This document shows positions 1-64,000 of a stretch of DNA of 64,000 nt, one piece after another (within the stretch, counting starts at the first letter, position 1; each line of letters starts with the position of its first letter). The position numbers and the translations under genes are program-made. The notes under the pieces were generated by a model, which ran no database searches, had not been told where the DNA came from, and saw only the letters and a list, made by a program, of their open reading frames with translations. The DNA is taken from positions 62,001 to 126,000 of the forward strand of contig JAQBXY010000007.1 in the NCBI GenBank assembly GCA_027623325.1. Direction: 5' to 3'. Origin of the DNA: Gemmatimonadota bacterium (GTDB lineage Bacteria; Gemmatimonadota; Gemmatimonadetes; Longimicrobiales; Gaopeijiaceae).

Positions 1-1560
1 CTGCTCGAACGCATACGCGAACGACAGAAGTCGCGCCTCAGTCCACATGTCTCCGATGAACGCGAGCACGAACGGAGTCCCGTCGTCGAAGTAGCTGAAC
101 GGGACCGTGACCGTGGGAACACCGAGGTCGTTGACGATGTTGCTCGGAATCTCGGCCCAATTGTTGGGCGCGAATTCGGGACGCGTAGGGTCTTCGACCA
201 GATTCCTGTTGGGCGTGCCTGACTGCGGGAAGAAGAGGCCGTCCAAGTTGTTCTGTTCGAGGACGCTGCGGAACAGGTTCCGAATCTTGTATCGCCACGC
301 CTGATACGCGTCACCTTGCTCGGTCGCGCTGGGCCGGGCCGGTACCGGAGGCGGCCCTCCCCCACGGCCCCCGCGACCGCGTGAGTACTCGCGGCCGCTC
401 AAGATCTCCCACTCCTCGATGGTATTGAAGGGCGCACCGGACCCAAGACCCTGGAGGTACACGAACATGTCATGCGTGCCCTGTGAAGGGACATTCGTGC
501 GCTCTCCGTACATCTCCACGAAGCCGGTACCGGCGAAGGGGTCCTCCACCACTTCTGCGCCGAGTCGCGTCAGCTCGTCCACGGCCCGCCGATAGTGCTC
601 TTCGGTGAGAGAATCGAGCGGCAAGAAATCGGTCCGCCAACCGGTGCCGACCAGACCGAAGCGCTTCCCACTCAGCGCCCCGGCGTCCAAACTGGCCGCG
701 TACCCCCCCTCCGGCATATGGCCGACGGCCGCGAAGGTGGCCAGGTCCTCCGTGGTCGGACCCGCGAGGACATCCAGCGTCACCGCCGCGTCGTACACGG
801 TCTTCGCGAGCGGCCCAACAACATCGACGTACGTGCCGCTGAGCGGCACCACACCTTCGATCGGAACCAGACCGTACGTCGGCTTCACGCCCACAAGCGC
901 CTGGGCCGACGCGGGATTCTGAATCGAACCCCCTGTTTCCGACCCGAGGCCGAGTACGGCGAAGCTGCCGCTCACGGCGGTAGCGGTGCCACCACTCGAC
1001 CCACCCGGGACCTTGTCGACGTTGTAGGGGTTGAGCGTCTGACCCGCGACTGTGCTGTTCGTCCGCGTACCGTGGCCGGCAAAATCGGGAAGGTTGGTCT
1101 TGCCCAAGATGATGGCGCCGGCGGCTCGCAGCCGCGTCACTACAGCGGCATCGTCATCGGGAATCATGTCGACGCCACCCGTGCGGGCGCTGAAGCCCTC
1201 CCACCCCGCTGTGGTGACCAAGCCCCCGTAGTCGATGTTGTCCTTGATGACGACCGGAACGCCGTGCAAGGGACCGCGCGGACCCGAACCCGCGTACTCG
1301 ACGTCGAGTGCCGCCGCGATCGCGAGCGCATCAGGGTTCATCGAGATGAACGCGTTGTAGTGGCTTTCGTATCGGGCGATCCGGTCCAGGAAAGCCCGGG
1401 TGAGTTCAACCGCCGTAAAGTCGCCCGCTGCGTAGCCAGCGAGGACGTCACGCGTAGTCATCTCCACGACGGAGATCTCTTGTCCCGCGGCGGAAGCGGG
1501 GCCCGCCAGGGCAGCCGCGGCGAAGGCGGCTATCCACGGCGCGGTCCGACTACTCCCCAC
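1..1560 (-). CDS. Secreted amidase-signature family amidase (C-terminus beyond window)
   Basis: An amidase-signature hydrolase that cleaves C-N amide bonds of an unknown substrate. The frame is open from a GTG at 1560 to the window edge (at least 520 codons), so the C-terminus is missing here. An N-terminal signal peptide of about 25 residues points to export. The Ser-cisSer-Lys triad is visible: Lys106 in VVIKDN, Ser188 in PGGSSGG and nucleophile Ser212 in ETGGSI. The GTG start overlaps the end of the upstream M20 gene by 11 nt, suggesting translational coupling. The pairing of an amidase with an M20 amidohydrolase suggests stepwise breakdown of acylated amino acids or peptides; that is inference. 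Confidence 0.9.
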   Translation of the reverse strand, partial: MGSSRTAPWIAAFAAAALAGPASAAGQEISVVEMTTRDVLAGYAAGDFTAVELTRAFLDRIARYESHYNAFISMNPDALAIAAALDVEYAGSGPRGPLHGVPVVIKDNIDYGGLVTTAGWEGFSARTGGVDMIPDDDAAVVTRLRAAGAIILGKTNLPDFAGHGTRTNSTVAGQTLNPYNVDKVPGGSSGGTATAVSGSFAVLGLGSETGGSIQNPASAQALVGVKPTYGLVPIEGVVPLSGTYVDVVGPLAKTVYDAAVTLDVLAGPTTEDLATFAAVGHMPEGGYAASLDAGALSGKRFGLVGTGWRTDFLPLDSLTEEHYRRAVDELTRLGAEVVEDPFAGTGFVEMYGERTNVPSQGTHDMFVYLQGLGSGAPFNTIEEWEILSGREYSRGRGGRGGGPPPVPARPSATEQGDAYQAWRYKIRNLFRSVLEQNNLDGLFFPQSGTPNRNLVEDPTRPEFAPNNWAEIPSNIVNDLGVPTVTVPFSYFDDGTPFVLAFIGDMWTEARLLSFAYAFEQ

Positions 1561-3238
1561 CGGGCCCCCTCACTTCGGGCTCGCCATCCGCCGCCCCGTC
1601 GCTCGCATCGGCACCATCTTCGGAAACCGGGCGCGTGCGCACCGTCGGGTATTCGATACCGAGCTGCTCGAGATACGAGGAATACCGCGTCGCATCGTAG
1701 TAGAACGGGCGCATGCGCTCACGCCACTGCGCCATGATGCCCTCGTTCAGCCAGATCGCGGGCTGATCGGACGGCGCGATGAACGGGATGTACTCCTGTT
1801 CGGCGGTCTGGATGTCGTTGAAGTAATCCCACGCCGCAGCGACGGTCTCTCCGTCGAGGAAGAGATCGAGAAGCGTGAGTGCCTGCGCCTTCGCCCCCGC
1901 AACGCCACCCTTGTGCGCGATGGGCGTGGCCATGGCGATCCCGTTGGCCCAGTTGTGTCCCGGACCACCTCGCATGTTCGACGGGAAGTTCATGGTAACG
2001 GTCGGCATATTCCACGAAATGTCGCCGATGTCGTCGGAGCCGCCGCCCAGTGACTGCGAGAGATCGACCGGTCCGCGGAGTTCGCCGACCTCGGTCTCGA
2101 GGCCGTTTACCTCGACACCCATCTCTGCCTGGAACGCCTCGGCGAATCGGATGTCATCGGCACTCCATTCCGGCATTCCGACTCGAACCATGTTGGCGTG
2201 TGTCGCCTCGGCGACCGGCTTGCTGAAGTGCCTACCCCAAGCCGAACCGACGGTCATGATGGTGTCGACGGTAGTCCCGGTCATGAGCGCAGCACCCTCT
2301 GCCATGAGCGCCGCGGCGTCGTACTGCTCCTTCGTCAACGCGTAGTCGCGTTCGCGGAAGTAGAACCAGATGGTCGCGGTCTGCGGCACGACGTTCGGCT
2401 GGTCACCCCCCTCGACGATGATGTAGTGCGATCGCGCCGCAGGGCGCAGGTGCTCACGCTTGAACTCCCACGCCTGAGCCATGAGCATGATCGCGTCGAG
2501 CGCCGAGCGGCCGCGCCAGGGAGAACCGGCTGAATGCGCGGTCTCACCGGTGAACCGGTATTGGACCGACCAGAGTGCGTTTCCGCCGGCCTGCCCCCAG
2601 CTCACACCGAAGCCCGACCCCACGTGGGTGAAGAGGTTCACGTCGACGCCTTCGAAGATTCCCTCACGCACGAAGAACGCCTTCGATGCGACCTGTTCCT
2701 CCGCGACCCCGGGCCAAAGGAGCAGCGACCCGTTGATGTTCTCGCGCTGCATGATCTCCTTCACAGCAAGCGCCGCCACGATGTTCACGGCCTGACCCGA
2801 GTTGTGCCCCTCTCCGTGTCCCGGGGCCATGCCCAGGATCGGATCGCGATAGGCAACGCCGGGCTTCTGGTTCGACTGTGGAATGCCGTCGACGTCGGAT
2901 CCGAGGGCGATCACCGGACTGCCCGTTCCGTTCGACCAGCGTGCCGTCCACGCGGACGGCATGCCGGCGACTCCGAGTTGGATGTCGAAGCCTTCGGCCT
3001 CGAGGAGGCCGGTCAGGTATCGCTGCGTCTCGAACTCCTGCATACCCAGCTCGCCGAACGAGAACAGGTGATCGATGATCTCCTGAACGAGCTTGGAGCG
3101 CTCCTGCACGAGTTCGAGCGCCTCGGTCTTGAGTGATTCCAGTCGGGGGTCGGCCTGGGCCGATGCCGTCCGAGGGAGAAGGCCAAGTACAACCACGGCG
3201 ATGGTGGCAACCGCGAAGGACGAAAAAGCGCGACGCAT
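1550..3238 (-). CDS. Secreted M20 family amidohydrolase (AbgB-like), paralogue A
   Basis: A 562-residue M20/M20D-type metallo-amidohydrolase related to p-aminobenzoyl-glutamate hydrolase subunit B and other N-acyl amino acid hydrolases. A signal peptide of about 28 residues ends near ASAQA. Likely metal-site motifs are SDVDGIP (about 114-120) and GHGEGHN (140-146), with a conserved GGGSDDIGD block and a late PGHNWANG block. GGAG precedes the ATG. The gene is upstream of and overlaps the amidase. A close paralogue lies at 8990-10639 with long near-identical blocks, which implies duplication. Substrate is unknown. Confidence 0.9.
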   Translation of the reverse strand: MRRAFSSFAVATIAVVVLGLLPRTASAQADPRLESLKTEALELVQERSKLVQEIIDHLFSFGELGMQEFETQRYLTGLLEAEGFDIQLGVAGMPSAWTARWSNGTGSPVIALGSDVDGIPQSNQKPGVAYRDPILGMAPGHGEGHNSGQAVNIVAALAVKEIMQRENINGSLLLWPGVAEEQVASKAFFVREGIFEGVDVNLFTHVGSGFGVSWGQAGGNALWSVQYRFTGETAHSAGSPWRGRSALDAIMLMAQAWEFKREHLRPAARSHYIIVEGGDQPNVVPQTATIWFYFRERDYALTKEQYDAAALMAEGAALMTGTTVDTIMTVGSAWGRHFSKPVAEATHANMVRVGMPEWSADDIRFAEAFQAEMGVEVNGLETEVGELRGPVDLSQSLGGGSDDIGDISWNMPTVTMNFPSNMRGGPGHNWANGIAMATPIAHKGGVAGAKAQALTLLDLFLDGETVAAAWDYFNDIQTAEQEYIPFIAPSDQPAIWLNEGIMAQWRERMRPFYYDATRYSSYLEQLGIEYPTVRTRPVSEDGADASDGAADGEPEVRGPGGE

Positions 3239-3341
3239 GTTCGATCTCCGATCTCAGCGTGGGGATGGTGGCAGGCGGGACAATAAGTCGTGGAGCTTTC
3301 TCCGTCGACCATGGCCGGGATTCTCGGGTCGCGGATCCGCA

Positions 3342-3370
3342 TTGCCGGTCCCTCGCGGACAAGCTACTCT
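3342..3370 (+). promoter_or_regulatory. Possible sigma-70-type promoter for the HD-domain gene
   Basis: TTGCCG at 3342-3347 and TACTCT at 3365-3370 are separated by 17 nt, the ideal spacing for a housekeeping promoter, about 50 nt upstream of the start codon. The rest of the 182-base divergent region 3239-3420 shows no gene. This rests on a consensus match only. Confidence 0.35.
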
Positions 3371-3420
3371 GGCCGTGCGGGGTGTCGTGGCGGGCTGCCT
3401 ATTCGCCGACCGGAGGAACC

Positions 3421-4221
3421 ATGGACGTACAGGTCGATCGCAGAACGTTTCTCGCGGCCGTGGGTGTTGGGGCCATCGAAGCGATGTCCCCAGAGGACAG
3501 GGCCGAGGAGCTCGAGCACTACATGATGCACGAGCTCGACGAGAGTGTCACGCCGAAACTCGACGGCGAAGAATCGGCTCTGATCGACTTGGAGCAACAA
3601 GCTGCCCGACCCCCGCGAGGCACCGGCAACCTCTTCATGCCTCGCGAAGACGCCTTCGAACCGATGCCCCGCAACCCGACGTTGGAAGACTTCTTCCGGC
3701 TTCGTTTCGCTCCCGCGACCCACGTTCTCCAGAGCGCTCAGCATGCGCTCGAGACGGGGCAACCCGAATCGACCATCATCGCGTGTTTGCTGCACGATGT
3801 CGTACTCAATCTCATCAAGGTCGATCACGGCTGGTGGGGCGCCCAGCTCGTCGAGCCCTACGTCGACGAGAAGGTCACCTGGGGCATTCGGTACCACGCC
3901 GCGTTGCGCTTCTACCCCGACGACTCCGTCGGCTACGAATACCCGGAATTGTACAATCGGATTTTCGGAGAGGACTACGTGCCTGAACCGTATATCCGCG
4001 AGCAGTATGACTTCGCTCGCCAACACCCGTGGTACATGGAGGCGCGCATGATCACGGTCAATGACACCTACGGCTTCCAGGAGGGCGTACGGCCCGAACT
4101 CGATCAGTTCATCGACATCATTGGTCGGAATTTCAAGCAGCCGAAGGAAGGCTTGGGCTACGACAATAGTCCCGTCGCCCACATGTGGCGGACGATCGCG
4201 AGCCCCAACAAGCCGCTGTAA
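3421..4221 (+). CDS. HD-domain protein, probable diiron oxygenase-like or phosphohydrolase-like
   Basis: A 266-residue protein. The ATG at 3421 is chosen because GGAGG lies 5 nt upstream; the frame also runs further upstream without a good site. An N-terminal RRTFLAAVG segment resembles a twin-arginine start, although the hydrophobic stretch is short. The HD core is clear: His101, LLHD (His125-Asp126), DHGWWGA (His136), RYHAALRFY (His159) and Asp215 in VNDTYGF. The intervals 24, 11, 23 and 56 resemble those of the PhnZ-type mixed-valent diiron oxygenases (HD-type), apart from a shorter second interval. It could instead be a phosphohydrolase. It lies divergent from the M20 gene and converges directly on the next amidase. 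Function is inferred. Confidence 0.75.
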   Translation: MDVQVDRRTFLAAVGVGAIEAMSPEDRAEELEHYMMHELDESVTPKLDGEESALIDLEQQAARPPRGTGNLFMPREDAFEPMPRNPTLEDFFRLRFAPATHVLQSAQHALETGQPESTIIACLLHDVVLNLIKVDHGWWGAQLVEPYVDEKVTWGIRYHAALRFYPDDSVGYEYPELYNRIFGEDYVPEPYIREQYDFARQHPWYMEARMITVNDTYGFQEGVRPELDQFIDIIGRNFKQPKEGLGYDNSPVAHMWRTIASPNKPL

Positions 4222-5877
4222 CTACCCGTCGAGTCGGGGCCTCCGCAGGTGCCAATCCGTGTTCCTCTGGAAGGCGTGGGCCACGCTGAGAATCTTGTCG
4301 TCGGCGAATAGGTCGCCGATGAGCGTGGAGGTCAGCGGCATTTCCGTCGGGCTGTCTGCCTCCGGGTCGCGCACGCCGAAGCCGTACTGAACGATCGCGG
4401 CCGGGTGTCCGGTCTGGTTCGTGAGGCCCACCTGACCGGAGCCCGACACGAACATGTCGAAGCCCTCCATCGCCTCTTGCATCTCCCGCATGAGGATGAG
4501 CCGCCGCCGCTGACTCTGTACGAAGTCGAGGGCGGTCACCGCGCGGCCACCCCGGAAACGACCTCGGTCGCGGCGTTCCTGTGGGGTCGCGCCCTCGGGA
4601 ATCGGTTCAGGCTCGACCCCGTCTGGGGCCACATGGAAGTCGAACGCGGCCGAAGATTCCACGTTGAGCGCGTTGGAGCTACCGCTCGGGATCGGATTCA
4701 TCTCCCGGAGATTGGCCCCCATGCTCCTGAGCTGCTCCAAGAAGGGCTCTTGGGCGGTCTCGTCGTAGCCGATTCTGAACGAGCCCAGATCGGCGTTGCG
4801 GTCGAAGCGAAACGGCGTGGTCAAGGAAGCGGGGTCCCTCTCACTCGCCCCATGGATCGCGTTGAACACGAGCGCGCAATCCTCGATCGTCCGGCACATC
4901 GGTCCGGCCTTGTCCATGCTCCAGGACAGAACCATACCCCCGTAGCGACTCACGCGGCCGAAGGTTGGCCGCAGAGCGGAGAGACCATTGCGTCGGGCCG
5001 GTGACACGATCGACCCCTGGGTCTCGGTGCCGATCGCGAAGGCGACGGCCGCAGCGGCGGTTGCGGAGCCGGGCCCAGCCGATGACCCGCTCGCGCCTTC
5101 TTCGGCGTTCCAAGGATTCCTGGTGCGGCCCCGATACCACTGGTCACCGCGTGCGAACTCTCCCGTGGCGAGCTTCGCGATCAGGACGGCGCCCGACTCG
5201 CGGAGCCTCACGACCACGTCAGCATCTTCTTCGATCACGCGGTTCTCAAAGTCGGACGATCCCCACGTGGTGCGCGCTCCGGTCACGGAGAACAGGTCCT
5301 TCACACCGTAGGGAATTCCGTGGAGAGGTCCGTGGTACTCGCCGTTGCGGAGATCCGCATCCGCCTGCTGAGCTTCTTCGCGGGCCCGCCCCTCGAGAAT
5401 CGTGACCGCGCACAACAGAACCGGGTCATAGCGCTTCAACCGTTCGAGGTAGATTTCCGTGAGTTCGACGGACGACATGTGCCGCCCGCGGATGAGCGCG
5501 GCGAGTCGATCAACCGGCAGGAAGGCAACGTCCGCGGGGTCCCCAGGAACCGCACCCATCCAGGGGTCGACGAGGATCTGCTGCCGCCGGAACAAGTCAA
5601 CTCCGTATTGGGCGGACAGCTTCTCCATGAGCGCGCCGGTTCCGCCTGGATACGCCTGGAAGACGAGCGCGGGATGTTCACCGTTCCCCAGCGGCACAAG
5701 CGGAACCTCCTGACGCTCCTGGAGCGCGGCACGCAGCGGAGGAGACTGGCCCGCCAGCACCGCCGCGGGAGTAAGCGCGCCCGTGGCCGCAGCGACGGCC
5801 GCGGCCTTCAGAAAGTCCCTGCGTTCGATGCTACCCGCCGCCCCCGGAACGCTCGTATCCTCCCGCTTCGAACCCAT
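4222..5877 (-). CDS. Tat-exported amidase-signature family amidase
   Basis: A 551-residue amidase-signature enzyme with a twin-arginine signal (ERRDFLKAAA at 18-27), so probably exported folded. Catalytic residues are Lys193 (GVKDLF), Ser265 (SGSSAG) and nucleophile Ser289 (ETQGSI). The ATG at 5877 is preferred over one 33 nt upstream because GAGGAG sits just before it. The GGSSGG motif has become SGSSAG and the ETGGS motif ETQGS, so this is a different subgroup from the amidase at the left edge. Its stop abuts that of the convergent HD gene with no spacer. Substrate is unknown. Confidence 0.9.
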   Translation of the reverse strand: MGSKREDTSVPGAAGSIERRDFLKAAAVAAATGALTPAAVLAGQSPPLRAALQERQEVPLVPLGNGEHPALVFQAYPGGTGALMEKLSAQYGVDLFRRQQILVDPWMGAVPGDPADVAFLPVDRLAALIRGRHMSSVELTEIYLERLKRYDPVLLCAVTILEGRAREEAQQADADLRNGEYHGPLHGIPYGVKDLFSVTGARTTWGSSDFENRVIEEDADVVVRLRESGAVLIAKLATGEFARGDQWYRGRTRNPWNAEEGASGSSAGPGSATAAAAVAFAIGTETQGSIVSPARRNGLSALRPTFGRVSRYGGMVLSWSMDKAGPMCRTIEDCALVFNAIHGASERDPASLTTPFRFDRNADLGSFRIGYDETAQEPFLEQLRSMGANLREMNPIPSGSSNALNVESSAAFDFHVAPDGVEPEPIPEGATPQERRDRGRFRGGRAVTALDFVQSQRRRLILMREMQEAMEGFDMFVSGSGQVGLTNQTGHPAAIVQYGFGVRDPEADSPTEMPLTSTLIGDLFADDKILSVAHAFQRNTDWHLRRPRLDG

Positions 5878-5975
5878 CTGCACTCCTCGCTTGGTAGTCA
5901 GGTGGCTCACAGTGCGCGGGGGATCCTACCGAGGCAAGACGGGCGGCCTGCGGGGCCAGACGGGCGGCTCTCGGG

Positions 5976-7088
5976 TCAGGTGAAGAGGACAGCCTCCACC
6001 GCCAGGCCCGGTCCGAAGGCAAGGGCCACGCATGGTCGTTCGGCGCCGCTCGTTCGCATTCGATCGAGAATGAAGAGCACGGTGGCCGAAGACATGTTGC
6101 CATGGGCCGCCAGAACGGCCTTCGAGTCGGCGGTGTGGTCGCGGGAGAGTTCGAGCGAATGTTCGGCGGCCGCGAGAATCCGAGGCCCGCCCGGATGCAC
6201 GGCCCATGATTGGACGTCCGCGAGCCCGAGTCCGACGCCGGCAAGCCACTCGACCAACCATCCCCTGAGGTGGGCCTGGATCAGCTCAGGCACTCTCGCC
6301 GACAGGGTCATTCGGAAGCCGTGGTCCCCGATACGCCAACTCATATCCTCCTCCGACCCCGGCATGAGCAATGTACCCGTGGCCGCGACGCGCCACGCAT
6401 CGGTCTGCGTCGGGCTCCCTCGACCTGATGACCCGCTCGCACGGCTGACCACAGCGGCGGCGCCATCGGAGAACAGCGCATTCGCCACGAGCATATCGGG
6501 ATCCCATCCGTAGGCGAAGTGAAGGGTGCACAGTTCCACGGCGACGACCAGCGGCACCGCATCGGGTGTGCCCTGAGCAAACGAGCGGGCTACCCGCAGG
6601 CCGTTGAGAGCGCCGTGGCAACCCATGAAGCCGACGTGGGTTCGCTCGGCTGTGCGTGGCAGCCCAAGGGCGTCGATCACGGCATGATCAACACCGGGCG
6701 AGACAAAGCCGGTGCACGATACCGTCACGAGATGTGTGACCTCGGCCGGATCGACGGCTCCTGCGGACAGGGCTCGGCGCGCGGCTTCGGTGGCCAACAC
6801 AGGCGCGAGGCGCTCGTACACCGCCATACGTTCGGCCGTGGTCGGGCCCGCGTCATCGTCGCTCGTTGCCGGCTGATAGAAACTCTGGCGAGTCGCCAGT
6901 TCGCCATCGGACGCGCCGAGCAGCACACTGTGTCTCGTCAAAATGCCGGAACGACGGTACAGAGCGCGTAAGGTCCGGCTCCGAACCGGATCGATCCCAC
7001 AAAAAGTCGTGTGGAGCTCCGCCGCTTCCGCTTGAGTGAGGCGGTGTTCGGGGAGGGCGGTACCCATCCCGACGATGTCGAGACTCAT
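5976..7088 (-). CDS. Type III polyketide synthase (chalcone synthase-like)
   Basis: A 370-residue type III polyketide synthase, a homodimeric ketosynthase that extends acyl-CoA starters with malonyl-CoA. All three catalytic residues are present: Cys125 in VSCTGF, His298 in AVHPGG and Asn331 in HGNMSS. The start is set by an ATGA overlap with the upstream oxidoreductase stop; a GTG 6 nt further upstream is possible. It is the last gene of a methyltransferase, FAD oxidoreductase, synthase operon. That set resembles the Streptomyces srs phenolic-lipid genes (synthase, methyltransferase, flavin hydroxylase), so an alkylresorcinol, alkylpyrone or alkylquinone product is plausible but inferred. Confidence 0.93.
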   Translation of the reverse strand: MSLDIVGMGTALPEHRLTQAEAAELHTTFCGIDPVRSRTLRALYRRSGILTRHSVLLGASDGELATRQSFYQPATSDDDAGPTTAERMAVYERLAPVLATEAARRALSAGAVDPAEVTHLVTVSCTGFVSPGVDHAVIDALGLPRTAERTHVGFMGCHGALNGLRVARSFAQGTPDAVPLVVAVELCTLHFAYGWDPDMLVANALFSDGAAAVVSRASGSSGRGSPTQTDAWRVAATGTLLMPGSEEDMSWRIGDHGFRMTLSARVPELIQAHLRGWLVEWLAGVGLGLADVQSWAVHPGGPRILAAAEHSLELSRDHTADSKAVLAAHGNMSSATVLFILDRMRTSGAERPCVALAFGPGLAVEAVLFT

Positions 7089-8260
7089 GCCCACCTCACC
7101 GTCGACGGTCGTGGCCCGCGTGCCGCGGCGCTTACGATCGGGTCAGCCAGAACGGGCGCTCGGCCCAAGATACCCACCGCGGCGCGGACGAGTCGTGGCC
7201 GCCGGAGGCCCCAGGCCAAGCTCCGGCCGAGCCACTGCGACCTCCCGACGACCCGCCGGTGCTCCCTCGTCCATCCGTCGGCGAGTTCGTCGGACCACCC
7301 CCGAATTGCCTGAGTCGCGAAGGAAACAACCGCGACCCCCGTCCCGATGGCCCACCCCATGCCCTCACCCGTGAAAGGCTCCGTGTATCCCGCGCCGTCA
7401 CCGACTCGAAACAGGCGACGGTCAGCGAGCGCGGTGGGTCGCTGCGTCAACGGGCCAGTCCCCCTCCACCCATCGATCACCTCACCCGAGAGACTCGGTA
7501 GGCCGGCCTCGGCCAGAATGTTCATCGCGGCCTCGGCCGGCGTCGAAGATGACAGCACCTCGGGCTTCACCGCCGCGGCCACGTTGATCGCGCCGTCCTC
7601 CACTCGCACGAGGCCCACGTAGCCGGATCGCCCAACCGCCATCTGTAGCTCTCCGAAGCGAAGGTCACTGTCGGGGCATCGGAGCGTGGCGCCGATGCCG
7701 ATCCTCGAGCCGGGTGCGGTCAGGGTGCGTCGGTCTCCTCGGCCGTTGGTCTCGGCGGCTGTCGGCCCGCGAGGCCTGAGGCCTGCGCCCAACCCAGTCG
7801 CGTCGATCACGACCCGTGCACGCGTCTGCGACGAAATGCCGGAGTCCCGCAGCGCCAAGCCAAGAAACTCCTCCTCGTCACTCTCGTCGTGATCCAAGTC
7901 GACCCGTACCCCGTCTCGAAAGTCGACGCCCGCCGCCACGGCCGCATCGACCAGCGCCTGGTCGAAGCGACTCCGGGAGAGCGCCACCGTGCCCCTCAGC
8001 GCCACTCCGGCGGTCCGTCCCGAAGAAGCGAGGAGCACTCGGTCGAGCGGGACGGCGCCTTGGCGCTCCACCATGTCGCCCAAGCCGATCCCCTCGAGTC
8101 GGCGGAGTGCCGCAGGACCAACGCAGGCGCCACAGACCTTCCACCGCGGGAACGACGCTCGATCGACGAGCATAACCGAGGCCCCGCCGAGCGCGAGCTG
8201 GCGAGCGGCCACGCTCCCCGCGGGCCCCGCCCCGACGACGACCGCGTCCCAGATGTTCAC
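7085..8260 (-). CDS. FAD-dependent oxidoreductase (geranylgeranyl reductase / aromatic hydroxylase-like)
   Basis: A 391-residue flavoprotein. The N-terminal dinucleotide fold is VVVGAGPAGS (about 7-16), followed by the PRWKVCGA segment typical of geranylgeranyl-reductase and halogenase-like flavoproteins, a DATG motif, and the late GDGAGYTEPFTGEG segment that binds FAD. The GTG at 8260 overlaps the methyltransferase stop as GTGA. Its own stop overlaps the next ATG, so the three genes are tightly coupled. The likely role is hydroxylation or reduction of the polyketide made by the downstream synthase; a prenyl-chain reductase is the alternative. Confidence 0.88.
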   Translation of the reverse strand: MNIWDAVVVGAGPAGSVAARQLALGGASVMLVDRASFPRWKVCGACVGPAALRRLEGIGLGDMVERQGAVPLDRVLLASSGRTAGVALRGTVALSRSRFDQALVDAAVAAGVDFRDGVRVDLDHDESDEEEFLGLALRDSGISSQTRARVVIDATGLGAGLRPRGPTAAETNGRGDRRTLTAPGSRIGIGATLRCPDSDLRFGELQMAVGRSGYVGLVRVEDGAINVAAAVKPEVLSSSTPAEAAMNILAEAGLPSLSGEVIDGWRGTGPLTQRPTALADRRLFRVGDGAGYTEPFTGEGMGWAIGTGVAVVSFATQAIRGWSDELADGWTREHRRVVGRSQWLGRSLAWGLRRPRLVRAAVGILGRAPVLADPIVSAAARGPRPSTVRWA

Positions 8261-8979
8261 GCTCTCTCCCATCGGATCGTGAATCGTTGGGGCCATCCAT
8301 ACGCAATCTCGGCACGGATCAACGCCGCCTCGCGACAGAGGTCGGCTACCTCCTCCGTCGTGAAGGCGGCTCGAACGGACACGAGTCCGTCGGCACGCGC
8401 CACGTCGGAGGTCGTAAGCGTATGGAGTCCGACCCACGCGAGAACATACCCGAGGCGCGTTCTCCGTAGATCCTGAACCAGCAGGGCTCGCTCGGTCCGC
8501 TCGCTCATCCGCCGGAGAAGGGCCACGGCATCCTCGCGAGACAGGTGGTGGAGGAACAGCGACGTCGTCATGAGGTCGAAGCCCGACGGAAGATCCTCTC
8601 GCAGAACATCGAGTTCGAAGACATCCACAGCAGCCTCACCCGAGGCCAGGCGACGGGCCTCTGCGAGCGCCACAGGACTGATATCGCAGCCGCTCAGTTC
8701 GACCGGGACTCCGGAGCGACGTGCCTGGCGCGCTATGTGAACCAGCACGTCCGCCCCCCCGCAAGCGATATCGAGGACCCGGACCGGACGCTGCATCTCC
8801 TCGTGGAGCCGGCGAACCTCGCCCCAGACGCGTTCAGCAGCGAACGAAATCCGGTTTACACGGCCAAGGGCACGAAGCGCCCTGCGATGACGGACCGGGT
8901 CGAGACCCGGATCGTCCATGAGTTCGGCCTGGTGGCGCCGAAAAGACAGATCCGGCACCACCAGATCGAGTATGCTCAC
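8257..8979 (-). CDS. SAM-dependent class I methyltransferase
   Basis: A 240-residue Rossmann-fold methyltransferase. Motif I is LDIACGGAD (about 70-78), followed by the acidic residue in SGCDISP and a post-motif segment SLFLHHLSRED that resembles UbiE-like small-molecule methyltransferases. The start is a GTG at 8979, 10 nt after the stop of the M20 paralogue, so the peptidase may be the first gene of this transcript. The stop overlaps the flavoprotein start. It probably methylates the product of the type III polyketide synthase encoded two genes downstream. Confidence 0.88.
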   Translation of the reverse strand: MSILDLVVPDLSFRRHQAELMDDPGLDPVRHRRALRALGRVNRISFAAERVWGEVRRLHEEMQRPVRVLDIACGGADVLVHIARQARRSGVPVELSGCDISPVALAEARRLASGEAAVDVFELDVLREDLPSGFDLMTTSLFLHHLSREDAVALLRRMSERTERALLVQDLRRTRLGYVLAWVGLHTLTTSDVARADGLVSVRAAFTTEEVADLCREAALIRAEIAYGWPQRFTIRWERA

Positions 8980-8989
8980 GCTGCGCTAC

Positions 8990-10639
8990 CTACCGACCCT
9001 CATCGTTCGGCTGGTTGTCCTGGCTGACCGGACGGGTTCTCACCACGGGGTACGGAATCCCGAGCTGTTCGAGGTACGTGTCGAAACGGGTCGGATCGTA
9101 GTAGAACGGACGCATGCGCTCTCGCCATTGGGCCATGATGTCTTCGTTGAGCCAGATGGCAGGCTTGTCGTCAGGAGTAATGAAGGGGGTGTATGTCGTC
9201 TCGGCGGTCTGGACATCGTTGAAATAGTCCCAAGCGGCACCGACCGTCGATCCATCGAGGAACAGGTCGAGCAGCGTAAGCGCCTGGACCTTCGCCCCTG
9301 CGAGCGATCCCTTGTGGGCGATAGGAGTCGCCATTGCGATTCCGTTCGCCCAGTTGTGGCCCGGCCCTCCGGGCATGTTCGCCGGAAACCGCAGCGTAAC
9401 AGTGGGCATGTTCCACGAGACGTCGCCGATGTCATCGGACCCACCGCCGAGCGAGCGCGATAGATCCACCGGGCCATCGAGCGTGCCCACCTCAGTCGGC
9501 AGCCCCTGTTCCGTCTGCCCCATCTCACGCTGGAAGCTGTTGGCCAGCAGCACGTCGTCCGAGCTCCACTCCGGCAGCCCCACCCGCTCGACGTTGGACC
9601 AGCTCATCTCTGCGACGGGACGGTTGAAGTGACGGCTCCACGCGGACCCCACTGTCATGATGGTATCGACCTCGGTACCGGTCATGAGAGCCGCACCCTG
9701 CGCCATCAGCTTGGCAGCGTCGAACGACTCCATCACGAGTTCGTAGCTGATCTCACGGAAGAAGAACCAGATCGTCGAGCTCTGCGGCACGACGTTCGGC
9801 TGGTCGCCACCATCGACGATGACGTAATGCGATCGCTCGGCGGGCCTGAGGTGCTCGCGTTTGAACTCCCACGCCGAAGCCATGAGCATGACGGCGTCCA
9901 GTGCCGAACGGCCTCGCCAAGGCGAACCCGCCGAGTGGGCCGTCTCGCCCTTGAAACGGAACTGAGCCGAGATGAGCGCGTTGCCGCCGCCCTGCCCCCA
10001 AGACATCCCCCACCCCGATCCCACGTGCGTGAAGAGGTTGACGTCGACGCCGTCAAACACGCCGTCGCGGACGAAGAAAGCCTTGGACCCGAGCTGCTCC
10101 TCCGCGATCCCGGGCCAAATCAACAGCGTGCCGTCGATGTTCTCGCGTTGCATCAACTCCTTCACTACGAGCGCCGCGACGATGTTCACGGCCTGACCGG
10201 AGTTGTGCCCCTCGCCATGACCCGGAGCCATCGACAGGATCGCCTCACGGTAGCCGACCCCCGGCTTCTGGTTCGACTGTGGGATCCCGTCGACGTCGGA
10301 GCCCATCGCGATCACCGGAGACCCCGAGCCATTCGTCCACCGGGCGGTCCAGGCACTCGGCATGCCCGCTACACCCAGCTCGATCTCGAATCCGGCATCG
10401 GCCAGGATACCCGTGAGATAGGTTTGCGTCTCGAACTCCTGGAAGCCGAGCTCGCCGAAGCTGAACTGCATGTCGACGATTTCCTGGACCTGCTTGGCGC
10501 GCCCCTCGATCATCTCGAGCGCTTCGGATTTCAGGGCCTCGAGTCGACGATCCGCCTGCGCCTCGAGCCCCACGGGCACGAACGACAGAGCGCATGCGAC
10601 TGCCGCGCTGAGCATGATCAATGGGGTGCGAGAGCGCAT
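8990..10639 (-). CDS. Secreted M20 family amidohydrolase (AbgB-like), paralogue B
   Basis: A 549-residue paralogue of the protein at 1550-3238. It has a signal peptide of about 28 residues, the SDVDGIP and GHGEGHN metal motifs, and the GGGSDDIGD and PGHNWANG blocks in the same order. The match runs the full length, including the C-terminal ending near VVRTRPVS. AGGTAGGA precedes the ATG. It sits only 10 nt upstream of the polyketide operon, so it may be co-transcribed with it, but nothing in its sequence ties it to polyketide chemistry. The substrate is probably an N-acyl amino acid or dipeptide; this is inferred from the family. Confidence 0.9.
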   Translation of the reverse strand: MRSRTPLIMLSAAVACALSFVPVGLEAQADRRLEALKSEALEMIEGRAKQVQEIVDMQFSFGELGFQEFETQTYLTGILADAGFEIELGVAGMPSAWTARWTNGSGSPVIAMGSDVDGIPQSNQKPGVGYREAILSMAPGHGEGHNSGQAVNIVAALVVKELMQRENIDGTLLIWPGIAEEQLGSKAFFVRDGVFDGVDVNLFTHVGSGWGMSWGQGGGNALISAQFRFKGETAHSAGSPWRGRSALDAVMLMASAWEFKREHLRPAERSHYVIVDGGDQPNVVPQSSTIWFFFREISYELVMESFDAAKLMAQGAALMTGTEVDTIMTVGSAWSRHFNRPVAEMSWSNVERVGLPEWSSDDVLLANSFQREMGQTEQGLPTEVGTLDGPVDLSRSLGGGSDDIGDVSWNMPTVTLRFPANMPGGPGHNWANGIAMATPIAHKGSLAGAKVQALTLLDLFLDGSTVGAAWDYFNDVQTAETTYTPFITPDDKPAIWLNEDIMAQWRERMRPFYYDPTRFDTYLEQLGIPYPVVRTRPVSQDNQPNDEGR

Positions 10640-10840
10640 GTTCCTACCTCGGATGGAGTGGTGATCGGACGCGGTCCGACGCGAAACGGGGTTCGGAGCA
10701 CATCACCATGCGGAGCACATCTCCGTGCGGCAAGCCGCGAGGCAGCACCGGCGCCCCATTTCTTCGACCCAACGTACAGTCAATTGCGGCCCGGCCCGCC
10801 TTCCTGGCATATTCTCCGCGGCCAAACCCCTGGAGATCCA

Positions 10841-12784
<1,944 letters not shown>

Positions 12785-13114
12785 CCTGGCCAGCCAGTCG
12801 ACAGCCCTACGGAACCGGAGCAACGCCGTGAAGCCAAAATGGATCGGCGCGTCCAGATGTGTGCCCCCGTGCTCGGCGGAAGCGAACGCGTTCGACGCGT
12901 AGAACCATCCCCCTGGTGTGACCCCGGACGCCAGTTCGGTGAGCTCGAAACCTGCGGTGTCGGTCGGCCAGTAGACCGTCGACTCGCCGAAGGAATACGT
13001 GAGGTCGATCCACCGGCCTGCGGTACCATCGAAGACCGCTCCGTAGTCGACCGGCTCGGGCTCGCCACATGCCGCGAATATCGCTGCGAGGACGAACGCC
13101 AAAACCCGCTTCAT
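12785..13114 (-). pseudogene. Truncated cyclase-family (kynurenine formamidase-like) lipoprotein remnant
   Basis: The N-terminal part of a cyclase-family metal hydrolase (PF04199 type). It has a lipoprotein signal (IFAACGE), the RWIDLTYSF opening, and the metal motif HGGTHLDAPIHF at about 82-93. Family similarity stops right after that motif, near 12835, while normal members continue for more than 100 further residues. The frame stays open to 12668 but reads antisense to the PQQ dehydrogenase and looks unrelated. The ATG overlaps the M19 gene stop as ATGA, so it was once a coupled operon member. I read it as a deletion remnant; a rearranged assembly is the alternative. Confidence 0.7.
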
Positions 13115-14286
13115 GCGGCCCAGATGCCCCCGAGCACACGCTGGAAGTTGCCCCCGAGAATCCCTCGGATGTGCTCGTCTGTATAACCACGACGAATCAG
13201 CCCATCCGTCACGTCGAACATCCGCTTCGGATGAGCAATCTCGTCGATGTCGATCTTGTCCCGGAAGGCGTACGAGCCCTTGTAGTTCGCTTTCAAGGCC
13301 TGGTACTCGGCCGGAGGCATGTCGTCATACCCCTGCAGGTCGATGTCCGACCCGATTCCGAGGTGTTCGACGCCAATTAGATCGCGAACATGGTCGAAGT
13401 GATCGAGATAGTGCTCGATCGTCGTGGGCTCCGAGGCGGCGACGAAGTTCCGCACCCCGGTAATGCCCATGACTCCGCCCGTCTCACCCATTTTCGAGAT
13501 CGCTTCGTCGGTCTTGCAGCGGGGGTGCCCCGGATTCAAGGCTCGCGCGTTCGAATGAGTGAACAACACCGGGGCCCCAGAGAGAGCGCAGGCATCCAGC
13601 GTCGTTCGGTCGCCCGAGTGCGACACATCGACCGCCATCCCGACCGTGTTCATCTGCTCGATGATGGTCACTCCGAAGTCGCTAATCCCGCCGTCGACAC
13701 GCTCGGTGGAGCCGTTGCCGATCATGTTGCGCGCGTTGTACGTGAGCTGACTCACGCGCTGGCCGAGCTCATGGAAGGTCCGGACGTCGGCCGGCGAGCG
13801 GAAGTGAGCCGAGTCCTGTAGCCCGATCAGAATACCGGAGCGACCCGATCCCTGAACGGACGCCAGATCCTCGGCGGAATCGATTCGAACAAAGATGTCC
13901 GGACGGTTCGCGATGATCGAGTTGAAGGCCCCCACGAATCGCATGGCGTTCTCGTAGGCCTGATCGGCGGTACGTCCTCCGACCCCCCGTGCGATGTGGA
14001 AGACATCGATGCCCGACTCTCTGAAGTCGACCGCGTCCTCAGCGGTCAGTCCCGAAAAGTCCGGACCCCAGCGCTCGCGGGTTCGGCCATTGAGCGTCGT
14101 GAGGCCGAGCATGTCGATCACGAGGGAACCCCGAACCAGGTCGATGCAGCGTGTCGTGTACTCCTGGGGAGACCAGCCGAACAGATGGCTTCGACCCAGA
14201 TTCAAGAACGGGGCACCGATGACGGCCGTGGCCGCGGATGCGGCGCCGCGCAGCAACGCGCGTCGGGAGATGTCAGGAATGCTCAT
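13111..14286 (-). CDS. Membrane dipeptidase (M19)-like protein with altered metal site
   Basis: A 391-residue M19 renal-dipeptidase-family protein with a twin-arginine signal (SRRALLRGAA), so probably exported. Second-site residues are kept: His223 in DVSHSG, His244 in FTHSNA and Asp314 in GIGSDID. The usual first-site HxD is absent (VIDMLGLTT at 57-65), and the bridging Glu is replaced by Gln157 (IGLQDSAHF). A normal binuclear zinc dipeptidase is therefore doubtful; a mono-metal enzyme or a different hydrolase is possible. It lies between a small membrane protein and the cyclase remnant, joined to both by ATGA overlaps. Confidence 0.85.
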   Translation of the reverse strand: MSIPDISRRALLRGAASAATAVIGAPFLNLGRSHLFGWSPQEYTTRCIDLVRGSLVIDMLGLTTLNGRTRERWGPDFSGLTAEDAVDFRESGIDVFHIARGVGGRTADQAYENAMRFVGAFNSIIANRPDIFVRIDSAEDLASVQGSGRSGILIGLQDSAHFRSPADVRTFHELGQRVSQLTYNARNMIGNGSTERVDGGISDFGVTIIEQMNTVGMAVDVSHSGDRTTLDACALSGAPVLFTHSNARALNPGHPRCKTDEAISKMGETGGVMGITGVRNFVAASEPTTIEHYLDHFDHVRDLIGVEHLGIGSDIDLQGYDDMPPAEYQALKANYKGSYAFRDKIDIDEIAHPKRMFDVTDGLIRRGYTDEHIRGILGGNFQRVLGGIWAA

Positions 14287-14681
14287 GCTTCTGAGCCCGA
14301 CTTTTCGACCTGCTCCAGCATGTCGGCCATCATCAGGTTGAGGCGACGCTCCACGACTTGAGCCTTTGCTTTCGCTTTCGAGGGTTCGAGTTGACCGACC
14401 GCAACCATGTGGCAGGTCGAGTAGAACTCGCGAATCAATTTGAGGAGCTCCTGAATCTGCTCCCGGACGCCACCATCGGCTCGTCGGTCGTCACGAGGCG
14501 CCGTCGCGGACGAGGAGTTGGTCGTGCCTACGCCCGCACCCACGAGCGCTCGCTGAGCCAAGAGCAACGCAGGGAGGAGGCCGAGCCCGGTACGGACCCA
14601 GCGGTCATCGACTAGGACGATCGCGAAGGCCATGACACCCAGCATGAACACCACGGTGACGTTGTCGCTCGCCTGCTTCAC
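14283..14681 (-). CDS. Small membrane protein of unknown function
   Basis: A 132-residue protein that I do not recognise. It begins with a hydrophobic region containing two likely membrane helices (about 8-24 and 32-48), followed by a soluble, charged C-terminal region (about 60-132) with heptad-like spacing that may form a helical hairpin or coiled coil. The start is a GTG at 14681. Its stop overlaps the ATG of the M19 gene, so the two are probably made together. It may be a membrane partner or simply a co-transcribed gene. Confidence 0.7.
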   Translation of the reverse strand: MKQASDNVTVVFMLGVMAFAIVLVDDRWVRTGLGLLPALLLAQRALVGAGVGTTNSSSATAPRDDRRADGGVREQIQELLKLIREFYSTCHMVAVGQLEPSKAKAKAQVVERRLNLMMADMLEQVEKSGSEA

Positions 14682-14728
14682 GATTGCCTCGATTGTGGTG
14701 GGATCCCTGACGCTGACCGAAGGTACAG

Positions 14729-15955
14729 CTATCGCGAATAGCCTTCCAGAATTGCCAAGACACTGTCGATGTCGGCCTCGGTGTGATCCGCGTTGACCTG
14801 CGCCCGAATCTCCTCATCACCGCGGGGAACGACGGGGTACGCGAGCCCGGTCACGAGAACGCCGTGATCGTATAGGTGCCGAACCAGGGCGTGAGTCTTG
14901 TGGGTGTCGCGAATCATGAGCGGAACCACAGGATGCGCTCCAGGAATCGTCTCGATACCGATGCGCCCCAGGCCGTCTTCGAATCGCTGGGTCAAAGACC
15001 GGAGACGAGCCAGAAGCGCTTCACCCTCGGGGCTCGCGACGATCCGGAGCGACGCTAGCGCCGCGGCCGCCTCCCCCACCGTGATCGGGTTCGAATAGAT
15101 GTACATCTGCGAAGACTCACGCAGAAACGCGATCGTTGATTCGTCGGCGACGACGTAACCGCCATTCACGCCGAACGCCTTGCCGAGCGTCCCTACAAGC
15201 ACATCAGCCGGAGCGCACTCCGTGTATTCTTCCGTGCCCCGCCCCGTCCTGCCCATGGCACCGACGCCATGCGAGTCGTCGACGATGCTCACGACGTTCT
15301 CCTCGAAGCCGGCATCGTGGCGAGCGCACAGCTCCATCACCTCTTCGAGAGGGGCATGGTCACCCCGCATGGAGAAGATCCCATCCGTGACGACGAGCGC
15401 TCGTTTGGCCTTCCCCTTCCACTCCACCAGCGCCGCCTCGAGCTGGGCCATGTCGTTGTGACCGTAGATCGCCTTGCCCACGGGTCGCGACAACCGCATG
15501 GCGTTGATGATGCAATTGTGGTTGAGCTCGTCGGAAATCAGCACGGTCTCCGGGGTCACCAGCGACGAGATCGTCGAGACGACCGTCGCGTAGGCCGAGG
15601 AGAAGATCATCCCCGCGTCCCGCCCGTGGAACTCCGCGAGTTCCCGCTCCAGCGTAAGGTGAGCCTCGTAGCTTCCCGAAATGAATCGCACGGCGCCGGG
15701 GCCCGCTCCGAACTGCGCCGTGGCGGCTTCCTCCGCGTCGATCACTTCGGGCCGCAGCCCCATCCCCAGGTAGGAGTTCGAGTTCATGCGCATGAACTCC
15801 TTGTCCCCCTCACCCCTCAGCAGGAATCGGGGGCCACGATCGCCCTCAGCTCGTTTTACGCCGACGACGACGGTCTCCGATCCCTTGGCGGTCCCCGCCC
15901 TGTGAAGGTTGGCGACGTGTTCCTGCAGGATGGGGGTCAGGCGATCCACCGGCAT
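14729..15955 (-). CDS. kbl: Glycine C-acetyltransferase (2-amino-3-ketobutyrate CoA ligase)
   Basis: A 408-residue PLP enzyme of the alpha-oxoamine synthase family. It splits 2-amino-3-oxobutyrate with CoA into glycine and acetyl-CoA. Visible features are the NSYLGM substrate segment (60-65), the VDDSHG motif that holds the pyridine ring, and the Schiff-base Lys259 in GTLGKAFG. Length matches the family. It follows a threonine dehydrogenase gene with only 13 nt between them, which supports kbl over the related KAPS, ALA and serine palmitoyl synthases. Together they form the two-step threonine degradation route. Confidence 0.92.
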   Translation of the reverse strand: MPVDRLTPILQEHVANLHRAGTAKGSETVVVGVKRAEGDRGPRFLLRGEGDKEFMRMNSNSYLGMGLRPEVIDAEEAATAQFGAGPGAVRFISGSYEAHLTLERELAEFHGRDAGMIFSSAYATVVSTISSLVTPETVLISDELNHNCIINAMRLSRPVGKAIYGHNDMAQLEAALVEWKGKAKRALVVTDGIFSMRGDHAPLEEVMELCARHDAGFEENVVSIVDDSHGVGAMGRTGRGTEEYTECAPADVLVGTLGKAFGVNGGYVVADESTIAFLRESSQMYIYSNPITVGEAAAALASLRIVASPEGEALLARLRSLTQRFEDGLGRIGIETIPGAHPVVPLMIRDTHKTHALVRHLYDHGVLVTGLAYPVVPRGDEEIRAQVNADHTEADIDSVLAILEGYSR

Positions 15956-15968
15956 CGTTGTCTCCCTT

Positions 15969-16910
15969 CTATTCGGACGAGAGGTGATGGAGCATGTCTG
16001 CGGTCATGGCAGAGGCGTCGAAGGACGGACTCCAGTCCCACTCCTCTCGGGCCGCGGAATCATCGATACGATCGGGCCACGACTCGGCGATCGCCTGACG
16101 AACGGGGTCGATCTCGTATGCGATGGAGAAGTCAGGGAGGTGCTTACGAATCTCCGCCGTCAGCCCCTCCGGAGTCAGCTGCATGGCAGTGACGTTGAAG
16201 GCGTTGCGATGCACGAGACGGTCCGGATCAGCCTCCATGATCTCGACCAGGGCGTCGACGGCGTCGGGCATGTACATCATGTCGAGCTGGGTGTCGGGCC
16301 CGAGAAAGCAGGTATAGGTACCCCGCTTTACGGCCTGATAGAAGATGTCCACCGCCCAGTCGGTCGTGCCGCCCCCTGGCGGCGCACCGTAGGATATCAA
16401 CCCCGGAAAGCGCACGCCGCGCGTATCGACCCCGAAGCGTCGATGGTAGTAATCGCACAACAGTTCGCCAGCGACCTTGGTGATGCCGTACATCGTCGCG
16501 GGGCGCATGACGGTGTCCTGCGGTGTCGGATTCTTCGGCGTGTCCGGTCCAAACACCCCGATCGAGCTGGGTGTGAAGACGGCGCATCTTCGCTCGCGGG
16601 CGACTTCGAGGACGGCCTCGAGACTCGACATGTTGACCTTCCACGCCGCGCGCGGATCGCGCTCACCGGTGGCCGAGAGGATCGCAGCCAGGTGATACAC
16701 CGTGTCCGCTTTGTGGACTGCGACCGCCTCACCGACCGCCACCGCGTCGGTGGCGTCGAGCACCTGAAAGGGGCCCGCTTCTATCACCTCCCCACTGAGC
16801 ACCTTCAGGTCGGTCGCCATCACATCCGGGGCGCCGTACAACTCCCTGAGTCTCGGAACCAGCCAAGAGCCGATCTGTCCTCCGGCCCCCGTTACGAGGA
16901 TTCGTTTCAC
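15969..16910 (-). CDS. tdh: NAD-dependent L-threonine 3-dehydrogenase, epimerase type
   Basis: A short-chain dehydrogenase of the extended (epimerase-like) family, 313 residues from a GTG at 16910; a GTG 12 nt upstream is also possible. It has the Rossmann motif VTGAGGQIGS, the SSIGVFG segment with catalytic Ser, and a YGITK Tyr-x3-Lys pair. The MYGITKVAGE and TPQDTVMRPATMYG stretches are characteristic of the epimerase-type threonine dehydrogenase rather than the zinc-type tdh. It oxidises threonine to 2-amino-3-oxobutyrate for kbl directly downstream. The region 16911-17074 is a divergent promoter region with nothing else visible. Confidence 0.88.
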   Translation of the reverse strand: MKRILVTGAGGQIGSWLVPRLRELYGAPDVMATDLKVLSGEVIEAGPFQVLDATDAVAVGEAVAVHKADTVYHLAAILSATGERDPRAAWKVNMSSLEAVLEVARERRCAVFTPSSIGVFGPDTPKNPTPQDTVMRPATMYGITKVAGELLCDYYHRRFGVDTRGVRFPGLISYGAPPGGGTTDWAVDIFYQAVKRGTYTCFLGPDTQLDMMYMPDAVDALVEIMEADPDRLVHRNAFNVTAMQLTPEGLTAEIRKHLPDFSIAYEIDPVRQAIAESWPDRIDDSAAREEWDWSPSFDASAMTADMLHHLSSE

Positions 16911-17074
16911 GGGTGCTCGCACGCTCCAGATGGGGTTCCAGGATGTCGGATGGCGGGGAATCTATATGCACCCGCGCGTCCGCGTCGAATCGCCGCGTTA
17001 CCTTTTCCGGCATTGGACCGTCTTGTTTTCGTCAAGCCTGCTTTCAAGGCATCGAAACACACGGAGACGAGACC

Positions 17075-18160
17075 ATGAGGATGTTGATCAAGCCCCGATT
17101 CCTTGGACTTCTGGGAATCCTTGCCGTCGCGGCCTGCGACGATATCGGTACGGATCTCGGATTCGAGGATCTGACCGCCGAACAGCAGCTAGAACTCGCC
17201 GTTTTGGCCGACGAGGCATCGTTCGACGTCGCCGTCACGATGACCAGCGTATCGAACGATGTGGCCGTCGCACACGGCCAGACGGTTGCGCTCCAGGCCC
17301 GCACGTTGAACGCCGAGGCGCGCGCCGCCTTTCACGAGGCGCGCCGGGAGATGCTCGCCGGCAATCACCGTCGGGCCCTCGAGGTGTCGGATATCGCACG
17401 CCGATTGGTGGCTCGCTCGCTCATCGCCACAGGCGGTGTCCCGGCGGTCGAGGATCTCATCGAGCGGCTAGAGGACCTACTGCTCACGCTCGACAATGAC
17501 GTGTTCGACAATCCCGAAGCGCTTCGGGCCGAACTAGAAGCGATCATCGCGGAAGCCCACGCCCTGCTCGAAGCGGGTGACTCGGTCGGCGCGGCCGCTC
17601 GAGCGATTCTGGGTGAACAGAGGGCGCGCTTTCGTCGTGGACAGCACGACCGCCGGGGTGACGTAGATCCCGACAGGGCGCGGCTCGAAGTCTCCTTCGC
17701 CGGGGTCGCAGTCTCTCTCGCGGAGCGCTTGATCGCCGACCAGGTCGTCCCGATCGATGTCGCTCAGCCGGACGCATCAGGTCGTCGCAATCGCTGGCTC
17801 GCCAACGCGAGGCACATGCTCGAGCACGCTCAGCAGGCACTTTCGAACGGGCACTTCGCTCGCGCACTTCACTTCGCGCAGCACGCTCAATGGTCGGCCC
17901 TCAAAGCCGTGATCCTGCCAGGTGGGATCACCGAGGACGAGCTCGACGCGATGGTAGTGCTGGCCACGGAGCTGCACGAACAGGCGTCGACCGCGCTCGG
18001 GGCCAACCCCGATATCGAGCCGTCGGAGCTGGAGCTTCGCATCCTCGGGCGAGCAGGCGACCTCCTCGAGATCGGGATTCGCAAACTCGAGGCGGGCCAC
18101 AGGCGCGGTGTCGCCGCCCTGTGGCGGTCGGCCGTCATGTCCAGCTGGTTGATCCGCTAG
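17075..18160 (+). CDS. Helical lipoprotein of unknown function
   Basis: A 361-residue predicted lipoprotein. The lipobox is ILAVAAC with Cys21, and the ATG at 17075 is preceded by GGAGACGAG. The mature part is almost entirely helical, with repeated Ala/His/Arg-rich pairs such as AFHEARREM, AHALLEAG, ARHMLEHAQQAL and ARALHFAQHA, suggesting degenerate helical repeats. I do not recognise a family. The gene ends 59 nt before an ECF sigma factor and reads in the same direction, so it may belong to the sigma/CBM operon as an envelope component, but this link rests on position only. Confidence 0.75.
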   Translation: MRMLIKPRFLGLLGILAVAACDDIGTDLGFEDLTAEQQLELAVLADEASFDVAVTMTSVSNDVAVAHGQTVALQARTLNAEARAAFHEARREMLAGNHRRALEVSDIARRLVARSLIATGGVPAVEDLIERLEDLLLTLDNDVFDNPEALRAELEAIIAEAHALLEAGDSVGAAARAILGEQRARFRRGQHDRRGDVDPDRARLEVSFAGVAVSLAERLIADQVVPIDVAQPDASGRRNRWLANARHMLEHAQQALSNGHFARALHFAQHAQWSALKAVILPGGITEDELDAMVVLATELHEQASTALGANPDIEPSELELRILGRAGDLLEIGIRKLEAGHRRGVAALWRSAVMSSWLIR

Positions 18161-18219
18161 TCATGGAGCGGGTCGCCGTCCCCAATGCGGGGGCGGCGAC
18201 CATCTCCCTATCTTGCAGC

Positions 18220-18771
18220 ATGTTGTCATCCGTTGAACGAACCGATGAGCAAGTGGTCCGGGACGTCCTGGCAGGTGACCGGGACGCCTACCGGCTCCTG
18301 GTACGCAGGTACGGTGATACGCTGCACGGACACGCACTCCGCATGACGGGAAACTCCGACGAAGCCGCAGATTTGGTGCAGCGCGCGCTCGTGAAGGGTT
18401 TCAAGAAGCTGAGGAGCTGTCGCGAACCGGAGCGAGTGGGGGCCTGGCTCTTTCGAATTCTGGCCAACCTCTGCAAGGACCACGTTCGGAGCGCGCGACG
18501 GAACGACATCTCCCTTGGCCGAGTGGCGCCGCACCTGGCCGGTGGATCGGACCCCGAAGCCGATGCAGCGGGAGCCGAGATTCGAAGCAGGGTCTGGGGT
18601 GCGCTCGATGCGCTGACCCCGGAACAGAAGGAGGCCTTCGTACTGAAACACGTGGAAGGCCGATCGTATGAGGAGATCGCAGCGGTCATGGACCTATCGG
18701 TCGCATCACTGAAGATGCGAGTTCACCGAGCGCGGGAAGCGCTCCGGGGACTCCTGGAGGAGTACGCATGA
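18220..18771 (+). CDS. ECF-family RNA polymerase sigma factor (first of three)
   Basis: A 183-residue group IV sigma factor. Region 2 starts near VRDVLAGDRDAYRLLVRRYG and includes the DLVQRALVKGFKKL core. Region 4 includes LTPEQKEAFVLKHVEGRSYEEIA and the helix-turn-helix SVASLKMRVHRARE. I chose the ATG at 18220; an ATG at 18163 in the same frame is possible, and neither has a clear ribosome site. The stop overlaps the next ATG as ATGA. It should direct transcription of its own operon and perhaps polysaccharide-related genes, held in check by the anti-sigma product that follows. The regulon is inferred. Confidence 0.92.
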   Translation: MLSSVERTDEQVVRDVLAGDRDAYRLLVRRYGDTLHGHALRMTGNSDEAADLVQRALVKGFKKLRSCREPERVGAWLFRILANLCKDHVRSARRNDISLGRVAPHLAGGSDPEADAAGAEIRSRVWGALDALTPEQKEAFVLKHVEGRSYEEIAAVMDLSVASLKMRVHRAREALRGLLEEYA

Positions 18772-18944
18772 AGGACGAACTACATCGGCATCTCGACGGT
18801 GACATGCCCGTCGAAGAGCTAGGCCAACCCCAACGGGACGAGGCGGATGAGTGGGACAGGATGGTCGCCTCGTTCCGTACCACGGCCCCGAAGGGTGCGA
18901 TGCCCCCCTGGCTCGAACAGAATGTCATGTCCGAGATCGAGTAG
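18768..18944 (+). CDS. Anti-sigma N-terminal domain, cut short by an in-frame TAG
   Basis: A 58-residue reading frame beginning in an ATGA overlap with the sigma gene. Its opening (LHRHLDGDMP) resembles the N-terminus of membrane anti-sigma factors, but there is no zinc-binding HxxxCxxC. It stops at TAG (18942-18944). The frame then continues without another stop for 19 codons into the GTG of the next gene, and the continuation (WLTRSFGWILRPAPVRISP) is what would be expected between an anti-sigma head and a membrane helix. I read 18768-19397 as one gene of 209 codons broken by a single nonsense codon. A MAG base error is possible. Confidence 0.75.
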   Translation: MKDELHRHLDGDMPVEELGQPQRDEADEWDRMVASFRTTAPKGAMPPWLEQNVMSEIE

Positions 18945-19001
18945 CTTGCCGAAGCCGGGTGGCTTACCCGGTCCTTCGGCTGGATCCTTCGACCCGCCCC
19001 G

Positions 19002-19397
19002 GTGCGCATCTCCCCCCTCGCGGCCGGCCTCGTCTTCGCAGCATTCGCGGCTGTCATCTTGATCCCAGGGCCGATCGGAACGCCGGCGTCGACACCGGTT
19101 GCGGACCCGTTGGGGGCTCCCCAGGCCGTCGTGTACGTGCAGTTCCTGCTCGATGCCCCCGCCGCCACGAGCGTTGCCGTCGCCGGAGATTTCAGTGAGT
19201 GGGAGCCGCAGTTCGCGCTGGACGATGCCGACGGCGACGGGATCTGGACGGGACGGGTGCCGATCCGGCCGGGGGTCCACAGCTACATGTTCCTGATCGA
19301 CGGAACGCAGTGGCAGACCGACCCGTACGCGGGCCGATATCAGGACGACGGCTTCGGGAATCGAAACGCGGTCCTCGCGGTCGCCGCAGGAGCGTAA
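19002..19397 (+). CDS. Membrane-anchored glycogen-binding-type (CBM48/AMPK E-set) domain
   Basis: A 131-residue frame from a GTG, in the same frame as the truncated anti-sigma before it. It opens with one membrane helix (about 5-22), then a linker, then an E-set carbohydrate-binding module of the AMPK beta-subunit/isoamylase type. Signature segments are VAVAGDFSEWEP, DGDGIWTG, RPGVHSYMFLIDG and the TDPYAG turn. The topology places the module outside the cytoplasm, where it could bind alpha-glucans or other polysaccharides. In the intact form it would be the sensor half of an anti-sigma factor. The GTG lacks a strong ribosome site, so whether it is expressed separately is unknown. Confidence 0.8.
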   Translation: MRISPLAAGLVFAAFAAVILIPGPIGTPASTPVADPLGAPQAVVYVQFLLDAPAATSVAVAGDFSEWEPQFALDDADGDGIWTGRVPIRPGVHSYMFLIDGTQWQTDPYAGRYQDDGFGNRNAVLAVAAGA

Positions 19398-19398
19398 T

Positions 19399-20565
19399 GT
19401 GACCTTCCGAGGCTTCTTCTGGTTGCTGGTCACCACGGTGGCGACGGGCTCGGGTGCGACCCCGCTCGCCGCCCAACGTGACCTCACCCTGGAAGTCGGT
19501 GCCTCGCAGATCGGCCCCCCGCTCGACGTGGCGGGAGACCGCGCTCGGTTCGTCATCGGGGGCCTGAGAGGGTCCGCCTACTCGGCCGGAGGGTCTGGGG
19601 TCTTCGGCTCGGTGCTCTTCGGGCAAACACTCGACGATGTTACGGGCGGCAACTTTCTGTCCGGCATGGTCTCGGCAAGTATTGCCGATCGCTGGACGAG
19701 CAATCTGAACGCGAGTTTCGACGTCCGACTCATGGGCTACGGCGTGCAACGCCCCTTCCCCTACCGCGCATTCGCCGCGGAGGGTGGCCCCTCGCTCCGA
19801 CTCCGGACACCGAATCTCTCGGTCAAGCTGTCAGGATTGGGGGGCGTGGGCCGCTCGCAACTCGAATTGTGGAGGCTGGAGGGCGGACGGACGCGCCTCT
19901 TCGAAGACGACCTGTGGCGCGCGGGTGGGACGGCAGAAGTCATGGTGGGCCCCGTCACCTCGAGCTTCGGCCTCGTGGCCGGACGTCATGAGACTCCGGG
20001 GGGCGGCTACGGCACGATCGGAGGCAGGGTCGTACTCGCGGGGCTGTGGGGCCTCGCGGAACTCCGCGTCGACCGTTGGAAAACGCCGACGAGCACCGAG
20101 ATCACGGGCGGACTCGCACTGGTCGTGCCCATGGGGCGGTCCTGGAGCCTTCGCGGCTTCTTCGGACGGACCGATCCGGATCCGCTCACGCTCGCTCAGC
20201 CTGGTAGCGGGAGTGGCGGAGTACTCGTCTGCCGGAATCTTCTTTCCAGTGGAGACGAGGAGCCGCCGTTTTCACCCTACGAGATCATTCGCTACGGCGA
20301 GACCACGAGTCGGGTCCGGCTCATGGTGGAGGCTCCCGAGGGCACTGTGACCGTGCACGTGATGGGTGATTTCACGTTGTGGGATCCTGTGCCTATGAGC
20401 CGTGGGGAGGGTATGTGGCTCGTCGAACTCGACGTGCCCGCGGGGACGCACCACTTCGGTTTCTTGATCGATGACGAATGGCATGTGCCGGCCGACGCAC
20501 CTGACGTCGTGCCGGACGAATGGGGGCGCATGAGCGCGACCCTCGTGATTGAAGGAGGCCTATGA
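19399..20565 (+). CDS. Secreted protein with barrel-like region and C-terminal glycogen-binding-type domain
   Basis: A 388-residue protein with a signal peptide of about 25 residues. The middle (about 30-270) is rich in alternating hydrophobic strands and glycines, as in outer-membrane beta-barrels. The C-terminal 90 residues form another E-set carbohydrate-binding module: VTVHVMGDFTLWDPV, GEGMWLVELDVPAGTHHFGFLIDD. The GTG start lies one base after the preceding TAA. Two modules of the same kind in adjacent genes of a sigma operon suggest a common polysaccharide ligand at both membranes. Family and ligand are inferred; the barrel needs structure prediction. Confidence 0.8.
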   Translation: MTFRGFFWLLVTTVATGSGATPLAAQRDLTLEVGASQIGPPLDVAGDRARFVIGGLRGSAYSAGGSGVFGSVLFGQTLDDVTGGNFLSGMVSASIADRWTSNLNASFDVRLMGYGVQRPFPYRAFAAEGGPSLRLRTPNLSVKLSGLGGVGRSQLELWRLEGGRTRLFEDDLWRAGGTAEVMVGPVTSSFGLVAGRHETPGGGYGTIGGRVVLAGLWGLAELRVDRWKTPTSTEITGGLALVVPMGRSWSLRGFFGRTDPDPLTLAQPGSGSGGVLVCRNLLSSGDEEPPFSPYEIIRYGETTSRVRLMVEAPEGTVTVHVMGDFTLWDPVPMSRGEGMWLVELDVPAGTHHFGFLIDDEWHVPADAPDVVPDEWGRMSATLVIEGGL

Positions 20566-21242
20566 TGAAGAGCCCAGCCTTGACCCTCGTGTGTTTGATG
20601 GCGTTCGGCGCCACGAGCCTGATCGCGCAGGAAACTGCGCGGGAGCGTGCGCAACGAACGCTTCCGCCACAGGTCTTCGACGATGTCGCGGCCCTCGCCA
20701 CCGAAATGAGGGCGTCCGGCATTCCGGATGAGCCGCTCTTCAACAAGGCGTTGGAGGGCATGGCGAAGAGGGTCCCGTCCGACCGGCTCATCCCGGCCGT
20801 GCGGGCCTACGCCGGCCGCCTCGGAGAGGCCCGTGGAGCGTTCGGCGCCGGCGCCTCGGTTCCGCTACTAGTAGCGGGGGCCGACGCGATCCAGCGCGGT
20901 GTGCCCAGCGAGACGCTCCGGTCGCTTCCTTCGGATCGCCCCAGGTCACCGGTCGCGGTCCTCGTGCTCGCCGAGCTTCTCGAGAGCGGCGTGCCGGTCG
21001 ACCGCGCGCTCGATGTCATGCGTCAGGCGATGGAGCAACGGACCCAGGACGCCGGAATGCTCGACATCCCCGCGCGGGTGCGACGTCTCATTCGGGCAGG
21101 CGTGCCACCGCATGAAGCCATGGAACGGGTACGCAGGGCCCTACAACGGGACCGCGGTGGCAACGTCGGGCCCGCGCTTCCGCCCGGGACCGAGCCGCTG
21201 TCGGACCAACGCCTGAGGGATCGGCTCCGCCGCATCGGATAG
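20562..21242 (+). CDS. Secreted helical protein of unknown function, last gene of the sigma/CBM operon
   Basis: A 226-residue protein with a signal peptide (cleavage near LIAQE). The rest is predicted to be helical, with repeated stretches built on an ALEGMAKRVPSDRL-like plan: VPSDRLIPAV, VPSETLRSL, VPVDRALDVM and VPPHEAMERV, each a Val-Pro turn followed by an acidic and an arginine-rich helix. I do not know the family. The ATG overlaps the previous stop as ATGA, so it is a genuine member of the operon. A periplasmic adaptor is possible but unproven. Confidence 0.8.
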   Translation: MMKSPALTLVCLMAFGATSLIAQETARERAQRTLPPQVFDDVAALATEMRASGIPDEPLFNKALEGMAKRVPSDRLIPAVRAYAGRLGEARGAFGAGASVPLLVAGADAIQRGVPSETLRSLPSDRPRSPVAVLVLAELLESGVPVDRALDVMRQAMEQRTQDAGMLDIPARVRRLIRAGVPPHEAMERVRRALQRDRGGNVGPALPPGTEPLSDQRLRDRLRRIG

Positions 21243-21257
21243 ACGCGGCGCACGAAC

Positions 21258-23175
<1,918 letters not shown>

Positions 23176-23306
23176 CGTGGAAGGTATCGCCGCATCGGCC
23201 CCTTCGATACGGGACTCCCGCCTGCGACTGGCGGACCGTGATCGGGTCGCGCACGTTAACCGATTGAAGCACATTCGGTTCGCCCGCCCGACACTAGCCG
23301 AGACCC

Positions 23307-25727
23307 TTGCCGACCGACTTCGATCGCCTGCAGGCTGCGCTGCCACAGCGCTACACCCTACTCCGTGAGTTGGATCGGGGGGGCATGTCGCGGGTCTATC
23401 TGGCCCGCGAGTCGCTACCCGACCGCCAGGTCGCCGTCAAAGTGCTGGATGAGGAGCTGTCTGCCCGGCTCGGCCGCGAACGCTTCGTACGAGAGGTCGA
23501 GGTGACCTCCAAGCTGGGCCACCCCCACATCGTTCCGATCTATGCGGCGGGCGACGCAGGTGGAGCCCTGTACTACGTCATGCCGTTCATCGAAGGCGAA
23601 AGCCTACGGGATCGGCTGAGCCGAGAAGACCAGCTCTCCATCGAGGACGCGCTTCGGATCACGCACCAGGTGGCCGACGCCCTCCAGCACGCACACGACA
23701 AGGGGATCGTGCACCGCGACATCAAGCCCTCGAACATCCTCTTCCAGAGCGGGCACGCCGTGGTGGCGGACTTCGGGATCGCACGGGCCCTCCGTGCGGC
23801 CGAGAGCGGCGGCGAGTTCACCCAGAGCGGCCTGCCGATCGGGACTCCGGACTACATGAGCCCCGAACAGGCCGGAGGCGACGGTCCCGTGGACGGCCGG
23901 ACCGATACGTACGCGCTCGCGTGCGTCCTGTATGAGATGCTGGCCGGTCAGCCTCCGTTCCACAGCAGGACCGCACAGGCGACGCTCGCGAGGCACCTCA
24001 CGGACAACATGCCCTCGTTACGGTCCGTTCGCGGTTCGGTACCCCGTGCCGTCGAGCAGGTGATCGCGCAGGCGCTCGCCAAGTCTCCGGCCGACCGCCA
24101 ACGCGAAGTCACACATTTCGCGGATGCTCTGCTGGTCGCGAACGGATCAGGGATCCCTCGACTCACGGTGAAGGGCGCGGAGCGGCCCCGGCGGACCCCG
24201 ATGGGCATGTCGCTTCGCATCGCGGCAGGATTGCTCGTGGTAGCAGCCATGGGCCTGGCCGTTCAACTCTGGTCCTCATCCGCTGCGGCGGGGGGGCGCT
24301 GGGAAGCATCACTCGCCGTCATGCCCTTCGAGAATCGCACGGGCGATCCGGCCTACGACAACCTCGGGCAATCGCTGGCCGAAGGAGTGATCGCCCGTCT
24401 CACTGCGGTACCGGAAGTCAGGGTGATCGACCCCTACACCGCCGCCTCCCTCATGAAGGACAGTCTGGGTACGCCTCGGTTGCTCGACACGCTCAATGTC
24501 GAACACATCATTCACGGCTACATCGAAGCCCGCGGTGGCGATCTGATCGTGCACGTGTCGGAGTCCGACCTCGACGGGTTCCTGTCGCCCCGCCGCCAAC
24601 ACCGGATCGACCCGGAGAGCCTCGCGGTCGCACAGGTCACCCTGGCGAACACCGTGGCACTCAGCTTTCTCCAAGGCGTCGGACTCGCGCACAGCTTCGA
24701 TCCCGGAGGGTCCGTCATCGGACCCGGAAGAGATGCCTACCTCGCCGGCAACAGCGCGCTCGGACAGCGGACCCCGCAGGCGATGAGGGAAGCAGTCGCT
24801 TGGTTCCGCGAAGCGATCACGCTCGATCCAGCGTCCGCCGCGGCACTGTCAGCGCTGTCGTCCGCATACTCCCTGGCCTTGTACTACAAGTACGACGTGG
24901 GCCTCCCCTCGTATCAGCTCGCCGCGCGCTCGCTCGCCGCTGCGGATTCGGCCATCAGTGTCGATCCCGGCGTCGCCAACGGCTACTCTGCGCGAGGGTA
25001 CATCCGCGCGCTCCTGGGCATCGACATCGCCGGCGCCGAGGCGGACTTCGCCCGCGCCGAACAGCTCGCCCCTAACGCTCCCAACGGTCCCAGCTGGTCG
25101 GCTCGGATTCTGGCCGGAAAGGGCCAGGTCGACGAGGCGTTCAGCGAGGCTCGTCGAGCGAGAGATCTCGATCCGCTGCAGGCCGGCCGGCGCACGGCAC
25201 TCGCCTCTCTCGGATTCCAGTTGGGCCGCTATGACGTAGCCATCGAGGAGGCCCGCGAAGCCTATCGTTTGGAAAGTCAGCTTTCGCTCGCGACGGCCTT
25301 CGAGGGACGTGCCCTGGCACTCACGGGGCGTGGCGCCGAGTGTTTAGATCTCAACTTCGGTGTCTATGAGCTCGTCCGCGCGTTGTGCCTGCATTCGATG
25401 GGACAGGAGGGCTCGGCTCGGCGCCTCGTGGCCGAGGCAGAGCAACGGCTCGGGGCGTCAGGCAGCCAGGACGACGACTACCTCGCCGAGGTCGTAGCCC
25501 AGGATCTCGCGACGTTCTACGGACTCGTAGGGGATGCCCCCGGGGCGATCCGCTGGGTTACGTACGCGTTCGAGCTTTCACCGGCTGGCGTGGACGAGCG
25601 CCTGCTCGGATCCGCACTCTTCGATCCGGTTCGGGCGAGCCCGGACTTCGCGGCTACGCTCGAGGCCACCCTGGCCCACGCGCGCGACCAGGTGATCGAC
25701 GCGCGTGGGCGACTCGGCCCGCTTTAG
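23307..25727 (+). CDS. Ser/Thr protein kinase with TolB/FlgO-like and TPR extracytoplasmic region
   Basis: An 806-residue membrane kinase. The Hanks-type kinase domain (about 16-275) has a glycine loop near RGGMSR, Lys45, the HRDIKPSN loop with Asp138 and DFG with Asp155. One membrane helix follows (about 298-318). Outside are a domain opening ASLAVMPFENRTGDP, as in TolB/FlgO-like and adenylate-cyclase-associated proteins, and TPR-like helical repeats (about 470-760). A TTG at 23307 is the only start between an in-frame TAG (23295) and the kinase core. Kinases of this layout are common in Gemmatimonadota. Targets and signal are unknown. Confidence 0.92.
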   Translation: MPTDFDRLQAALPQRYTLLRELDRGGMSRVYLARESLPDRQVAVKVLDEELSARLGRERFVREVEVTSKLGHPHIVPIYAAGDAGGALYYVMPFIEGESLRDRLSREDQLSIEDALRITHQVADALQHAHDKGIVHRDIKPSNILFQSGHAVVADFGIARALRAAESGGEFTQSGLPIGTPDYMSPEQAGGDGPVDGRTDTYALACVLYEMLAGQPPFHSRTAQATLARHLTDNMPSLRSVRGSVPRAVEQVIAQALAKSPADRQREVTHFADALLVANGSGIPRLTVKGAERPRRTPMGMSLRIAAGLLVVAAMGLAVQLWSSSAAAGGRWEASLAVMPFENRTGDPAYDNLGQSLAEGVIARLTAVPEVRVIDPYTAASLMKDSLGTPRLLDTLNVEHIIHGYIEARGGDLIVHVSESDLDGFLSPRRQHRIDPESLAVAQVTLANTVALSFLQGVGLAHSFDPGGSVIGPGRDAYLAGNSALGQRTPQAMREAVAWFREAITLDPASAAALSALSSAYSLALYYKYDVGLPSYQLAARSLAAADSAISVDPGVANGYSARGYIRALLGIDIAGAEADFARAEQLAPNAPNGPSWSARILAGKGQVDEAFSEARRARDLDPLQAGRRTALASLGFQLGRYDVAIEEAREAYRLESQLSLATAFEGRALALTGRGAECLDLNFGVYELVRALCLHSMGQEGSARRLVAEAEQRLGASGSQDDDYLAEVVAQDLATFYGLVGDAPGAIRWVTYAFELSPAGVDERLLGSALFDPVRASPDFAATLEATLAHARDQVIDARGRLGPL

Positions 25728-25742
25728 GGTGACTTTTCGAAG

Positions 25743-26165
25743 CTAGGCTTCCTGCGGATCACTCCCGCCCATGCCGAGCGTCCAGCCGATAACCCCGCCC
25801 GCAACCGCCGTGCGGACCACCCAGAAGATGGGTTCGACCATGGTCGCCGTGAGGTTCGAGACGTTCATGACCGAATAGAAGTCCATCGCGATCGAAACGC
25901 CGAGCAGGAGTCCGAAGATGGCACCTGCCTTCAATCCGTCGAGCGCCGATGCGACCCCGGCTCGGTCGAACGTGTAGGTGACCAACGCGGCAAGCGCGAG
26001 CTGCGACACGCCGAGACCCCAGAAGATCGGCGGGTCCTTCCATACGCCGGTCGCCGAACCGGCGTTGCCGGCGATAAAGTCGGCGAACAGGAACTCGTAG
26101 ATGAGGCCGCCCAGAAGGAACAACGTGACCCCACCGGCGACTGATCCAAGAATCATTTTCTTCAT
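25743..26165 (-). CDS. Small integral membrane protein of unknown function
   Basis: A 140-residue protein with four likely membrane helices (about 5-25, 48-66, 82-102 and 112-132) and short loops. It opens with KKMILGSVAGGVTLFLLGGLIYE. I do not recognise a family with confidence. AGAGGACG lies upstream of the ATG. The gene converges on the kinase gene with 15 nt between stops and no obvious terminator. The 172 bases 26166-26337, shared with the divergent gene beyond, hold no visible feature. Confidence 0.75.
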   Translation of the reverse strand: MKKMILGSVAGGVTLFLLGGLIYEFLFADFIAGNAGSATGVWKDPPIFWGLGVSQLALAALVTYTFDRAGVASALDGLKAGAIFGLLLGVSIAMDFYSVMNVSNLTATMVEPIFWVVRTAVAGGVIGWTLGMGGSDPQEA

Positions 26166-26337
26166 CGCGATACGTCCTCTTCAGGAGGGAGAAGAAGCCA
26201 CGTCGCCACGTTAGCCCCCGCGACCCCGCGATGCGAGCCGCGACTCAGTTGCTCTCGCGTCGAACGGACCCTTCCCACCCGCTGTTCTGTACCACGCTTG
26301 GATCCCCCTACGACCTCGACACTGCTACGACTCGCCC

Positions 26338-26784
26338 ATGCGCATCCCTACGTTCGCCCTCCTCTCTGTCCTCGTCGCCTCGCCGATGAACGTGACAGCG
26401 CAAGGCATCGCCGAGGTGATGGGCGCCATCCGGGACGGCGGGGGATGGGTGGGCATTGCCATCGAAGACGGTCGGGGAAGCGCCCGCTCGACGGCCCTCC
26501 CCACGGCGGGGCTCAGCGTCGCCGGATGTGTGAATGTCTGGTACGGACACTCCGGTGAATTTGCGATACGTGCGGTGGATCGTGTCACCCGACAGGTATT
26601 GGAGATCCGAGCGGAGCCCGGAGTCGGCGTGCCCTTCTCCCACACCTTCGGCGTCCGGGCGCAGGTCGACTTCGACTTCCAGTGGAGTGAGCCGCGCGAC
26701 ACGACGCTGATGCTCTGGGTCGGGATGGGACTCGGACGTCAGGGCGGCTCGGAAGCCTGTGAACCGAAGTATGGAGGGGGCTGA
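26338..26784 (+). CDS. Small secreted protein of unknown function
   Basis: A 148-residue protein with a clear signal peptide (cleavage near VTAQG). The mature part has strand-rich segments and two cysteines, one in GCVNVW and one near the end in EACEP, that could pair in the periplasm. No family recognised. The start has no strong ribosome site. Its 3' end faces the acetamidase gene with a 10-nt gap. Confidence 0.65.
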   Translation: MRIPTFALLSVLVASPMNVTAQGIAEVMGAIRDGGGWVGIAIEDGRGSARSTALPTAGLSVAGCVNVWYGHSGEFAIRAVDRVTRQVLEIRAEPGVGVPFSHTFGVRAQVDFDFQWSEPRDTTLMLWVGMGLGRQGGSEACEPKYGGG

Positions 26785-26794
26785 CCGGGACTTC

Positions 26795-27859
26795 TCAGTC
26801 CTGTTGGCCTCCGGGGCTCTCTCCGATCAGACGTTTCGCGACCATCGCGTGGACACCGACGTTCTGATCGACGAGCTGGGTGATCCGTAGGTCGACCGCC
26901 ATCGAAACCACCGCGTAGGCCTCCCCCTGGCTGATTCCCGTGCGCTCCATGAGGAACTCCACAGTCTCGCGGATCGCGATCTCCGTGGCGGCTTCCAGGT
27001 CCGGATCGAACCCCATCAAAATGTGGTGAGTCGGCGTTTCGGCCCGAGGCCAATCCAACGTCCGATCCCTGTGAAGAATGAACTGGAGCCGACCCTCGAG
27101 AGAGGTTTCGAGACCAGTCTGGTCTGCCTCGCCGTCGCCCTGCGCGGCGTGCCCATCCCCGACTTCAAAGAGGGCGCCCGCCACCCAGACGGGGACGAAC
27201 AGGCTCGTGCCAGCAACCAGCTCCTTGAGGTCCATGTTCCCGGCGTGCCTTCCGGGCGGCACCGAACTCACGCGCCCCGAGTCCGGGGGCGGCGCCACAC
27301 CCATGCTCCCGAAGAACGGCCGCGTGTCGATCGACACACCAGGCGCGATCTCGGCGCGGTGGTTCTCGGTGTCGATGCGGATCAGCCTCGAGCGGCGCTC
27401 CGGGTCGCACAGATCCCGAACGAAGCCACTACACCCGTTGTAGCCATAGGGAATCGAGTAGTCGATCGAGAGGATCCGCACCTCGAGCACATCGCCCGGC
27501 TCCGCTCCCTCGATGTGGATCGGGCCTGTCAGGATGTGCCCACCCGGCCCCCGATCCGTTACCTCATCGTAGATCGCCGCCAAGTTCGGCTGGACTTCGC
27601 TGGCGGGAAGCCCCATCTCCTGGAGGCGGGTGGGGCTGCTCGTAAGCATCGTCGTGACGTCCACGATGTCACCCGGCTGGATCCGGAGCACACCGGGCTT
27701 GTTCGGATCGTAATGCCCGAACGCGACCGTGGCCGGCCCTGCCACGAGCCGATGTGTGACCTGGGCTCCCACCGGGGTCGCGGGGGACGTGCCGACGCTC
27801 ACCACCCCGAGCACGGCCGCCGCCGTGAGTCTCCAGCGTGGCCTCCACCAGCCCGTCAT
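26795..27859 (-). CDS. Secreted acetamidase/formamidase family protein
   Basis: A 354-residue member of the FmdA/AmdA amidase family, which hydrolyses short amides to ammonia and a carboxylate. A signal peptide ends near VGAQV, so this copy is exported, unlike the cytoplasmic formamidases. Family blocks include GGHILTGPIHIEGAEPGD, VRILSI, the SSVPPGRHAGNMDL block and the GDGHAAQGDGE motif around the active site. The ATG follows the Sdh iron-sulphur gene by 4 nt, and GGAGGGG lies upstream, so it is read from the Sdh operon. The functional link with succinate oxidation is unclear. Confidence 0.85.
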   Translation of the reverse strand: MTGWWRPRWRLTAAAVLGVVSVGTSPATPVGAQVTHRLVAGPATVAFGHYDPNKPGVLRIQPGDIVDVTTMLTSSPTRLQEMGLPASEVQPNLAAIYDEVTDRGPGGHILTGPIHIEGAEPGDVLEVRILSIDYSIPYGYNGCSGFVRDLCDPERRSRLIRIDTENHRAEIAPGVSIDTRPFFGSMGVAPPPDSGRVSSVPPGRHAGNMDLKELVAGTSLFVPVWVAGALFEVGDGHAAQGDGEADQTGLETSLEGRLQFILHRDRTLDWPRAETPTHHILMGFDPDLEAATEIAIRETVEFLMERTGISQGEAYAVVSMAVDLRITQLVDQNVGVHAMVAKRLIGESPGGQQD

Positions 27860-27863
27860 TGGC

Positions 27864-28613
27864 TCAGTCCCCTCCGTTGCCCTTCACCAGACTGATCAAC
27901 TTCGCGAGCGGGTCGTAGGAACGATCCACGACACGTTCCTTGAGCGGAATGATCGCGTTGTCGGTGATCGTGATCCCCTCGGGACACACCTTGGTGCAAC
28001 ACTTTGTGATGTTGCAGTACCCGATCCCCAACTCGTCCCTGAGCGCAGCGACCCGATCGCCGGTGTCGATTGGGTTCATTTCCAGGTTCGCCGCATACAC
28101 GTAATGGCGGGGCCCCGCGAACCGATCATGCATCGCGTGGTCCCTCAGCACGTGGCAAACGTCCTGACAAAGGAAGCATTCGATACACTTCCGGAACTCC
28201 TGAGCGCGCTCCACGTCGTACTGCTCCATGTGCCAGGAGCCGTCCGCGTTGTCCGGTGCCTTGGGAGTGAACTGCTTGATCGACGCCTTCACCTCGTAGT
28301 TCCAGCTCACGTCCGTCACGAGATCCCGCAGCAACGGGAAGGCGCGCATCGGCTCGACGGTGACCGGCCCCTCCGGGAGGTCATCGAGGCGCGTCATGCA
28401 CATCAGCCTCGGCATACCGTTGATCTCGGCTGAGCACGATCCGCACTTGCCCGCCTTGCAGTTCCAGCGGACCGCCATGTCGGTGGCCTGTTCCGCCTGG
28501 ATCTGGTGGATCGCATCGAGGACGACATAACCGTGGTCGACTTCGACCTCGTACGTTTGGAACTCACCGCCCGCGGAGTCGCCGCGCCAGACCTTGAACG
28601 TCGTCGTGGCCAT
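27864..28613 (-). CDS. sdhB: Succinate dehydrogenase/fumarate reductase iron-sulphur subunit
   Basis: A 249-residue iron-sulphur subunit that carries electrons from the flavoprotein to the membrane quinone site. The [2Fe-2S] ligands are in CKAGKCGSC and a later Cys (RLMC). The [4Fe-4S]/[3Fe-4S] ligands are in CIECFLCQDVC and CNITKCCTKVCPEG. The ATG overlaps the flavoprotein stop by one base. The sequence type, together with its single large membrane partner, matches the Sdh1-like enzymes of actinobacteria more than the classic E. coli form. Succinate oxidation is the likely direction, but fumarate reduction cannot be excluded. Confidence 0.93.
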   Translation of the reverse strand: MATTTFKVWRGDSAGGEFQTYEVEVDHGYVVLDAIHQIQAEQATDMAVRWNCKAGKCGSCSAEINGMPRLMCMTRLDDLPEGPVTVEPMRAFPLLRDLVTDVSWNYEVKASIKQFTPKAPDNADGSWHMEQYDVERAQEFRKCIECFLCQDVCHVLRDHAMHDRFAGPRHYVYAANLEMNPIDTGDRVAALRDELGIGYCNITKCCTKVCPEGITITDNAIIPLKERVVDRSYDPLAKLISLVKGNGGD

Positions 28614-30436
28614 CAGCCTTGCTCCTCGGTGATGATGTCCTTGAGTTCCTGGCGCATCGGCGGAATGTCCTCGCGTCGGATCTCCATGGAACCGTCGCCA
28701 CCCTTCTTGATGACGTGATTGAAGGTGGCCCAGGCCGGGTCCTTGGTGAGGTAGTCGAGTCGGGAATGCGCGCCCCGGCTCTCCTTCCTCGCTTGCGCCG
28801 CCATCACTACGGCTTCGGACACGGTCACGAGATTGGGTAGGTCGAGCGTAGTGTGCCAGCCCGGGTTGAACTCACGATTGCCGCTGGAGCCCATCGCCGC
28901 TGCCCGTGCCTTCAGCTTGAGCACCTCGGCGTGTGCCTCGGCCAGCCCCTCTCCCTCCCGTGCGATGCCCGCCTTGTCTTGCATGATGACCTGCAGTTCG
29001 TACTGCAGGCGGAACGGTCCGACGTCCCCTCCAGGATCTCGACCGAGCGGGGCAAGCGCGTCAGCCTCGGCCGCGGCAACCGCTTCGTCTCTCAGCGACA
29101 CGGCTCCGTTCGACTGCGCGAACTTCGCCGCGTGCTCTCCCGCCCGTTTCCCGAAGACGAGCAGATCGGACAGGGAGTTCCCGCCGAGCCGGTTGGCGCC
29201 ATGGAGTCCGCCCGCACATTCCCCGGCCGCAAAAAGCCCAGGTACGGTGGTGGACATCTGGGTGTCGCCGTCCACGCGGATTCCTCCCATCGCGTAATGC
29301 GTGGTCGGCCCAACCTCCATGGGTTCTTTCGTGATGTCGATTCCGGCCAGCTCCTTGAACTGGTGATACATGCTCGGGAGCTTCTTCTTGATATGGGCCT
29401 CGGAGTCTTTGATGTGCTCCTTGATCCACGCGATATCGAGGTAGACCCCTCCATGGGGGCTGCCCCGGCCTTCCTTGACCTCTTTCACGATCTTCCGTGC
29501 CACGTGGTCTCGGGTCAGGAGCTCGGGCGGACGGCGCGCTTCACGGTCGCCCATCACATACCGCCACCCCTCTTCGGGCGTGTCCGCTGTTTGATCGACG
29601 TACAGCGGCGGGATGTCGTCGAACATGAACCGCTTGCCTTCGCTGTTCTTCAGAATGCCACCCTCTCCGCGCACACCTTCGGTCACGAGGATGCCTCGCA
29701 CGCTGGGCGGCCAAACCATGCCCGTGGGGTGGAACTGAACGAACTCCATGTCGACGAGCTCGGCACCCGCCTCGTAGGCGAGGGCGTGCCCGTCTCCGGT
29801 GTATTCCCAGCTGTTGCTGGTCACGAGGAAGGCTCGCCCGATCCCACCCGTGGCGATGACAACGGCTTTGGCCTTGAACACCCGAAAGCGGCCCTTCTCG
29901 CGGTCGTAGGCAAAGGCGCCGACGCACCGCCCGCCTTCCATGAGGAGTCGAGTGACCGTCACCTCCATGTGGACGTCGAGTCCCTGGTGGATGCCGTGAT
30001 CCTGGAGCGTCCGGATCATCTCGAGGCCGGTACGATCGCCGACGTGCGCCAGGCGGGGGTACGCGTGCCCACCGAAGTTGCGCTGCAAGATCTTGCCGTC
30101 GGGCGTGCGATCCATGAGCGCCCCCCAGCCTTCCAACTCCCGCACCCTCGCCGGAGATTCCTGGGCGTGTAGCTCGGCCATTCTCCAGTTGTTGAGATAC
30201 TGGCCGCCACGCATGGTGTCCGCGAAGTGCACCTTCCAGTTGTCCCGCTCGTCCACGTTACCGAGCGCGGCGGCCACGCCACCCTCGGCCATGACGGTAT
30301 GGGCCTTCCCGAGAAGCGACTTGCAGATCAGCCCGACGGAAACGCCTTGGGCTGCCGCTTCGACCGCCGCACGCAGCCCCGCTCCACCCGCGCCGATGAC
30401 GATTACGTCGTGCTCGATCACCTGATGCTCGGCCAT
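28613..30436 (-). CDS. sdhA: Succinate dehydrogenase/fumarate reductase flavoprotein subunit
   Basis: A 607-residue FAD subunit that oxidises succinate. The N-terminal FAD fold is VIVIGAGGAGLRAA. The AHTVMAEGG segment contains the His expected to bind FAD covalently, and the HPTGMVW segment and the ANRLGGNSLSD block are typical. The ATG at 30436 overlaps the membrane-subunit stop (TAATG); the longer frame upstream is antisense-type noise within that gene. The stop overlaps the iron-sulphur start (TGATG). Gene order is membrane, flavoprotein, iron-sulphur subunit. Confidence 0.95.
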   Translation of the reverse strand: MAEHQVIEHDVIVIGAGGAGLRAAVEAAAQGVSVGLICKSLLGKAHTVMAEGGVAAALGNVDERDNWKVHFADTMRGGQYLNNWRMAELHAQESPARVRELEGWGALMDRTPDGKILQRNFGGHAYPRLAHVGDRTGLEMIRTLQDHGIHQGLDVHMEVTVTRLLMEGGRCVGAFAYDREKGRFRVFKAKAVVIATGGIGRAFLVTSNSWEYTGDGHALAYEAGAELVDMEFVQFHPTGMVWPPSVRGILVTEGVRGEGGILKNSEGKRFMFDDIPPLYVDQTADTPEEGWRYVMGDREARRPPELLTRDHVARKIVKEVKEGRGSPHGGVYLDIAWIKEHIKDSEAHIKKKLPSMYHQFKELAGIDITKEPMEVGPTTHYAMGGIRVDGDTQMSTTVPGLFAAGECAGGLHGANRLGGNSLSDLLVFGKRAGEHAAKFAQSNGAVSLRDEAVAAAEADALAPLGRDPGGDVGPFRLQYELQVIMQDKAGIAREGEGLAEAHAEVLKLKARAAAMGSSGNREFNPGWHTTLDLPNLVTVSEAVVMAAQARKESRGAHSRLDYLTKDPAWATFNHVIKKGGDGSMEIRREDIPPMRQELKDIITEEQG

Positions 30437-31245
30437 TAGAAGAACCTCACGTTGGTCCAGACGCCCATGGCGCAAAGCCTGACGTAGACATCGGTAAAGC
30501 CGACCCAGATCAAGCTCATCCAGGCAAAGAGCATATGTCGCTTGTTGAAGCAGGTGACGCAGGCGTAGGCAGTTCGCCGAATCGGCCGGCGGGCCAGCCT
30601 GTCCATTCCACCCCCAACCAGGTGCCTCAGCGAGTGGCACCCGAAGGTGTAGCTGCCGAGCAAAAGCACGTTCATCGTCAGAACGATCGTCCCGACGCTC
30701 ATTCCGAACTGTTTGCCACCCCCGACCGAGTCGAACCAGAGAGCGTTCCACGCGTCGATCGACAGAAATACGAGCAGAAGAAGGGCGAACGGAACGGTGT
30801 AGCGATGGATGTTCTGGATGATGAGCGGAAAGTGGCGCTCACCCAGATAGTTGTTCCGTGGCTCACCGACTGCGCAGTTGGGCGGATCGGCCCAGAAGGC
30901 CTTGTAGTAGGCCCCTCGATAGTAGTAACAGGTCAGCCGAAAGCTGACCGGAGCCCACAGAATCAGGAACGCCGGGGAGTAAGGCAGAAAGCCCGGCCAC
31001 CATCCCGGGGCGCCGGTCCGCTGGATGAGCGCGTGCTCCGTCGGCCCCCAGATCTCCGGAGAATAGAACGGGGACAGCAGATTCTCGAATGAGTAGAACG
31101 TTCCTTGGAACGCGGCCCACGTCGAATAGACGATGAAGGCGGAGAATCCGATGAACACAACGATCGGTTGAATCCACCATGCATCCCGTCGCATGGTCTC
31201 CCCGAACGTGCGCTTGACCGGCAGAGCCGTGACTTTGGACGGCAT
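30436..31245 (-). CDS. Sdh1-like membrane anchor subunit of succinate dehydrogenase
   Basis: A 269-residue polytopic protein with about five membrane helices that anchors the complex and should hold the quinone site. It is a single subunit rather than the SdhC/SdhD pair, as in mycobacterial Sdh1. Conserved-looking polar motifs are GERHFPLIIQNIHRY, FGCHSLRH and CVTCFNKRH. These Cys/His clusters are notable because mycobacterial Sdh1 is reported to have a membrane-embedded Rieske-type cluster. The downstream gene overlaps by one base. Regulation is not visible; 31246-31425 upstream holds nothing I recognise. Confidence 0.85.
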   Translation of the reverse strand: MPSKVTALPVKRTFGETMRRDAWWIQPIVVFIGFSAFIVYSTWAAFQGTFYSFENLLSPFYSPEIWGPTEHALIQRTGAPGWWPGFLPYSPAFLILWAPVSFRLTCYYYRGAYYKAFWADPPNCAVGEPRNNYLGERHFPLIIQNIHRYTVPFALLLLVFLSIDAWNALWFDSVGGGKQFGMSVGTIVLTMNVLLLGSYTFGCHSLRHLVGGGMDRLARRPIRRTAYACVTCFNKRHMLFAWMSLIWVGFTDVYVRLCAMGVWTNVRFF

Positions 31246-31425
31246 GGGTCACCTTTCGCGGTACCGAGGCACCGATAGAAGCTACGCGGCGGACGATTTT
31301 CAGGCTGCGGGGCGGGGCGCAGCGCCGTCGTAATATGCCCGGGGACGCGCGCACGGCAACGCCCCTCGGGTCGTTGGCCCACCGCCTGGTCACTTCCGGA
31401 GATCGAATCGTCGGACCGGCGACCG

Positions 31426-34086
31426 CTACTCCGCCTTGAGTGCCTCCAACGGATCCGTCCTCCCGGCCCGACGCGCGGGTAACCAACTCGCGAGCGCGGC
31501 GGCGAGGAGAAGCACAAGCGCGGATCCCAAGAGGACGGTCGGATCCGTGGAGTCGACGCCGAACAACCGGCTCTCCATGAAGCTCCCGACCCACCCTGCG
31601 CCGACCAGACCGAACAGCGCGCCCAGTCCAGCCATCCGCAACCCAGCGATCACGACATCCCATTCCACCCGCGATCGAGCTGCGCCCAGCGCGATCCGAA
31701 TGCCGAGCTCTCTGCCCTGCTGGCGGACGTTGTAAAGCAGTGTGCCGTACAGACCCGCGGCTGCCAATACCAGAGCGATCAGTCCAAACGCGCTGAAGAG
31801 AGCCGAATCGAACCGACGACCCGACACCGAGTCGTGCACCCACTCCTCCATGGACCGAACAGACGGCACGGGCATCTCGGGCGATGCTCTCCAGACGGCC
31901 TCGCGGAGCGTACGCGCCAGCCCCTCCGGGGCCTCTCCGCGGATCCGCACGGCCATGTGCGCCTTGGGGATCGTGAACGGCACTACCGAGATCGGGACGT
32001 ACGCGGAAGTCGGGTACTCCTGGTCGAGACCGTAGTGTCGCACGTCCGCGGCGACTCCGACGACGTGCAGCTGAAGGCGGTCGGGAGCACCGATCACCCG
32101 ATCCATCGCGAGTGCGGCGGAGCCGAAGAGCTCGACGGCCAGGCGTTCGGAGAGCACGGCAGGGACCGGACGCTCCGTCTCCGTCGTTGCCGACCACGTC
32201 GATCCGGCCAAGAGCGGGACACGCAACGTCTCGAAATAGGTGTCGGTCACCGGTTGGAGCATCAGGCGGAGGCCCTCATGCTCCTCGCCTTCCACTTCGA
32301 CCCGACTCTGGCTCCAACAGCAGCGACCTCCTCCTGTGAACTCGAAGGGCTGCGTCAGCCCGTAGGTGGCCGACTGGATGCCCGGCAGGCTTTTGAGTGA
32401 TACGACGATCTGGTCCATCGCCTCACGATAGGCTTCGGGTGTCTCCAATCCCGTGGGCGTGAGGGGGATCGTCCACACCCCTCGAGTCTCGAATCCAGCC
32501 TGGTGCGTCTGGACCTGAGCGAAACTCTTCAGCAGGAGGCCCGCCTCGGCCACCAAGACAAGCGAAATCGCTACTTCGGCCACTACGAGAAGTCCGCGAA
32601 GTCGCGAGGTGCCCTTTCCACCCGTCGCATTCCGGGACGTGCCCTTGAGCCCCCTCGTGAGGTCCTTTCCGACCGTCTGAAGCGCCGGGAACAGCCCGAA
32701 GAGAATCGCCGTCGCACCCGACATGCCGATCGCAAAGATCGCCAGACGTAGATCGAGTCCGACACCAGAGCGCGGCAGTACATCCGGATTCAGACTCATG
32801 AAGGCCTGGAGCCCTCCGTACGCGAAGCCGAGGCCCAGCAGCCCACCGGCAGCGCCGAGGACCAGGTTCTCGGCCATGAGCTGCTGTATCAGGCCTCCGG
32901 GGCCGGCTCCGAGAGCCCGCCGCACGGCCATCTCGCGCACGCGCCCGAGGCCCCGCGCCAGGACGAGGTGAGCGACGTTGAGACAGGCAACGAGCAAGAG
33001 AAGGCCGACGGCGCCGAACAGGAGGTTGAGGCCCGTGCGAACTCGTTGAACGGTCGCATCCTGCAGACCCGCCAGAGGCATCGGATCGGGTTCGCCCTCC
33101 CGATTCAGCATCTCATCCGGGTACAGCTCGCCCATATGAACCGTGAGTGCATCGAGTTGCGCTTGGACCTCGGCCTGGGAAGTGCCGACCGCGAGCCGGC
33201 CGGCCACCTCCAGCATCCGGTAACCGGGTTCGGTCATCTCCTCTCGATGCCAGTCGATCGGGCTCCACACATCCACCGTCGCGGCAACGATACTCTGGGG
33301 CGGCTCGAAATCCTCGGCGAGAACGCCGACCACCGCATGCGGCACACCGTCGATACGGATCGTTCGGCCCACGACGTCGTCCGCGGCAGCGAAGATGGTC
33401 TGCCATAGCGCATGCGACAGGACGACCACATCCGTCGCCTCGAAGTCGTCGGTGACTAGGAGCCGACCGATCTCGGGCCGACCGCCGAAAAGAGCGAAGA
33501 ACCCATCGGTCACCACGGCCTGTTGGATCCGGATCGGATCACCTTCGCCGGTCAGATTGGCGTCGGCCGAATTGCCTGCGACCCATTCCTCGACGCCGTC
33601 CAACTCCTCGAACGCTCGAAAAAGTACTCCCGAGTGGGACCCGTTCAATACTGTGACCAGCCGATCGGCCGCAGGGTACGGGAGCGGGCGTAGCAGCACA
33701 TGGTCGACAAGAGTGAAGATCGTAGTCACCGCGCCGACACCGAGTCCGATAAGAAAGACAACCGTCCCCGCGAACGCCGCGGACTTCCGAAGTGTCCTCA
33801 CCGCCAGTCGCAGATTCCTTCCCCATGCCCTCATCTCCCACCCCCCGGTCGTCTTGGTTTTCGACATTCCTAGAACATCCAACCACTCCAGCGCGATCGC
33901 GGCCGGGAGCCGTCCGAACGTCCGAGCGGCAACAACGAGTCTGCGGCCCCGCATGGCCGCGTCGGCCCATAGTTCGGCAAAGGTGAGCACCATCTCGTCC
34001 ACGTCCTCGCGCCGAACCGAAGGAGGCAGCAACCGAAGCGCTGCCGAGTACAACCGCGGGACGAAGGGGAAGCGCCGACCAGACAT
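31426..34086 (-). CDS. MacB/FtsX-type orphan permease (ADOP family)
   Basis: An 886-residue permease without its own ATPase gene nearby. The first 80 residues are a soluble helical domain (FAELWADAAMRGRR region) that commonly precedes these permeases. Then come a MacB-type first helix and periplasmic domain (RNLRLAVRTLRKSAAFAGTV onward), three helices of a first FtsX domain, a second periplasmic domain, and a second FtsX domain ending in ADPLEALK-like TDPLEALKAE. This duplicated layout is that of acidobacterial/gemmatimonadal orphan permeases. The ATG overlaps the PadR stop (TGATG), so PadR controls it. Substrate, perhaps a toxic lipophilic compound, is unknown. Confidence 0.92.
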   Translation of the reverse strand: MSGRRFPFVPRLYSAALRLLPPSVRREDVDEMVLTFAELWADAAMRGRRLVVAARTFGRLPAAIALEWLDVLGMSKTKTTGGWEMRAWGRNLRLAVRTLRKSAAFAGTVVFLIGLGVGAVTTIFTLVDHVLLRPLPYPAADRLVTVLNGSHSGVLFRAFEELDGVEEWVAGNSADANLTGEGDPIRIQQAVVTDGFFALFGGRPEIGRLLVTDDFEATDVVVLSHALWQTIFAAADDVVGRTIRIDGVPHAVVGVLAEDFEPPQSIVAATVDVWSPIDWHREEMTEPGYRMLEVAGRLAVGTSQAEVQAQLDALTVHMGELYPDEMLNREGEPDPMPLAGLQDATVQRVRTGLNLLFGAVGLLLLVACLNVAHLVLARGLGRVREMAVRRALGAGPGGLIQQLMAENLVLGAAGGLLGLGFAYGGLQAFMSLNPDVLPRSGVGLDLRLAIFAIGMSGATAILFGLFPALQTVGKDLTRGLKGTSRNATGGKGTSRLRGLLVVAEVAISLVLVAEAGLLLKSFAQVQTHQAGFETRGVWTIPLTPTGLETPEAYREAMDQIVVSLKSLPGIQSATYGLTQPFEFTGGGRCCWSQSRVEVEGEEHEGLRLMLQPVTDTYFETLRVPLLAGSTWSATTETERPVPAVLSERLAVELFGSAALAMDRVIGAPDRLQLHVVGVAADVRHYGLDQEYPTSAYVPISVVPFTIPKAHMAVRIRGEAPEGLARTLREAVWRASPEMPVPSVRSMEEWVHDSVSGRRFDSALFSAFGLIALVLAAAGLYGTLLYNVRQQGRELGIRIALGAARSRVEWDVVIAGLRMAGLGALFGLVGAGWVGSFMESRLFGVDSTDPTVLLGSALVLLLAAALASWLPARRAGRTDPLEALKAE

Positions 34087-34406
34087 CAGCCGTTGGCCAC
34101 CGCAGGTCGGGCCTGCGCGAGCAGATGCTCGAGGCGCGCCAGCTCGGCACCGAGCACCGCCGAGCCGTGGGGTGCGATCTCGTAGGTGCGGCGTCGCGGA
34201 GCGTCGCCGTCAGTCTCCCGGATCCAGCCAAGCCCGCTCATCCGCCGAAGCACCCGGTACAGGTTTGCGGGATCGAGCAGCACCCCCGAGCGCGAGCGGT
34301 CCTCCACGGCCTTGATCAGGCCGTATCCGTGGAGCGCGCCCTCTGCGAGGACCGCGAGAATCATCAGATCCCGGGGGGCGAGCGGCAGATGGTCTTGGAC
34401 GTCCAT
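34086..34406 (-). CDS. PadR-family transcriptional repressor
   Basis: A 106-residue winged-helix regulator of the short PadR type. The LAEGALHGYGLIKAV segment, the NLYRVLRRM recognition helix and the wing R-RRTYEIAPHG are typical. I favour the ATG at 34406; a GTG 6 nt upstream is also possible. It overlaps the permease gene by one base, and the pair is probably autoregulated through the inverted repeat just upstream, which even touches the alternative start codon. PadR proteins usually release DNA on binding a small phenolic or drug-like ligand; the ligand here is unknown. Confidence 0.9.
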   Translation of the reverse strand: MDVQDHLPLAPRDLMILAVLAEGALHGYGLIKAVEDRSRSGVLLDPANLYRVLRRMSGLGWIRETDGDAPRRRTYEIAPHGSAVLGAELARLEHLLAQARPAVANG

Positions 34407-34411
34407 GGTCA

Positions 34412-34451
34412 CTATCTGTAGGTTGACTGATACTAGTCATATTACAGATAG
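34412..34451. promoter_or_regulatory. Probable PadR operator: nested inverted repeats
   Basis: CTATCTGTA (34412-34420) and its exact reverse complement TACAGATAG (34443-34451) are 22 nt apart. Between them lies a second repeat, TGACT...AGTCA, with about 6 nt between the arms. The position immediately upstream of the PadR start fits an autoregulatory operator that occludes the promoter. No protein-binding evidence. Confidence 0.7.
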
Positions 34452-34550
34452 ACCCGATCAGCGCCAAGAGGGTTGCACGGCACCGGGGTCACCCCGCCCA
34501 CCTGGAGCTGTGGCTCCGCAGCACGGCCCGCCCTACTTGTTCAGATCCCT

Positions 34551-36629
34551 CTAGTGGGCCTCTTCGGCCTCCCGTTCAGCCCGCACCTTTTGGGCGATGT
34601 TGTCGGGAGCTTGCTCGTATCCGGCGTGCGCGCGTGTGTGGTGAGCGCGCCCCTGAGTGATGGATCGGAGCGTCGCGGCATACTTGTATAGTTCCGACTC
34701 GGGGACGAGGGCCCGGACGGTGGTCCGCCCGTTCTCGGGGGCCAACCCCTGGACCTTGCCGCGGCGGGACGTGAGGTCCCCCATGATGTCCCCCACATAC
34801 TCGTCGGGCGTCGTAACGGCGACGTCGATGATCGGTTCCAGCAATACCGGGCCGCACTTGTCCGCGACCGAGCGGAACGCCTGAGATCCGGCCAGCTTGA
34901 ACGCAATGTCGGAGGAGTCCACCGCATGATACGAGCCGTCGTAACACTCCGCCGCAAAATCGACGAACTGGAAGCCAGCCACGATCCCTCGCTGGGCTGC
35001 TTCCTGGATGCCCCGGTCGACCGACGGGACGAACTTTCCCGGAATCACACCACCCTTGATCGCGTTGACGAACTCGTAGCCCGCTCCCCTCGGATTCGGG
35101 CGCAACCGAACCCAACAGTCTCCGAACTGACCCCTCCCGCCCGATTGTTTCTTGTGGCGGCCTTGCCCCTCGGCCTGCTTCGTAATGGTCTCGCGGTACG
35201 CGATCTTCGGCTGCTCGGTTTTCACATGGACGCCGTACTTGCGAGCCATGCGCTCGAATTGAATGTCCAAGTGCAACTCGCCCACACCGCGAGCGATCGT
35301 CTGATGTAGTTCGGAGTTGAACGAGGCACTGAAGGTGGGGTCCTCTTCGTGAAGCTTCGGAAGCACTTCGCCGAGCTTGTCCTCGTCTGCACGCGTGACC
35401 CCTCGAATCGCGATCGAGATGTCCGCGCTCGGAAAGTTGATCTTGTCGAGTACGACGTTCCGCTCCCGACTGCACAGCGTGTCGTTCGTGTGGGTGTGCT
35501 TGAGCTTCGCGATGACCCCGATGTCTCCCGCGTGCAGCGCAGTGACTTCCAGGCGCTCCTTTCCCAGGGAGATGCTCAGATGATTGAGCTTCTCCGGCTG
35601 TCCGTCCGAACCGTTTACCACCTCGGCTCCGTTCGTGACCTTGCCCGAGAAGATTCGGAAGTACGACAACTCGCCAACGTGAGGCTCGGCCGCGGTCTTG
35701 AAGACGAGCGCGGCAAGGGGCCCGTTGTCATCCGCTGGATACTGCTTTTCACCCACGACCTCGACCCGGGCTTCGGCGGGGTTCGGGCACAGCTCCACGA
35801 GCTTCCTGAGCAGCGCACGAATCCCGTAGGTGAGCGTGGAAGCTCCGCAGAACACAGGATACACTTCCTGTCGGGACATACCGCGAGCCATCGCGTCGAT
35901 GGCCTCGTCCCGGGAGATCGTGCCGCCCTCGAGATAGGCCTCGAGGAGATTCTCGTCCGTCGTCGCGAGCGTCTCCTGAAGTTCGGTCTCCCACTGAGCT
36001 TCCTTGGCCTTTAGATCGTCGGGGATGTCGCCCTCGTCATACTCGCCCGTCGCGGTGCCCTTCTTGTATAGGTGGGCTCGTTCGCTGAACAGATTGATGA
36101 TGCCCGAAAAGCCAGGACCCTCCCCGATCGGAATCTCGACCGGCAGCGCGCGGTCGGTGAGGCGGCCCTTGATCTGGGCAAAGACCGAATCGAAGTCGGC
36201 ATGATCCTTGTCCATCATCGATACAAAAAAGATCCGGGGAATTCCCCGGGCCTCGCAGTACTCCCACACCCGCTCCGTGCCCACCTCGACGCCCGAGGTG
36301 GCCGAAACGACAATGATCGCGGCGTCCGCGACACGCACCGCCGCGAGCGCCTCCCCCGTGAAGTCGAGATAGCCGGGTGTGTCGAGCAAATTGATCTTCG
36401 TATCCAGGTGCTCGGCGAACGCCGGCGTGAGTTGGATCGAGATGCCGTGGGCCTGCTCCTCTGGCGCGTGCATCGTGAGGGCCTGGCCGTCGTCCACACT
36501 CCCATGCCTCTTCGACGTGCCTGACACGAAGCAGAGGGAGTCGATCAGGCTGGTCTTGCCCGAGCCTCCGTGTCCCACAACCGCAACGTTGCGAATGCGA
36601 TCCGTGGTGTACTCCTTGGCCGATGCCAT
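34551..36629 (-). CDS. Elongation factor G-like GTPase (EF-G2 type)
   Basis: A 692-residue translational GTPase resembling the EF-G paralogue group rather than the essential FusA. The P-loop is GHGGSGKT (19-26) instead of the usual GHIDAGKT, and switch II is DTPGYLDF (83-90) where canonical EF-G has DTPGH with a catalytic His. Domains II to V are all present, including the GRGQFGDCW domain IV stretch and the GDIMGDLTSRRGKVQG domain V start. The ATG at 36629 has GGAGG 7 nt upstream. It stands alone, not in a str operon. Role in translation or stress is not known. Confidence 0.9.
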   Translation of the reverse strand: MASAKEYTTDRIRNVAVVGHGGSGKTSLIDSLCFVSGTSKRHGSVDDGQALTMHAPEEQAHGISIQLTPAFAEHLDTKINLLDTPGYLDFTGEALAAVRVADAAIIVVSATSGVEVGTERVWEYCEARGIPRIFFVSMMDKDHADFDSVFAQIKGRLTDRALPVEIPIGEGPGFSGIINLFSERAHLYKKGTATGEYDEGDIPDDLKAKEAQWETELQETLATTDENLLEAYLEGGTISRDEAIDAMARGMSRQEVYPVFCGASTLTYGIRALLRKLVELCPNPAEARVEVVGEKQYPADDNGPLAALVFKTAAEPHVGELSYFRIFSGKVTNGAEVVNGSDGQPEKLNHLSISLGKERLEVTALHAGDIGVIAKLKHTHTNDTLCSRERNVVLDKINFPSADISIAIRGVTRADEDKLGEVLPKLHEEDPTFSASFNSELHQTIARGVGELHLDIQFERMARKYGVHVKTEQPKIAYRETITKQAEGQGRHKKQSGGRGQFGDCWVRLRPNPRGAGYEFVNAIKGGVIPGKFVPSVDRGIQEAAQRGIVAGFQFVDFAAECYDGSYHAVDSSDIAFKLAGSQAFRSVADKCGPVLLEPIIDVAVTTPDEYVGDIMGDLTSRRGKVQGLAPENGRTTVRALVPESELYKYAATLRSITQGRAHHTRAHAGYEQAPDNIAQKVRAEREAEEAH

Positions 36630-36772
36630 CTGGAATCCTCCGAGATTCGATAGGTCGGGGCCGCGTTGGCGACCCCTCGCCGAAAAGAAGGATTCCGATT
36701 GTAGACCGGCCCACAGGCCCAAGCAAGGAAGACTATTCTCTACTCGCTCGTCAGGAGTACCCCGCCTCGTAA

Positions 36773-37609
36773 TTACTTCGGACGGAAGGCGTTACCCATA
36801 ATCTGGGGGTCGAAGTAGCCGGTATCGCCCGTCATCGCGTAGCGGTACAGGGCGGCGGTGTAGATCCCGTTCAGGGCCGACCCCATGAGGGTGAGGAAGA
36901 CGAAACCGAGCACGGAAACACCGATCACGGCGAAGAGAGCCACAGGAGCGATCATCACGGCGACATAGCCCACACCGAAGGAGACTGCGCCCCAGGCGAG
37001 CATGATGAGAAACATCGCCCAGGTCAGCCCGAAATTACCTGTCACTTGTTCGCCCCACGTCCGCCTGAAGACCGCGGCGCTCTCCTTGATCGCGTCGATC
37101 GCGCCGATGTCCTTCGTGACGAGAATCGGCACCGCTAGATACGTCGCGAGCGTCCAGGCGACCCCAGCGAACGCGGCCGCGATCTTGGCGAAGATGCCAC
37201 CCCGCTCGGAGATCATGCGGAGGATCATCCCGACGGTCGCGGCGATGACCGCGTACCCGATGATCGCGCCCATTCGTTTGGATGCGATGGCAAGGCCATC
37301 ACCGACGGTCGGATCACCGCCGTCGAGTCGGATGAGTGCTGCGCCGACCAGGGCGGCATTGAAAAAGAAGATGACCGTGTATTGCACGACGTAGAAAAGG
37401 AACATCACGGACATGGCGAGATAGTCGCTGCCTCCGTCCGTGAAGACCTCACCCGCTCCCGTGAGGAAGACGGGAGCGATGAAGCTCGCCATGACCAACA
37501 CGCTCGCGACCCCGGACAACATCGGGAAGACCATCAACTCCTTGTCGAGCTTGAGGACGTTGATGCTCGCCTTCATGAGCGCGACGCTGTTTCCCATGCT
37601 ACCGGCCAT
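36773..37609 (-). CDS. Polytopic membrane protein (DUF6159-like)
   Basis: A 278-residue membrane protein with about six helices in two groups and an N-terminal amphipathic stretch (SVALMKASINVLKLDKELMVFPM). The segment AIDAIKESAAVFRRTWGEQVTGNFG in the middle is the most conserved-looking cytosolic loop; the pattern resembles the DUF6159 family, recalled from memory. An AGGTGACGG site precedes the ATG. No operon partner is evident: 143 bases with nothing recognisable separate it from the EF-G-like gene start, and 95 bases lie before the S46 peptidase gene stop upstream. Confidence 0.75.
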   Translation of the reverse strand: MAGSMGNSVALMKASINVLKLDKELMVFPMLSGVASVLVMASFIAPVFLTGAGEVFTDGGSDYLAMSVMFLFYVVQYTVIFFFNAALVGAALIRLDGGDPTVGDGLAIASKRMGAIIGYAVIAATVGMILRMISERGGIFAKIAAAFAGVAWTLATYLAVPILVTKDIGAIDAIKESAAVFRRTWGEQVTGNFGLTWAMFLIMLAWGAVSFGVGYVAVMIAPVALFAVIGVSVLGFVFLTLMGSALNGIYTAALYRYAMTGDTGYFDPQIMGNAFRPK

Positions 37610-37704
37610 CCGTCACCTCGATTCCGCAGGGTTCGATCGGTCCATACGCCGAAGTCTACGTCGCAAAATGCGGTTTCCTTCGCCCCGTCGAAAGCCTTTC
37701 GGGG

Positions 37705-39984
37705 TCAACGCCGGGCGCGATCGGCCTCCGCTTCCGTCGGAACGAGCCGTCCCGTCGTCAACTCGAGCACGAGGCGGTCCAGGTCATACACCTTGTCCAG
37801 CGCCTCGAGAATCGCTCGCACGTCGACCGTGACGGACCGGTTCAATTCGGGGAGATAGATGTAGTCGCCGGGCAAACTCTCGATGTTACCGTCGAAGACC
37901 ACCCCCACGACCTCGAGGTCGGCGTCCAAGACCGGGGAGCCTGAGTTGCCCCCGATGATGTCGGCTGTGGAAGCGAAGTTCATCGGCGTCGACAGGTCGA
38001 GGGCTCCCGTCGCGGAGACCCAGCGGGCGGGTAACGCCCAATCAGCATCCCCAGCGTGAGAGAAGTGCCGATCGTACAACCCGTACATCGTCGTGAACGC
38101 CGGAGCGCGTGTCCCGTTGTATTCGTATCCGCCGACGACACCGTCCGCGATGCGCAGCGAGAACGTCGCGTCCGGCGGTACATCCGTCCCGTAGATTTCG
38201 AAGCGCGCCCGTCCGAGTTCGGCTGCGATCGCCTCCTCTTGCGGGAAGACGCCGGCCACGACTTGCTGAAATCCGATGAACGATGGCAGGTAGGCTCGCA
38301 CGATCTCGAGCGCCGCATCTCCCATCGTCAACGCGCCGCTCTCGATCGCGGCTACCGCCGTGGCCGAGTCCTGAAGCTGTGAGCTAGAAACGACCGCTGC
38401 GGCCCTCGCCTCGACGCTCTGGCCACGAAGGACGGCGGAGGCGAGTGGCGATGTCATGCCGAAGAAGCTCACGAAATCATTGAAGCGCGCTTCGATGAAC
38501 GCTCGATCCAGATCGGGAGCCTGGTCCGGGACCCCGAGCAACTCTTCCATGAGCGGGTCGATCGCTTCGGCCGGTGCGCCGCCCTGTTGGGCGCTCAGGA
38601 TCTGGTACGCGATCAGAGCTCGATGCAGCGTCGCCGACTCCAGGTCCGAACTGGTCATCGCGAGGAAGGCCCCGAACCCAGGCGCCTGAGTCGCCTTCTG
38701 GTCCTGGAGATCCGCCATCTCTTGGATCAGCGAACCATACCGTTCGGCGAGAGCGGCGTCGCCATCGATCGCGGCTTGGAAGTCACGCTCCGTGTCCTGC
38801 CGCCGTGCGATGATGATCGGGTCCTCGAGACCACCCACCTGCCCGCCATATGCCTTGAGGGAGTTGGCGAGGCTGAAGTAGCTGTTGCGGAGATCGCGCT
38901 CCTCCGCTTCCACCGGGTTGGCTTCGATGTAGCCGTCGAGCACCGCCATCCGCGAACGCAATAGGTCGATGATGGCCCGGTCGCTCACGTCACGTCGGAA
39001 TTCCAGCTCAGCCACGGTTTGGAGACGGCTCGTAGAGCCCGGATTCCCCACGATGAAGATCGGGTCTCCATCGCGCAGCCCATCCGCGTCGAACGGGAAA
39101 TAGTGATCGCTCTTGAGTGGTTGTCCGTCGTCGTCGTAGATGCGGAAGAAAGAGAAATCGAGATTGTAGCGAGGATAGGTGAAGTTGTCGGGGTCCCCGC
39201 CGAAGAACCCGATCTGGAGTTCGGGCGCCATCACGAGCTTCGCATGGGTATAGCGCCGAAACACGTAGGCCGAAGTCCGCCCGCCGTTGTACAACGAAAT
39301 CATCTCGACGACGTGAGCCGACTCTTCGCCGCCGTGCTCCAACAGCACCCGGGCCTCGATTTCTTCGAGCAGGCTCTCCCGCGCATCGGGCCGCTCCGCG
39401 GCCGAGAGCGCGTCGAGCGCTGCATTCACCTCGGCGGTGACATCAACGATGGCTACGAGCTGATCCGCTTCGAAGTCTTCGACTGCCCGCTCGTCGGCCA
39501 GGTCTTTCGCTACCAGCCCGCCATCAAGCAACGCTTCACCTTCGCCCGACACCTGGGACACGAACTCGCGGGCGCAGTGATGGTTGGTCATCACCAGCCC
39601 GTTGGGAGACACAAAGGACGCCGAACAACTCGGTATACGGAGTGCACCCAGGCGCGCCTTCTCGAACCAAGCTGCATCCGGCCGAAAGCCATACGTCTCT
39701 TCGAGGTAATCCAACGGCGGGAACTCGAACGTCCACATCTTGCCCTGGTCGAATCTTCCGGCCTGCACGGTGTCGAGGTCGACGCCATAGACGAAGGGCC
39801 GAGGCTCGACGGGGGCCACAGGTACGACAGGGACCGGAGCCTCAGCGACGGGCGGGGCCACGGCAGGCGCCGGGACCGGCGAAGCGGGCCGCGCCGGCGC
39901 GGGAGCTCCACCGCATGCGGCCGCCAGAAGTGCCCCCGTCAAAGAGGCGGAAAACCGAAAGCCAGCGGAACCGATCGACTTCAT
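37705..39984 (-). CDS. S46 family dipeptidyl-peptidase lipoprotein (DPP7/DPP11-like)
   Basis: A 759-residue exopeptidase that removes dipeptides from the N-terminus of oligopeptides in the periplasm. The catalytic set is visible: TNHHC at 133-137, Asp in GGDPDNFTYPRY, and Ser in GGNSGSP near 685. A lipobox (LLAAAC, Cys24) is followed by a Pro/Ala/Val-rich linker of about 35 residues, so the enzyme is probably tethered away from the membrane. GAGG lies before the ATG. S46 enzymes support growth on proteins in Bacteroidota and related phyla. Specificity (hydrophobic versus acidic P1) cannot be read safely. Confidence 0.93.
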   Translation of the reverse strand: MKSIGSAGFRFSASLTGALLAAACGGAPAPARPASPVPAPAVAPPVAEAPVPVVPVAPVEPRPFVYGVDLDTVQAGRFDQGKMWTFEFPPLDYLEETYGFRPDAAWFEKARLGALRIPSCSASFVSPNGLVMTNHHCAREFVSQVSGEGEALLDGGLVAKDLADERAVEDFEADQLVAIVDVTAEVNAALDALSAAERPDARESLLEEIEARVLLEHGGEESAHVVEMISLYNGGRTSAYVFRRYTHAKLVMAPELQIGFFGGDPDNFTYPRYNLDFSFFRIYDDDGQPLKSDHYFPFDADGLRDGDPIFIVGNPGSTSRLQTVAELEFRRDVSDRAIIDLLRSRMAVLDGYIEANPVEAEERDLRNSYFSLANSLKAYGGQVGGLEDPIIIARRQDTERDFQAAIDGDAALAERYGSLIQEMADLQDQKATQAPGFGAFLAMTSSDLESATLHRALIAYQILSAQQGGAPAEAIDPLMEELLGVPDQAPDLDRAFIEARFNDFVSFFGMTSPLASAVLRGQSVEARAAAVVSSSQLQDSATAVAAIESGALTMGDAALEIVRAYLPSFIGFQQVVAGVFPQEEAIAAELGRARFEIYGTDVPPDATFSLRIADGVVGGYEYNGTRAPAFTTMYGLYDRHFSHAGDADWALPARWVSATGALDLSTPMNFASTADIIGGNSGSPVLDADLEVVGVVFDGNIESLPGDYIYLPELNRSVTVDVRAILEALDKVYDLDRLVLELTTGRLVPTEAEADRARR

Positions 39985-40055
39985 GATGTCCTCATTTTCG
40001 CGTTGAGATTCCGTAGACCACTCTCCGCGGAGTGGCTAGAGAGGCAGCCGAACAA

Positions 40056-40892
40056 CTAGTTGGCGCGGTGTTTCTTCGAAACGTCGTCGAGCAGCTTCAA
40101 CTCCGCCGCCGTGAGCGATGACATCCCCTCGGCAGAGATCTTGTCGAGAACAGCATCGACCCTGTCATAGAGCGCGGCATCTTCACGTGCCTGTTTCCGT
40201 GAGGGAGCCCGTCCCGCGCTCTCCTCTTCCGCTTCATCCCTCGGCACGATCGCGAGTCGGCGTTTCTTGCGGGTGGCGCGTTGCAACCCCTGCAAAGCCT
40301 CGCCCGTCCGCCAGTCGGCCTTCAGGTACAGGAACGCGGCGATCAGTCCGCCGAGGTGCGCGAAGTGGGCGATGTTGCTCCCGCCCTGTGTACTGTCGAC
40401 AGCGCTCAGGAGACTCGTGAGCGCCATGAAGCCGACCAGATATTTCGCGAGCACTGGGAAGATCCCGAATACATAGATCGGGATATTGGGCCAGTTCATG
40501 GCGAACGCCAGCATCACTCCATAGGTCGCCGCCGACGCGCCCACGATCGAAGCGGGCAAGAAGACGTAGCTGAGCGCCACGCCGCCCAGGCCGCAGACGA
40601 GGTAGAACCGCAGGAATTCGCGCGGTCCCCACCGAGCCTCCAAAGGCGGCCCGAAGAAGAACAGGACCAGCATGTTGATCGCGAGGTGGCCGAGGTCACC
40701 GTGCAAGAACATGTACGTCAGCGGGCCCCACGGGCGGAATACGATCTCGGTCGGTTGGAACGCAAACCACTCGAACATGAGTCGCTCGCCGACGCCCAAC
40801 GTCAGCGCGAACACAACTCCATTCGCGATCAACAGCCGCTTCACCATCGGGGTGAGCATGAAGTTGAGTCCGAAGCGCGTGTCGTAGCTCAT
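40056..40892 (-). CDS. Rhomboid-family intramembrane serine protease
   Basis: A 278-residue rhomboid from an ATG at 40892; the frame continues upstream but without membrane or family content. Catalytic Ser120 is in GASAATYG and His179 in AHFAHLGG. The HGDLGHLAINMLVL segment contains the oxyanion-hole His/Asn. Six core helices are followed by a charged cytoplasmic tail of about 85 residues (ATRKKRRLAIVPRDE onwards) with a helical end. It cleaves helices of membrane substrates that cannot be named here. It lies at the end of the mutS-CBS-ddl gene train, 85 nt after ddl. Confidence 0.9.
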   Translation of the reverse strand: MSYDTRFGLNFMLTPMVKRLLIANGVVFALTLGVGERLMFEWFAFQPTEIVFRPWGPLTYMFLHGDLGHLAINMLVLFFFGPPLEARWGPREFLRFYLVCGLGGVALSYVFLPASIVGASAATYGVMLAFAMNWPNIPIYVFGIFPVLAKYLVGFMALTSLLSAVDSTQGGSNIAHFAHLGGLIAAFLYLKADWRTGEALQGLQRATRKKRRLAIVPRDEAEEESAGRAPSRKQAREDAALYDRVDAVLDKISAEGMSSLTAAELKLLDDVSKKHRAN

Positions 40893-40977
40893 GGATTCCG
40901 GTGTGTGCGTCGTTCCTCGCCGGGAAAGCCGGGCTTTGTCGAACCCCCAACCGTAAAGACGGTTCCTGCTCCCCCGA

Positions 40978-41994
40978 TCAGGGAGAATGGGCTCTTCCGC
41001 GCTCGGAAGCGAGTCGTACGATCGTGTCACAGAGGTCGGGAAACGAAAGCCCAGCGGCCAGCGCGGCTCTAGGAAGGAGACTGTTGGCGGTCATCCCCGG
41101 GAGCGCGTTCGCCTCCAGACACCAGGCGTCCCCCTGAGCATCGACGATGAAGTCGACCCGCGAGAAGTCGCGGAGACGCAGTGCCTGGTGGACGCGGAGC
41201 GCCAGCGCCCGCAACCGATCCGACAGCTGCTCGGGGATGTCAGCGGGGAACACCTCTTGAGCCAGGCCCGGCTGGTACTTGCACTCGTAATCGAAGATCT
41301 CGTGCTCCGGAATGATCTCGCCCACGGGATAGGTGTCGCGACCGACGACCCCTACCGTGAATTCGCGACCCGCGTGAAAGCGCTCGAAGAGCACGAGATC
41401 GCCCCATCCTTCGCTCTCCACGATCGCGCCTTCGAGTTCCGCGCGATCGTGTGCGAGCACGAGCCTGAGGGATGATCCCCCGCCGGCTGCCTTCACGATG
41501 ACCGGAAGGCCTAATGCGGACTCTACCTCGAGCGCGGTCTGGGGCCCGATGAGCCAGTCGGGCGTACGCACGCCCGCGTCCCGGAGGAGGCGCTTGGTGA
41601 CCTCCTTGTCCATAGCGAGCGCACAGCCGAGGCGGTCGCTACCCGTGTACGCCACACCTGCCGCGTCGAGCAGAGCTTGAATCGTGCCGTCCTCGCCCGT
41701 GCCTCCATGCAGGGCAAGAAAGAACACGTCGACTTCGCCGAGCTTCGGATCGCGAACCAGCGTGACCGTGTGACCCTCGTCGAGGTCGGCGAGTTCTTCC
41801 GTCCGGGGCGGAGCAAGGCGCACCCCCCCCTCTCTCAGTTGGCGCTCCGCAGCGGTAGTCAGGACCCCGTGCCCCGTGTCGATCGCGACGACGTCATGGC
41901 CCGCCTCGCGTAGCGCGTGTGAAACTTGAACGCCCGACGAGAGTGACACCTCACGCTCGTCGGAACTCCCGCCCATGAGAACCGCGATCTTCAC
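40978..41994 (-). CDS. ddl: D-alanine--D-alanine ligase
   Basis: A 338-residue ATP-grasp ligase that makes D-Ala-D-Ala for peptidoglycan. The start is a GTG at 41994 that overlaps the upstream stop as GTGA. Features are the N-terminal LMGGSSDEREVSL segment, LALHGGTGEDG, YTGSDRLGCALAMDK, and the C-terminal EANALPGMT segment with Mg2+ ligands. The ATP-binding loop reads KAAGGGSSL in place of the more usual KPAREGSS, so affinity or acceptor use may differ. No other murein genes lie beside it; it is embedded among cysteine, DNA-repair and rhomboid genes. Confidence 0.92.
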   Translation of the reverse strand: MKIAVLMGGSSDEREVSLSSGVQVSHALREAGHDVVAIDTGHGVLTTAAERQLREGGVRLAPPRTEELADLDEGHTVTLVRDPKLGEVDVFFLALHGGTGEDGTIQALLDAAGVAYTGSDRLGCALAMDKEVTKRLLRDAGVRTPDWLIGPQTALEVESALGLPVIVKAAGGGSSLRLVLAHDRAELEGAIVESEGWGDLVLFERFHAGREFTVGVVGRDTYPVGEIIPEHEIFDYECKYQPGLAQEVFPADIPEQLSDRLRALALRVHQALRLRDFSRVDFIVDAQGDAWCLEANALPGMTANSLLPRAALAAGLSFPDLCDTIVRLASERGRAHSP

Positions 41995-43376
41995 TTCGTC
42001 AACGCACGCACGACGTCGTAGCGGGTGATGATCCCCACGAGCTCGCCACCGTTCCGAACGAGGCAGGCAGCGTTGTCGCGAGTCAGAAGCACTCGGATGT
42101 CGTCGAAGTCGACGTGGGAATCGAGCACCGGGAAGGGTGCACCCATGACGGTCTCGACGGTCTTGTCGAGGAGCCCCGGATCCTCGATAACCTGAGTCAT
42201 GAGGCCGGCCTCGGTAATTGAACCGATACACTCGCCGCCACGTACGACCGGCAACTGGCCGATGTCGTGCGCCGTGATCGCGGAAAGCGCCATGCGGATC
42301 GGAGTCGTAGGCTCGACCGTCACCAGCGCACCAACCCGGTTGTCCTTCGCGTTCACCGCCTCGAGGACGGTCGACCGGCGCGGTCGTTCGAGGAATCCGT
42401 TCTCTCGCATCCAATCGTCGTCGTACACCTTGCTGAGGTAGCGCTCACCCCGGTCGCACAAAAACGTTACCACGAAGGCGTCTGGGTCGTCGACCTCTTT
42501 GGCAACATCGACCGCGGTCTGAACGAGCAGTCCGGAGGACCCGCCCGCAAAAAGACCCTCCTCCCTGGAGATCCGACGCGCCATACGGAAGGAAGGCCCG
42601 TCTCCCAGCGATCGGTATTCGTCCACCACGGACAGGTCGAGCGCACCCGGAATCTTGTCGTTGCCGACACCCTCGACCTTGTAGGGGCGGCCCTCTACGT
42701 GGTCCCCCGTGTTGAAGAACCCCGCGATCATGGAGCCTTCGGGATCGACACCCACGATGCGTACGTCGGGGTTCTTTTCCTTCAGGTACCGCCCCACGCC
42801 GGTGATCGTCCCGCCCGTTCCCGCAGACGCGATGAAGTGTGTAACCCTGCCCTCGCTCTGCTCCCAGATTTCCCGCCCCGTGGTCGCGTAGTGAGCGTCC
42901 GTGTTGGCCTGGTTGTAGAACTGATTCGCGAGCACAGCCCCGGGCGTTTGGGCGGTAATGCTGCGAGCCTTCTGCAAATAGTGATCGGGATGGTCCGACG
43001 AGACCGCCGTCGGCGTGATGATGACCTCCGCACCGAAGGCACGCAGTAGCTTGACCTTCTCGGTACTCATCTTGTCCGGCATGGTACAAATGCACCGATA
43101 GCCCTTGAGCGACGCAGCCATCGCCAACGCGAGGCCTGTGTTTCCACCTGTCGCCTCGACGATCGTACCGCCGGGCTTGAGTGACCCGTCTGCCTCCGCC
43201 GCCTCGATCATTGCGAGTCCGATGCGGTCCTTTATGGAGCCCCCCGGGCCCATGAACTCACACTTGGCGTATACCGGCGTGCGTCCGCCATCCGTGACAG
43301 AGTTGAGTCGCACCATCGGAGTCCATCCGATGAGGTCGAGCACGCTATCGTACGGGCGGGAATGACGCTCAGGCAT
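41991..43376 (-). CDS. Cystathionine beta-synthase-type PLP enzyme with C-terminal CBS domains
   Basis: A 461-residue fold-type II PLP enzyme followed by a CBS domain pair (about 335-461). The PLP Lys49 is in GGSIKDRIG, the substrate loop is EATGGNTG, and the phosphate-binding loop is GTGGTITG. The domain order matches cystathionine beta-synthase, joining serine and homocysteine; a cysteine synthase or O-acetylserine role is possible. The CBS pair suggests control by adenosyl compounds. The stop overlaps the ddl start, and the TonB-like gene ends 33 nt upstream. Confidence 0.9.
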   Translation of the reverse strand: MPERHSRPYDSVLDLIGWTPMVRLNSVTDGGRTPVYAKCEFMGPGGSIKDRIGLAMIEAAEADGSLKPGGTIVEATGGNTGLALAMAASLKGYRCICTMPDKMSTEKVKLLRAFGAEVIITPTAVSSDHPDHYLQKARSITAQTPGAVLANQFYNQANTDAHYATTGREIWEQSEGRVTHFIASAGTGGTITGVGRYLKEKNPDVRIVGVDPEGSMIAGFFNTGDHVEGRPYKVEGVGNDKIPGALDLSVVDEYRSLGDGPSFRMARRISREEGLFAGGSSGLLVQTAVDVAKEVDDPDAFVVTFLCDRGERYLSKVYDDDWMRENGFLERPRRSTVLEAVNAKDNRVGALVTVEPTTPIRMALSAITAHDIGQLPVVRGGECIGSITEAGLMTQVIEDPGLLDKTVETVMGAPFPVLDSHVDFDDIRVLLTRDNAACLVRNGGELVGIITRYDVVRALTK

Positions 43377-43409
43377 TCAGAACTCCGTTCAAGATAAGGC
43401 AGGCGACGC

Positions 43410-43829
43410 TTAGGGGCCGCCTGGGGCCCGCCGAGAACCGAGTGTATCTGGACGCGGGCGCTTCGAGAAGCGAACCGGCACCTCGGCCCACACCTCGATA
43501 CGTCTCCCGTCCTGACGGGCCGGGGTGAAGCGGAGACGGCGAGCGCCCTCAACAGCGGACGAATCGAAGGCCGTATACCCCGAGGACTCGATCACCTCTA
43601 CGCTGTCGACGCCACCGGTATCTCCCACTCGGACGCGCAGCAGCGTCTCGCCTTCAACTCCTCCGTCCCACATGTGCAGCGGGTAATCGATCGGCACCTC
43701 ACCGAACAGCGGCTCCGGCTGCTCGATCTTGCCCTCAGCGGCACACCCTCCGAAGGCAACGATGCCAGCCCACACGCTAGCGCCGAGCGCTCCGGTGAGC
43801 AGCCTGCAGTCGAGCCGATCTCGCTTCAA
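43410..43829 (-). CDS. TonB C-terminal-domain lipoprotein
   Basis: A 139-residue protein with a lipobox-like FGGCAAE near residue 28, then a TonB C-terminal fold: EGETLLRVRVGDTGGVDSVEVIESSGYTAFD-type segments followed by AVEGARRLRFTPARQDGRRIEVWAEVPVRF. It lacks the long Pro-rich linker and membrane helix of a true TonB, so it is probably a periplasmic TonB-like partner rather than an energy transducer. The ATG overlaps the mutS stop as ATGA. Confidence 0.8.
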   Translation of the reverse strand: MKRDRLDCRLLTGALGASVWAGIVAFGGCAAEGKIEQPEPLFGEVPIDYPLHMWDGGVEGETLLRVRVGDTGGVDSVEVIESSGYTAFDSSAVEGARRLRFTPARQDGRRIEVWAEVPVRFSKRPRPDTLGSRRAPGGP

Positions 43830-46441
43830 TCGTCTTCCCCGCGCCTCGTGACGCTACCCAGCTCGTAGAGAATGTGAAGCGCCTCCCGGGGCGAGAGAGT
43901 GTCCGGATCGATCGCTCGCAATCGACTCACCATGGGGTGCTCCATCTGGAACATCGACAATTGGTGCGGAGGGGCCTCGGACTTGGGCCGGTGTTGTCCG
44001 TGGCGACCGAGTCCCTCCCCTCCACTGGTATGTGTTCCCTCCAGCTCGGCAAGAAGTTCCCGGGCCCGAAGGATGATTCCATCGGGGAGTCCTGCGAGCC
44101 GGGCCACCTGGATCCCGTAGGAGCGATCCGCCCCGCCCTCGGCCAGCCGACGCAGGAACACGATCTCGTCGCCTACCTCCCGAACGGACACATTCATGTT
44201 CTTCACCCCATCGAGCTGGTCACCCAATTGGGTCAGTTCGTGATAGTGGGTCGCGAAGATGGTCTTGGCGCCGATGAGTTCGTGAATGTGTTCGGTCACT
44301 GCCCACGCGATCGACACGCCGTCGTATGTTGATGTGCCCCGTCCGATCTCGTCGAGCAACACGAGACTTCGGTCCGTCGCGCCGTGCACGATCGCCGCCG
44401 TCTCGCTCATTTCGACCATGAACGTGGACTGGCCGCGCGCGAGATTATCGGACGCCCCAACGCGCGTGAAGATGCGATCGGCAATCGCGAGACGGGCGGA
44501 ATCCGCGGGTACGAAAGAACCGATCTGGCCGAGTAGCTGAATCAGGCCGATCTGGCGGAGCACGGTGCTCTTGCCTGCCATGTTCGGGCCCGTAAGCACG
44601 ATGATCCGACCCGCCTCGTCGAGCACGACGTCGTTGGGGATGAACTCTTCCCTCGGCATCATGGTCTCCACGACCGGGTGCCTACCTGCGCGAATCTCCG
44701 TGCCAAATCCGGTGTGAAGCTCGGGGCGAACATACGCCCTTCGAACCGCGACCTGCGCGAAGGTCGACAGGACGTCGAGGGCCGCGACGCGTGCGCCGGC
44801 CTCTTGGAGTCGCGGTACGGCACCCGCGACGTCCGCGCGGATCTTCGTGAAGAGTTCGACCTCGAGATGGCCGATGCGATCCTCGGCATCGAACACCTTC
44901 TCTTCCCACTCCTTCAGCTCAGGCGTGAAGTACCGCTCGCCGTTCGTGAGCGTCTGTTTCCTCACGAAATCGTCGGGGACACGATCGAGATTGGTCTTCG
45001 TGACCTCGAGGTAATACCCGAACACCTTGTTGAATCCGACCTTCAAGGAGGAGATGCCGGTTCGGGCACGTTCCCGCACCTGGAGGCTCGCGATGAAGTC
45101 ACGCGCACCGTCCCGTACGGTCCTCAGATCGTCGAGCTCGACGGACCATCCAGAGCGAATGACTCCACCATCGTGCAGTGCCGCCGGGGGCTCATCCGCG
45201 ATCGCGCTGGCCAGCAAATCACGCGTCGCCTCGAGACAGTCCATATCGATGCCGAGGGAGCGCAACAACTCCGACTTCGCCTCCGCCGAAGCGTCCTTCA
45301 CCTGGGGGAGTCGGTCGAGTGAGCGATGAAGGCCCATCAGGTCGCGGGGTCCTACCCGGAGCGTCCCGATCTTGCCCGCCAGCCTCTCCAGGTCGGCCAC
45401 GCCTCCCAGCGAGGCCCTCAACCGCCCTCGGAGGTCCGGGCGCTCTACGAGTTCAGCGACAGCGTCCTGGCGCAGCCAGAGGGCCTCGGGCACGACGAGC
45501 GGCTCCAGCATCCACCTTCGAAGCAGCCGCCCACCCATGGCGGTCGTCGTGTCGTCGAGAACGTCGAGTAACGTGCCCCCTTCTTCGCCGACCCGGAGCG
45601 GCTCGATCAGCTCGAGATTCCGTCGCGTCATCTCGTCGAGAAGCATGACGCGCCCGGGACGTTGAACCCGCACGGGTTTCAGGTGGGTCACCCCTCCGGG
45701 TCGAGCCTCCGCGAGGTACTGGATCAGAGCCCCCGCTGCCCGCACCAATGCGGTGTCATCGACCTGAAAGCCGAAACCATCGAGCGACTGAATCGAATAG
45801 GACTTCAGGAGAGCGGAGGAGCAGACGTCTTCCTCGAACAGCCAATCGTCCCGGAGGGTTCTCGGGGTCGTCGGCGCAGCGCGAGCGACATCCGAATCGT
45901 CGCTCAAGGCACGCGGGAGGAGAATCTCAGACGGCTCGAGCCGTCCCAATTCGGCTCTGACCTCGTGCGCCGGGACCAACTGGACGGAGAACTCTCCGGT
46001 CGACACATCGAGCACGGCCATGCCGAAAGCGTTGGCCCCGTCTCCGACCAATGCGATCAGAAAGTTGTTCTTTCGTTCGGCCAGCAGGTTGTCCGCCAGC
46101 ACGGTCCCGGGAGTGATGATCTCCGTGACCTCCCGACGCACGATTCCTTGCTCGAGTGCCGGATCCTCGACCTGATCACAGATCGCGACGCGGCGCCCCA
46201 ATTTCACGAGGCGCGACAGGTAGTCGTCGAGTGCTTTGGCTGGGACCCCCGCGAGCGGCACCTTGGCGGCGGCGCCGTTGTTTCGCGCCGTCAGGGTCAG
46301 GCCGAGTAGCCGCGCACCCTCCTCGGCATCTCCGTGGAAAAGCTCGTAGAAGTCTCCCACTCGGAAAAAGAGGAGCGAATCAGGGTAGCGGGATTTGGCC
46401 TCCCGCCACTGCTGCATAAGGGGGGTGTCGCTCGATGCCAT
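43826..46441 (-). CDS. mutS: DNA mismatch repair ATPase MutS
   Basis: An 871-residue mismatch-recognition ATPase. The Phe-x-Glu mismatch motif (DFYELF, F31-E33) is present, then the connector, core and clamp domains, the Walker A GPNMAGKST, Walker B segment LVLLDEIGRGTS and a His switch in FATHYHEL. I prefer the ATG at 46441; a TTG 33 nt upstream is an alternative. The C-terminal tail contains the tetramer-type helix (ALHILYELGS). No mutL is in the window. It heads the gene train to the rhomboid. Confidence 0.96.
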   Translation of the reverse strand: MASSDTPLMQQWREAKSRYPDSLLFFRVGDFYELFHGDAEEGARLLGLTLTARNNGAAAKVPLAGVPAKALDDYLSRLVKLGRRVAICDQVEDPALEQGIVRREVTEIITPGTVLADNLLAERKNNFLIALVGDGANAFGMAVLDVSTGEFSVQLVPAHEVRAELGRLEPSEILLPRALSDDSDVARAAPTTPRTLRDDWLFEEDVCSSALLKSYSIQSLDGFGFQVDDTALVRAAGALIQYLAEARPGGVTHLKPVRVQRPGRVMLLDEMTRRNLELIEPLRVGEEGGTLLDVLDDTTTAMGGRLLRRWMLEPLVVPEALWLRQDAVAELVERPDLRGRLRASLGGVADLERLAGKIGTLRVGPRDLMGLHRSLDRLPQVKDASAEAKSELLRSLGIDMDCLEATRDLLASAIADEPPAALHDGGVIRSGWSVELDDLRTVRDGARDFIASLQVRERARTGISSLKVGFNKVFGYYLEVTKTNLDRVPDDFVRKQTLTNGERYFTPELKEWEEKVFDAEDRIGHLEVELFTKIRADVAGAVPRLQEAGARVAALDVLSTFAQVAVRRAYVRPELHTGFGTEIRAGRHPVVETMMPREEFIPNDVVLDEAGRIIVLTGPNMAGKSTVLRQIGLIQLLGQIGSFVPADSARLAIADRIFTRVGASDNLARGQSTFMVEMSETAAIVHGATDRSLVLLDEIGRGTSTYDGVSIAWAVTEHIHELIGAKTIFATHYHELTQLGDQLDGVKNMNVSVREVGDEIVFLRRLAEGGADRSYGIQVARLAGLPDGIILRARELLAELEGTHTSGGEGLGRHGQHRPKSEAPPHQLSMFQMEHPMVSRLRAIDPDTLSPREALHILYELGSVTRRGEDD

Positions 46442-46550
46442 GGGTGAAAGTAGGCGGGTCTGGCTTCCGCTCAAGGCTCCCCCGCAACTTCAACCCTCGG
46501 TGTACGTACGACGAGTAGGTAGAAAGTCACAATCAGCCCCGAATTGGATC

Positions 46551-47108
46551 ATGCGCTCACTCGCTCTCCTCCCCATCCTGACCGCACTGGTATCGGCCGT
46601 CGGGCCCGCAAGCCTCGCCGCGCAGCGCGCGGCCGAGTCCGATGTAGAATCGATCGACGCCATCATCACCGCCGTCTACGATGTGATCTCGGGGGAAGCG
46701 GGTGAGGCGCGGGACTGGGACCGTTGGCACTCGCTCTTTTCCGAAGGCGCCACATTAAGCGCTTTGGTTCAGCGCCAGGCCGGAGGTGTCACGCGCGTGC
46801 TCATGACGCCGGAGAGCTGGGTCGAGAGCAGTGGTGCGATCATTGAACGGGACGGCTTTGTCGAGGCTGAGATCGGGAGGGTGACCGAGAGCTTCGGGCT
46901 GATCGCGCACGCGTTCAGCACCTACGAGTCCTATCGCAGCTCACGCGACGCCGCGCCGTTCGCTCGAGGCATCAACTCCTTCCAGCTCATGAACGACGGT
47001 GATCGCTGGTGGGTCGTGTCGGTTTTTTGGCAAGCCGAGGGCCCAGGCTTCCCGATTCCCGAGAAGTATGTCGGTGTCGTCGGCCCCGAAACGGAAAAGC
47101 TCCGCTAG
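46551..47108 (+). CDS. Secreted SnoaL/NTF2-like protein
   Basis: A 185-residue protein with a signal peptide (cleavage near SLAAQ). The mature part fits the NTF2-like fold seen in Gemmatimonadota secreted proteins: opening helix IDAIITAVYDVISGEAGEARDWDRW, SLFSEGATL, and strands ending GDRWWVVSVFWQAEG. I chose the ATG at 46551; the in-frame extension lies antisense to mutS. The cavity could bind a small molecule, but there is no catalytic signature. It converges on the SPOR gene with 41 nt between stops. Confidence 0.8.
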   Translation: MRSLALLPILTALVSAVGPASLAAQRAAESDVESIDAIITAVYDVISGEAGEARDWDRWHSLFSEGATLSALVQRQAGGVTRVLMTPESWVESSGAIIERDGFVEAEIGRVTESFGLIAHAFSTYESYRSSRDAAPFARGINSFQLMNDGDRWWVVSVFWQAEGPGFPIPEKYVGVVGPETEKLR

Positions 47109-47149
47109 AGGCCTCTGGGAACCTCTCGCACGAGTGAGGCCGGAGGTCC

Positions 47150-48031
47150 CTAGTCCCGCACGGGAGTTTCGACACGGTCGTCGCGGACGAGCGCGGCGCT
47201 GATCCCCCGCGCAGTCAGGGCCTCAAGCTGTTCCACGGCGTCTTCACGAGCTGCGAATCTGCCGAAACGAACGTGCGTGAACTGACTCCCCTCGACGCGC
47301 ACGACCCGCACGTCGACCCCGGTTGCCCGGACCTCCTCAGCGAGAGCCACCGCTCGAGCATCATCCGCGAACGCGCCGAGCTGGACGTAATAGTTCATGA
47401 CCGCTGGGCCCACTTCTACTGCCGCGGCCGGAGAGTCACTCCGAACCGGCGGCTCACGGACCGGCGCTTCACGAACCGGGGCGGCGGTAGGTGTCGGACG
47501 TTGCGAGGTCGGAGCCGGAGCGGCCGCTCGGGTGGAGTCGGTAGCGCGGGGGCTCTCTGCGACGCGCGTCGGCGTGTCCCCGGCGGGCGGCACCGGTCCA
47601 GCTCGACTCAACCACGCGTCCGCTTCCTTCCGGGCATCGGAACTGGGGTAGTCCCTCACGAGCGTTGCCACATAGCGCTGGGCGGCCGCTTCGTCGCCCA
47701 TCGCGAAGGACGCCTGCGCGAGGCGCAGAATCGCCTGCGGGGTGAACTGCCCACTCGGGTAGAGCACGACCAGTCGCTGAAAGTCGAGCTCGGCCTGGAC
47801 CGGATCCACCGTCAGCCGTCCACGCAGCCATAGGCCTCGCTGCAAATCACGCCGTGACGCGTCCTCGCGATCACCCTCCCACCAGTCGACGAGAGCGGCC
47901 CGAGCTTCGTCCGCCCGGCCAAGGCGAGTCAGCTCCTCCACCCGCTCGAGACCCGACTGCGCCCCCGCGGGCATAGTGAAGGTCGCGGCCGCCAAGGCGA
48001 CCAAGGCCAACAGTCTTGCTACGCCGTTCAT
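47150..48031 (-). CDS. Periplasmic SPOR-domain protein with TPR-like region
   Basis: A 293-residue protein with a signal peptide (near PAGAQ). Next comes a TPR/tol-pal-like helical region (about 30-140: LRLAQASFAMGDEAAAQRYV, YPSSDARKEA), a Pro/Ala/Arg-rich linker, and a C-terminal SPOR domain (YYVQLGAFADDARAVAL to RGISAALVRDD) that binds denuded glycan strands of peptidoglycan at division sites. The ATG at 48031 overlaps the holA stop. A role in envelope upkeep or division is likely; the downstream genes give no further hint. Confidence 0.88.
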   Translation of the reverse strand: MNGVARLLALVALAAATFTMPAGAQSGLERVEELTRLGRADEARAALVDWWEGDREDASRRDLQRGLWLRGRLTVDPVQAELDFQRLVVLYPSGQFTPQAILRLAQASFAMGDEAAAQRYVATLVRDYPSSDARKEADAWLSRAGPVPPAGDTPTRVAESPRATDSTRAAAPAPTSQRPTPTAAPVREAPVREPPVRSDSPAAAVEVGPAVMNYYVQLGAFADDARAVALAEEVRATGVDVRVVRVEGSQFTHVRFGRFAAREDAVEQLEALTARGISAALVRDDRVETPVRD

Positions 48032-49029
48032 GCGGCCTCCGAGTAGACCCACAGCCCCAAGAGCCATGACTCCAGGAAATGCTCGTCCGTGTGAGGGCTG
48101 GCCTTCAAGAGTCGATCGACGTCCAGGAGACCGGCCAGTGCGTGGTCGATATCTTCGACCGTCCACCGTTTCGCCTGGGAGGCGACTCGTTTCGCCAACC
48201 ATTTCTGATGGGGGGGTAAAGCGGACTCGAGGCCCCGCGTCCCCTGCTCGGCCCCGATCCCCAGTCGAAGGAATTGTGTCGCCAGACCGATCACGAGCCC
48301 AACCCCTGTCTCACCTTGAGCGATCAAGATGGGAAGCGCCCTGCCGGCCTGTTCGAACTTCCGATCCCCAACCAGGTCGAACCACTGCCAACGATCCTGG
48401 GAAGGCAGTCGGGTGCCGGCCGCCTCTACGTCCGCCAGAGTGACCGTTCCACGTTCGCCCACGAAGTCGGCAAGCTTCTGCAGTTCCTGCGAGAGAATAC
48501 CGAGGTTGGTGCCGATGGCGGCGCCGAGCGCACGCGCCGCATCGACGGCGAAGTCGATCTCGTACTCCTCTCGCGCGCGGCTCATTAACCAGCCAGGCAC
48601 ATCGGCTTCCGAAATGGGCTTGTACTCGACCGACCGCGCGACCCGTGTCAGGTCCCGATAAAACTTGGCCTTCGATCCCGACGGCACGGTGCAACTCAGA
48701 ATCAAGACGAGCCCAGGCGGCGGGTTTTCGGCGACGGCCAAGAGTTCCTCGCGTGCCTTCTTGGAACCGGCCAGCCCCTCCACCTCTCGGAGCACCACAA
48801 CCCGCCACTCGGCCATCATCGGCGGGGTGGCAAGCACCGACGCCAGCGTCTCAGGATCGACGTCCGTGCCGCGGAGTGGGTCGAGGTTGAAGTCCTTCGT
48901 GGCGGGGTCGAGGTGAGCCTCGATCAAGGCCCGGACGCCGACTTCCTTTCGGAAGTGATCGTCCCCGTGGAGATAGAACGCCCCCCCACGCGAGTCGCCG
49001 AGTCCGGGAAAAGGGTCGGCGGGTTTCAG
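48028..49029 (-). CDS. holA: DNA polymerase III delta subunit, apparent CTG start
   Basis: A 333-residue clamp-loader subunit that opens the sliding clamp. The family N-terminus is AFYLHGDDHFRKE, followed by ALIEAHLDPATKDFNLDPL, the LATPPMMAEWRVVVLREVEGL strand, and a helical C-terminal collar domain. The earliest ATG/GTG/TTG in frame would remove the first 34 residues, including the conserved FYLHGDD. A CTG at 49029 that overlaps the preceding stop as CTGA restores the full length and matches the overlap style of neighbouring genes. The SPOR gene follows by overlap. Sequence error or an alternative start would be the main doubts. Confidence 0.87.
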   Translation of the reverse strand: MKPADPFPGLGDSRGGAFYLHGDDHFRKEVGVRALIEAHLDPATKDFNLDPLRGTDVDPETLASVLATPPMMAEWRVVVLREVEGLAGSKKAREELLAVAENPPPGLVLILSCTVPSGSKAKFYRDLTRVARSVEYKPISEADVPGWLMSRAREEYEIDFAVDAARALGAAIGTNLGILSQELQKLADFVGERGTVTLADVEAAGTRLPSQDRWQWFDLVGDRKFEQAGRALPILIAQGETGVGLVIGLATQFLRLGIGAEQGTRGLESALPPHQKWLAKRVASQAKRWTVEDIDHALAGLLDVDRLLKASPHTDEHFLESWLLGLWVYSEAA

Positions 49030-49580
49030 CGATCGAGCAGGCCGGCCCGCCGCCCCCGCGTACGCTGGTCGTACCGTTGTGACAGCGGTGAGTAGTCGTA
49101 CAGAAGCGTGTTCGCCCAGAGGCCCTCGTCCAGATCGGCTTCGCTCTTGGAGCTGAACATACCTGGCGGAGTCATGCTCGCGGGGCGGAACGGAGACCGA
49201 ACCGGCGCACGATCGACCACGATGGGTGCCAACTCGAGGACGGGTGAACGCCCGACGAGCGTCGGTGACCAGGCCACGGCCGTCAGGAGCACTGCGATTC
49301 CGAGGACAGTCAGCGCTGGCGCCCCCGATGCTGCGTGCGCTCCAAGCGCCTGCTCGTCATCTACATGGTACAGACGATGCTGGAGCCGGGGACCGAAGTC
49401 CTCCTGGAGCTCAACCTGCGGCAGCGAACGAAGGAGGTGTCCACCGTGCTCCAGGATGTTGCCGTACCGAGTACAGGCCGCGCAGCCCTCCAAATGCAGC
49501 TCGATCGCTACGACTTCCTCGGCCGGCGCGGTGCGATCGAGGTATCCCGTGAAGCGGTCAACGACTTCCGAACAGTTCAT
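49026..49580 (-). CDS. Zinc-type membrane anti-sigma factor
   Basis: A 184-residue anti-sigma factor with a zf-HC2/ZAS head: His29, Cys33 and Cys36 in HLEGCAAC, with an earlier NCSEVVDRF segment. A single membrane helix (about 85-105) is followed by a periplasmic tail of about 75 residues. It should sequester the ECF sigma factor encoded upstream and release it on envelope stress or redox change. I chose the ATG at 49580 because the longer frame has no anti-sigma features. The stop overlaps the proposed holA CTG start. A strong hairpin lies between it and the sigma gene. Confidence 0.88.
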   Translation of the reverse strand: MNCSEVVDRFTGYLDRTAPAEEVVAIELHLEGCAACTRYGNILEHGGHLLRSLPQVELQEDFGPRLQHRLYHVDDEQALGAHAASGAPALTVLGIAVLLTAVAWSPTLVGRSPVLELAPIVVDRAPVRSPFRPASMTPPGMFSSKSEADLDEGLWANTLLYDYSPLSQRYDQRTRGRRAGLLDR

Positions 49581-49717
49581 CGACACCGGACTCGCGGAGG
49601 TGGCCCTGGACGCGTGCCGACCAGGCTCTGTGCTGCAGTGATACTGTGCCGTGCCGAGAGGGTTCCCGCGCCTCGGTCCCGCGAATCGACAACGCATATC
49701 AGGTCCCAAAGCACGAC

Positions 49718-49745
49718 GCCCCCGCCGGGTCTCCCCGGCGGGGGC
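49718..49745 (-). terminator. Strong GC hairpin between sigma and anti-sigma genes
   Basis: A perfect 12-bp stem (GCCCCCGCCGGG and its complement) with a TCTC loop lies in the 217-base spacer between the ECF sigma and its anti-sigma gene. No clear U-run follows, so it may be a partial terminator, an RNA-stability element or a processing site rather than a full stop. Confidence 0.65.
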
Positions 49746-49797
49746 TCCACCCCTGCCCACCTCACTGTCGAACAGATCTGGCGCCCGGCTCCTCCGA

Positions 49798-50451
49798 TCA
49801 GTCGATCATCGGACCGATGATGTGGGCGAAGTTGTTGCGGGCCCGATTCAGCCGGCTCTTGACCGTGCCGAGGTTGCAGCCGGTGATGTCGGCGATCTCC
49901 TCGTACGTCTTCCCTTCCATTTCTCTCAGAACGAAAACGATACGGTGATGCTCCGGAAGCTGTTCGACCGCTTCTTCCACTCTCGCCCGGAGATGACGCT
50001 TCCGGAAGAGATCGTCCGGCTTGTACTGAGTATCTTCCCATTCGAGCGGTCGGTGGTCGGCATCCCAGTTCTTCTTGAGCGTCTGGAAGAGGACCAGTGG
50101 GTTCCGGGACCGATTGCGTAGCTCGTTCTTCGCAAGGTTGCTCGCGATCGTGTAGATCCAGGTCGAGAACTTCTTGCTCTGATCGAATCGGTGCAGGTGC
50201 CGATAGACCCGAACGAAGGTCTCCTGCACCAGATCCTGGCCGCGTTCGCGGTCCCCGATGGTCCGATACACGAAGTTGAGAAGCCGCTGGTCGTATCGCC
50301 GAACCAGCTCGCCGAAGGCTCGGGGGTCCCCGTCGAGCGACGCCTGTACGACGTCAGAATCTCCGAGTTCGCCCAGCTTAAGACGATGTTCTCGGGCTTC
50401 GCCCGATCCCACCTGGCGCTCAATCTTCTGTTTCACTCGAGCCCTGGCCAC
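49798..50451 (-). CDS. ECF-family RNA polymerase sigma factor, RpoE-like (second of three)
   Basis: A 217-residue group IV sigma factor. Region 2 holds FGELVRRYDQRLLNFVYRTIGDRERGQDLVQETFVRVYRHL. Region 4 holds LPEHHRIVFVLREMEGKTYEEIADITGCNLGTVKSRLNRAR. It closely resembles RpoE-like factors. The GTG at 50451 has GAGGAGG 5 nt upstream; earlier in-frame starts lack family content. A Lys/Arg/Glu-rich N-terminal arm of about 25 residues precedes region 2. The 250 bases 50452-50701 upstream should hold its promoter, but I see no other feature there. The partner anti-sigma is encoded next. Confidence 0.93.
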   Translation of the reverse strand: MARARVKQKIERQVGSGEAREHRLKLGELGDSDVVQASLDGDPRAFGELVRRYDQRLLNFVYRTIGDRERGQDLVQETFVRVYRHLHRFDQSKKFSTWIYTIASNLAKNELRNRSRNPLVLFQTLKKNWDADHRPLEWEDTQYKPDDLFRKRHLRARVEEAVEQLPEHHRIVFVLREMEGKTYEEIADITGCNLGTVKSRLNRARNNFAHIIGPMID

Positions 50452-50701
50452 AAGTACCTCCTCGTTGCGGCGATCCGCCCAAACGGCAGATGCACTCCCA
50501 TACCCGGTTCTGCACAGTTGCAGGGGCCGTGCCAGCGTCGAAACGCCGCCATTCCTCAGTGGTTCTCCGGCCCTCCGTCCCATCCATGTGACGTCTCAAC
50601 CTCGACGAATAGGACACACTGGCAGGTCCGGTGACGCCTTCTTCCTAGCCTTCGATACGGAAGGAGGGTAGTTCGGTTGCAAATGGGGGCGTTCGGAAAC
50701 C

Positions 50702-52066
50702 TCAGCTGGGCGACGCCACGACCTCGACGGGCCCCAGACCCAACTCCTCCACCGGTGGCCCGATCACGTCGGCGTCACCGACGAGAACCACCTGCACCTC
50801 ATCGGGCCGAATATGAATAGCCGCAGCAGCCGCGACCTCTTCCGTGGTCACGTCGCGCACGTTGTCCCGGTAGTCGTCGAAGTAGCGCTCCGGAAGGCCG
50901 TAGACGACGAGTTGGGTCACCCTCGCTGCGACCTGGCCTGCGGTCTCGAGCTGGAGGCCGAAGATTCCGGCGGCATAGTCCCGAGCCGCCGCAACTTCGT
51001 CCGCGGTCGGTCCCTGGGCGGCCATCGCCTTCAATTCGACCATGATCTCGCGGACCGCCGAGGCGGTGACGTCATTCCCGACGGACGTCGAGACTTCAAA
51101 GGGTCCCGCTTCGCTGCGGAACGAAAAACGTGAACGGACCCCGTAGGTGAAGCCGTTCTTCTCTCTGAGATTGAGATTGAGGCGACTCGTGAACATGCCG
51201 CCCAAAACCATATTCGCCACGGACAGCGCGTAGTAGTCGGGTGTGGAGCGCGCTGCTCCCACGTGGCCCACTCGAATCTCAGTTTGAACCGATCCGGGCC
51301 GGTGCACGACGTACACGCGTCGCTCGCGGGTCGCAGCTTCCGATGAGAAGTCGGGGATCGAGGCCGGGGCCCCCGACCAGGACGTGAAATGGTCGGCGAC
51401 CATCTGCTCGACCTCACGGGTTTCGACGTCACCCGCGACGATCAGCCCACCGCCGGCCGGGAGGAAGTTGGCCGAGGCATACCCTCTCAGTTGGTCGCGC
51501 GACATCTCGGCAATCGATTCAGCGGAACCGTCTATCGGCCGCGCATAGGGCGAGCCCTCCGTGAAATACCGGGTCGGAGCCGTATCACTCGCGAGCGATG
51601 CCGGATCTTTTGCCCGCTGCCGGATTCCTGCGAGCTGTTGGTCTCGAGCGCGCGCGACCTCTTCCTCGGGGAACGAGGGCTCGAGCACGGCCTCGGCCAG
51701 GAGGCCGACCGCCTCGTCGAGCCGCTCTGCCAGGCACGACAGCCCAATGCTCGTTCCCTCCCAACCGCCCGTCGCTGACACACGTGCACCGATTCGTTCC
51801 AGAGCTTCCGCCAACTCGCTGCCGGTCCTGCGGGCGGTGCCCCCCTCCAGGGCATCCGCCGCGAGCACAGCGAGCCCGGCATTCTTGCCGTAGAGCGCCG
51901 ACTCACCGCTTCGCACGAAGAGGTTCAGGCTCACTACCGGAAGGCGGTTCATGTGTGCGACCCGAAGGTCGAGTCCGTTCTTCAGGACTCGGCGATCGAC
52001 GGCGGGGAAGTCGAAATTCCGGATCGGGCCACCCTTTGGCGTCTTCGACCGGTCGAGGGTGCTCAT
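50702..52066 (-). CDS. M16 family peptidase-like protein, non-catalytic partner
   Basis: A 454-residue M16-fold protein lacking the HxxEH zinc motif: the helix that would carry it reads NAGLAVLAADALEGG. It keeps the family R/Y pair near the C-terminal half (LREKNGFTYGVRS). The architecture is that of the B-type partner that assembles with an active M16 subunit, as in mitochondrial processing peptidase-like pairs. The ATG overlaps the stop of the active gene as ATGA, so one-to-one synthesis is likely. No signal peptide is visible; the compartment is uncertain. Confidence 0.9.
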   Translation of the reverse strand: MSTLDRSKTPKGGPIRNFDFPAVDRRVLKNGLDLRVAHMNRLPVVSLNLFVRSGESALYGKNAGLAVLAADALEGGTARRTGSELAEALERIGARVSATGGWEGTSIGLSCLAERLDEAVGLLAEAVLEPSFPEEEVARARDQQLAGIRQRAKDPASLASDTAPTRYFTEGSPYARPIDGSAESIAEMSRDQLRGYASANFLPAGGGLIVAGDVETREVEQMVADHFTSWSGAPASIPDFSSEAATRERRVYVVHRPGSVQTEIRVGHVGAARSTPDYYALSVANMVLGGMFTSRLNLNLREKNGFTYGVRSRFSFRSEAGPFEVSTSVGNDVTASAVREIMVELKAMAAQGPTADEVAAARDYAAGIFGLQLETAGQVAARVTQLVVYGLPERYFDDYRDNVRDVTTEEVAAAAAIHIRPDEVQVVLVGDADVIGPPVEELGLGPVEVVASPS

Positions 52067-53340
52067 CGGCCGGCCTCCGGCTCGTAGACGAGGATCGCTC
52101 GGTTGTCGACCGCGAGTCGCTCACCGACGAAGCTCCTGACTTGCTCGAGCGAGACCGCCCTCAATCGATCCAACTCACGGTTCAAGCGCCCCGGGTCATC
52201 GAAGTACAAGTCGAACATCGAAAGCAGATCGGCCCGCTCCGCGACCCGCTCGAGGCCTCGGACGAGATCCGTCTCCGTCAACGTGATCGCCCGATCCAAC
52301 TCGCTCTGTTGGGCGTCCGCGAGCGCATCAATTTCTTCGCTCATAGCGGCCTCCAGCTCCGTGGGGTCGCAACCCGGGTACCCCGTGGCCCAGACGAGCA
52401 TCATCGAGGCGCCCGTCATCAGGGGGAAAACGTAGGTGACGACGCTCTTGGCCACGCGCCGCTCGCGAACCAATCGCTTGTAGAAACGCGAAGCCCGGCC
52501 CATGCCGAGCAGTGAGCCTGCGACTTCAGCGACTGCGAAGTCGGGGGATGAATAGGGCGGGATGCGGAACGCCATAATGACACGAGTCAGAGGAACGTCC
52601 GCTACCACGTGCTCTCGCACGGTGCTCCCGATCAAAGGGTCGAGCGACGGATTGCCGGGCAGCGGTGGGATCGGCGCTCCGGGTTCGATGTCGCCGAAGT
52701 AACGCTTGATCTGCTCGAGCGCCGCAGCCGGGTCTACGTCTCCCGCCACCGTGAGCACCGCGTTGTTGGGGACGTAGAATGTCTTGAAGAACGACCCTAC
52801 GTCGTCGAGCGTCGAAGCGTCGATGTCATCCATCGAGCCAATGACCGTGTGTCGGTAGGGATGGTCTTCGGGATACATCAGTTTCTGCAGACGCTCATCC
52901 CAGTCGCCGTACGGCTGATTATCGTACCGTTGGCGCTTCTCGTTCTTCACCACGTCACGCTGGTTGTCGAGCTTCTCCTGCGTCATCGCCGGAAGCATCC
53001 AACCCATTCGGTCCGACTCGAGCCAGAGCGCCAACTCGAGCTCGTTGGACGGAACCGTTTCGAAGTAGTTGGTCCTGTCGAACCAGGTGGTCGCGTTCAA
53101 GGTCCCACCCACCCGCTCGATCAACTCGAAGTGCCTGTTCTTCGGGACGTGAGCCGACCCCTGGAACATCATGTGCTCGAAGAGGTGAGCGAATCCTGTC
53201 TTGCCGGCGACCTCGTTACGCGAACCCACACCATACCAGAGGTTGGCCGCGACGACCGGGATCGTCCGGTCCGGTGCGAGGACCACCTTGAGCCCGTTGT
53301 CGAGTCGATGCCGCTCGAAGGGAATCGAAAGAAGGCTCAC
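52063..53340 (-). CDS. M16 family zinc metallopeptidase, catalytic subunit
   Basis: A 425-residue active M16 peptidase. The inverted zinc motif is HLFEH (His52, Glu55, His56), with the downstream Glu in the VVKNEKR helix about 75 residues later. The C-terminal half contains the second M16 fold. I chose the GTG at 53340 because GGAG lies 6 nt upstream; the longer frame overlaps the TPR gene. No signal peptide is visible. It degrades peptides such as cleaved presequences; the substrate is unknown. It is paired with the non-catalytic gene that overlaps its end. Confidence 0.9.
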   Translation of the reverse strand: MSLLSIPFERHRLDNGLKVVLAPDRTIPVVAANLWYGVGSRNEVAGKTGFAHLFEHMMFQGSAHVPKNRHFELIERVGGTLNATTWFDRTNYFETVPSNELELALWLESDRMGWMLPAMTQEKLDNQRDVVKNEKRQRYDNQPYGDWDERLQKLMYPEDHPYRHTVIGSMDDIDASTLDDVGSFFKTFYVPNNAVLTVAGDVDPAAALEQIKRYFGDIEPGAPIPPLPGNPSLDPLIGSTVREHVVADVPLTRVIMAFRIPPYSSPDFAVAEVAGSLLGMGRASRFYKRLVRERRVAKSVVTYVFPLMTGASMMLVWATGYPGCDPTELEAAMSEEIDALADAQQSELDRAITLTETDLVRGLERVAERADLLSMFDLYFDDPGRLNRELDRLRAVSLEQVRSFVGERLAVDNRAILVYEPEAGR

Positions 53341-53354
53341 ATCCAGCTCCGGTA

Positions 53355-54194
53355 TCAGGGTCGAGCATGCAACCGCATGCGTAGGATCTTTGGTGCGAAT
53401 TCTTCGAGGAGCATACTCTCCGAAGCTTCGTGTCCGGCTTCGAGGCGGTCTTCTACCGAAGAGACCATCCCTAGGTCGTCCTCGGTCGCATTCAGCCTCG
53501 CCCTCTCCAGCATGACATAGGCCCACTCCTCCCGGCCTGTCGCCGAAGCAGCCAGAGCGGCCAGCAGATGGGCGTCCAGATCATCCTCGCCACGGCGGGC
53601 TCCGGCGATGAGTTCTGCCGTGCCCTCCTCGACCCGGTCGGCCTCGACGAGAACGAGCCCGAGCACGGTACGAGACCAGCCGTCGTCCGGATCCAGGCGG
53701 ACCGCGTCGGCCAGGGCGTCGGTGGACAGGTCGTAGTCCTCGGCGAGCGCATAGGCCACCCCGAGTTCATAGGCTATCTGAGGGTCGTCGGCGTCGATCT
53801 CTCGCGCGGCGAGCAGTTCTCGGAGTGCATCTTCAAGGAGGCCCTCCCGGGCGAGGTAGGCTCCGTACGCGAGCCGTCCGACGACCAGGTGGGGAGCCGT
53901 CAGCGCCGCCGCTCTCAGAGCCGTCTCCGCGTCCGGATCGTCGAAGTACGCGAGGCCGCTGCCCGCGGTCGCGAGCACGTACGGGTCGACCGGCTCAAGG
54001 GCGAGGGCGCGCTTGAAGCGCTCGTAGGCCACACCCTCCATCCCCAACTCCCGCTCAGCGACTCCCAGACTACAGTGAACCGCGGGATCGTCATCGAAGT
54101 CGTCGAGATACTCGCGAAGCAGGTCGGCTGCCCCCTGCCAGTCCTCGTCCTCCCCGAGCGCAATGGCCCGTTCGAGCAGTTCGTCACGTTCCAT
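53355..54194 (-). CDS. TPR-repeat protein
   Basis: A 279-residue cytoplasmic-looking protein made of TPR helices, for example AVHCSLGVAERELGMEGVAYERFKRALALEP, and four to six repeats in all. The acidic residues make it strongly negative, and the C-terminal end KILRMRLHARP is basic. The ATG overlaps the gpmI stop as TGATG. It lies between gpmI and the M16 pair. TPR proteins bind partners, so it may be an adaptor; no specific role is evident. Confidence 0.8.
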   Translation of the reverse strand: MERDELLERAIALGEDEDWQGAADLLREYLDDFDDDPAVHCSLGVAERELGMEGVAYERFKRALALEPVDPYVLATAGSGLAYFDDPDAETALRAAALTAPHLVVGRLAYGAYLAREGLLEDALRELLAAREIDADDPQIAYELGVAYALAEDYDLSTDALADAVRLDPDDGWSRTVLGLVLVEADRVEEGTAELIAGARRGEDDLDAHLLAALAASATGREEWAYVMLERARLNATEDDLGMVSSVEDRLEAGHEASESMLLEEFAPKILRMRLHARP

Positions 54195-55771
54195 CAGGCG
54201 GTCTCCTCGGAGGGTGTGCACAGGTCACGGCCTGTCATGGACTCGGGTTGGGGAAGCTTCATGAAGCCAAGGACGGTCGGAGCCACGTCCGCGAGTCGCG
54301 CACCGCCGTCGCCCGGGTGGAGATCGGTCCGTCCCACGATATCCACGGATCCGCGCACTACTCGAGGGTCGTAGATCATGAAGTCGACGGGTTCGGTCGT
54401 GTGCGCCGTGTGAACCCTGCCCTCGGCATCGATCATCATCTCACAATTGCCGTGATCGGCGGTTATTAGCGCGACCCATTCAGGGTGCTCGTCGAGGCAT
54501 TTCAAAATGTCCGCCAGACAAGCGTCGACCGCCTCGACCGCTTTCACGGCGGCAGGAATCGATCCGGTATGCCCGACCATGTCCGGATTGGCAAAGTTCA
54601 CGAGAATGAAGTCGTACGCCCCCTGGATCCCATTCATGACCGCCTCGGCTACCCCACGCGCGCTCATCTCGGGCTGGAGGTCGTATGTCGCCACCTTCGG
54701 CGACGGGACCAGCGCCCGGTCCTCGCCCGCCCAGGGCTCCTCTTCTCCTCCGTTGAAGAAGTACGTCACATGCGCATACTTCTCGGTCTCCGCGACCTTC
54801 AGCTGCTTCAGGCCCCGGGACGCGAGGTATTCAGAGAGGCCGGACCTCACGTTCTGAGGCGGAAAGGCCACGGTCACCGGCAGCCCCTCCTGCACCTGGG
54901 TCACGGAGACGACCTCCGATGGGAGTGACGCGGAACGATCGAACCCGGTGAAGTCGTTCAGAGCCAGCGCCGCCGTGAGTTGGCGCATGCGGTCGGCCCG
55001 AAAGTTCAGAAGGAGGACGATGTCATTCGGCCCTATGCCGGCCTCCCCCACACCCCGTATTCCCGTCGGCTCGATAAACTCGTCGGTCGTACCGGCCTGG
55101 TACCGGGTCGAAAGAAACGTCGGGTCATCCGCCCAGTCGGCCGCTACTCCCGTTGCCATGAGATCGTATGCCTTCTTCGTCCGATCCCAGCGCTTGTCAC
55201 GGTCCATCGCCCAGTAGCGACCGGTCACCGAAGCGATGGCCCACTCTTCGCTTCGTGCACAGAGGGTCGCGATCTCGCCGACGTAGTCCAGGCCCCCGGT
55301 GGGCGACGTGTCCCGCCCGTCGGTGAAGCAATGGACACGAACAGGCAGGTCGACGGGGAGCGCCTCCATGAGCGCCGCGAAGTGTCTCAGGTGACTGTGG
55401 ACACCCCCATCCGATACCAGGCCCGCCACGTGGAGCGCCCCGCCCGAGGCACGCAGGCCCGCGACGATTCGACTCAGGCCGAGCCGATCCCCGAAGTCAC
55501 CGTCGGCGATGGCTTGGTCCAGGCGTGCGATGTCCTGATACACGATGCGACCGCTACCGAGGTTCAGATGGCCGACCTCGGAGTTGCCCATTTGACCCTC
55601 GGGGAGCCCGACATCCTTCCCCGAACAGGCGAGTCTGGTCCGAGGGCATGATTCGAAGAGTCCGCGGAACGCGGGTACGTTCGCGAGTTCCACCGCGTTG
55701 CCTACGGTGGGCAGCCCTTCGAAATCGGAGTGACCCCAGCCGTCGAGAATGACGAGGAGAACCTTTCGCAT
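54194..55771 (-). CDS. gpmI: 2,3-bisphosphoglycerate-independent phosphoglycerate mutase
   Basis: A 525-residue two-Mn2+ mutase of glycolysis, alkaline-phosphatase superfamily. It interconverts 3- and 2-phosphoglycerate. Metal/catalytic motifs are VILDGWG (Asp10), MGNSEVGHLNLG with the phosphorylated Ser64, HCFTDGRDTSP, and TADHGNCE. Length fits the family. The 146-base region 55772-55917, divergent with the aminotransferase, should hold both promoters. The TPR gene follows by overlap. Confidence 0.96.
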   Translation of the reverse strand: MRKVLLVILDGWGHSDFEGLPTVGNAVELANVPAFRGLFESCPRTRLACSGKDVGLPEGQMGNSEVGHLNLGSGRIVYQDIARLDQAIADGDFGDRLGLSRIVAGLRASGGALHVAGLVSDGGVHSHLRHFAALMEALPVDLPVRVHCFTDGRDTSPTGGLDYVGEIATLCARSEEWAIASVTGRYWAMDRDKRWDRTKKAYDLMATGVAADWADDPTFLSTRYQAGTTDEFIEPTGIRGVGEAGIGPNDIVLLLNFRADRMRQLTAALALNDFTGFDRSASLPSEVVSVTQVQEGLPVTVAFPPQNVRSGLSEYLASRGLKQLKVAETEKYAHVTYFFNGGEEEPWAGEDRALVPSPKVATYDLQPEMSARGVAEAVMNGIQGAYDFILVNFANPDMVGHTGSIPAAVKAVEAVDACLADILKCLDEHPEWVALITADHGNCEMMIDAEGRVHTAHTTEPVDFMIYDPRVVRGSVDIVGRTDLHPGDGGARLADVAPTVLGFMKLPQPESMTGRDLCTPSEETA

Positions 55772-55917
55772 GGTCCGCGGTTGGCTCGGGAATAGGGGAA
55801 CGCTGCGGAATCTAACCAGCCGCCGACCCCGTTCAACGGGATCGTGTGGGACCGCCCCGCGCGAGAACCTCCGATATTTACATCGGGTGTCGGGCCACCT
55901 AGCATCCGCCCTTTCTC

Positions 55918-57057
55918 ATGCCGGCCGGGAGCATCGACGTGCGCTACACCCCTTTCCGTATGGAGCGGTGGCAATCCACCCATGAACACCGCGTCGAGAT
56001 CAATCTCTCGGAGAGCGGCGTACACCCGCTTACCGTGGGAGAACTCGTCGAACTCTCCGATCGGGACATCGATCTCGACACCGTCCTCCTCGGGTACGGC
56101 CAGTCCAATGGATCAGACGAACTCCGGTCGCTGATCTCGGGTCAGTACCCCGGTACGAGCGACGCATCGATCCTGGTCACCGTCGGTGGAGCCGAGGCGA
56201 ATTTTACATGCTTCTGGCACTTGTTCGAGAAGGATGCCAAGGCAGCCATCGTACTCCCGACCTACGGTCAGGTACCTGGTCTGCTCGAATCGTTCGGGAG
56301 CCGCTTGAGTCCGGTACAACTCGTGGAGGCCGAGGGCTGGCAGCCCGATCTCAAGGCACTCGAAGCGGCGCTCGTCGACGGCGCTCGGTTCGTGCTGATC
56401 ACCAACCCGAACAACCCGACGGGGGCGGCACTCACCCGGTCCTCGATGGATGCGATCGCCGAACTGACCGAGCGACATGAAGCGTGGATTCTGTCCGATG
56501 AGGTCTACGCCGGGGCGGAGGCGGGTCCGGAGCGGACTCCTTCATTCTGGGGATGCCACGACCGCGTGCTCGTCACCAACTCGCTCTCGAAGGCTTATGG
56601 ACTTCCGGGACTACGCCTCGGCTGGATCGTCGGACCGGACGCTCTGATCAGCGAACTGTGGGGGCGAACGGACTACACTACGATCTGCCCTGCGTCCGTC
56701 TCCGACTCCCTCGCGTGCCTCGCACTCGAGCCGGACACCCGCGCCAGAATCGGAGAGCGCACGCGTGGCATTGTTCGGGCGAATCTCAGTGTGCTGAAGG
56801 ACTGGATGGACCAACAAGGCGGACGATTCCGGTACCGCGCACCGGACGCCGGTGCCATCTGCTATACCCGTTACGACGCGGAGGTGAACTCGACGGACTT
56901 TGCGGAGAAACTCCGCTCCGAGAAGTCCGTCCTGGTGGTGCCAGGAGATCACTTCGGCATGGATCACTACTTGCGGCTCGGATTTGGCAATCCAGAGGAC
57001 GAACTGTTGGAAGGACTGGGTCGGGTGCGCGAGGCCTTCGACGAGGTCACGGGTTGA
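55918..57057 (+). CDS. PLP-dependent class I/II aminotransferase
   Basis: A 379-residue fold-type I aminotransferase. It has a NPNNPTGA segment, the DEVYAGAE motif with the Asp that holds PLP, the SLSKAYGLPGLRLGW motif with the Schiff-base Lys, and a C-terminal Arg (YLRLGFG) for the substrate carboxylate. Substrate is not readable. An ATG 42 nt downstream is an alternative start. It runs antisense into the truncated GCS2-type gene, its stop lying about 20 nt from where family similarity of that remnant ends. Confidence 0.9.
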   Translation: MPAGSIDVRYTPFRMERWQSTHEHRVEINLSESGVHPLTVGELVELSDRDIDLDTVLLGYGQSNGSDELRSLISGQYPGTSDASILVTVGGAEANFTCFWHLFEKDAKAAIVLPTYGQVPGLLESFGSRLSPVQLVEAEGWQPDLKALEAALVDGARFVLITNPNNPTGAALTRSSMDAIAELTERHEAWILSDEVYAGAEAGPERTPSFWGCHDRVLVTNSLSKAYGLPGLRLGWIVGPDALISELWGRTDYTTICPASVSDSLACLALEPDTRARIGERTRGIVRANLSVLKDWMDQQGGRFRYRAPDAGAICYTRYDAEVNSTDFAEKLRSEKSVLVVPGDHFGMDHYLRLGFGNPEDELLEGLGRVREAFDEVTG

Positions 57058-57507
57058 AGGACTCGCTTCACGACCTCGAGCTACTCTGTCGAGCGTGACA
57101 TCCGACTTCGTGAGCGTCGGGAGGATGCCCGTGAGCGCGACGTCGGTCCCGTGGTGTCGAGCCGCGTCACGCGCATCGTTCACGAGTTCTGCGACCCTCG
57201 CCTCGAGGTCGGAGAAGCAGCTTCCCTCCAACAGACGGGGCTCAACGTTGGCTTCGAGGTTGAAGAGGGCGAGTTCGGTCGTGTAGGGCCCTTCGAGCGA
57301 CTCGAGTATCTCCACCGCAGTGGAAGCCGGTCGCCAAGCCTCGTTGACGAGGAACATCTCCTGTTCGGCGCCAATGCGCCGCACACCCGACTCGAACAGA
57401 CCTTCCTCGAGCATAAGCTCGAGTGCCTGGAAGTCCCTCAGAAGCGCCTTGGTAAACGCACGAGTCATCGCCGGCGTCTGTGCGCGTCCGGCCACGTCCT
57501 GCCCCAT
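57058..57507 (-). pseudogene. Truncated GCS2-type glutamate-cysteine ligase / carboxylate-amine ligase remnant
   Basis: The first 140 or so residues of a GCS2-family ATP-dependent ligase: RRIGAEQEMFLV, FNLEANVEPRLLEGSCFSDLE and ALTGILPTLTKSDVTLD. Family similarity stops near 57080, where intact members run on for several hundred residues. The frame stays open to 56611 but reads antisense to the aminotransferase and looks unrelated. It begins 5 nt after the nitroreductase-family stop, so it was once a coupled third gene. I read it as a deletion remnant abutting the aminotransferase. Confidence 0.7.
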
Positions 57508-57512
57508 GTGCC

Positions 57513-58184
57513 CTACTCGACGAAGATGGCGATATCCTCGATCGGCTTCTTCGTGATGTCTGGCACGGTGGCACCCTCATCGGGATACCCCACGACAAGA
57601 ATCAGGAAGGGACGCTCGTTGCTCGGGCGGCCCAACAAGCCGTTGAGGAACTTCATGGGGGAGGGTGTGTGCGTCAGCGTCACGAGCCCCGCATGGTGCA
57701 GTGCGGTGATGAGCATGCCCGTCGCGATCCCGACGGACTCCGTGACGTAGTAGTTCTTGGCTTTCGTACCGTCGGCCAACACCTCGTAGCTCTCCGCGAA
57801 GATCGCGATGAGCCAGGGTGCTCGCTCTAGGAAGGGCTTGTGTTCGTCCGTGCCGAGATGCTCCAGAGCCTCGATCCATTCGGGAGGCGCCTTTCCGGAG
57901 TAGAACTCCTTTTCTTCGATCTCGGCCTCGGTCCGAATCTTGGCCTTGATGGCCGGATCACTGATCACCACGAAGCGCCACGGCTGTCGATTGGCACCGT
58001 TCGGCGCGGTTCCAGCCGCGAGGAGGCAGTCCTCCACGACCCCGCGAGGCACCGGCCGATCCGAGAACTCTCGTACGGTGCGCCGGCGACGCATGGTCTC
58101 GAGGAACGCGTGTGCGCTGCGCCGCATCTCTTCTTCGGGAAGTTCACGGTAGGTGCTCAGCGGTACGAACTCGGCGCGCGGCAT
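57513..58184 (-). CDS. Iodotyrosine deiodinase-like FMN nitroreductase-family enzyme
   Basis: A 223-residue flavoprotein of the nitroreductase fold. FMN contacts are [11 protein letters not shown] and the ANRQPW segment. It keeps the three residues that hold the halotyrosine zwitterion in iodotyrosine deiodinases: Glu91, Tyr95 and Lys116, in EKEFY and the EHKPFL segment, at Glu-x3-Tyr-x20-Lys spacing. It also keeps the TPSPM and RPSNERPF segments near the C-terminus. A reductive dehalogenase acting on halotyrosines or a related aromatic is likely. I chose the ATG at 58184. It follows a secreted protein gene by 11 nt. Confidence 0.88.
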
Positions 58185-58195
58185 CGAGAGTCTCG

Positions 58196-58729
58196 TCAGC
58201 GTTTTAAACGGGCGAATAGCTGGACAAAGGATGGGGCCGAGCCCGTATCTCGCAAGACGGCGTCTGGGGAAAGTCCGAGGGATTGGGCGAGGACGCGCAC
58301 GTTCACGAGCGCGACGATGTCGGAGTCGGAAAGAGGGATTCCCGGCCACTCGCTCACAGGTGTCCCTCGAAAGGCGACATAGACTGCGGAAAGCGCACCG
58401 GCTGAGGCATCGTCGCGAATCGGGACGTGAAGCGTCGCGGCCGAAACACCATACTGACCCGCAAGTCTCGTCCAACTCTGCCCCGAACTGCGCAAAGCCA
58501 CCAGCGCCTCCGGAGACACACCTGCGCGACGGGCCATGAAGAGTACGACGGGAATCTCGTCCGCCGGAGTTTCCCAATCACTGAGAATCGCGATCTCACT
58601 CTCAGGGAGGCTGAAAAAACCGGCGACGGCTCGGAAGTAGTCTGCCCGCGCCGAATCACGGTTCTGAGCGGCCACACCCTGGGCTGTGACCACAAGAGTC
58701 GTGAACAGAAATAGCGCACGCTTGATCAC
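58196..58729 (-). CDS. Secreted protein of unknown function
   Basis: A 177-residue protein with a signal peptide (cleavage near GVAAQ). The rest is helical with repeated short turns ([22 protein letters not shown] and similar). No family recognised. I chose the GTG at 58729, which has GGAGGGGG about 8 nt upstream; the longer frame crosses the divergent promoter region. It is the first gene of a run ending in the deiodinase-like enzyme and the GCS2 remnant. The 175 bases 58730-58904 are shared with the STAS-like gene on the other strand. Confidence 0.75.
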
Positions 58730-58840
58730 GCCGATCGCCCCCTCCGCAAAAAGTGTCCTGTCACAGTATGGGATGGCCCCTTGGAACGCACCAGATTCAG
58801 ACAAGATGGCAGAAAGCGGGCGTTTTTGTTCTGGCACGAC

Positions 58841-58858
58841 TCTTGATTAACAGAATGG
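58841..58858 (+). promoter_or_regulatory. Possible sigma-54-like promoter upstream of the STAS-like gene
   Basis: CTGGCACGACTCTTGATT matches the -24/-12 pattern TGGCAC-N5-TTGC except that the -12 GC is GA. It lies about 50 nt upstream of the ATG at 58905, which leaves room for a leader with the GGAGG site. The mismatch affects an important base, so this is tentative. Confidence 0.3.
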
Positions 58859-58904
58859 CACGCCTCGGGGGGTGGGAACCAACGTGAACCGAAGGAGGCA
58901 GGCC

Positions 58905-59186
58905 ATGAGACACGCAGCGAAGAACGAAAGCGAGAGACTTCACGAAGACCTGGTCACACGGTCAGCCATCGACCCGGCAGAAGGCCACGTGGTCTTCGAC
59001 TTCACCGGTCTCGAACAGGCGAGCGTCGCCGATCTGTCTCTGATTCTCACGGCCCGCCTCAAATCCGCGCCCACCGACATCATCTGGGTACGTTCACTTC
59101 CACCCAGAATGGCTCACGTGCTTCGGATCCTGCGACTGGACCACCTGTTCCGGCCGTATCCCGAAGGCGCGGACCTGCTGAACTAG
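58905..59186 (+). CDS. Small STAS-like (anti-anti-sigma fold) protein
   Basis: A 93-residue protein whose strands and helices fit the STAS fold: HVVFDFTGLEQASVADLSLILTARL, then APTDIIWVRSLPPRMAHVLRILRLDHLF. The usual phosphorylatable DSSGL is replaced by ASVADL, so classical phospho-control by an anti-sigma kinase looks unlikely. The ATG at 58905 has GGAGG 6 nt upstream. It is monocistronic, followed by a strong hairpin terminator. Similar small STAS proteins act in lipid transport or as regulators; I cannot say which. Confidence 0.7.
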   Translation: MRHAAKNESERLHEDLVTRSAIDPAEGHVVFDFTGLEQASVADLSLILTARLKSAPTDIIWVRSLPPRMAHVLRILRLDHLFRPYPEGADLLN

Positions 59187-59211
59187 CGACCGTCGACCTC
59201 GGCGACATGGG

Positions 59212-59240
59212 AGCCCCTGCGCGTCAACCGCGCAGGGGCT
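59212..59240. terminator. Rho-independent terminator, probably bidirectional
   Basis: A perfect 12-bp stem (AGCCCCTGCGCG with complement CGCGCAGGGGCT) with a 5-nt loop is followed by CTTCTTGTCT on the plus strand. It terminates the STAS-like gene. The stop codon of the convergent leucine dehydrogenase gene lies in the loop, so both genes may use it. Confidence 0.85.
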
Positions 59241-60345
59241 CTTCTTGTCTAGAATCGTCCTCCAAAGAGGACGCTCCACTCCCGAAAGGACCCCGCGCCA
59301 ATACCCGCTCAGACATGGCTCGGGCGGCCACAACCGGCGACTCCCCCGACGATGCTGCCGCTTCGAAGATCGCATCCAGCGTCTGGCCAATCGTCCGCAC
59401 TCGGCGCTCCAGCTCATCCACGTCCGTCTCCCCTTGATAGATGAGCGTGAACGCCATCGCGCCACCTCCATTGATGACGTAGTCCGGCGCGTACAGAATC
59501 CCCCGGCCGAACAGGGCGTCGGCGTCCTCGGGGGCCTGAAGTTGATTGTTGGCTGCGCCGGCCACCACCCGGCACCGCAGCGCGGCGATCGACCGCGAAT
59601 GCAGCGTCGCCCCGACCGCACAGGGGGCGTACACGTCGCACTCCGTGCGATGGACATCGGCCGTCGCGACCACACCACCACCCAACTCAGCGGCAACACG
59701 GCTAGCTCTCTCCTCGTCCAGGTCGGCGACCACGAGGCGGCCCCCTGCCCCCACCACGCGCTCGGCGAGTGAACGGCCCACCGCACCCACCCCCTCGATG
59801 AGCACGGTCCGTCCCTCTAGGTCGTCACGCCCAACCTTGTGGCGCAGCGCTGACCTGATCCCTTCGAACACGCCCAGCGCCGTAAACGGGCTCGGATCCA
59901 TCGGACCTTCGGTCCGCCCGTGAACTCCAATGACGTACTTGGAGACCTCCGCGATTGTTTGCATGTCCTCGACGGTCGTACCCAGATCGGCTCCCGTTCC
60001 ATAGCGACCACCCAACGAATTCAGGAGTTCGCCGAAGCGGTGCAGGAGCCCGACGCGTTCCTCGCCCTCGAGCGGCCGGGGCACCGCGAGTACCGTCTTG
60101 CCTCCCCCGAAGGGGAAGTCCATCGCCGCCCACTTGTGTGTCATGCCCTCCGCGAGCCTAAGGGCGTCACGGAGTCCGTCTTCTGGCCGCTCGTACACCC
60201 GCATGCGGCATCCGCCGGTCGCGGGGCCCAGCGTGTCGTCATGCAGGGCGACAAAAATCCAACTGCCTGTCGGCCGGTCATACCGGACGACGACCCCCAC
60301 CCCGTCCCACTCGGCGATGAGGTCGAGGAAGCTCGGCACCGACAC
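59224..60345 (-). CDS. Leucine dehydrogenase-type Glu/Leu/Phe/Val dehydrogenase
   Basis: A 373-residue NAD-dependent amino acid dehydrogenase that reversibly deaminates branched-chain or related amino acids. GGCRMRVY and MTHKWAAMDFPFGGGKTVL carry the two catalytic Lys residues, GTGADLGTTVEDM carries the catalytic Asp, and the Rossmann motif is VLIEGVGAVGRSL. The GTG at 60345 overlaps the upstream M28 stop as TAGTG, with GGAGG before it. Adjacent to an exported peptidase, it fits peptide-to-keto-acid catabolism. The C-terminal tail is polar and serves as part of the terminator. Confidence 0.92.
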   Translation of the reverse strand: MSVPSFLDLIAEWDGVGVVVRYDRPTGSWIFVALHDDTLGPATGGCRMRVYERPEDGLRDALRLAEGMTHKWAAMDFPFGGGKTVLAVPRPLEGEERVGLLHRFGELLNSLGGRYGTGADLGTTVEDMQTIAEVSKYVIGVHGRTEGPMDPSPFTALGVFEGIRSALRHKVGRDDLEGRTVLIEGVGAVGRSLAERVVGAGGRLVVADLDEERASRVAAELGGGVVATADVHRTECDVYAPCAVGATLHSRSIAALRCRVVAGAANNQLQAPEDADALFGRGILYAPDYVINGGGAMAFTLIYQGETDVDELERRVRTIGQTLDAIFEAAASSGESPVVAARAMSERVLARGPFGSGASSLEDDSRQEEPLRG

Positions 60346-61883
60346 TAGGGAACCTCCGAAACGATCCTCGCATAGCTCTCGGGATTCCACTTGGGCCGGT
60401 CCGCGGCATTGCCCACTTCTACCCCGAGGTAGAAGACGAGGCGGGCGATGCGCGCTGCCTTCTCCGCGTCGATGCTCTCGGGCTCGTCATCGCGACCGTG
60501 ATAGTCCTCGTGCGTCCCGTTGAAGAAGAAGAGTACGGGCACTCCCTTGCGAGCGAAGTTGAAATGGTCGGAACGAAAGTAGAAACGCTCCTCCGGCCAT
60601 AGGTCGTCGATGGCCGTCATACGCAGTTCCGGATGCTGGCCGTTCACTCGGTTGAGCGTCTCTCCGAGGTCGGAGTGCTCCTTCCCAATTGCGACGATGG
60701 TGTCGGTCCAGTTCCGACCCACCATGTCCGTGTTGAAATCCGCCACCAGGTCGTCGATGGGCGCCGATGGATGCTCGGCGTACCACTCACTGCCCCACAG
60801 TCCCTGCTCCTCGCCGCTCACGACGAGAAAGATCATCGATCGTTTCGGGGCCGTCGGTAGATCAACCATCGCTTCAGCGACTTCGATCACTGCGGCGGTC
60901 CCGGAAGCGTCGTCGTCTGCACCGTTGAAGATCGAATCCCCGTTTTCGTCGGGCGTGCCCATCCCGACGTGGTCCATGTGCCCGGAAAAGACGACGAATT
61001 CCTTCATCAACTGGGGATCGCTACCGTCGAGAATCCCCACCACATTGGGCGCAGAAGTGACGTCCGAACGCACGCGTTGGGTCAGCGTGAGGCGCAGCCC
61101 TTCCACCACCTGGACGCGCGCGGTGGCGCCCGACCGAGCTTGCAGCGTCGCTACATCCACACCCCTACCCGAAATCAGACGCTCGAGCGACGAGGTGCGC
61201 ATAACGAGCATGGGACGAAAGTCGGTGGCGCCGGCAGGCTCTGGCGCATCGCCCCATCCCTTGCTCACCGAGGGCGCGAACGCCCGGGCACCCGATGCCG
61301 CCCAAGCTCCAGACTCAGCACCGCTCGTGACCAGGACCGACGCTACTTCAGCGCTCCGGAGGCTGCCGAGGAGCGGAAAGAGACTCCGCCCCAGCTCCGT
61401 CGCGCCGGCCTCGCGGACGATGACGACATGTTTGTCTCTGACCTCGCGCCCGAAGCCACCGCTCGGAGGAGTGGATCCGGAAATGAGTACGACCTCTGCC
61501 GTGGTCTCTCCGTCCGTGAGGCCACCGCCCAGGGGTAGGACGTCCGCCCCGTACTGGAGTCGTACCGATCCGGAGACCAGGAAGGAACGGTCCCGGTCGA
61601 CCAACACGGATTGCAACGGATACCGCTGAATGAATGCGCCGTCCTCAGCGCCACCCCTGAGTCCCATGCGACGGAACTCCGAAGCGATCCACTCCGCAGT
61701 TTGTTCGAGACCCCGACTCGGAGTATCGCGCCCCTGCATGGAGTCGTGAGCCATGACACCCACGCGCCAACGGAAGTCCCCGTCCGTGATCGTGCGGGCA
61801 GCCTCCTCGACCCCCAGCTGCTGGGCGCCAATCCCACTGGGAAGAAGCGCTATGAAGAGTCCGGCTAGCAACGCTCTGGTCAT
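60345..61883 (-). CDS. Secreted M28 family zinc aminopeptidase with PA-like insertion
   Basis: A 512-residue exported aminopeptidase. A signal peptide of about 20 residues ends near IGAQQ. A protease-associated-type segment (about 110-260) is inserted before the catalytic part. Metal and catalytic motifs are SGHMDHVG, NGADDDASG, SGEEQGLWGS, NTDMVGR and FRSDHFNF. The ATG at 61883 has GGAGAG 7 nt upstream; an ATG 15 nt earlier lacks a site. It lies between the anti-sigma gene (separated by a hairpin) and leucine dehydrogenase, so release of peptides and their use inside the cell are paired. Confidence 0.92.
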   Translation of the reverse strand: MTRALLAGLFIALLPSGIGAQQLGVEEAARTITDGDFRWRVGVMAHDSMQGRDTPSRGLEQTAEWIASEFRRMGLRGGAEDGAFIQRYPLQSVLVDRDRSFLVSGSVRLQYGADVLPLGGGLTDGETTAEVVLISGSTPPSGGFGREVRDKHVVIVREAGATELGRSLFPLLGSLRSAEVASVLVTSGAESGAWAASGARAFAPSVSKGWGDAPEPAGATDFRPMLVMRTSSLERLISGRGVDVATLQARSGATARVQVVEGLRLTLTQRVRSDVTSAPNVVGILDGSDPQLMKEFVVFSGHMDHVGMGTPDENGDSIFNGADDDASGTAAVIEVAEAMVDLPTAPKRSMIFLVVSGEEQGLWGSEWYAEHPSAPIDDLVADFNTDMVGRNWTDTIVAIGKEHSDLGETLNRVNGQHPELRMTAIDDLWPEERFYFRSDHFNFARKGVPVLFFFNGTHEDYHGRDDEPESIDAEKAARIARLVFYLGVEVGNAADRPKWNPESYARIVSEVP

Positions 61884-61904
61884 GAATAGTCTCTCCATTG
61901 CAAT

Positions 61905-61936
61905 GACCCCGCGTACGAGAATACGTACGCGGGGTC
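61905..61936. terminator. Perfect 13-bp hairpin between anti-sigma and M28 genes
   Basis: GACCCCGCGTACG and its exact complement CGTACGCGGGGTC enclose a 6-nt loop. On the minus strand the stem ends just before the M28 start, without a U-run, so attenuation or mRNA processing is more likely than full termination. On the plus strand it is followed by TTAAG. Confidence 0.6.
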
Positions 61937-61966
61937 TTAAGAAGATCGGGGATTTCTTTCCGTCCG

Positions 61967-63220
61967 TCAGCCCTCTGCGAACAGACTCTCGAACAGCGCC
62001 CGCAGCTCGCCTTCCGTCCGCGGACCCTGAATGACGACCCAACCCTCACCAACCGGCATGCGGATCTCGTTCCTGCCCTCCGTCGGAGGAAGGACGAGCG
62101 ATGGATCGACCCCCGGCGGGAGGTGGAAGAGTTCCAGAATCTCACCCCCCTCGAGGCTCTGTACTACGTGCACACCGAGCGGGCTCGTACCGTCTCCGAG
62201 GTTTGTGACCGTGAGCACGGGGTAACCGGGCACCACGAGGGACGGCTCGTCCTCCTCGCGTTGGTACTCATTGACCGCCCGGCCGGTAGCCGCTGTCCCC
62301 TGGCTGATCGCCGACGTCACCGGCACGAGCGACTCGGCCCGCCTGCGTTCGGCCGCCAGATTCGGTTCGGCCCGCGGTGCGTCCTGAGGAGCAGCCGGAA
62401 CGGCCGTAGCGATGACCTCGCCGAGGCCCAGGCTGTCCCCGCTCCGGATGGCATCGACCGACTCCCTTGAAGCCTCTAGGGTGAGCGGCTGGAGATCTGC
62501 CGAACGCCCGGCCATCTGATCGGCGTCAGCGAGTGAAGTCAATGCGCCCACACCCCGCTCGAGGTCGTCGACCGACGGGTCGGGCTCATCCTTCACGGAA
62601 AGCGGCGGCCCCTCGTCGAGCGCGGAAACCTTCGCGACGACGTCGGCAGGGAGATCAGCTCGGGTGGCCGGAGGCTCTGCTACGGTGGGGGCCGAAACGA
62701 CACTCACCCCACCCGCCGCCGCAACCTCCGACCGCCTTCCGTCACGTTCTGCCTCTACAATCTGGGCAGCTTCCGCTGCGACCTCGTCCACATCAGCGGA
62801 CGCACCCTGCTCAGCCTGTTGACGGGCCGGTCGAAGCGCCGACTCCTCGAGCTGTCCTGCGTTCCCGCGCTGAATCGGCTGGAGCTGTCCGTCGCGTACC
62901 ATCCACCCGGCCCCGAGCGCCAGGACCACCGAAGCGGCCCAACCCAGACGGTATATGCGCACTGAAGCCGCCTGTTGCGGCGGGCGGGTCGTCCTCACAT
63001 AAGCCCGCAGCTCTTCGAAGCTCGGCATCTCGACATCGGGCGCAGCAAGTCCGAGCATCGCGGCGGCGTCAGAGCGAATGGAACGCTCCACGGCCAGCCG
63101 AGCGGCACATTCAGCGCACCCGTCCAAGTGCTCGCGCACTCTCTCGGCCTCCGCGGCCGGATATTCATCGAGCGCCCCATCCAAATAGGCGTGGAGCGCG
63201 CCCTCATCGACGTGCAACAT
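61967..63220 (-). CDS. Zinc-type anti-sigma factor with long periplasmic region
   Basis: A 417-residue anti-sigma factor. The cytoplasmic head has the zf-HC2 site His31, Cys35, Cys38 (HLDGCAEC) and an LHAYLDGAL opening. One membrane helix (about 88-108) is followed by a long, mostly disordered Ala/Glu/Pro-rich region (about 110-300) and a small folded C-terminal part (LVVPGYPVLTVTNLGDG to EGWVVIQGPRT). The ATG at 63220 overlaps the sigma gene by 17 nt and has GGAGAAGG upstream. The large external part may sense a ligand or protein. It controls the sigma factor encoded just upstream. Confidence 0.87.
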   Translation of the reverse strand: MLHVDEGALHAYLDGALDEYPAAEAERVREHLDGCAECAARLAVERSIRSDAAAMLGLAAPDVEMPSFEELRAYVRTTRPPQQAASVRIYRLGWAASVVLALGAGWMVRDGQLQPIQRGNAGQLEESALRPARQQAEQGASADVDEVAAEAAQIVEAERDGRRSEVAAAGGVSVVSAPTVAEPPATRADLPADVVAKVSALDEGPPLSVKDEPDPSVDDLERGVGALTSLADADQMAGRSADLQPLTLEASRESVDAIRSGDSLGLGEVIATAVPAAPQDAPRAEPNLAAERRRAESLVPVTSAISQGTAATGRAVNEYQREEDEPSLVVPGYPVLTVTNLGDGTSPLGVHVVQSLEGGEILELFHLPPGVDPSLVLPPTEGRNEIRMPVGEGWVVIQGPRTEGELRALFESLFAEG

Positions 63221-63716
63221 TCGCCTTCTCCCTTTCGTTGTATGCATCAGCCAGTCGGCGGCGTGCACGAGCGAGCGTTGTGCCCACCGCCCCTACCGCC
63301 AGCCCCAGTTCATTCGCGATCTCGGTGTAACTCTGTCCAGCATCCCACAGGAGCAGCGCTTCCCTGTCCTTCTCGGACAACGAATCCAACGCCTGCCGAA
63401 CCGCTCCCCAACGTTCCTGTTCCGACCATTCCGAAGCCGGGTCCTTGATCGACTCCTCCCGCGACTCCGCTTCTCCCTTGAGAAGCACGAGGTGCTTCCT
63501 GCGCCGGATTACGGTCCGGGCCTCATCCTTCGCCAGATTGGCAGCCACCTGAAAGAGCCAGGCCCTCGGTCGTTTCGGCTCGTGCTGTAGCGCTCGGACG
63601 AACGCCTCCTGAGCCAGATCACGCGCTCGCTCCACGTCCCACACCTTCCGATGGAGAAAGCGGACGAGATCGGGAAACGTCGTCCGGTAGAGGTCGTTCC
63701 AGTCGATCGTACTCAT
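63204..63716 (-). CDS. ECF-family RNA polymerase sigma factor (third of three)
   Basis: A 170-residue group IV sigma factor. Region 2 contains FLHRKVWDVERARDLAQEAFVRAL and PRAWLFQVAANLAKDEAR. Region 4 contains LSEKDREALLLWDAGQSYTEIANELGLAVGAVGTTLARARRRL. The ATG is 7 nt after the stop of the upstream partial gene. It is followed by an overlapping zinc anti-sigma factor, then an exported aminopeptidase and leucine dehydrogenase, so this operon probably links a surface signal to amino-acid or peptide use. The regulon is inferred. Confidence 0.92.
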   Translation of the reverse strand: MSTIDWNDLYRTTFPDLVRFLHRKVWDVERARDLAQEAFVRALQHEPKRPRAWLFQVAANLAKDEARTVIRRRKHLVLLKGEAESREESIKDPASEWSEQERWGAVRQALDSLSEKDREALLLWDAGQSYTEIANELGLAVGAVGTTLARARRRLADAYNEREKANVARR

Positions 63717-63723
63717 GACCCGC

Positions 63724-64000
63724 CTAGGCTCCCGTGATTCCGCGGAAGCCCACTACGACTTCCCGGAGTTCTTCGGCTGACATCTCGCTTTCGCCGTCCG
63801 TCCCTACCTGCAGACTAAGCTCCCGACCGGCGATCACAACGTTCTCGTGGTCACGCAACACGGCTTCGATCTCCGGGAGCGCCTCGATCAGGTCGAACCA
63901 GGCGGCGCTGAACGCCTGCACTTCAATGACATGTTTCTTCGGGTCGACCGCGAGATCCGTCCAACGTCCATCGCGCATCTCGAAGACGCGTCCCGCTGCA
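63724..64000 (-). CDS. Unidentified protein, C-terminal part (5' end beyond window)
   Basis: The last 91 or so residues of a protein whose start lies outside the window; the frame stays open to the edge (AAGRVFEMRDGRW). An in-frame ATG at 63978 exists but the upstream residues look like ordinary coding sequence. The GRVFEMRDGRWTDL and AFSAAWFDLIEALPE segments resemble a C-terminal domain found after vWA or VIT domains, from memory, so this is tentative. It ends 7 nt before the sigma factor and probably belongs to the same operon. Confidence 0.6.
   Translation of the reverse strand, partial: AAGRVFEMRDGRWTDLAVDPKKHVIEVQAFSAAWFDLIEALPEIEAVLRDHENVVIAGRELSLQVGTDGESEMSAEELREVVVGFRGITGA

Follow-up and report, generated by a model that had tools for sequence, protein, structure and literature searches.

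Organization of the locus

The DNA analysed here (the window) is a stretch of 64,000 nucleotides from a Gemmatimonadota genome, in which positions 17075-21242 of the plus strand form, according to the list of open reading frames (ORFs), one operon of six ORFs (Table 1), placed exactly as an earlier note on this sequence had described them. The sigma factor ORF and the anti-sigma head ORF overlap by 4 nt, the ORF encoding the membrane helix and a carbohydrate-binding module (CBM) ends 1 nt before the barrel gene, and the barrel gene in turn overlaps hel by 4 nt. The 59-nt gap between the lipoprotein gene (lip) and the sigma gene was likewise recovered. The domains named in that note (the extracytoplasmic function (ECF) sigma factor and both CBMs) are supported by Pfam matches, all of which exceed their gathering cut-offs. 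The sigma factor is a short protein (183 aa) with Sigma70_r2 and Sigma70_r4_2 as its major domains, as in the ECF class. No enzyme or TonB-type transporter was found within the operon by Pfam searches and neighbourhood comparison.

Table 1. Features of the operon and its control elements (positions in the window)
Feature	Position	Strand	Evidence or remark
Predicted ECF-type promoter, GTTACC-N16-CGTCT	16997..17023	+	Aligned upstream regions; 51 nt from motif end to lip ATG
lip, helical lipoprotein, 361 aa, lipobox AVAAC	17075..18160	+	ORF; heads the transcript in this lineage
Conserved, covarying hairpin between lip and the sigma gene	18165..18207	+	Candidate attenuator or RNA-processing element
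TATCTT, -10-like hexamer, 5 nt before the sigma ATG	18209..18214	+	Spotted by eye in aligned gap sequences
ECF sigma factor, 183 aa	18220..18771	+	Sigma70_r2 2.1e-17, Sigma70_r4_2 1e-16, TIGR02937 above cut-off
Anti-sigma head, 58 aa, no cysteine	18768..18944	+	Ended by in-frame TAG; no Pfam family
Membrane helix (about 19011-19067) and CBM48/AMPK1_CBM domain (about 19110-19385), predicted periplasmic	18945..19397	+	AMPK1_CBM 1.8e-9, CBM_48 2e-7
Outer-membrane beta-barrel of about 14 strands (residues 25-279), then AMPK1_CBM domain at the C terminus (residues 303-384)	19399..20565	+	Pfam, AlphaFold2, Foldseek, VIA-align
hel, secreted helical-hairpin protein, 226 aa, repeated xGVPxxxAL motifs	20562..21242	+	40/40 complete neighbourhoods; helical model

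Neighbourhood comparison places lip next to the operon in the genus and in related genera, with the promoter upstream of it. A HEPN match (PF05168) lies above the gathering cut-off in the window lipoprotein and in four of five orthologues, and probably reflects helical similarity. HEPN domains are cytoplasmic, whereas this protein has a lipobox, and the match is only partial; a HEPN/AbiV defence role was set aside as unlikely. The model of hel is all helical (pLDDT 75.8) and has no significant match among PDB folds, which is not evidence of a new fold. A T2SSF assignment for hel was also discarded, as the match was marginal and not repeated in diverged members.

An anti-sigma gene interrupted by a TAG codon

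The earlier note had treated the anti-sigma head and the membrane/CBM part as separate genes. They share one frame and are separated by a single TAG (18942-18944) between the head and the membrane helix; all relatives aligned at this position carry a sense codon and a continuous ORF, so that a single gene is split in the window, whose locus was marked "1 TAG" in the phylum search. In relatives, this one ORF encodes the head, then the membrane helix and then a predicted extracytoplasmic domain, the layout of a membrane anti-sigma factor. Arginines before the helix and none just after it imply, at the level of sequence, an N-in topology.

The head has no Pfam match, and no known anti-sigma family reached its cut-off in searches with Pfam and further profile models. 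In the search for a class I anti-sigma domain (ASDI), the closest hint was the anti-sigma factor E model NF052375, which, compared with the window protein carrying X at the TAG, gave 6e-4, far below the cut-off. The HxxxCxxC motif of zinc-binding anti-sigma (ZAS) factors is absent, and the head contains no cysteine. The strain from which the window comes may thus have disturbed regulation, its anti-sigma factor being interrupted, unless the TAG is an error of the assembly.

CBM48/AMPK-type domains and the predicted outer-membrane barrel

The AMPK-type glycogen-binding domain is normally an intracellular reader of energy stores. Both copies in the operon are clear members of this family, with AMPK1_CBM scores of 38.1 bits for the anti-sigma factor and 38.7 bits for the barrel protein against a gathering cut-off of 26.8; the barrel match (1.2e-9) covers residues 313-383. 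The carbohydrate face was assessed at the six cyclodextrin contacts of AMPK beta1, in its numbering W100, K126, W133, L146, T148 and N150. Both CBMs keep the two stacking tryptophans of the AMPK glycogen site, in line with the carbohydrate face expected from the earlier note, and the anti-sigma copy additionally keeps an aromatic residue at 146 and N150. Four of the six positions are thus retained in the anti-sigma CBM (W100 in 45/45 sequences, W133 in 41/45, an aromatic residue at 146 in 45/45, of which 44 have F, and N150 in 44/45), with K126 and T148 replaced, and since these four are almost invariant, carbohydrate binding by this domain is plausible. The barrel CBM keeps mainly the two tryptophans and has lost N150 in 26 of 42 sequences. 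Conserved tryptophans are a hallmark of the CBM family, so their conservation is no proof of sugar binding.

The AlphaFold2 model of the barrel comprises 14 antiparallel strands at moderate confidence (mean pLDDT 59.5), with a poorly modelled CBM part; it is a shallow prediction that drew on the window and the relatives L031-L033. Foldseek and VIA-align matched it to outer-membrane barrels with Z scores of 13-16 (up to 16.3). Because the model has an even strand number and short turns on the side of its N and C termini, the barrel CBM is expected to be periplasmic and not external, a change from the reading of the earlier note; the anti-sigma CBM is predicted to be periplasmic too.

Regulatory elements

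The motif GTKACC-N16-CGTCT precedes the first operon gene exactly in 24 of 56 loci and in relaxed form in 36 of 56, compared with a chance expectation per window of 0.0019 and 0.0095, respectively. As this conserved ECF-type promoter occurs far above expectation, the operon is taken to be autoregulated. The match at this locus is exact, and the whole genome holds three exact GTKACC matches; the output of the sigma factor appears, judging from these matches, limited to its own operon. In a congener that lost the operon, the promoter is kept next to a hel remnant. Loci with the layout sigma-antisigma-hel-barrel-hel lack the promoter. In the lip-sigma gap, the hairpin reached minimum free energy z scores of -4.0 to -6.0 in seven sequences and showed compensatory changes in 13 of 17 consensus pairs, and is possibly an attenuator or an RNA-processing element. 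The TATCTT hexamer could represent a basal, near-leaderless promoter.

Distribution across Gemmatimonadota

A phylum profile search detected the anti-sigma/CBM protein in 260 of 394 sampled Gemmatimonadota genomes and in 100 of 141 genera. In 40 complete neighbourhoods, hel was always present, a sigma gene lay beside the anti-sigma gene in 38, and the barrel was found in 29; when complete loci were chosen solely through the anti-sigma profile, sigma and hel were each present in all 25 of them and the barrel in 14. This gene set turns up again and again in the phylum, far more than chance would allow, and the possibility that the gene order is unique to the window's contig, which would have counted against the earlier note, is rejected. 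On the other hand, the pair of CBMs on which that note had built the operon is not a constant feature: the barrel is missing from 11 of the 40 neighbourhoods and hel from none, making hel, which diverges strongly, the most constant partner of the anti-sigma factor. A genome-contig scan, which finds close relatives only, gave matches only in Gemmatimonadota. Horizontal transfer on plasmids was considered and dismissed, the only candidates being short CBM48 proteins of Vibrio that stand alone and have no sigma gene with them. Literature searches gave no mention of this operon or of anti-sigma factors with CBM48, and the operon is apparently undescribed.

Proposed mechanism and alternative explanations

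The locus represents a real form of ECF/anti-sigma envelope signalling that is new and phylum-wide, its sensor domain being unusual and its secreted partner undescribed. Sequence, conservation or models support the existence of the module and its conservation, as well as the promoter, the domain identities and the barrel fold. The operon probably senses something in the cell envelope, and there is about an even chance that it is an autoregulated module of Gemmatimonadota with the CBM face as sensor. In such a module, we infer, the anti-sigma head would bind the sigma factor and hold it at the inner membrane, and the membrane helix would join the head to a CBM48/AMPK-type domain in the periplasm, which would sense through its conserved aromatic/Asn face. 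The trigger would be an envelope change, most likely a saccharide ligand gained or lost on the CBM face, modulated by secreted hel, presumably through contact, and, at loci that have it, by the outer-membrane barrel, whose CBM is likewise predicted to be periplasmic. The anti-sigma factor would then be inactivated, probably through proteolysis, and the freed sigma factor would transcribe its own operon from GTKACC-N16-CGTCT, yielding more lipoprotein, barrel and hel. A more elaborate version, put forward tentatively, has the AMPK-type domain as a periplasmic anti-sigma sensor, the second one on the barrel, a saccharide or CBM-CBM contact bridging both membranes, and hel as an obligate co-regulator.

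A less likely competing explanation is that the E-set/CBM48 domains are protein-protein contact modules, the anti-sigma CBM docking to hel and/or to the barrel's periplasmic CBM. The operon would then survey whether its own envelope proteins are present or assembled, a function comparable to that of RseA/RseB or of the outer-membrane transducers that protect anti-sigma factors. The presence of hel at every complete locus and the apparent confinement of output to the operon itself are consistent with this, as is the lack of any other CBM48, GH13 or credible glycogen synthase (GlgA) in this genome and in five other operon-bearing genomes (six of the 11 checked). Moreover, a known outer-membrane transducer domain binds its anti-sigma factor and shields it from proteolysis (PMC11637429). 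However, W100, W133, F146 and N150 of the AMPK-type site hardly vary in the anti-sigma factor, even though hel is strongly divergent and some loci have no barrel. The earlier note had proposed that an extracellular or envelope glucan is sensed: the barrel would bind it at the outer membrane, and the anti-sigma module would pass the signal on. Glucan sensing by the operon is possible in view of the stacking tryptophans kept in both CBMs, and polysaccharide substrates are sensed by the anti-sigma factor RsgI of Clostridium thermocellum (PMC12203970); nevertheless, this full scheme is improbable, given an operon without enzyme or TonB-type transporter, a genome without GH13, and a barrel that is missing from 11 of 40 loci and whose CBM, predicted to be periplasmic, often lacks N150. 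What stands is an anti-sigma-type sensing operon; the genome gives no sign of glucan metabolism, and a link to the cell's own glycogen is unsupported by its gene content.

A separate and less likely explanation, which concerns the window's copy only and is compatible with the others, is that the operon is decaying in this strain. The TAG would truncate the anti-sigma factor to a soluble head, with the membrane CBM part as a second fragment, a step toward the operon losses of congeners. In favour of it, every relative aligned there has a sense codon in place of the TAG, the congeners G001 and G013 retain only the promoter and a gene remnant at the same locus, and several congeners are without the system. 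Against it, conservation beyond the TAG matches that in relatives (mean identity 62.2% compared with 59-64%), and the same holds for barrel, hel and sigma; the TAG could also be recent, an assembly error, or bypassed through a GTG restart at 19002.

Comparison with known systems

Gemmatimonadota are widespread in soil, and their signalling is little known. Present in about two thirds of sampled genomes, the module is a directly testable way into it: its promoter is defined, its sensor domain is unusual, and the family of its secreted partner is uncharacterised. Should the CBM prove to bind sugar, CBM-bearing anti-sigma factors would have a Gram-negative counterpart, and the AMPK-type glycogen-binding fold would have a new role.

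Among known systems, FecIRA and FoxIRA cell-surface signalling likewise has a single operon for an ECF sigma factor, an inner-membrane anti-sigma factor and a barrel in the outer membrane to which an accessory periplasmic domain is attached, whereas the barrel described here is small (about 14 strands by model, about 270 aa), carries its extra domain C-terminally and is absent from 11 of 40 loci; no TonB-receptor, STN or FecR Pfam match was found in barrel or anti-sigma factor. RpoE-RseA-RseB of E. coli also pairs an ECF sigma factor with an anti-sigma factor that has a periplasmic domain, and a neighbouring gene encodes a secreted protein, but here hel is helical without a significant PDB fold match, the anti-sigma sensor is a CBM48 domain, and neither anti-sigma factor nor hel matches RseA_N or MucB/RseB domains. 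RsgI/sigma-I of C. thermocellum is similar in that its anti-sigma factor sits in the membrane and has its carbohydrate-binding domain outside the cytoplasm; RsgI senses polysaccharides. In contrast, the present system uses an ECF factor instead of sigma-I and a CBM48/AMPK type of module, lacks operon enzymes, and belongs to a diderm with barrel and hel; the head has no Pfam match to the RsgI domain, its sigma partner matches ECF models, and no link of the CBM48/AMPK type to anti-sigma factors was found in the literature searched. Finally, the glycogen-binding domain of the AMPK beta subunit (PF16561) belongs to the same family, and the two tryptophans, the hydrophobic/aromatic residue and the Asn of its cyclodextrin site are kept in the anti-sigma copy, whereas K126 and T148 are replaced. 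Unlike the AMPK domain, the two described here are predicted to be periplasmic, one as part of a membrane anti-sigma factor and the other as part of an outer-membrane barrel protein.

Operon Organization and an Interrupted Anti-Sigma Gene

The plus-strand run of six open reading frames (ORFs) with a sigma factor and two carbohydrate-binding modules (CBMs), as proposed in an earlier note, is present, and Pfam matches above gathering scores back the sigma assignment and each of the two CBM domains. A lipoprotein gene (361 aa) is followed, after a 59-nt gap, by an ECF sigma factor (183 aa), an anti-sigma head (58 aa), a transmembrane (TM) part with a CBM48/AMPK1_CBM domain, a barrel protein with an AMPK1_CBM domain (388 aa), and hel, a secreted helical protein (226 aa); thiC lies downstream of hel on the opposite strand. 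The source genome, which includes the window, comprises 3.35 Mb in 60 contigs, is rated 100% complete, and has Gemmatimonadota metagenome-assembled genomes as its closest named relatives. Literature searches found no paper on this operon.

Positions of the operon, its elements and a separate sigma/anti-sigma-like pair in the window
Feature	Position	Strand	Remark
Operon	17075-21242	+	ORFs located in sequence
Predicted promoter	16997-17023		GTTACC-N16-CGTCT
Lipoprotein gene	17075-18160	+	Lipobox present
Lipoprotein-sigma gap	18161-18219		Strong hairpin, MFE -36.9 kcal/mol
TAG codon	18942-18944	+	In the anti-sigma gene
Second candidate sigma gene	63204-63716	-	Judged from ORF translations only
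Adjoining anti-sigma-like gene	61967-63220	-	Judged from ORF translations only

The head and the TM/CBM part form a single gene in relatives; in the window they share one frame, split by a single TAG. The relatives' protein reads uninterrupted (e.g., VMAEIEALPE versus VMSEIE*LAE in the window), and a phylum profile search flagged the window copy with one TAG, nearly all other listed matches being stop-free. Since conservation of the post-TAG stretch (mean identity 62.2% versus 59-64% in relatives) and of the other operon genes is not lower than in relatives, the TAG either arose recently, is erroneous, or is tolerated. Read as a stop, it would leave the head intact but unanchored.

The lipoprotein and several orthologues also match Pfam HEPN above the gathering score, probably a misleading helical similarity. 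The second sigma/anti-sigma-like pair has no obvious relation to the operon.

Distribution and Constant Core

The operon recurs across the phylum, where the earlier note had suggested searching: the anti-sigma profile matched 260 of 394 Gemmatimonadota genomes (100 of 141 genera), and the barrel query 38 of 59 near genomes. Neighbourhoods were typed with five profiles built in this analysis. All 40 complete ones contained hel, 38 had the sigma gene, 29 the barrel, and 9 the lipoprotein; these counts are biased toward the barrel because most earlier loci (L034-L053) were chosen by barrel similarity. Loci chosen by the anti-sigma profile alone (n = 25) all contained sigma and hel, and 14 contained the barrel; six of the 11 barrel-less loci came from a single genus. 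Four layouts were found: A, (lip)-sigma-antisigma-barrel-hel, with the lipoprotein gene (lip) optional; B, antisigma-barrel-sigma-hel; C, sigma-antisigma-hel-barrel-hel; and D, sigma-antisigma-hel. These counts and layouts define a constant core of sigma, anti-sigma/CBM, and hel. In a published survey, ~79% of Gemmatimonadetes ECFs were associated with class I anti-sigma domains, and carbohydrate-binding or glycogen domains are unmentioned in its main text (PMC7406223).

Two loci (L047, L049) read antisigma-barrel-hel with no sigma gene detected nearby; their sigma gene may lie elsewhere, or its sequence may have diverged. One congener has two modules: the main operon and, on a short contig (L105, G006:C86), a paralogous one with the order antisigma-hel-barrel-hel. 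Vibrio chromids (L136, L137) encode short stand-alone CBM48/AMPK-like proteins of ~100 aa; by eye these lack a signal peptide, and no sigma gene lies close to them.

Promoter Motif and Operon Remnants

The predicted promoter motif is common to regions upstream of the lipoprotein gene and, in some layouts, also precedes hel. Its exact form precedes the first gene in 24 of 56 loci and its relaxed form in 36 of 56; the expectation per upstream stretch, with the rest of the same loci as background, is 0.0019 and 0.0095, respectively. The source genome has two GTTACC-form sites, one at the operon and the other within a long ORF, and three of the GTKACC form. Layout C lacks GTKACC-N16-CGTCT and presumably uses another promoter. 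The lipoprotein-sigma hairpin is conserved, with compensatory changes, in seven sequences. No T run comes after it, and 5 nt ahead of the sigma ATG lies the hexamer TATCTT.

In G001, a congener without the system, the motif persists beside the 3' half of hel (L085:2679-3200), at a syntenic site between an epimerase gene and thiC; in a second congener, G013, it persists at the same site with a truncated lipoprotein gene (L086:2991-3338). Both sites look like deletion scars, and these remnants suggest that the operon was once present and is dispensable.

Structure, Topology, and the Ligand Site

Structure prediction of the barrel with AlphaFold2 from four sequences gave ~14 long antiparallel strands over residues 25-279; pLDDT averaged 59.5, and much of the barrel core scored 65-89 by block. 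Foldseek retrieved outer-membrane barrels, whereas the C-terminus drew AMPK/SEX4 CBMs with weak E-values; VIA-align matched outer-membrane barrels up to Z 16.3, including FhuA and the porin CymA, a shared fold that is no evidence of function. The even strand number and short turns on the terminal side suggest that the barrel's CBM is periplasmic, and arginines before the anti-sigma helix, with none just after it, point to a periplasmic CBM there too. Both modules are thus predicted outside the cytoplasm, as the earlier note held, with that of the barrel in the periplasm rather than external. The hel model is all helical (pLDDT 75.8), with repeated xGVPxxxAL motifs and a signal peptide judged by eye; it gave no significant PDB match and no convincing Pfam family.

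Contacts were compared in AMPK beta1 numbering, with the AMPK beta1 reference sequence and glucan-contact list. Anti-sigma CBMs retain W100 (45/45), W133 (41/45), F at 146 (44/45), and N150 (44/45), with K126 and T148 substituted; barrel CBMs retain W100 (42/42) and W133 (40/42), and N150 in only 16/42. Counted by hand, the ~78 anti-sigma columns include 20 that 41 or more of the 45 sequences conserve, and four of the six contact positions fall among these 20 (hypergeometric ~0.035, by hand); a putative retained ligand site in this CBM thus has modest support. The E-set domains could instead be protein-contact modules. Against a glycogen role, the source genome has no other CBM48, no GH13 (the glycoside hydrolase family that the search covered), and only a weak fragment match to glycogen synthase. 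Five genomes (G008, G015, G016, G018, G032) show the same pattern, with no credible glycogen synthase; five others (G005, G006, G009, G017, G030) have glycogen synthase and a branching-enzyme-like protein.

Proposed Mechanism and Comparison with Known Systems

The most probable interpretation is a self-regulating ECF/anti-sigma module: the anti-sigma factor's periplasmic CBM would sense the signal, with sensing tuned by hel and, where present, the barrel. CBM-type sensor domains occur in RsgI anti-sigma factors, and RseA/RseB is a comparable design. The operon lacks the defining domains of the RsgI, FoxA, and RseA/RseB families and is therefore not a member of them, but its proposed design is similar: RsgI factors of Clostridium thermocellum serve substrate sensing (PMC12203970), and FoxA is an outer-membrane transducer whose periplasmic domain shields its anti-sigma factor from proteolysis (PMC11637429).
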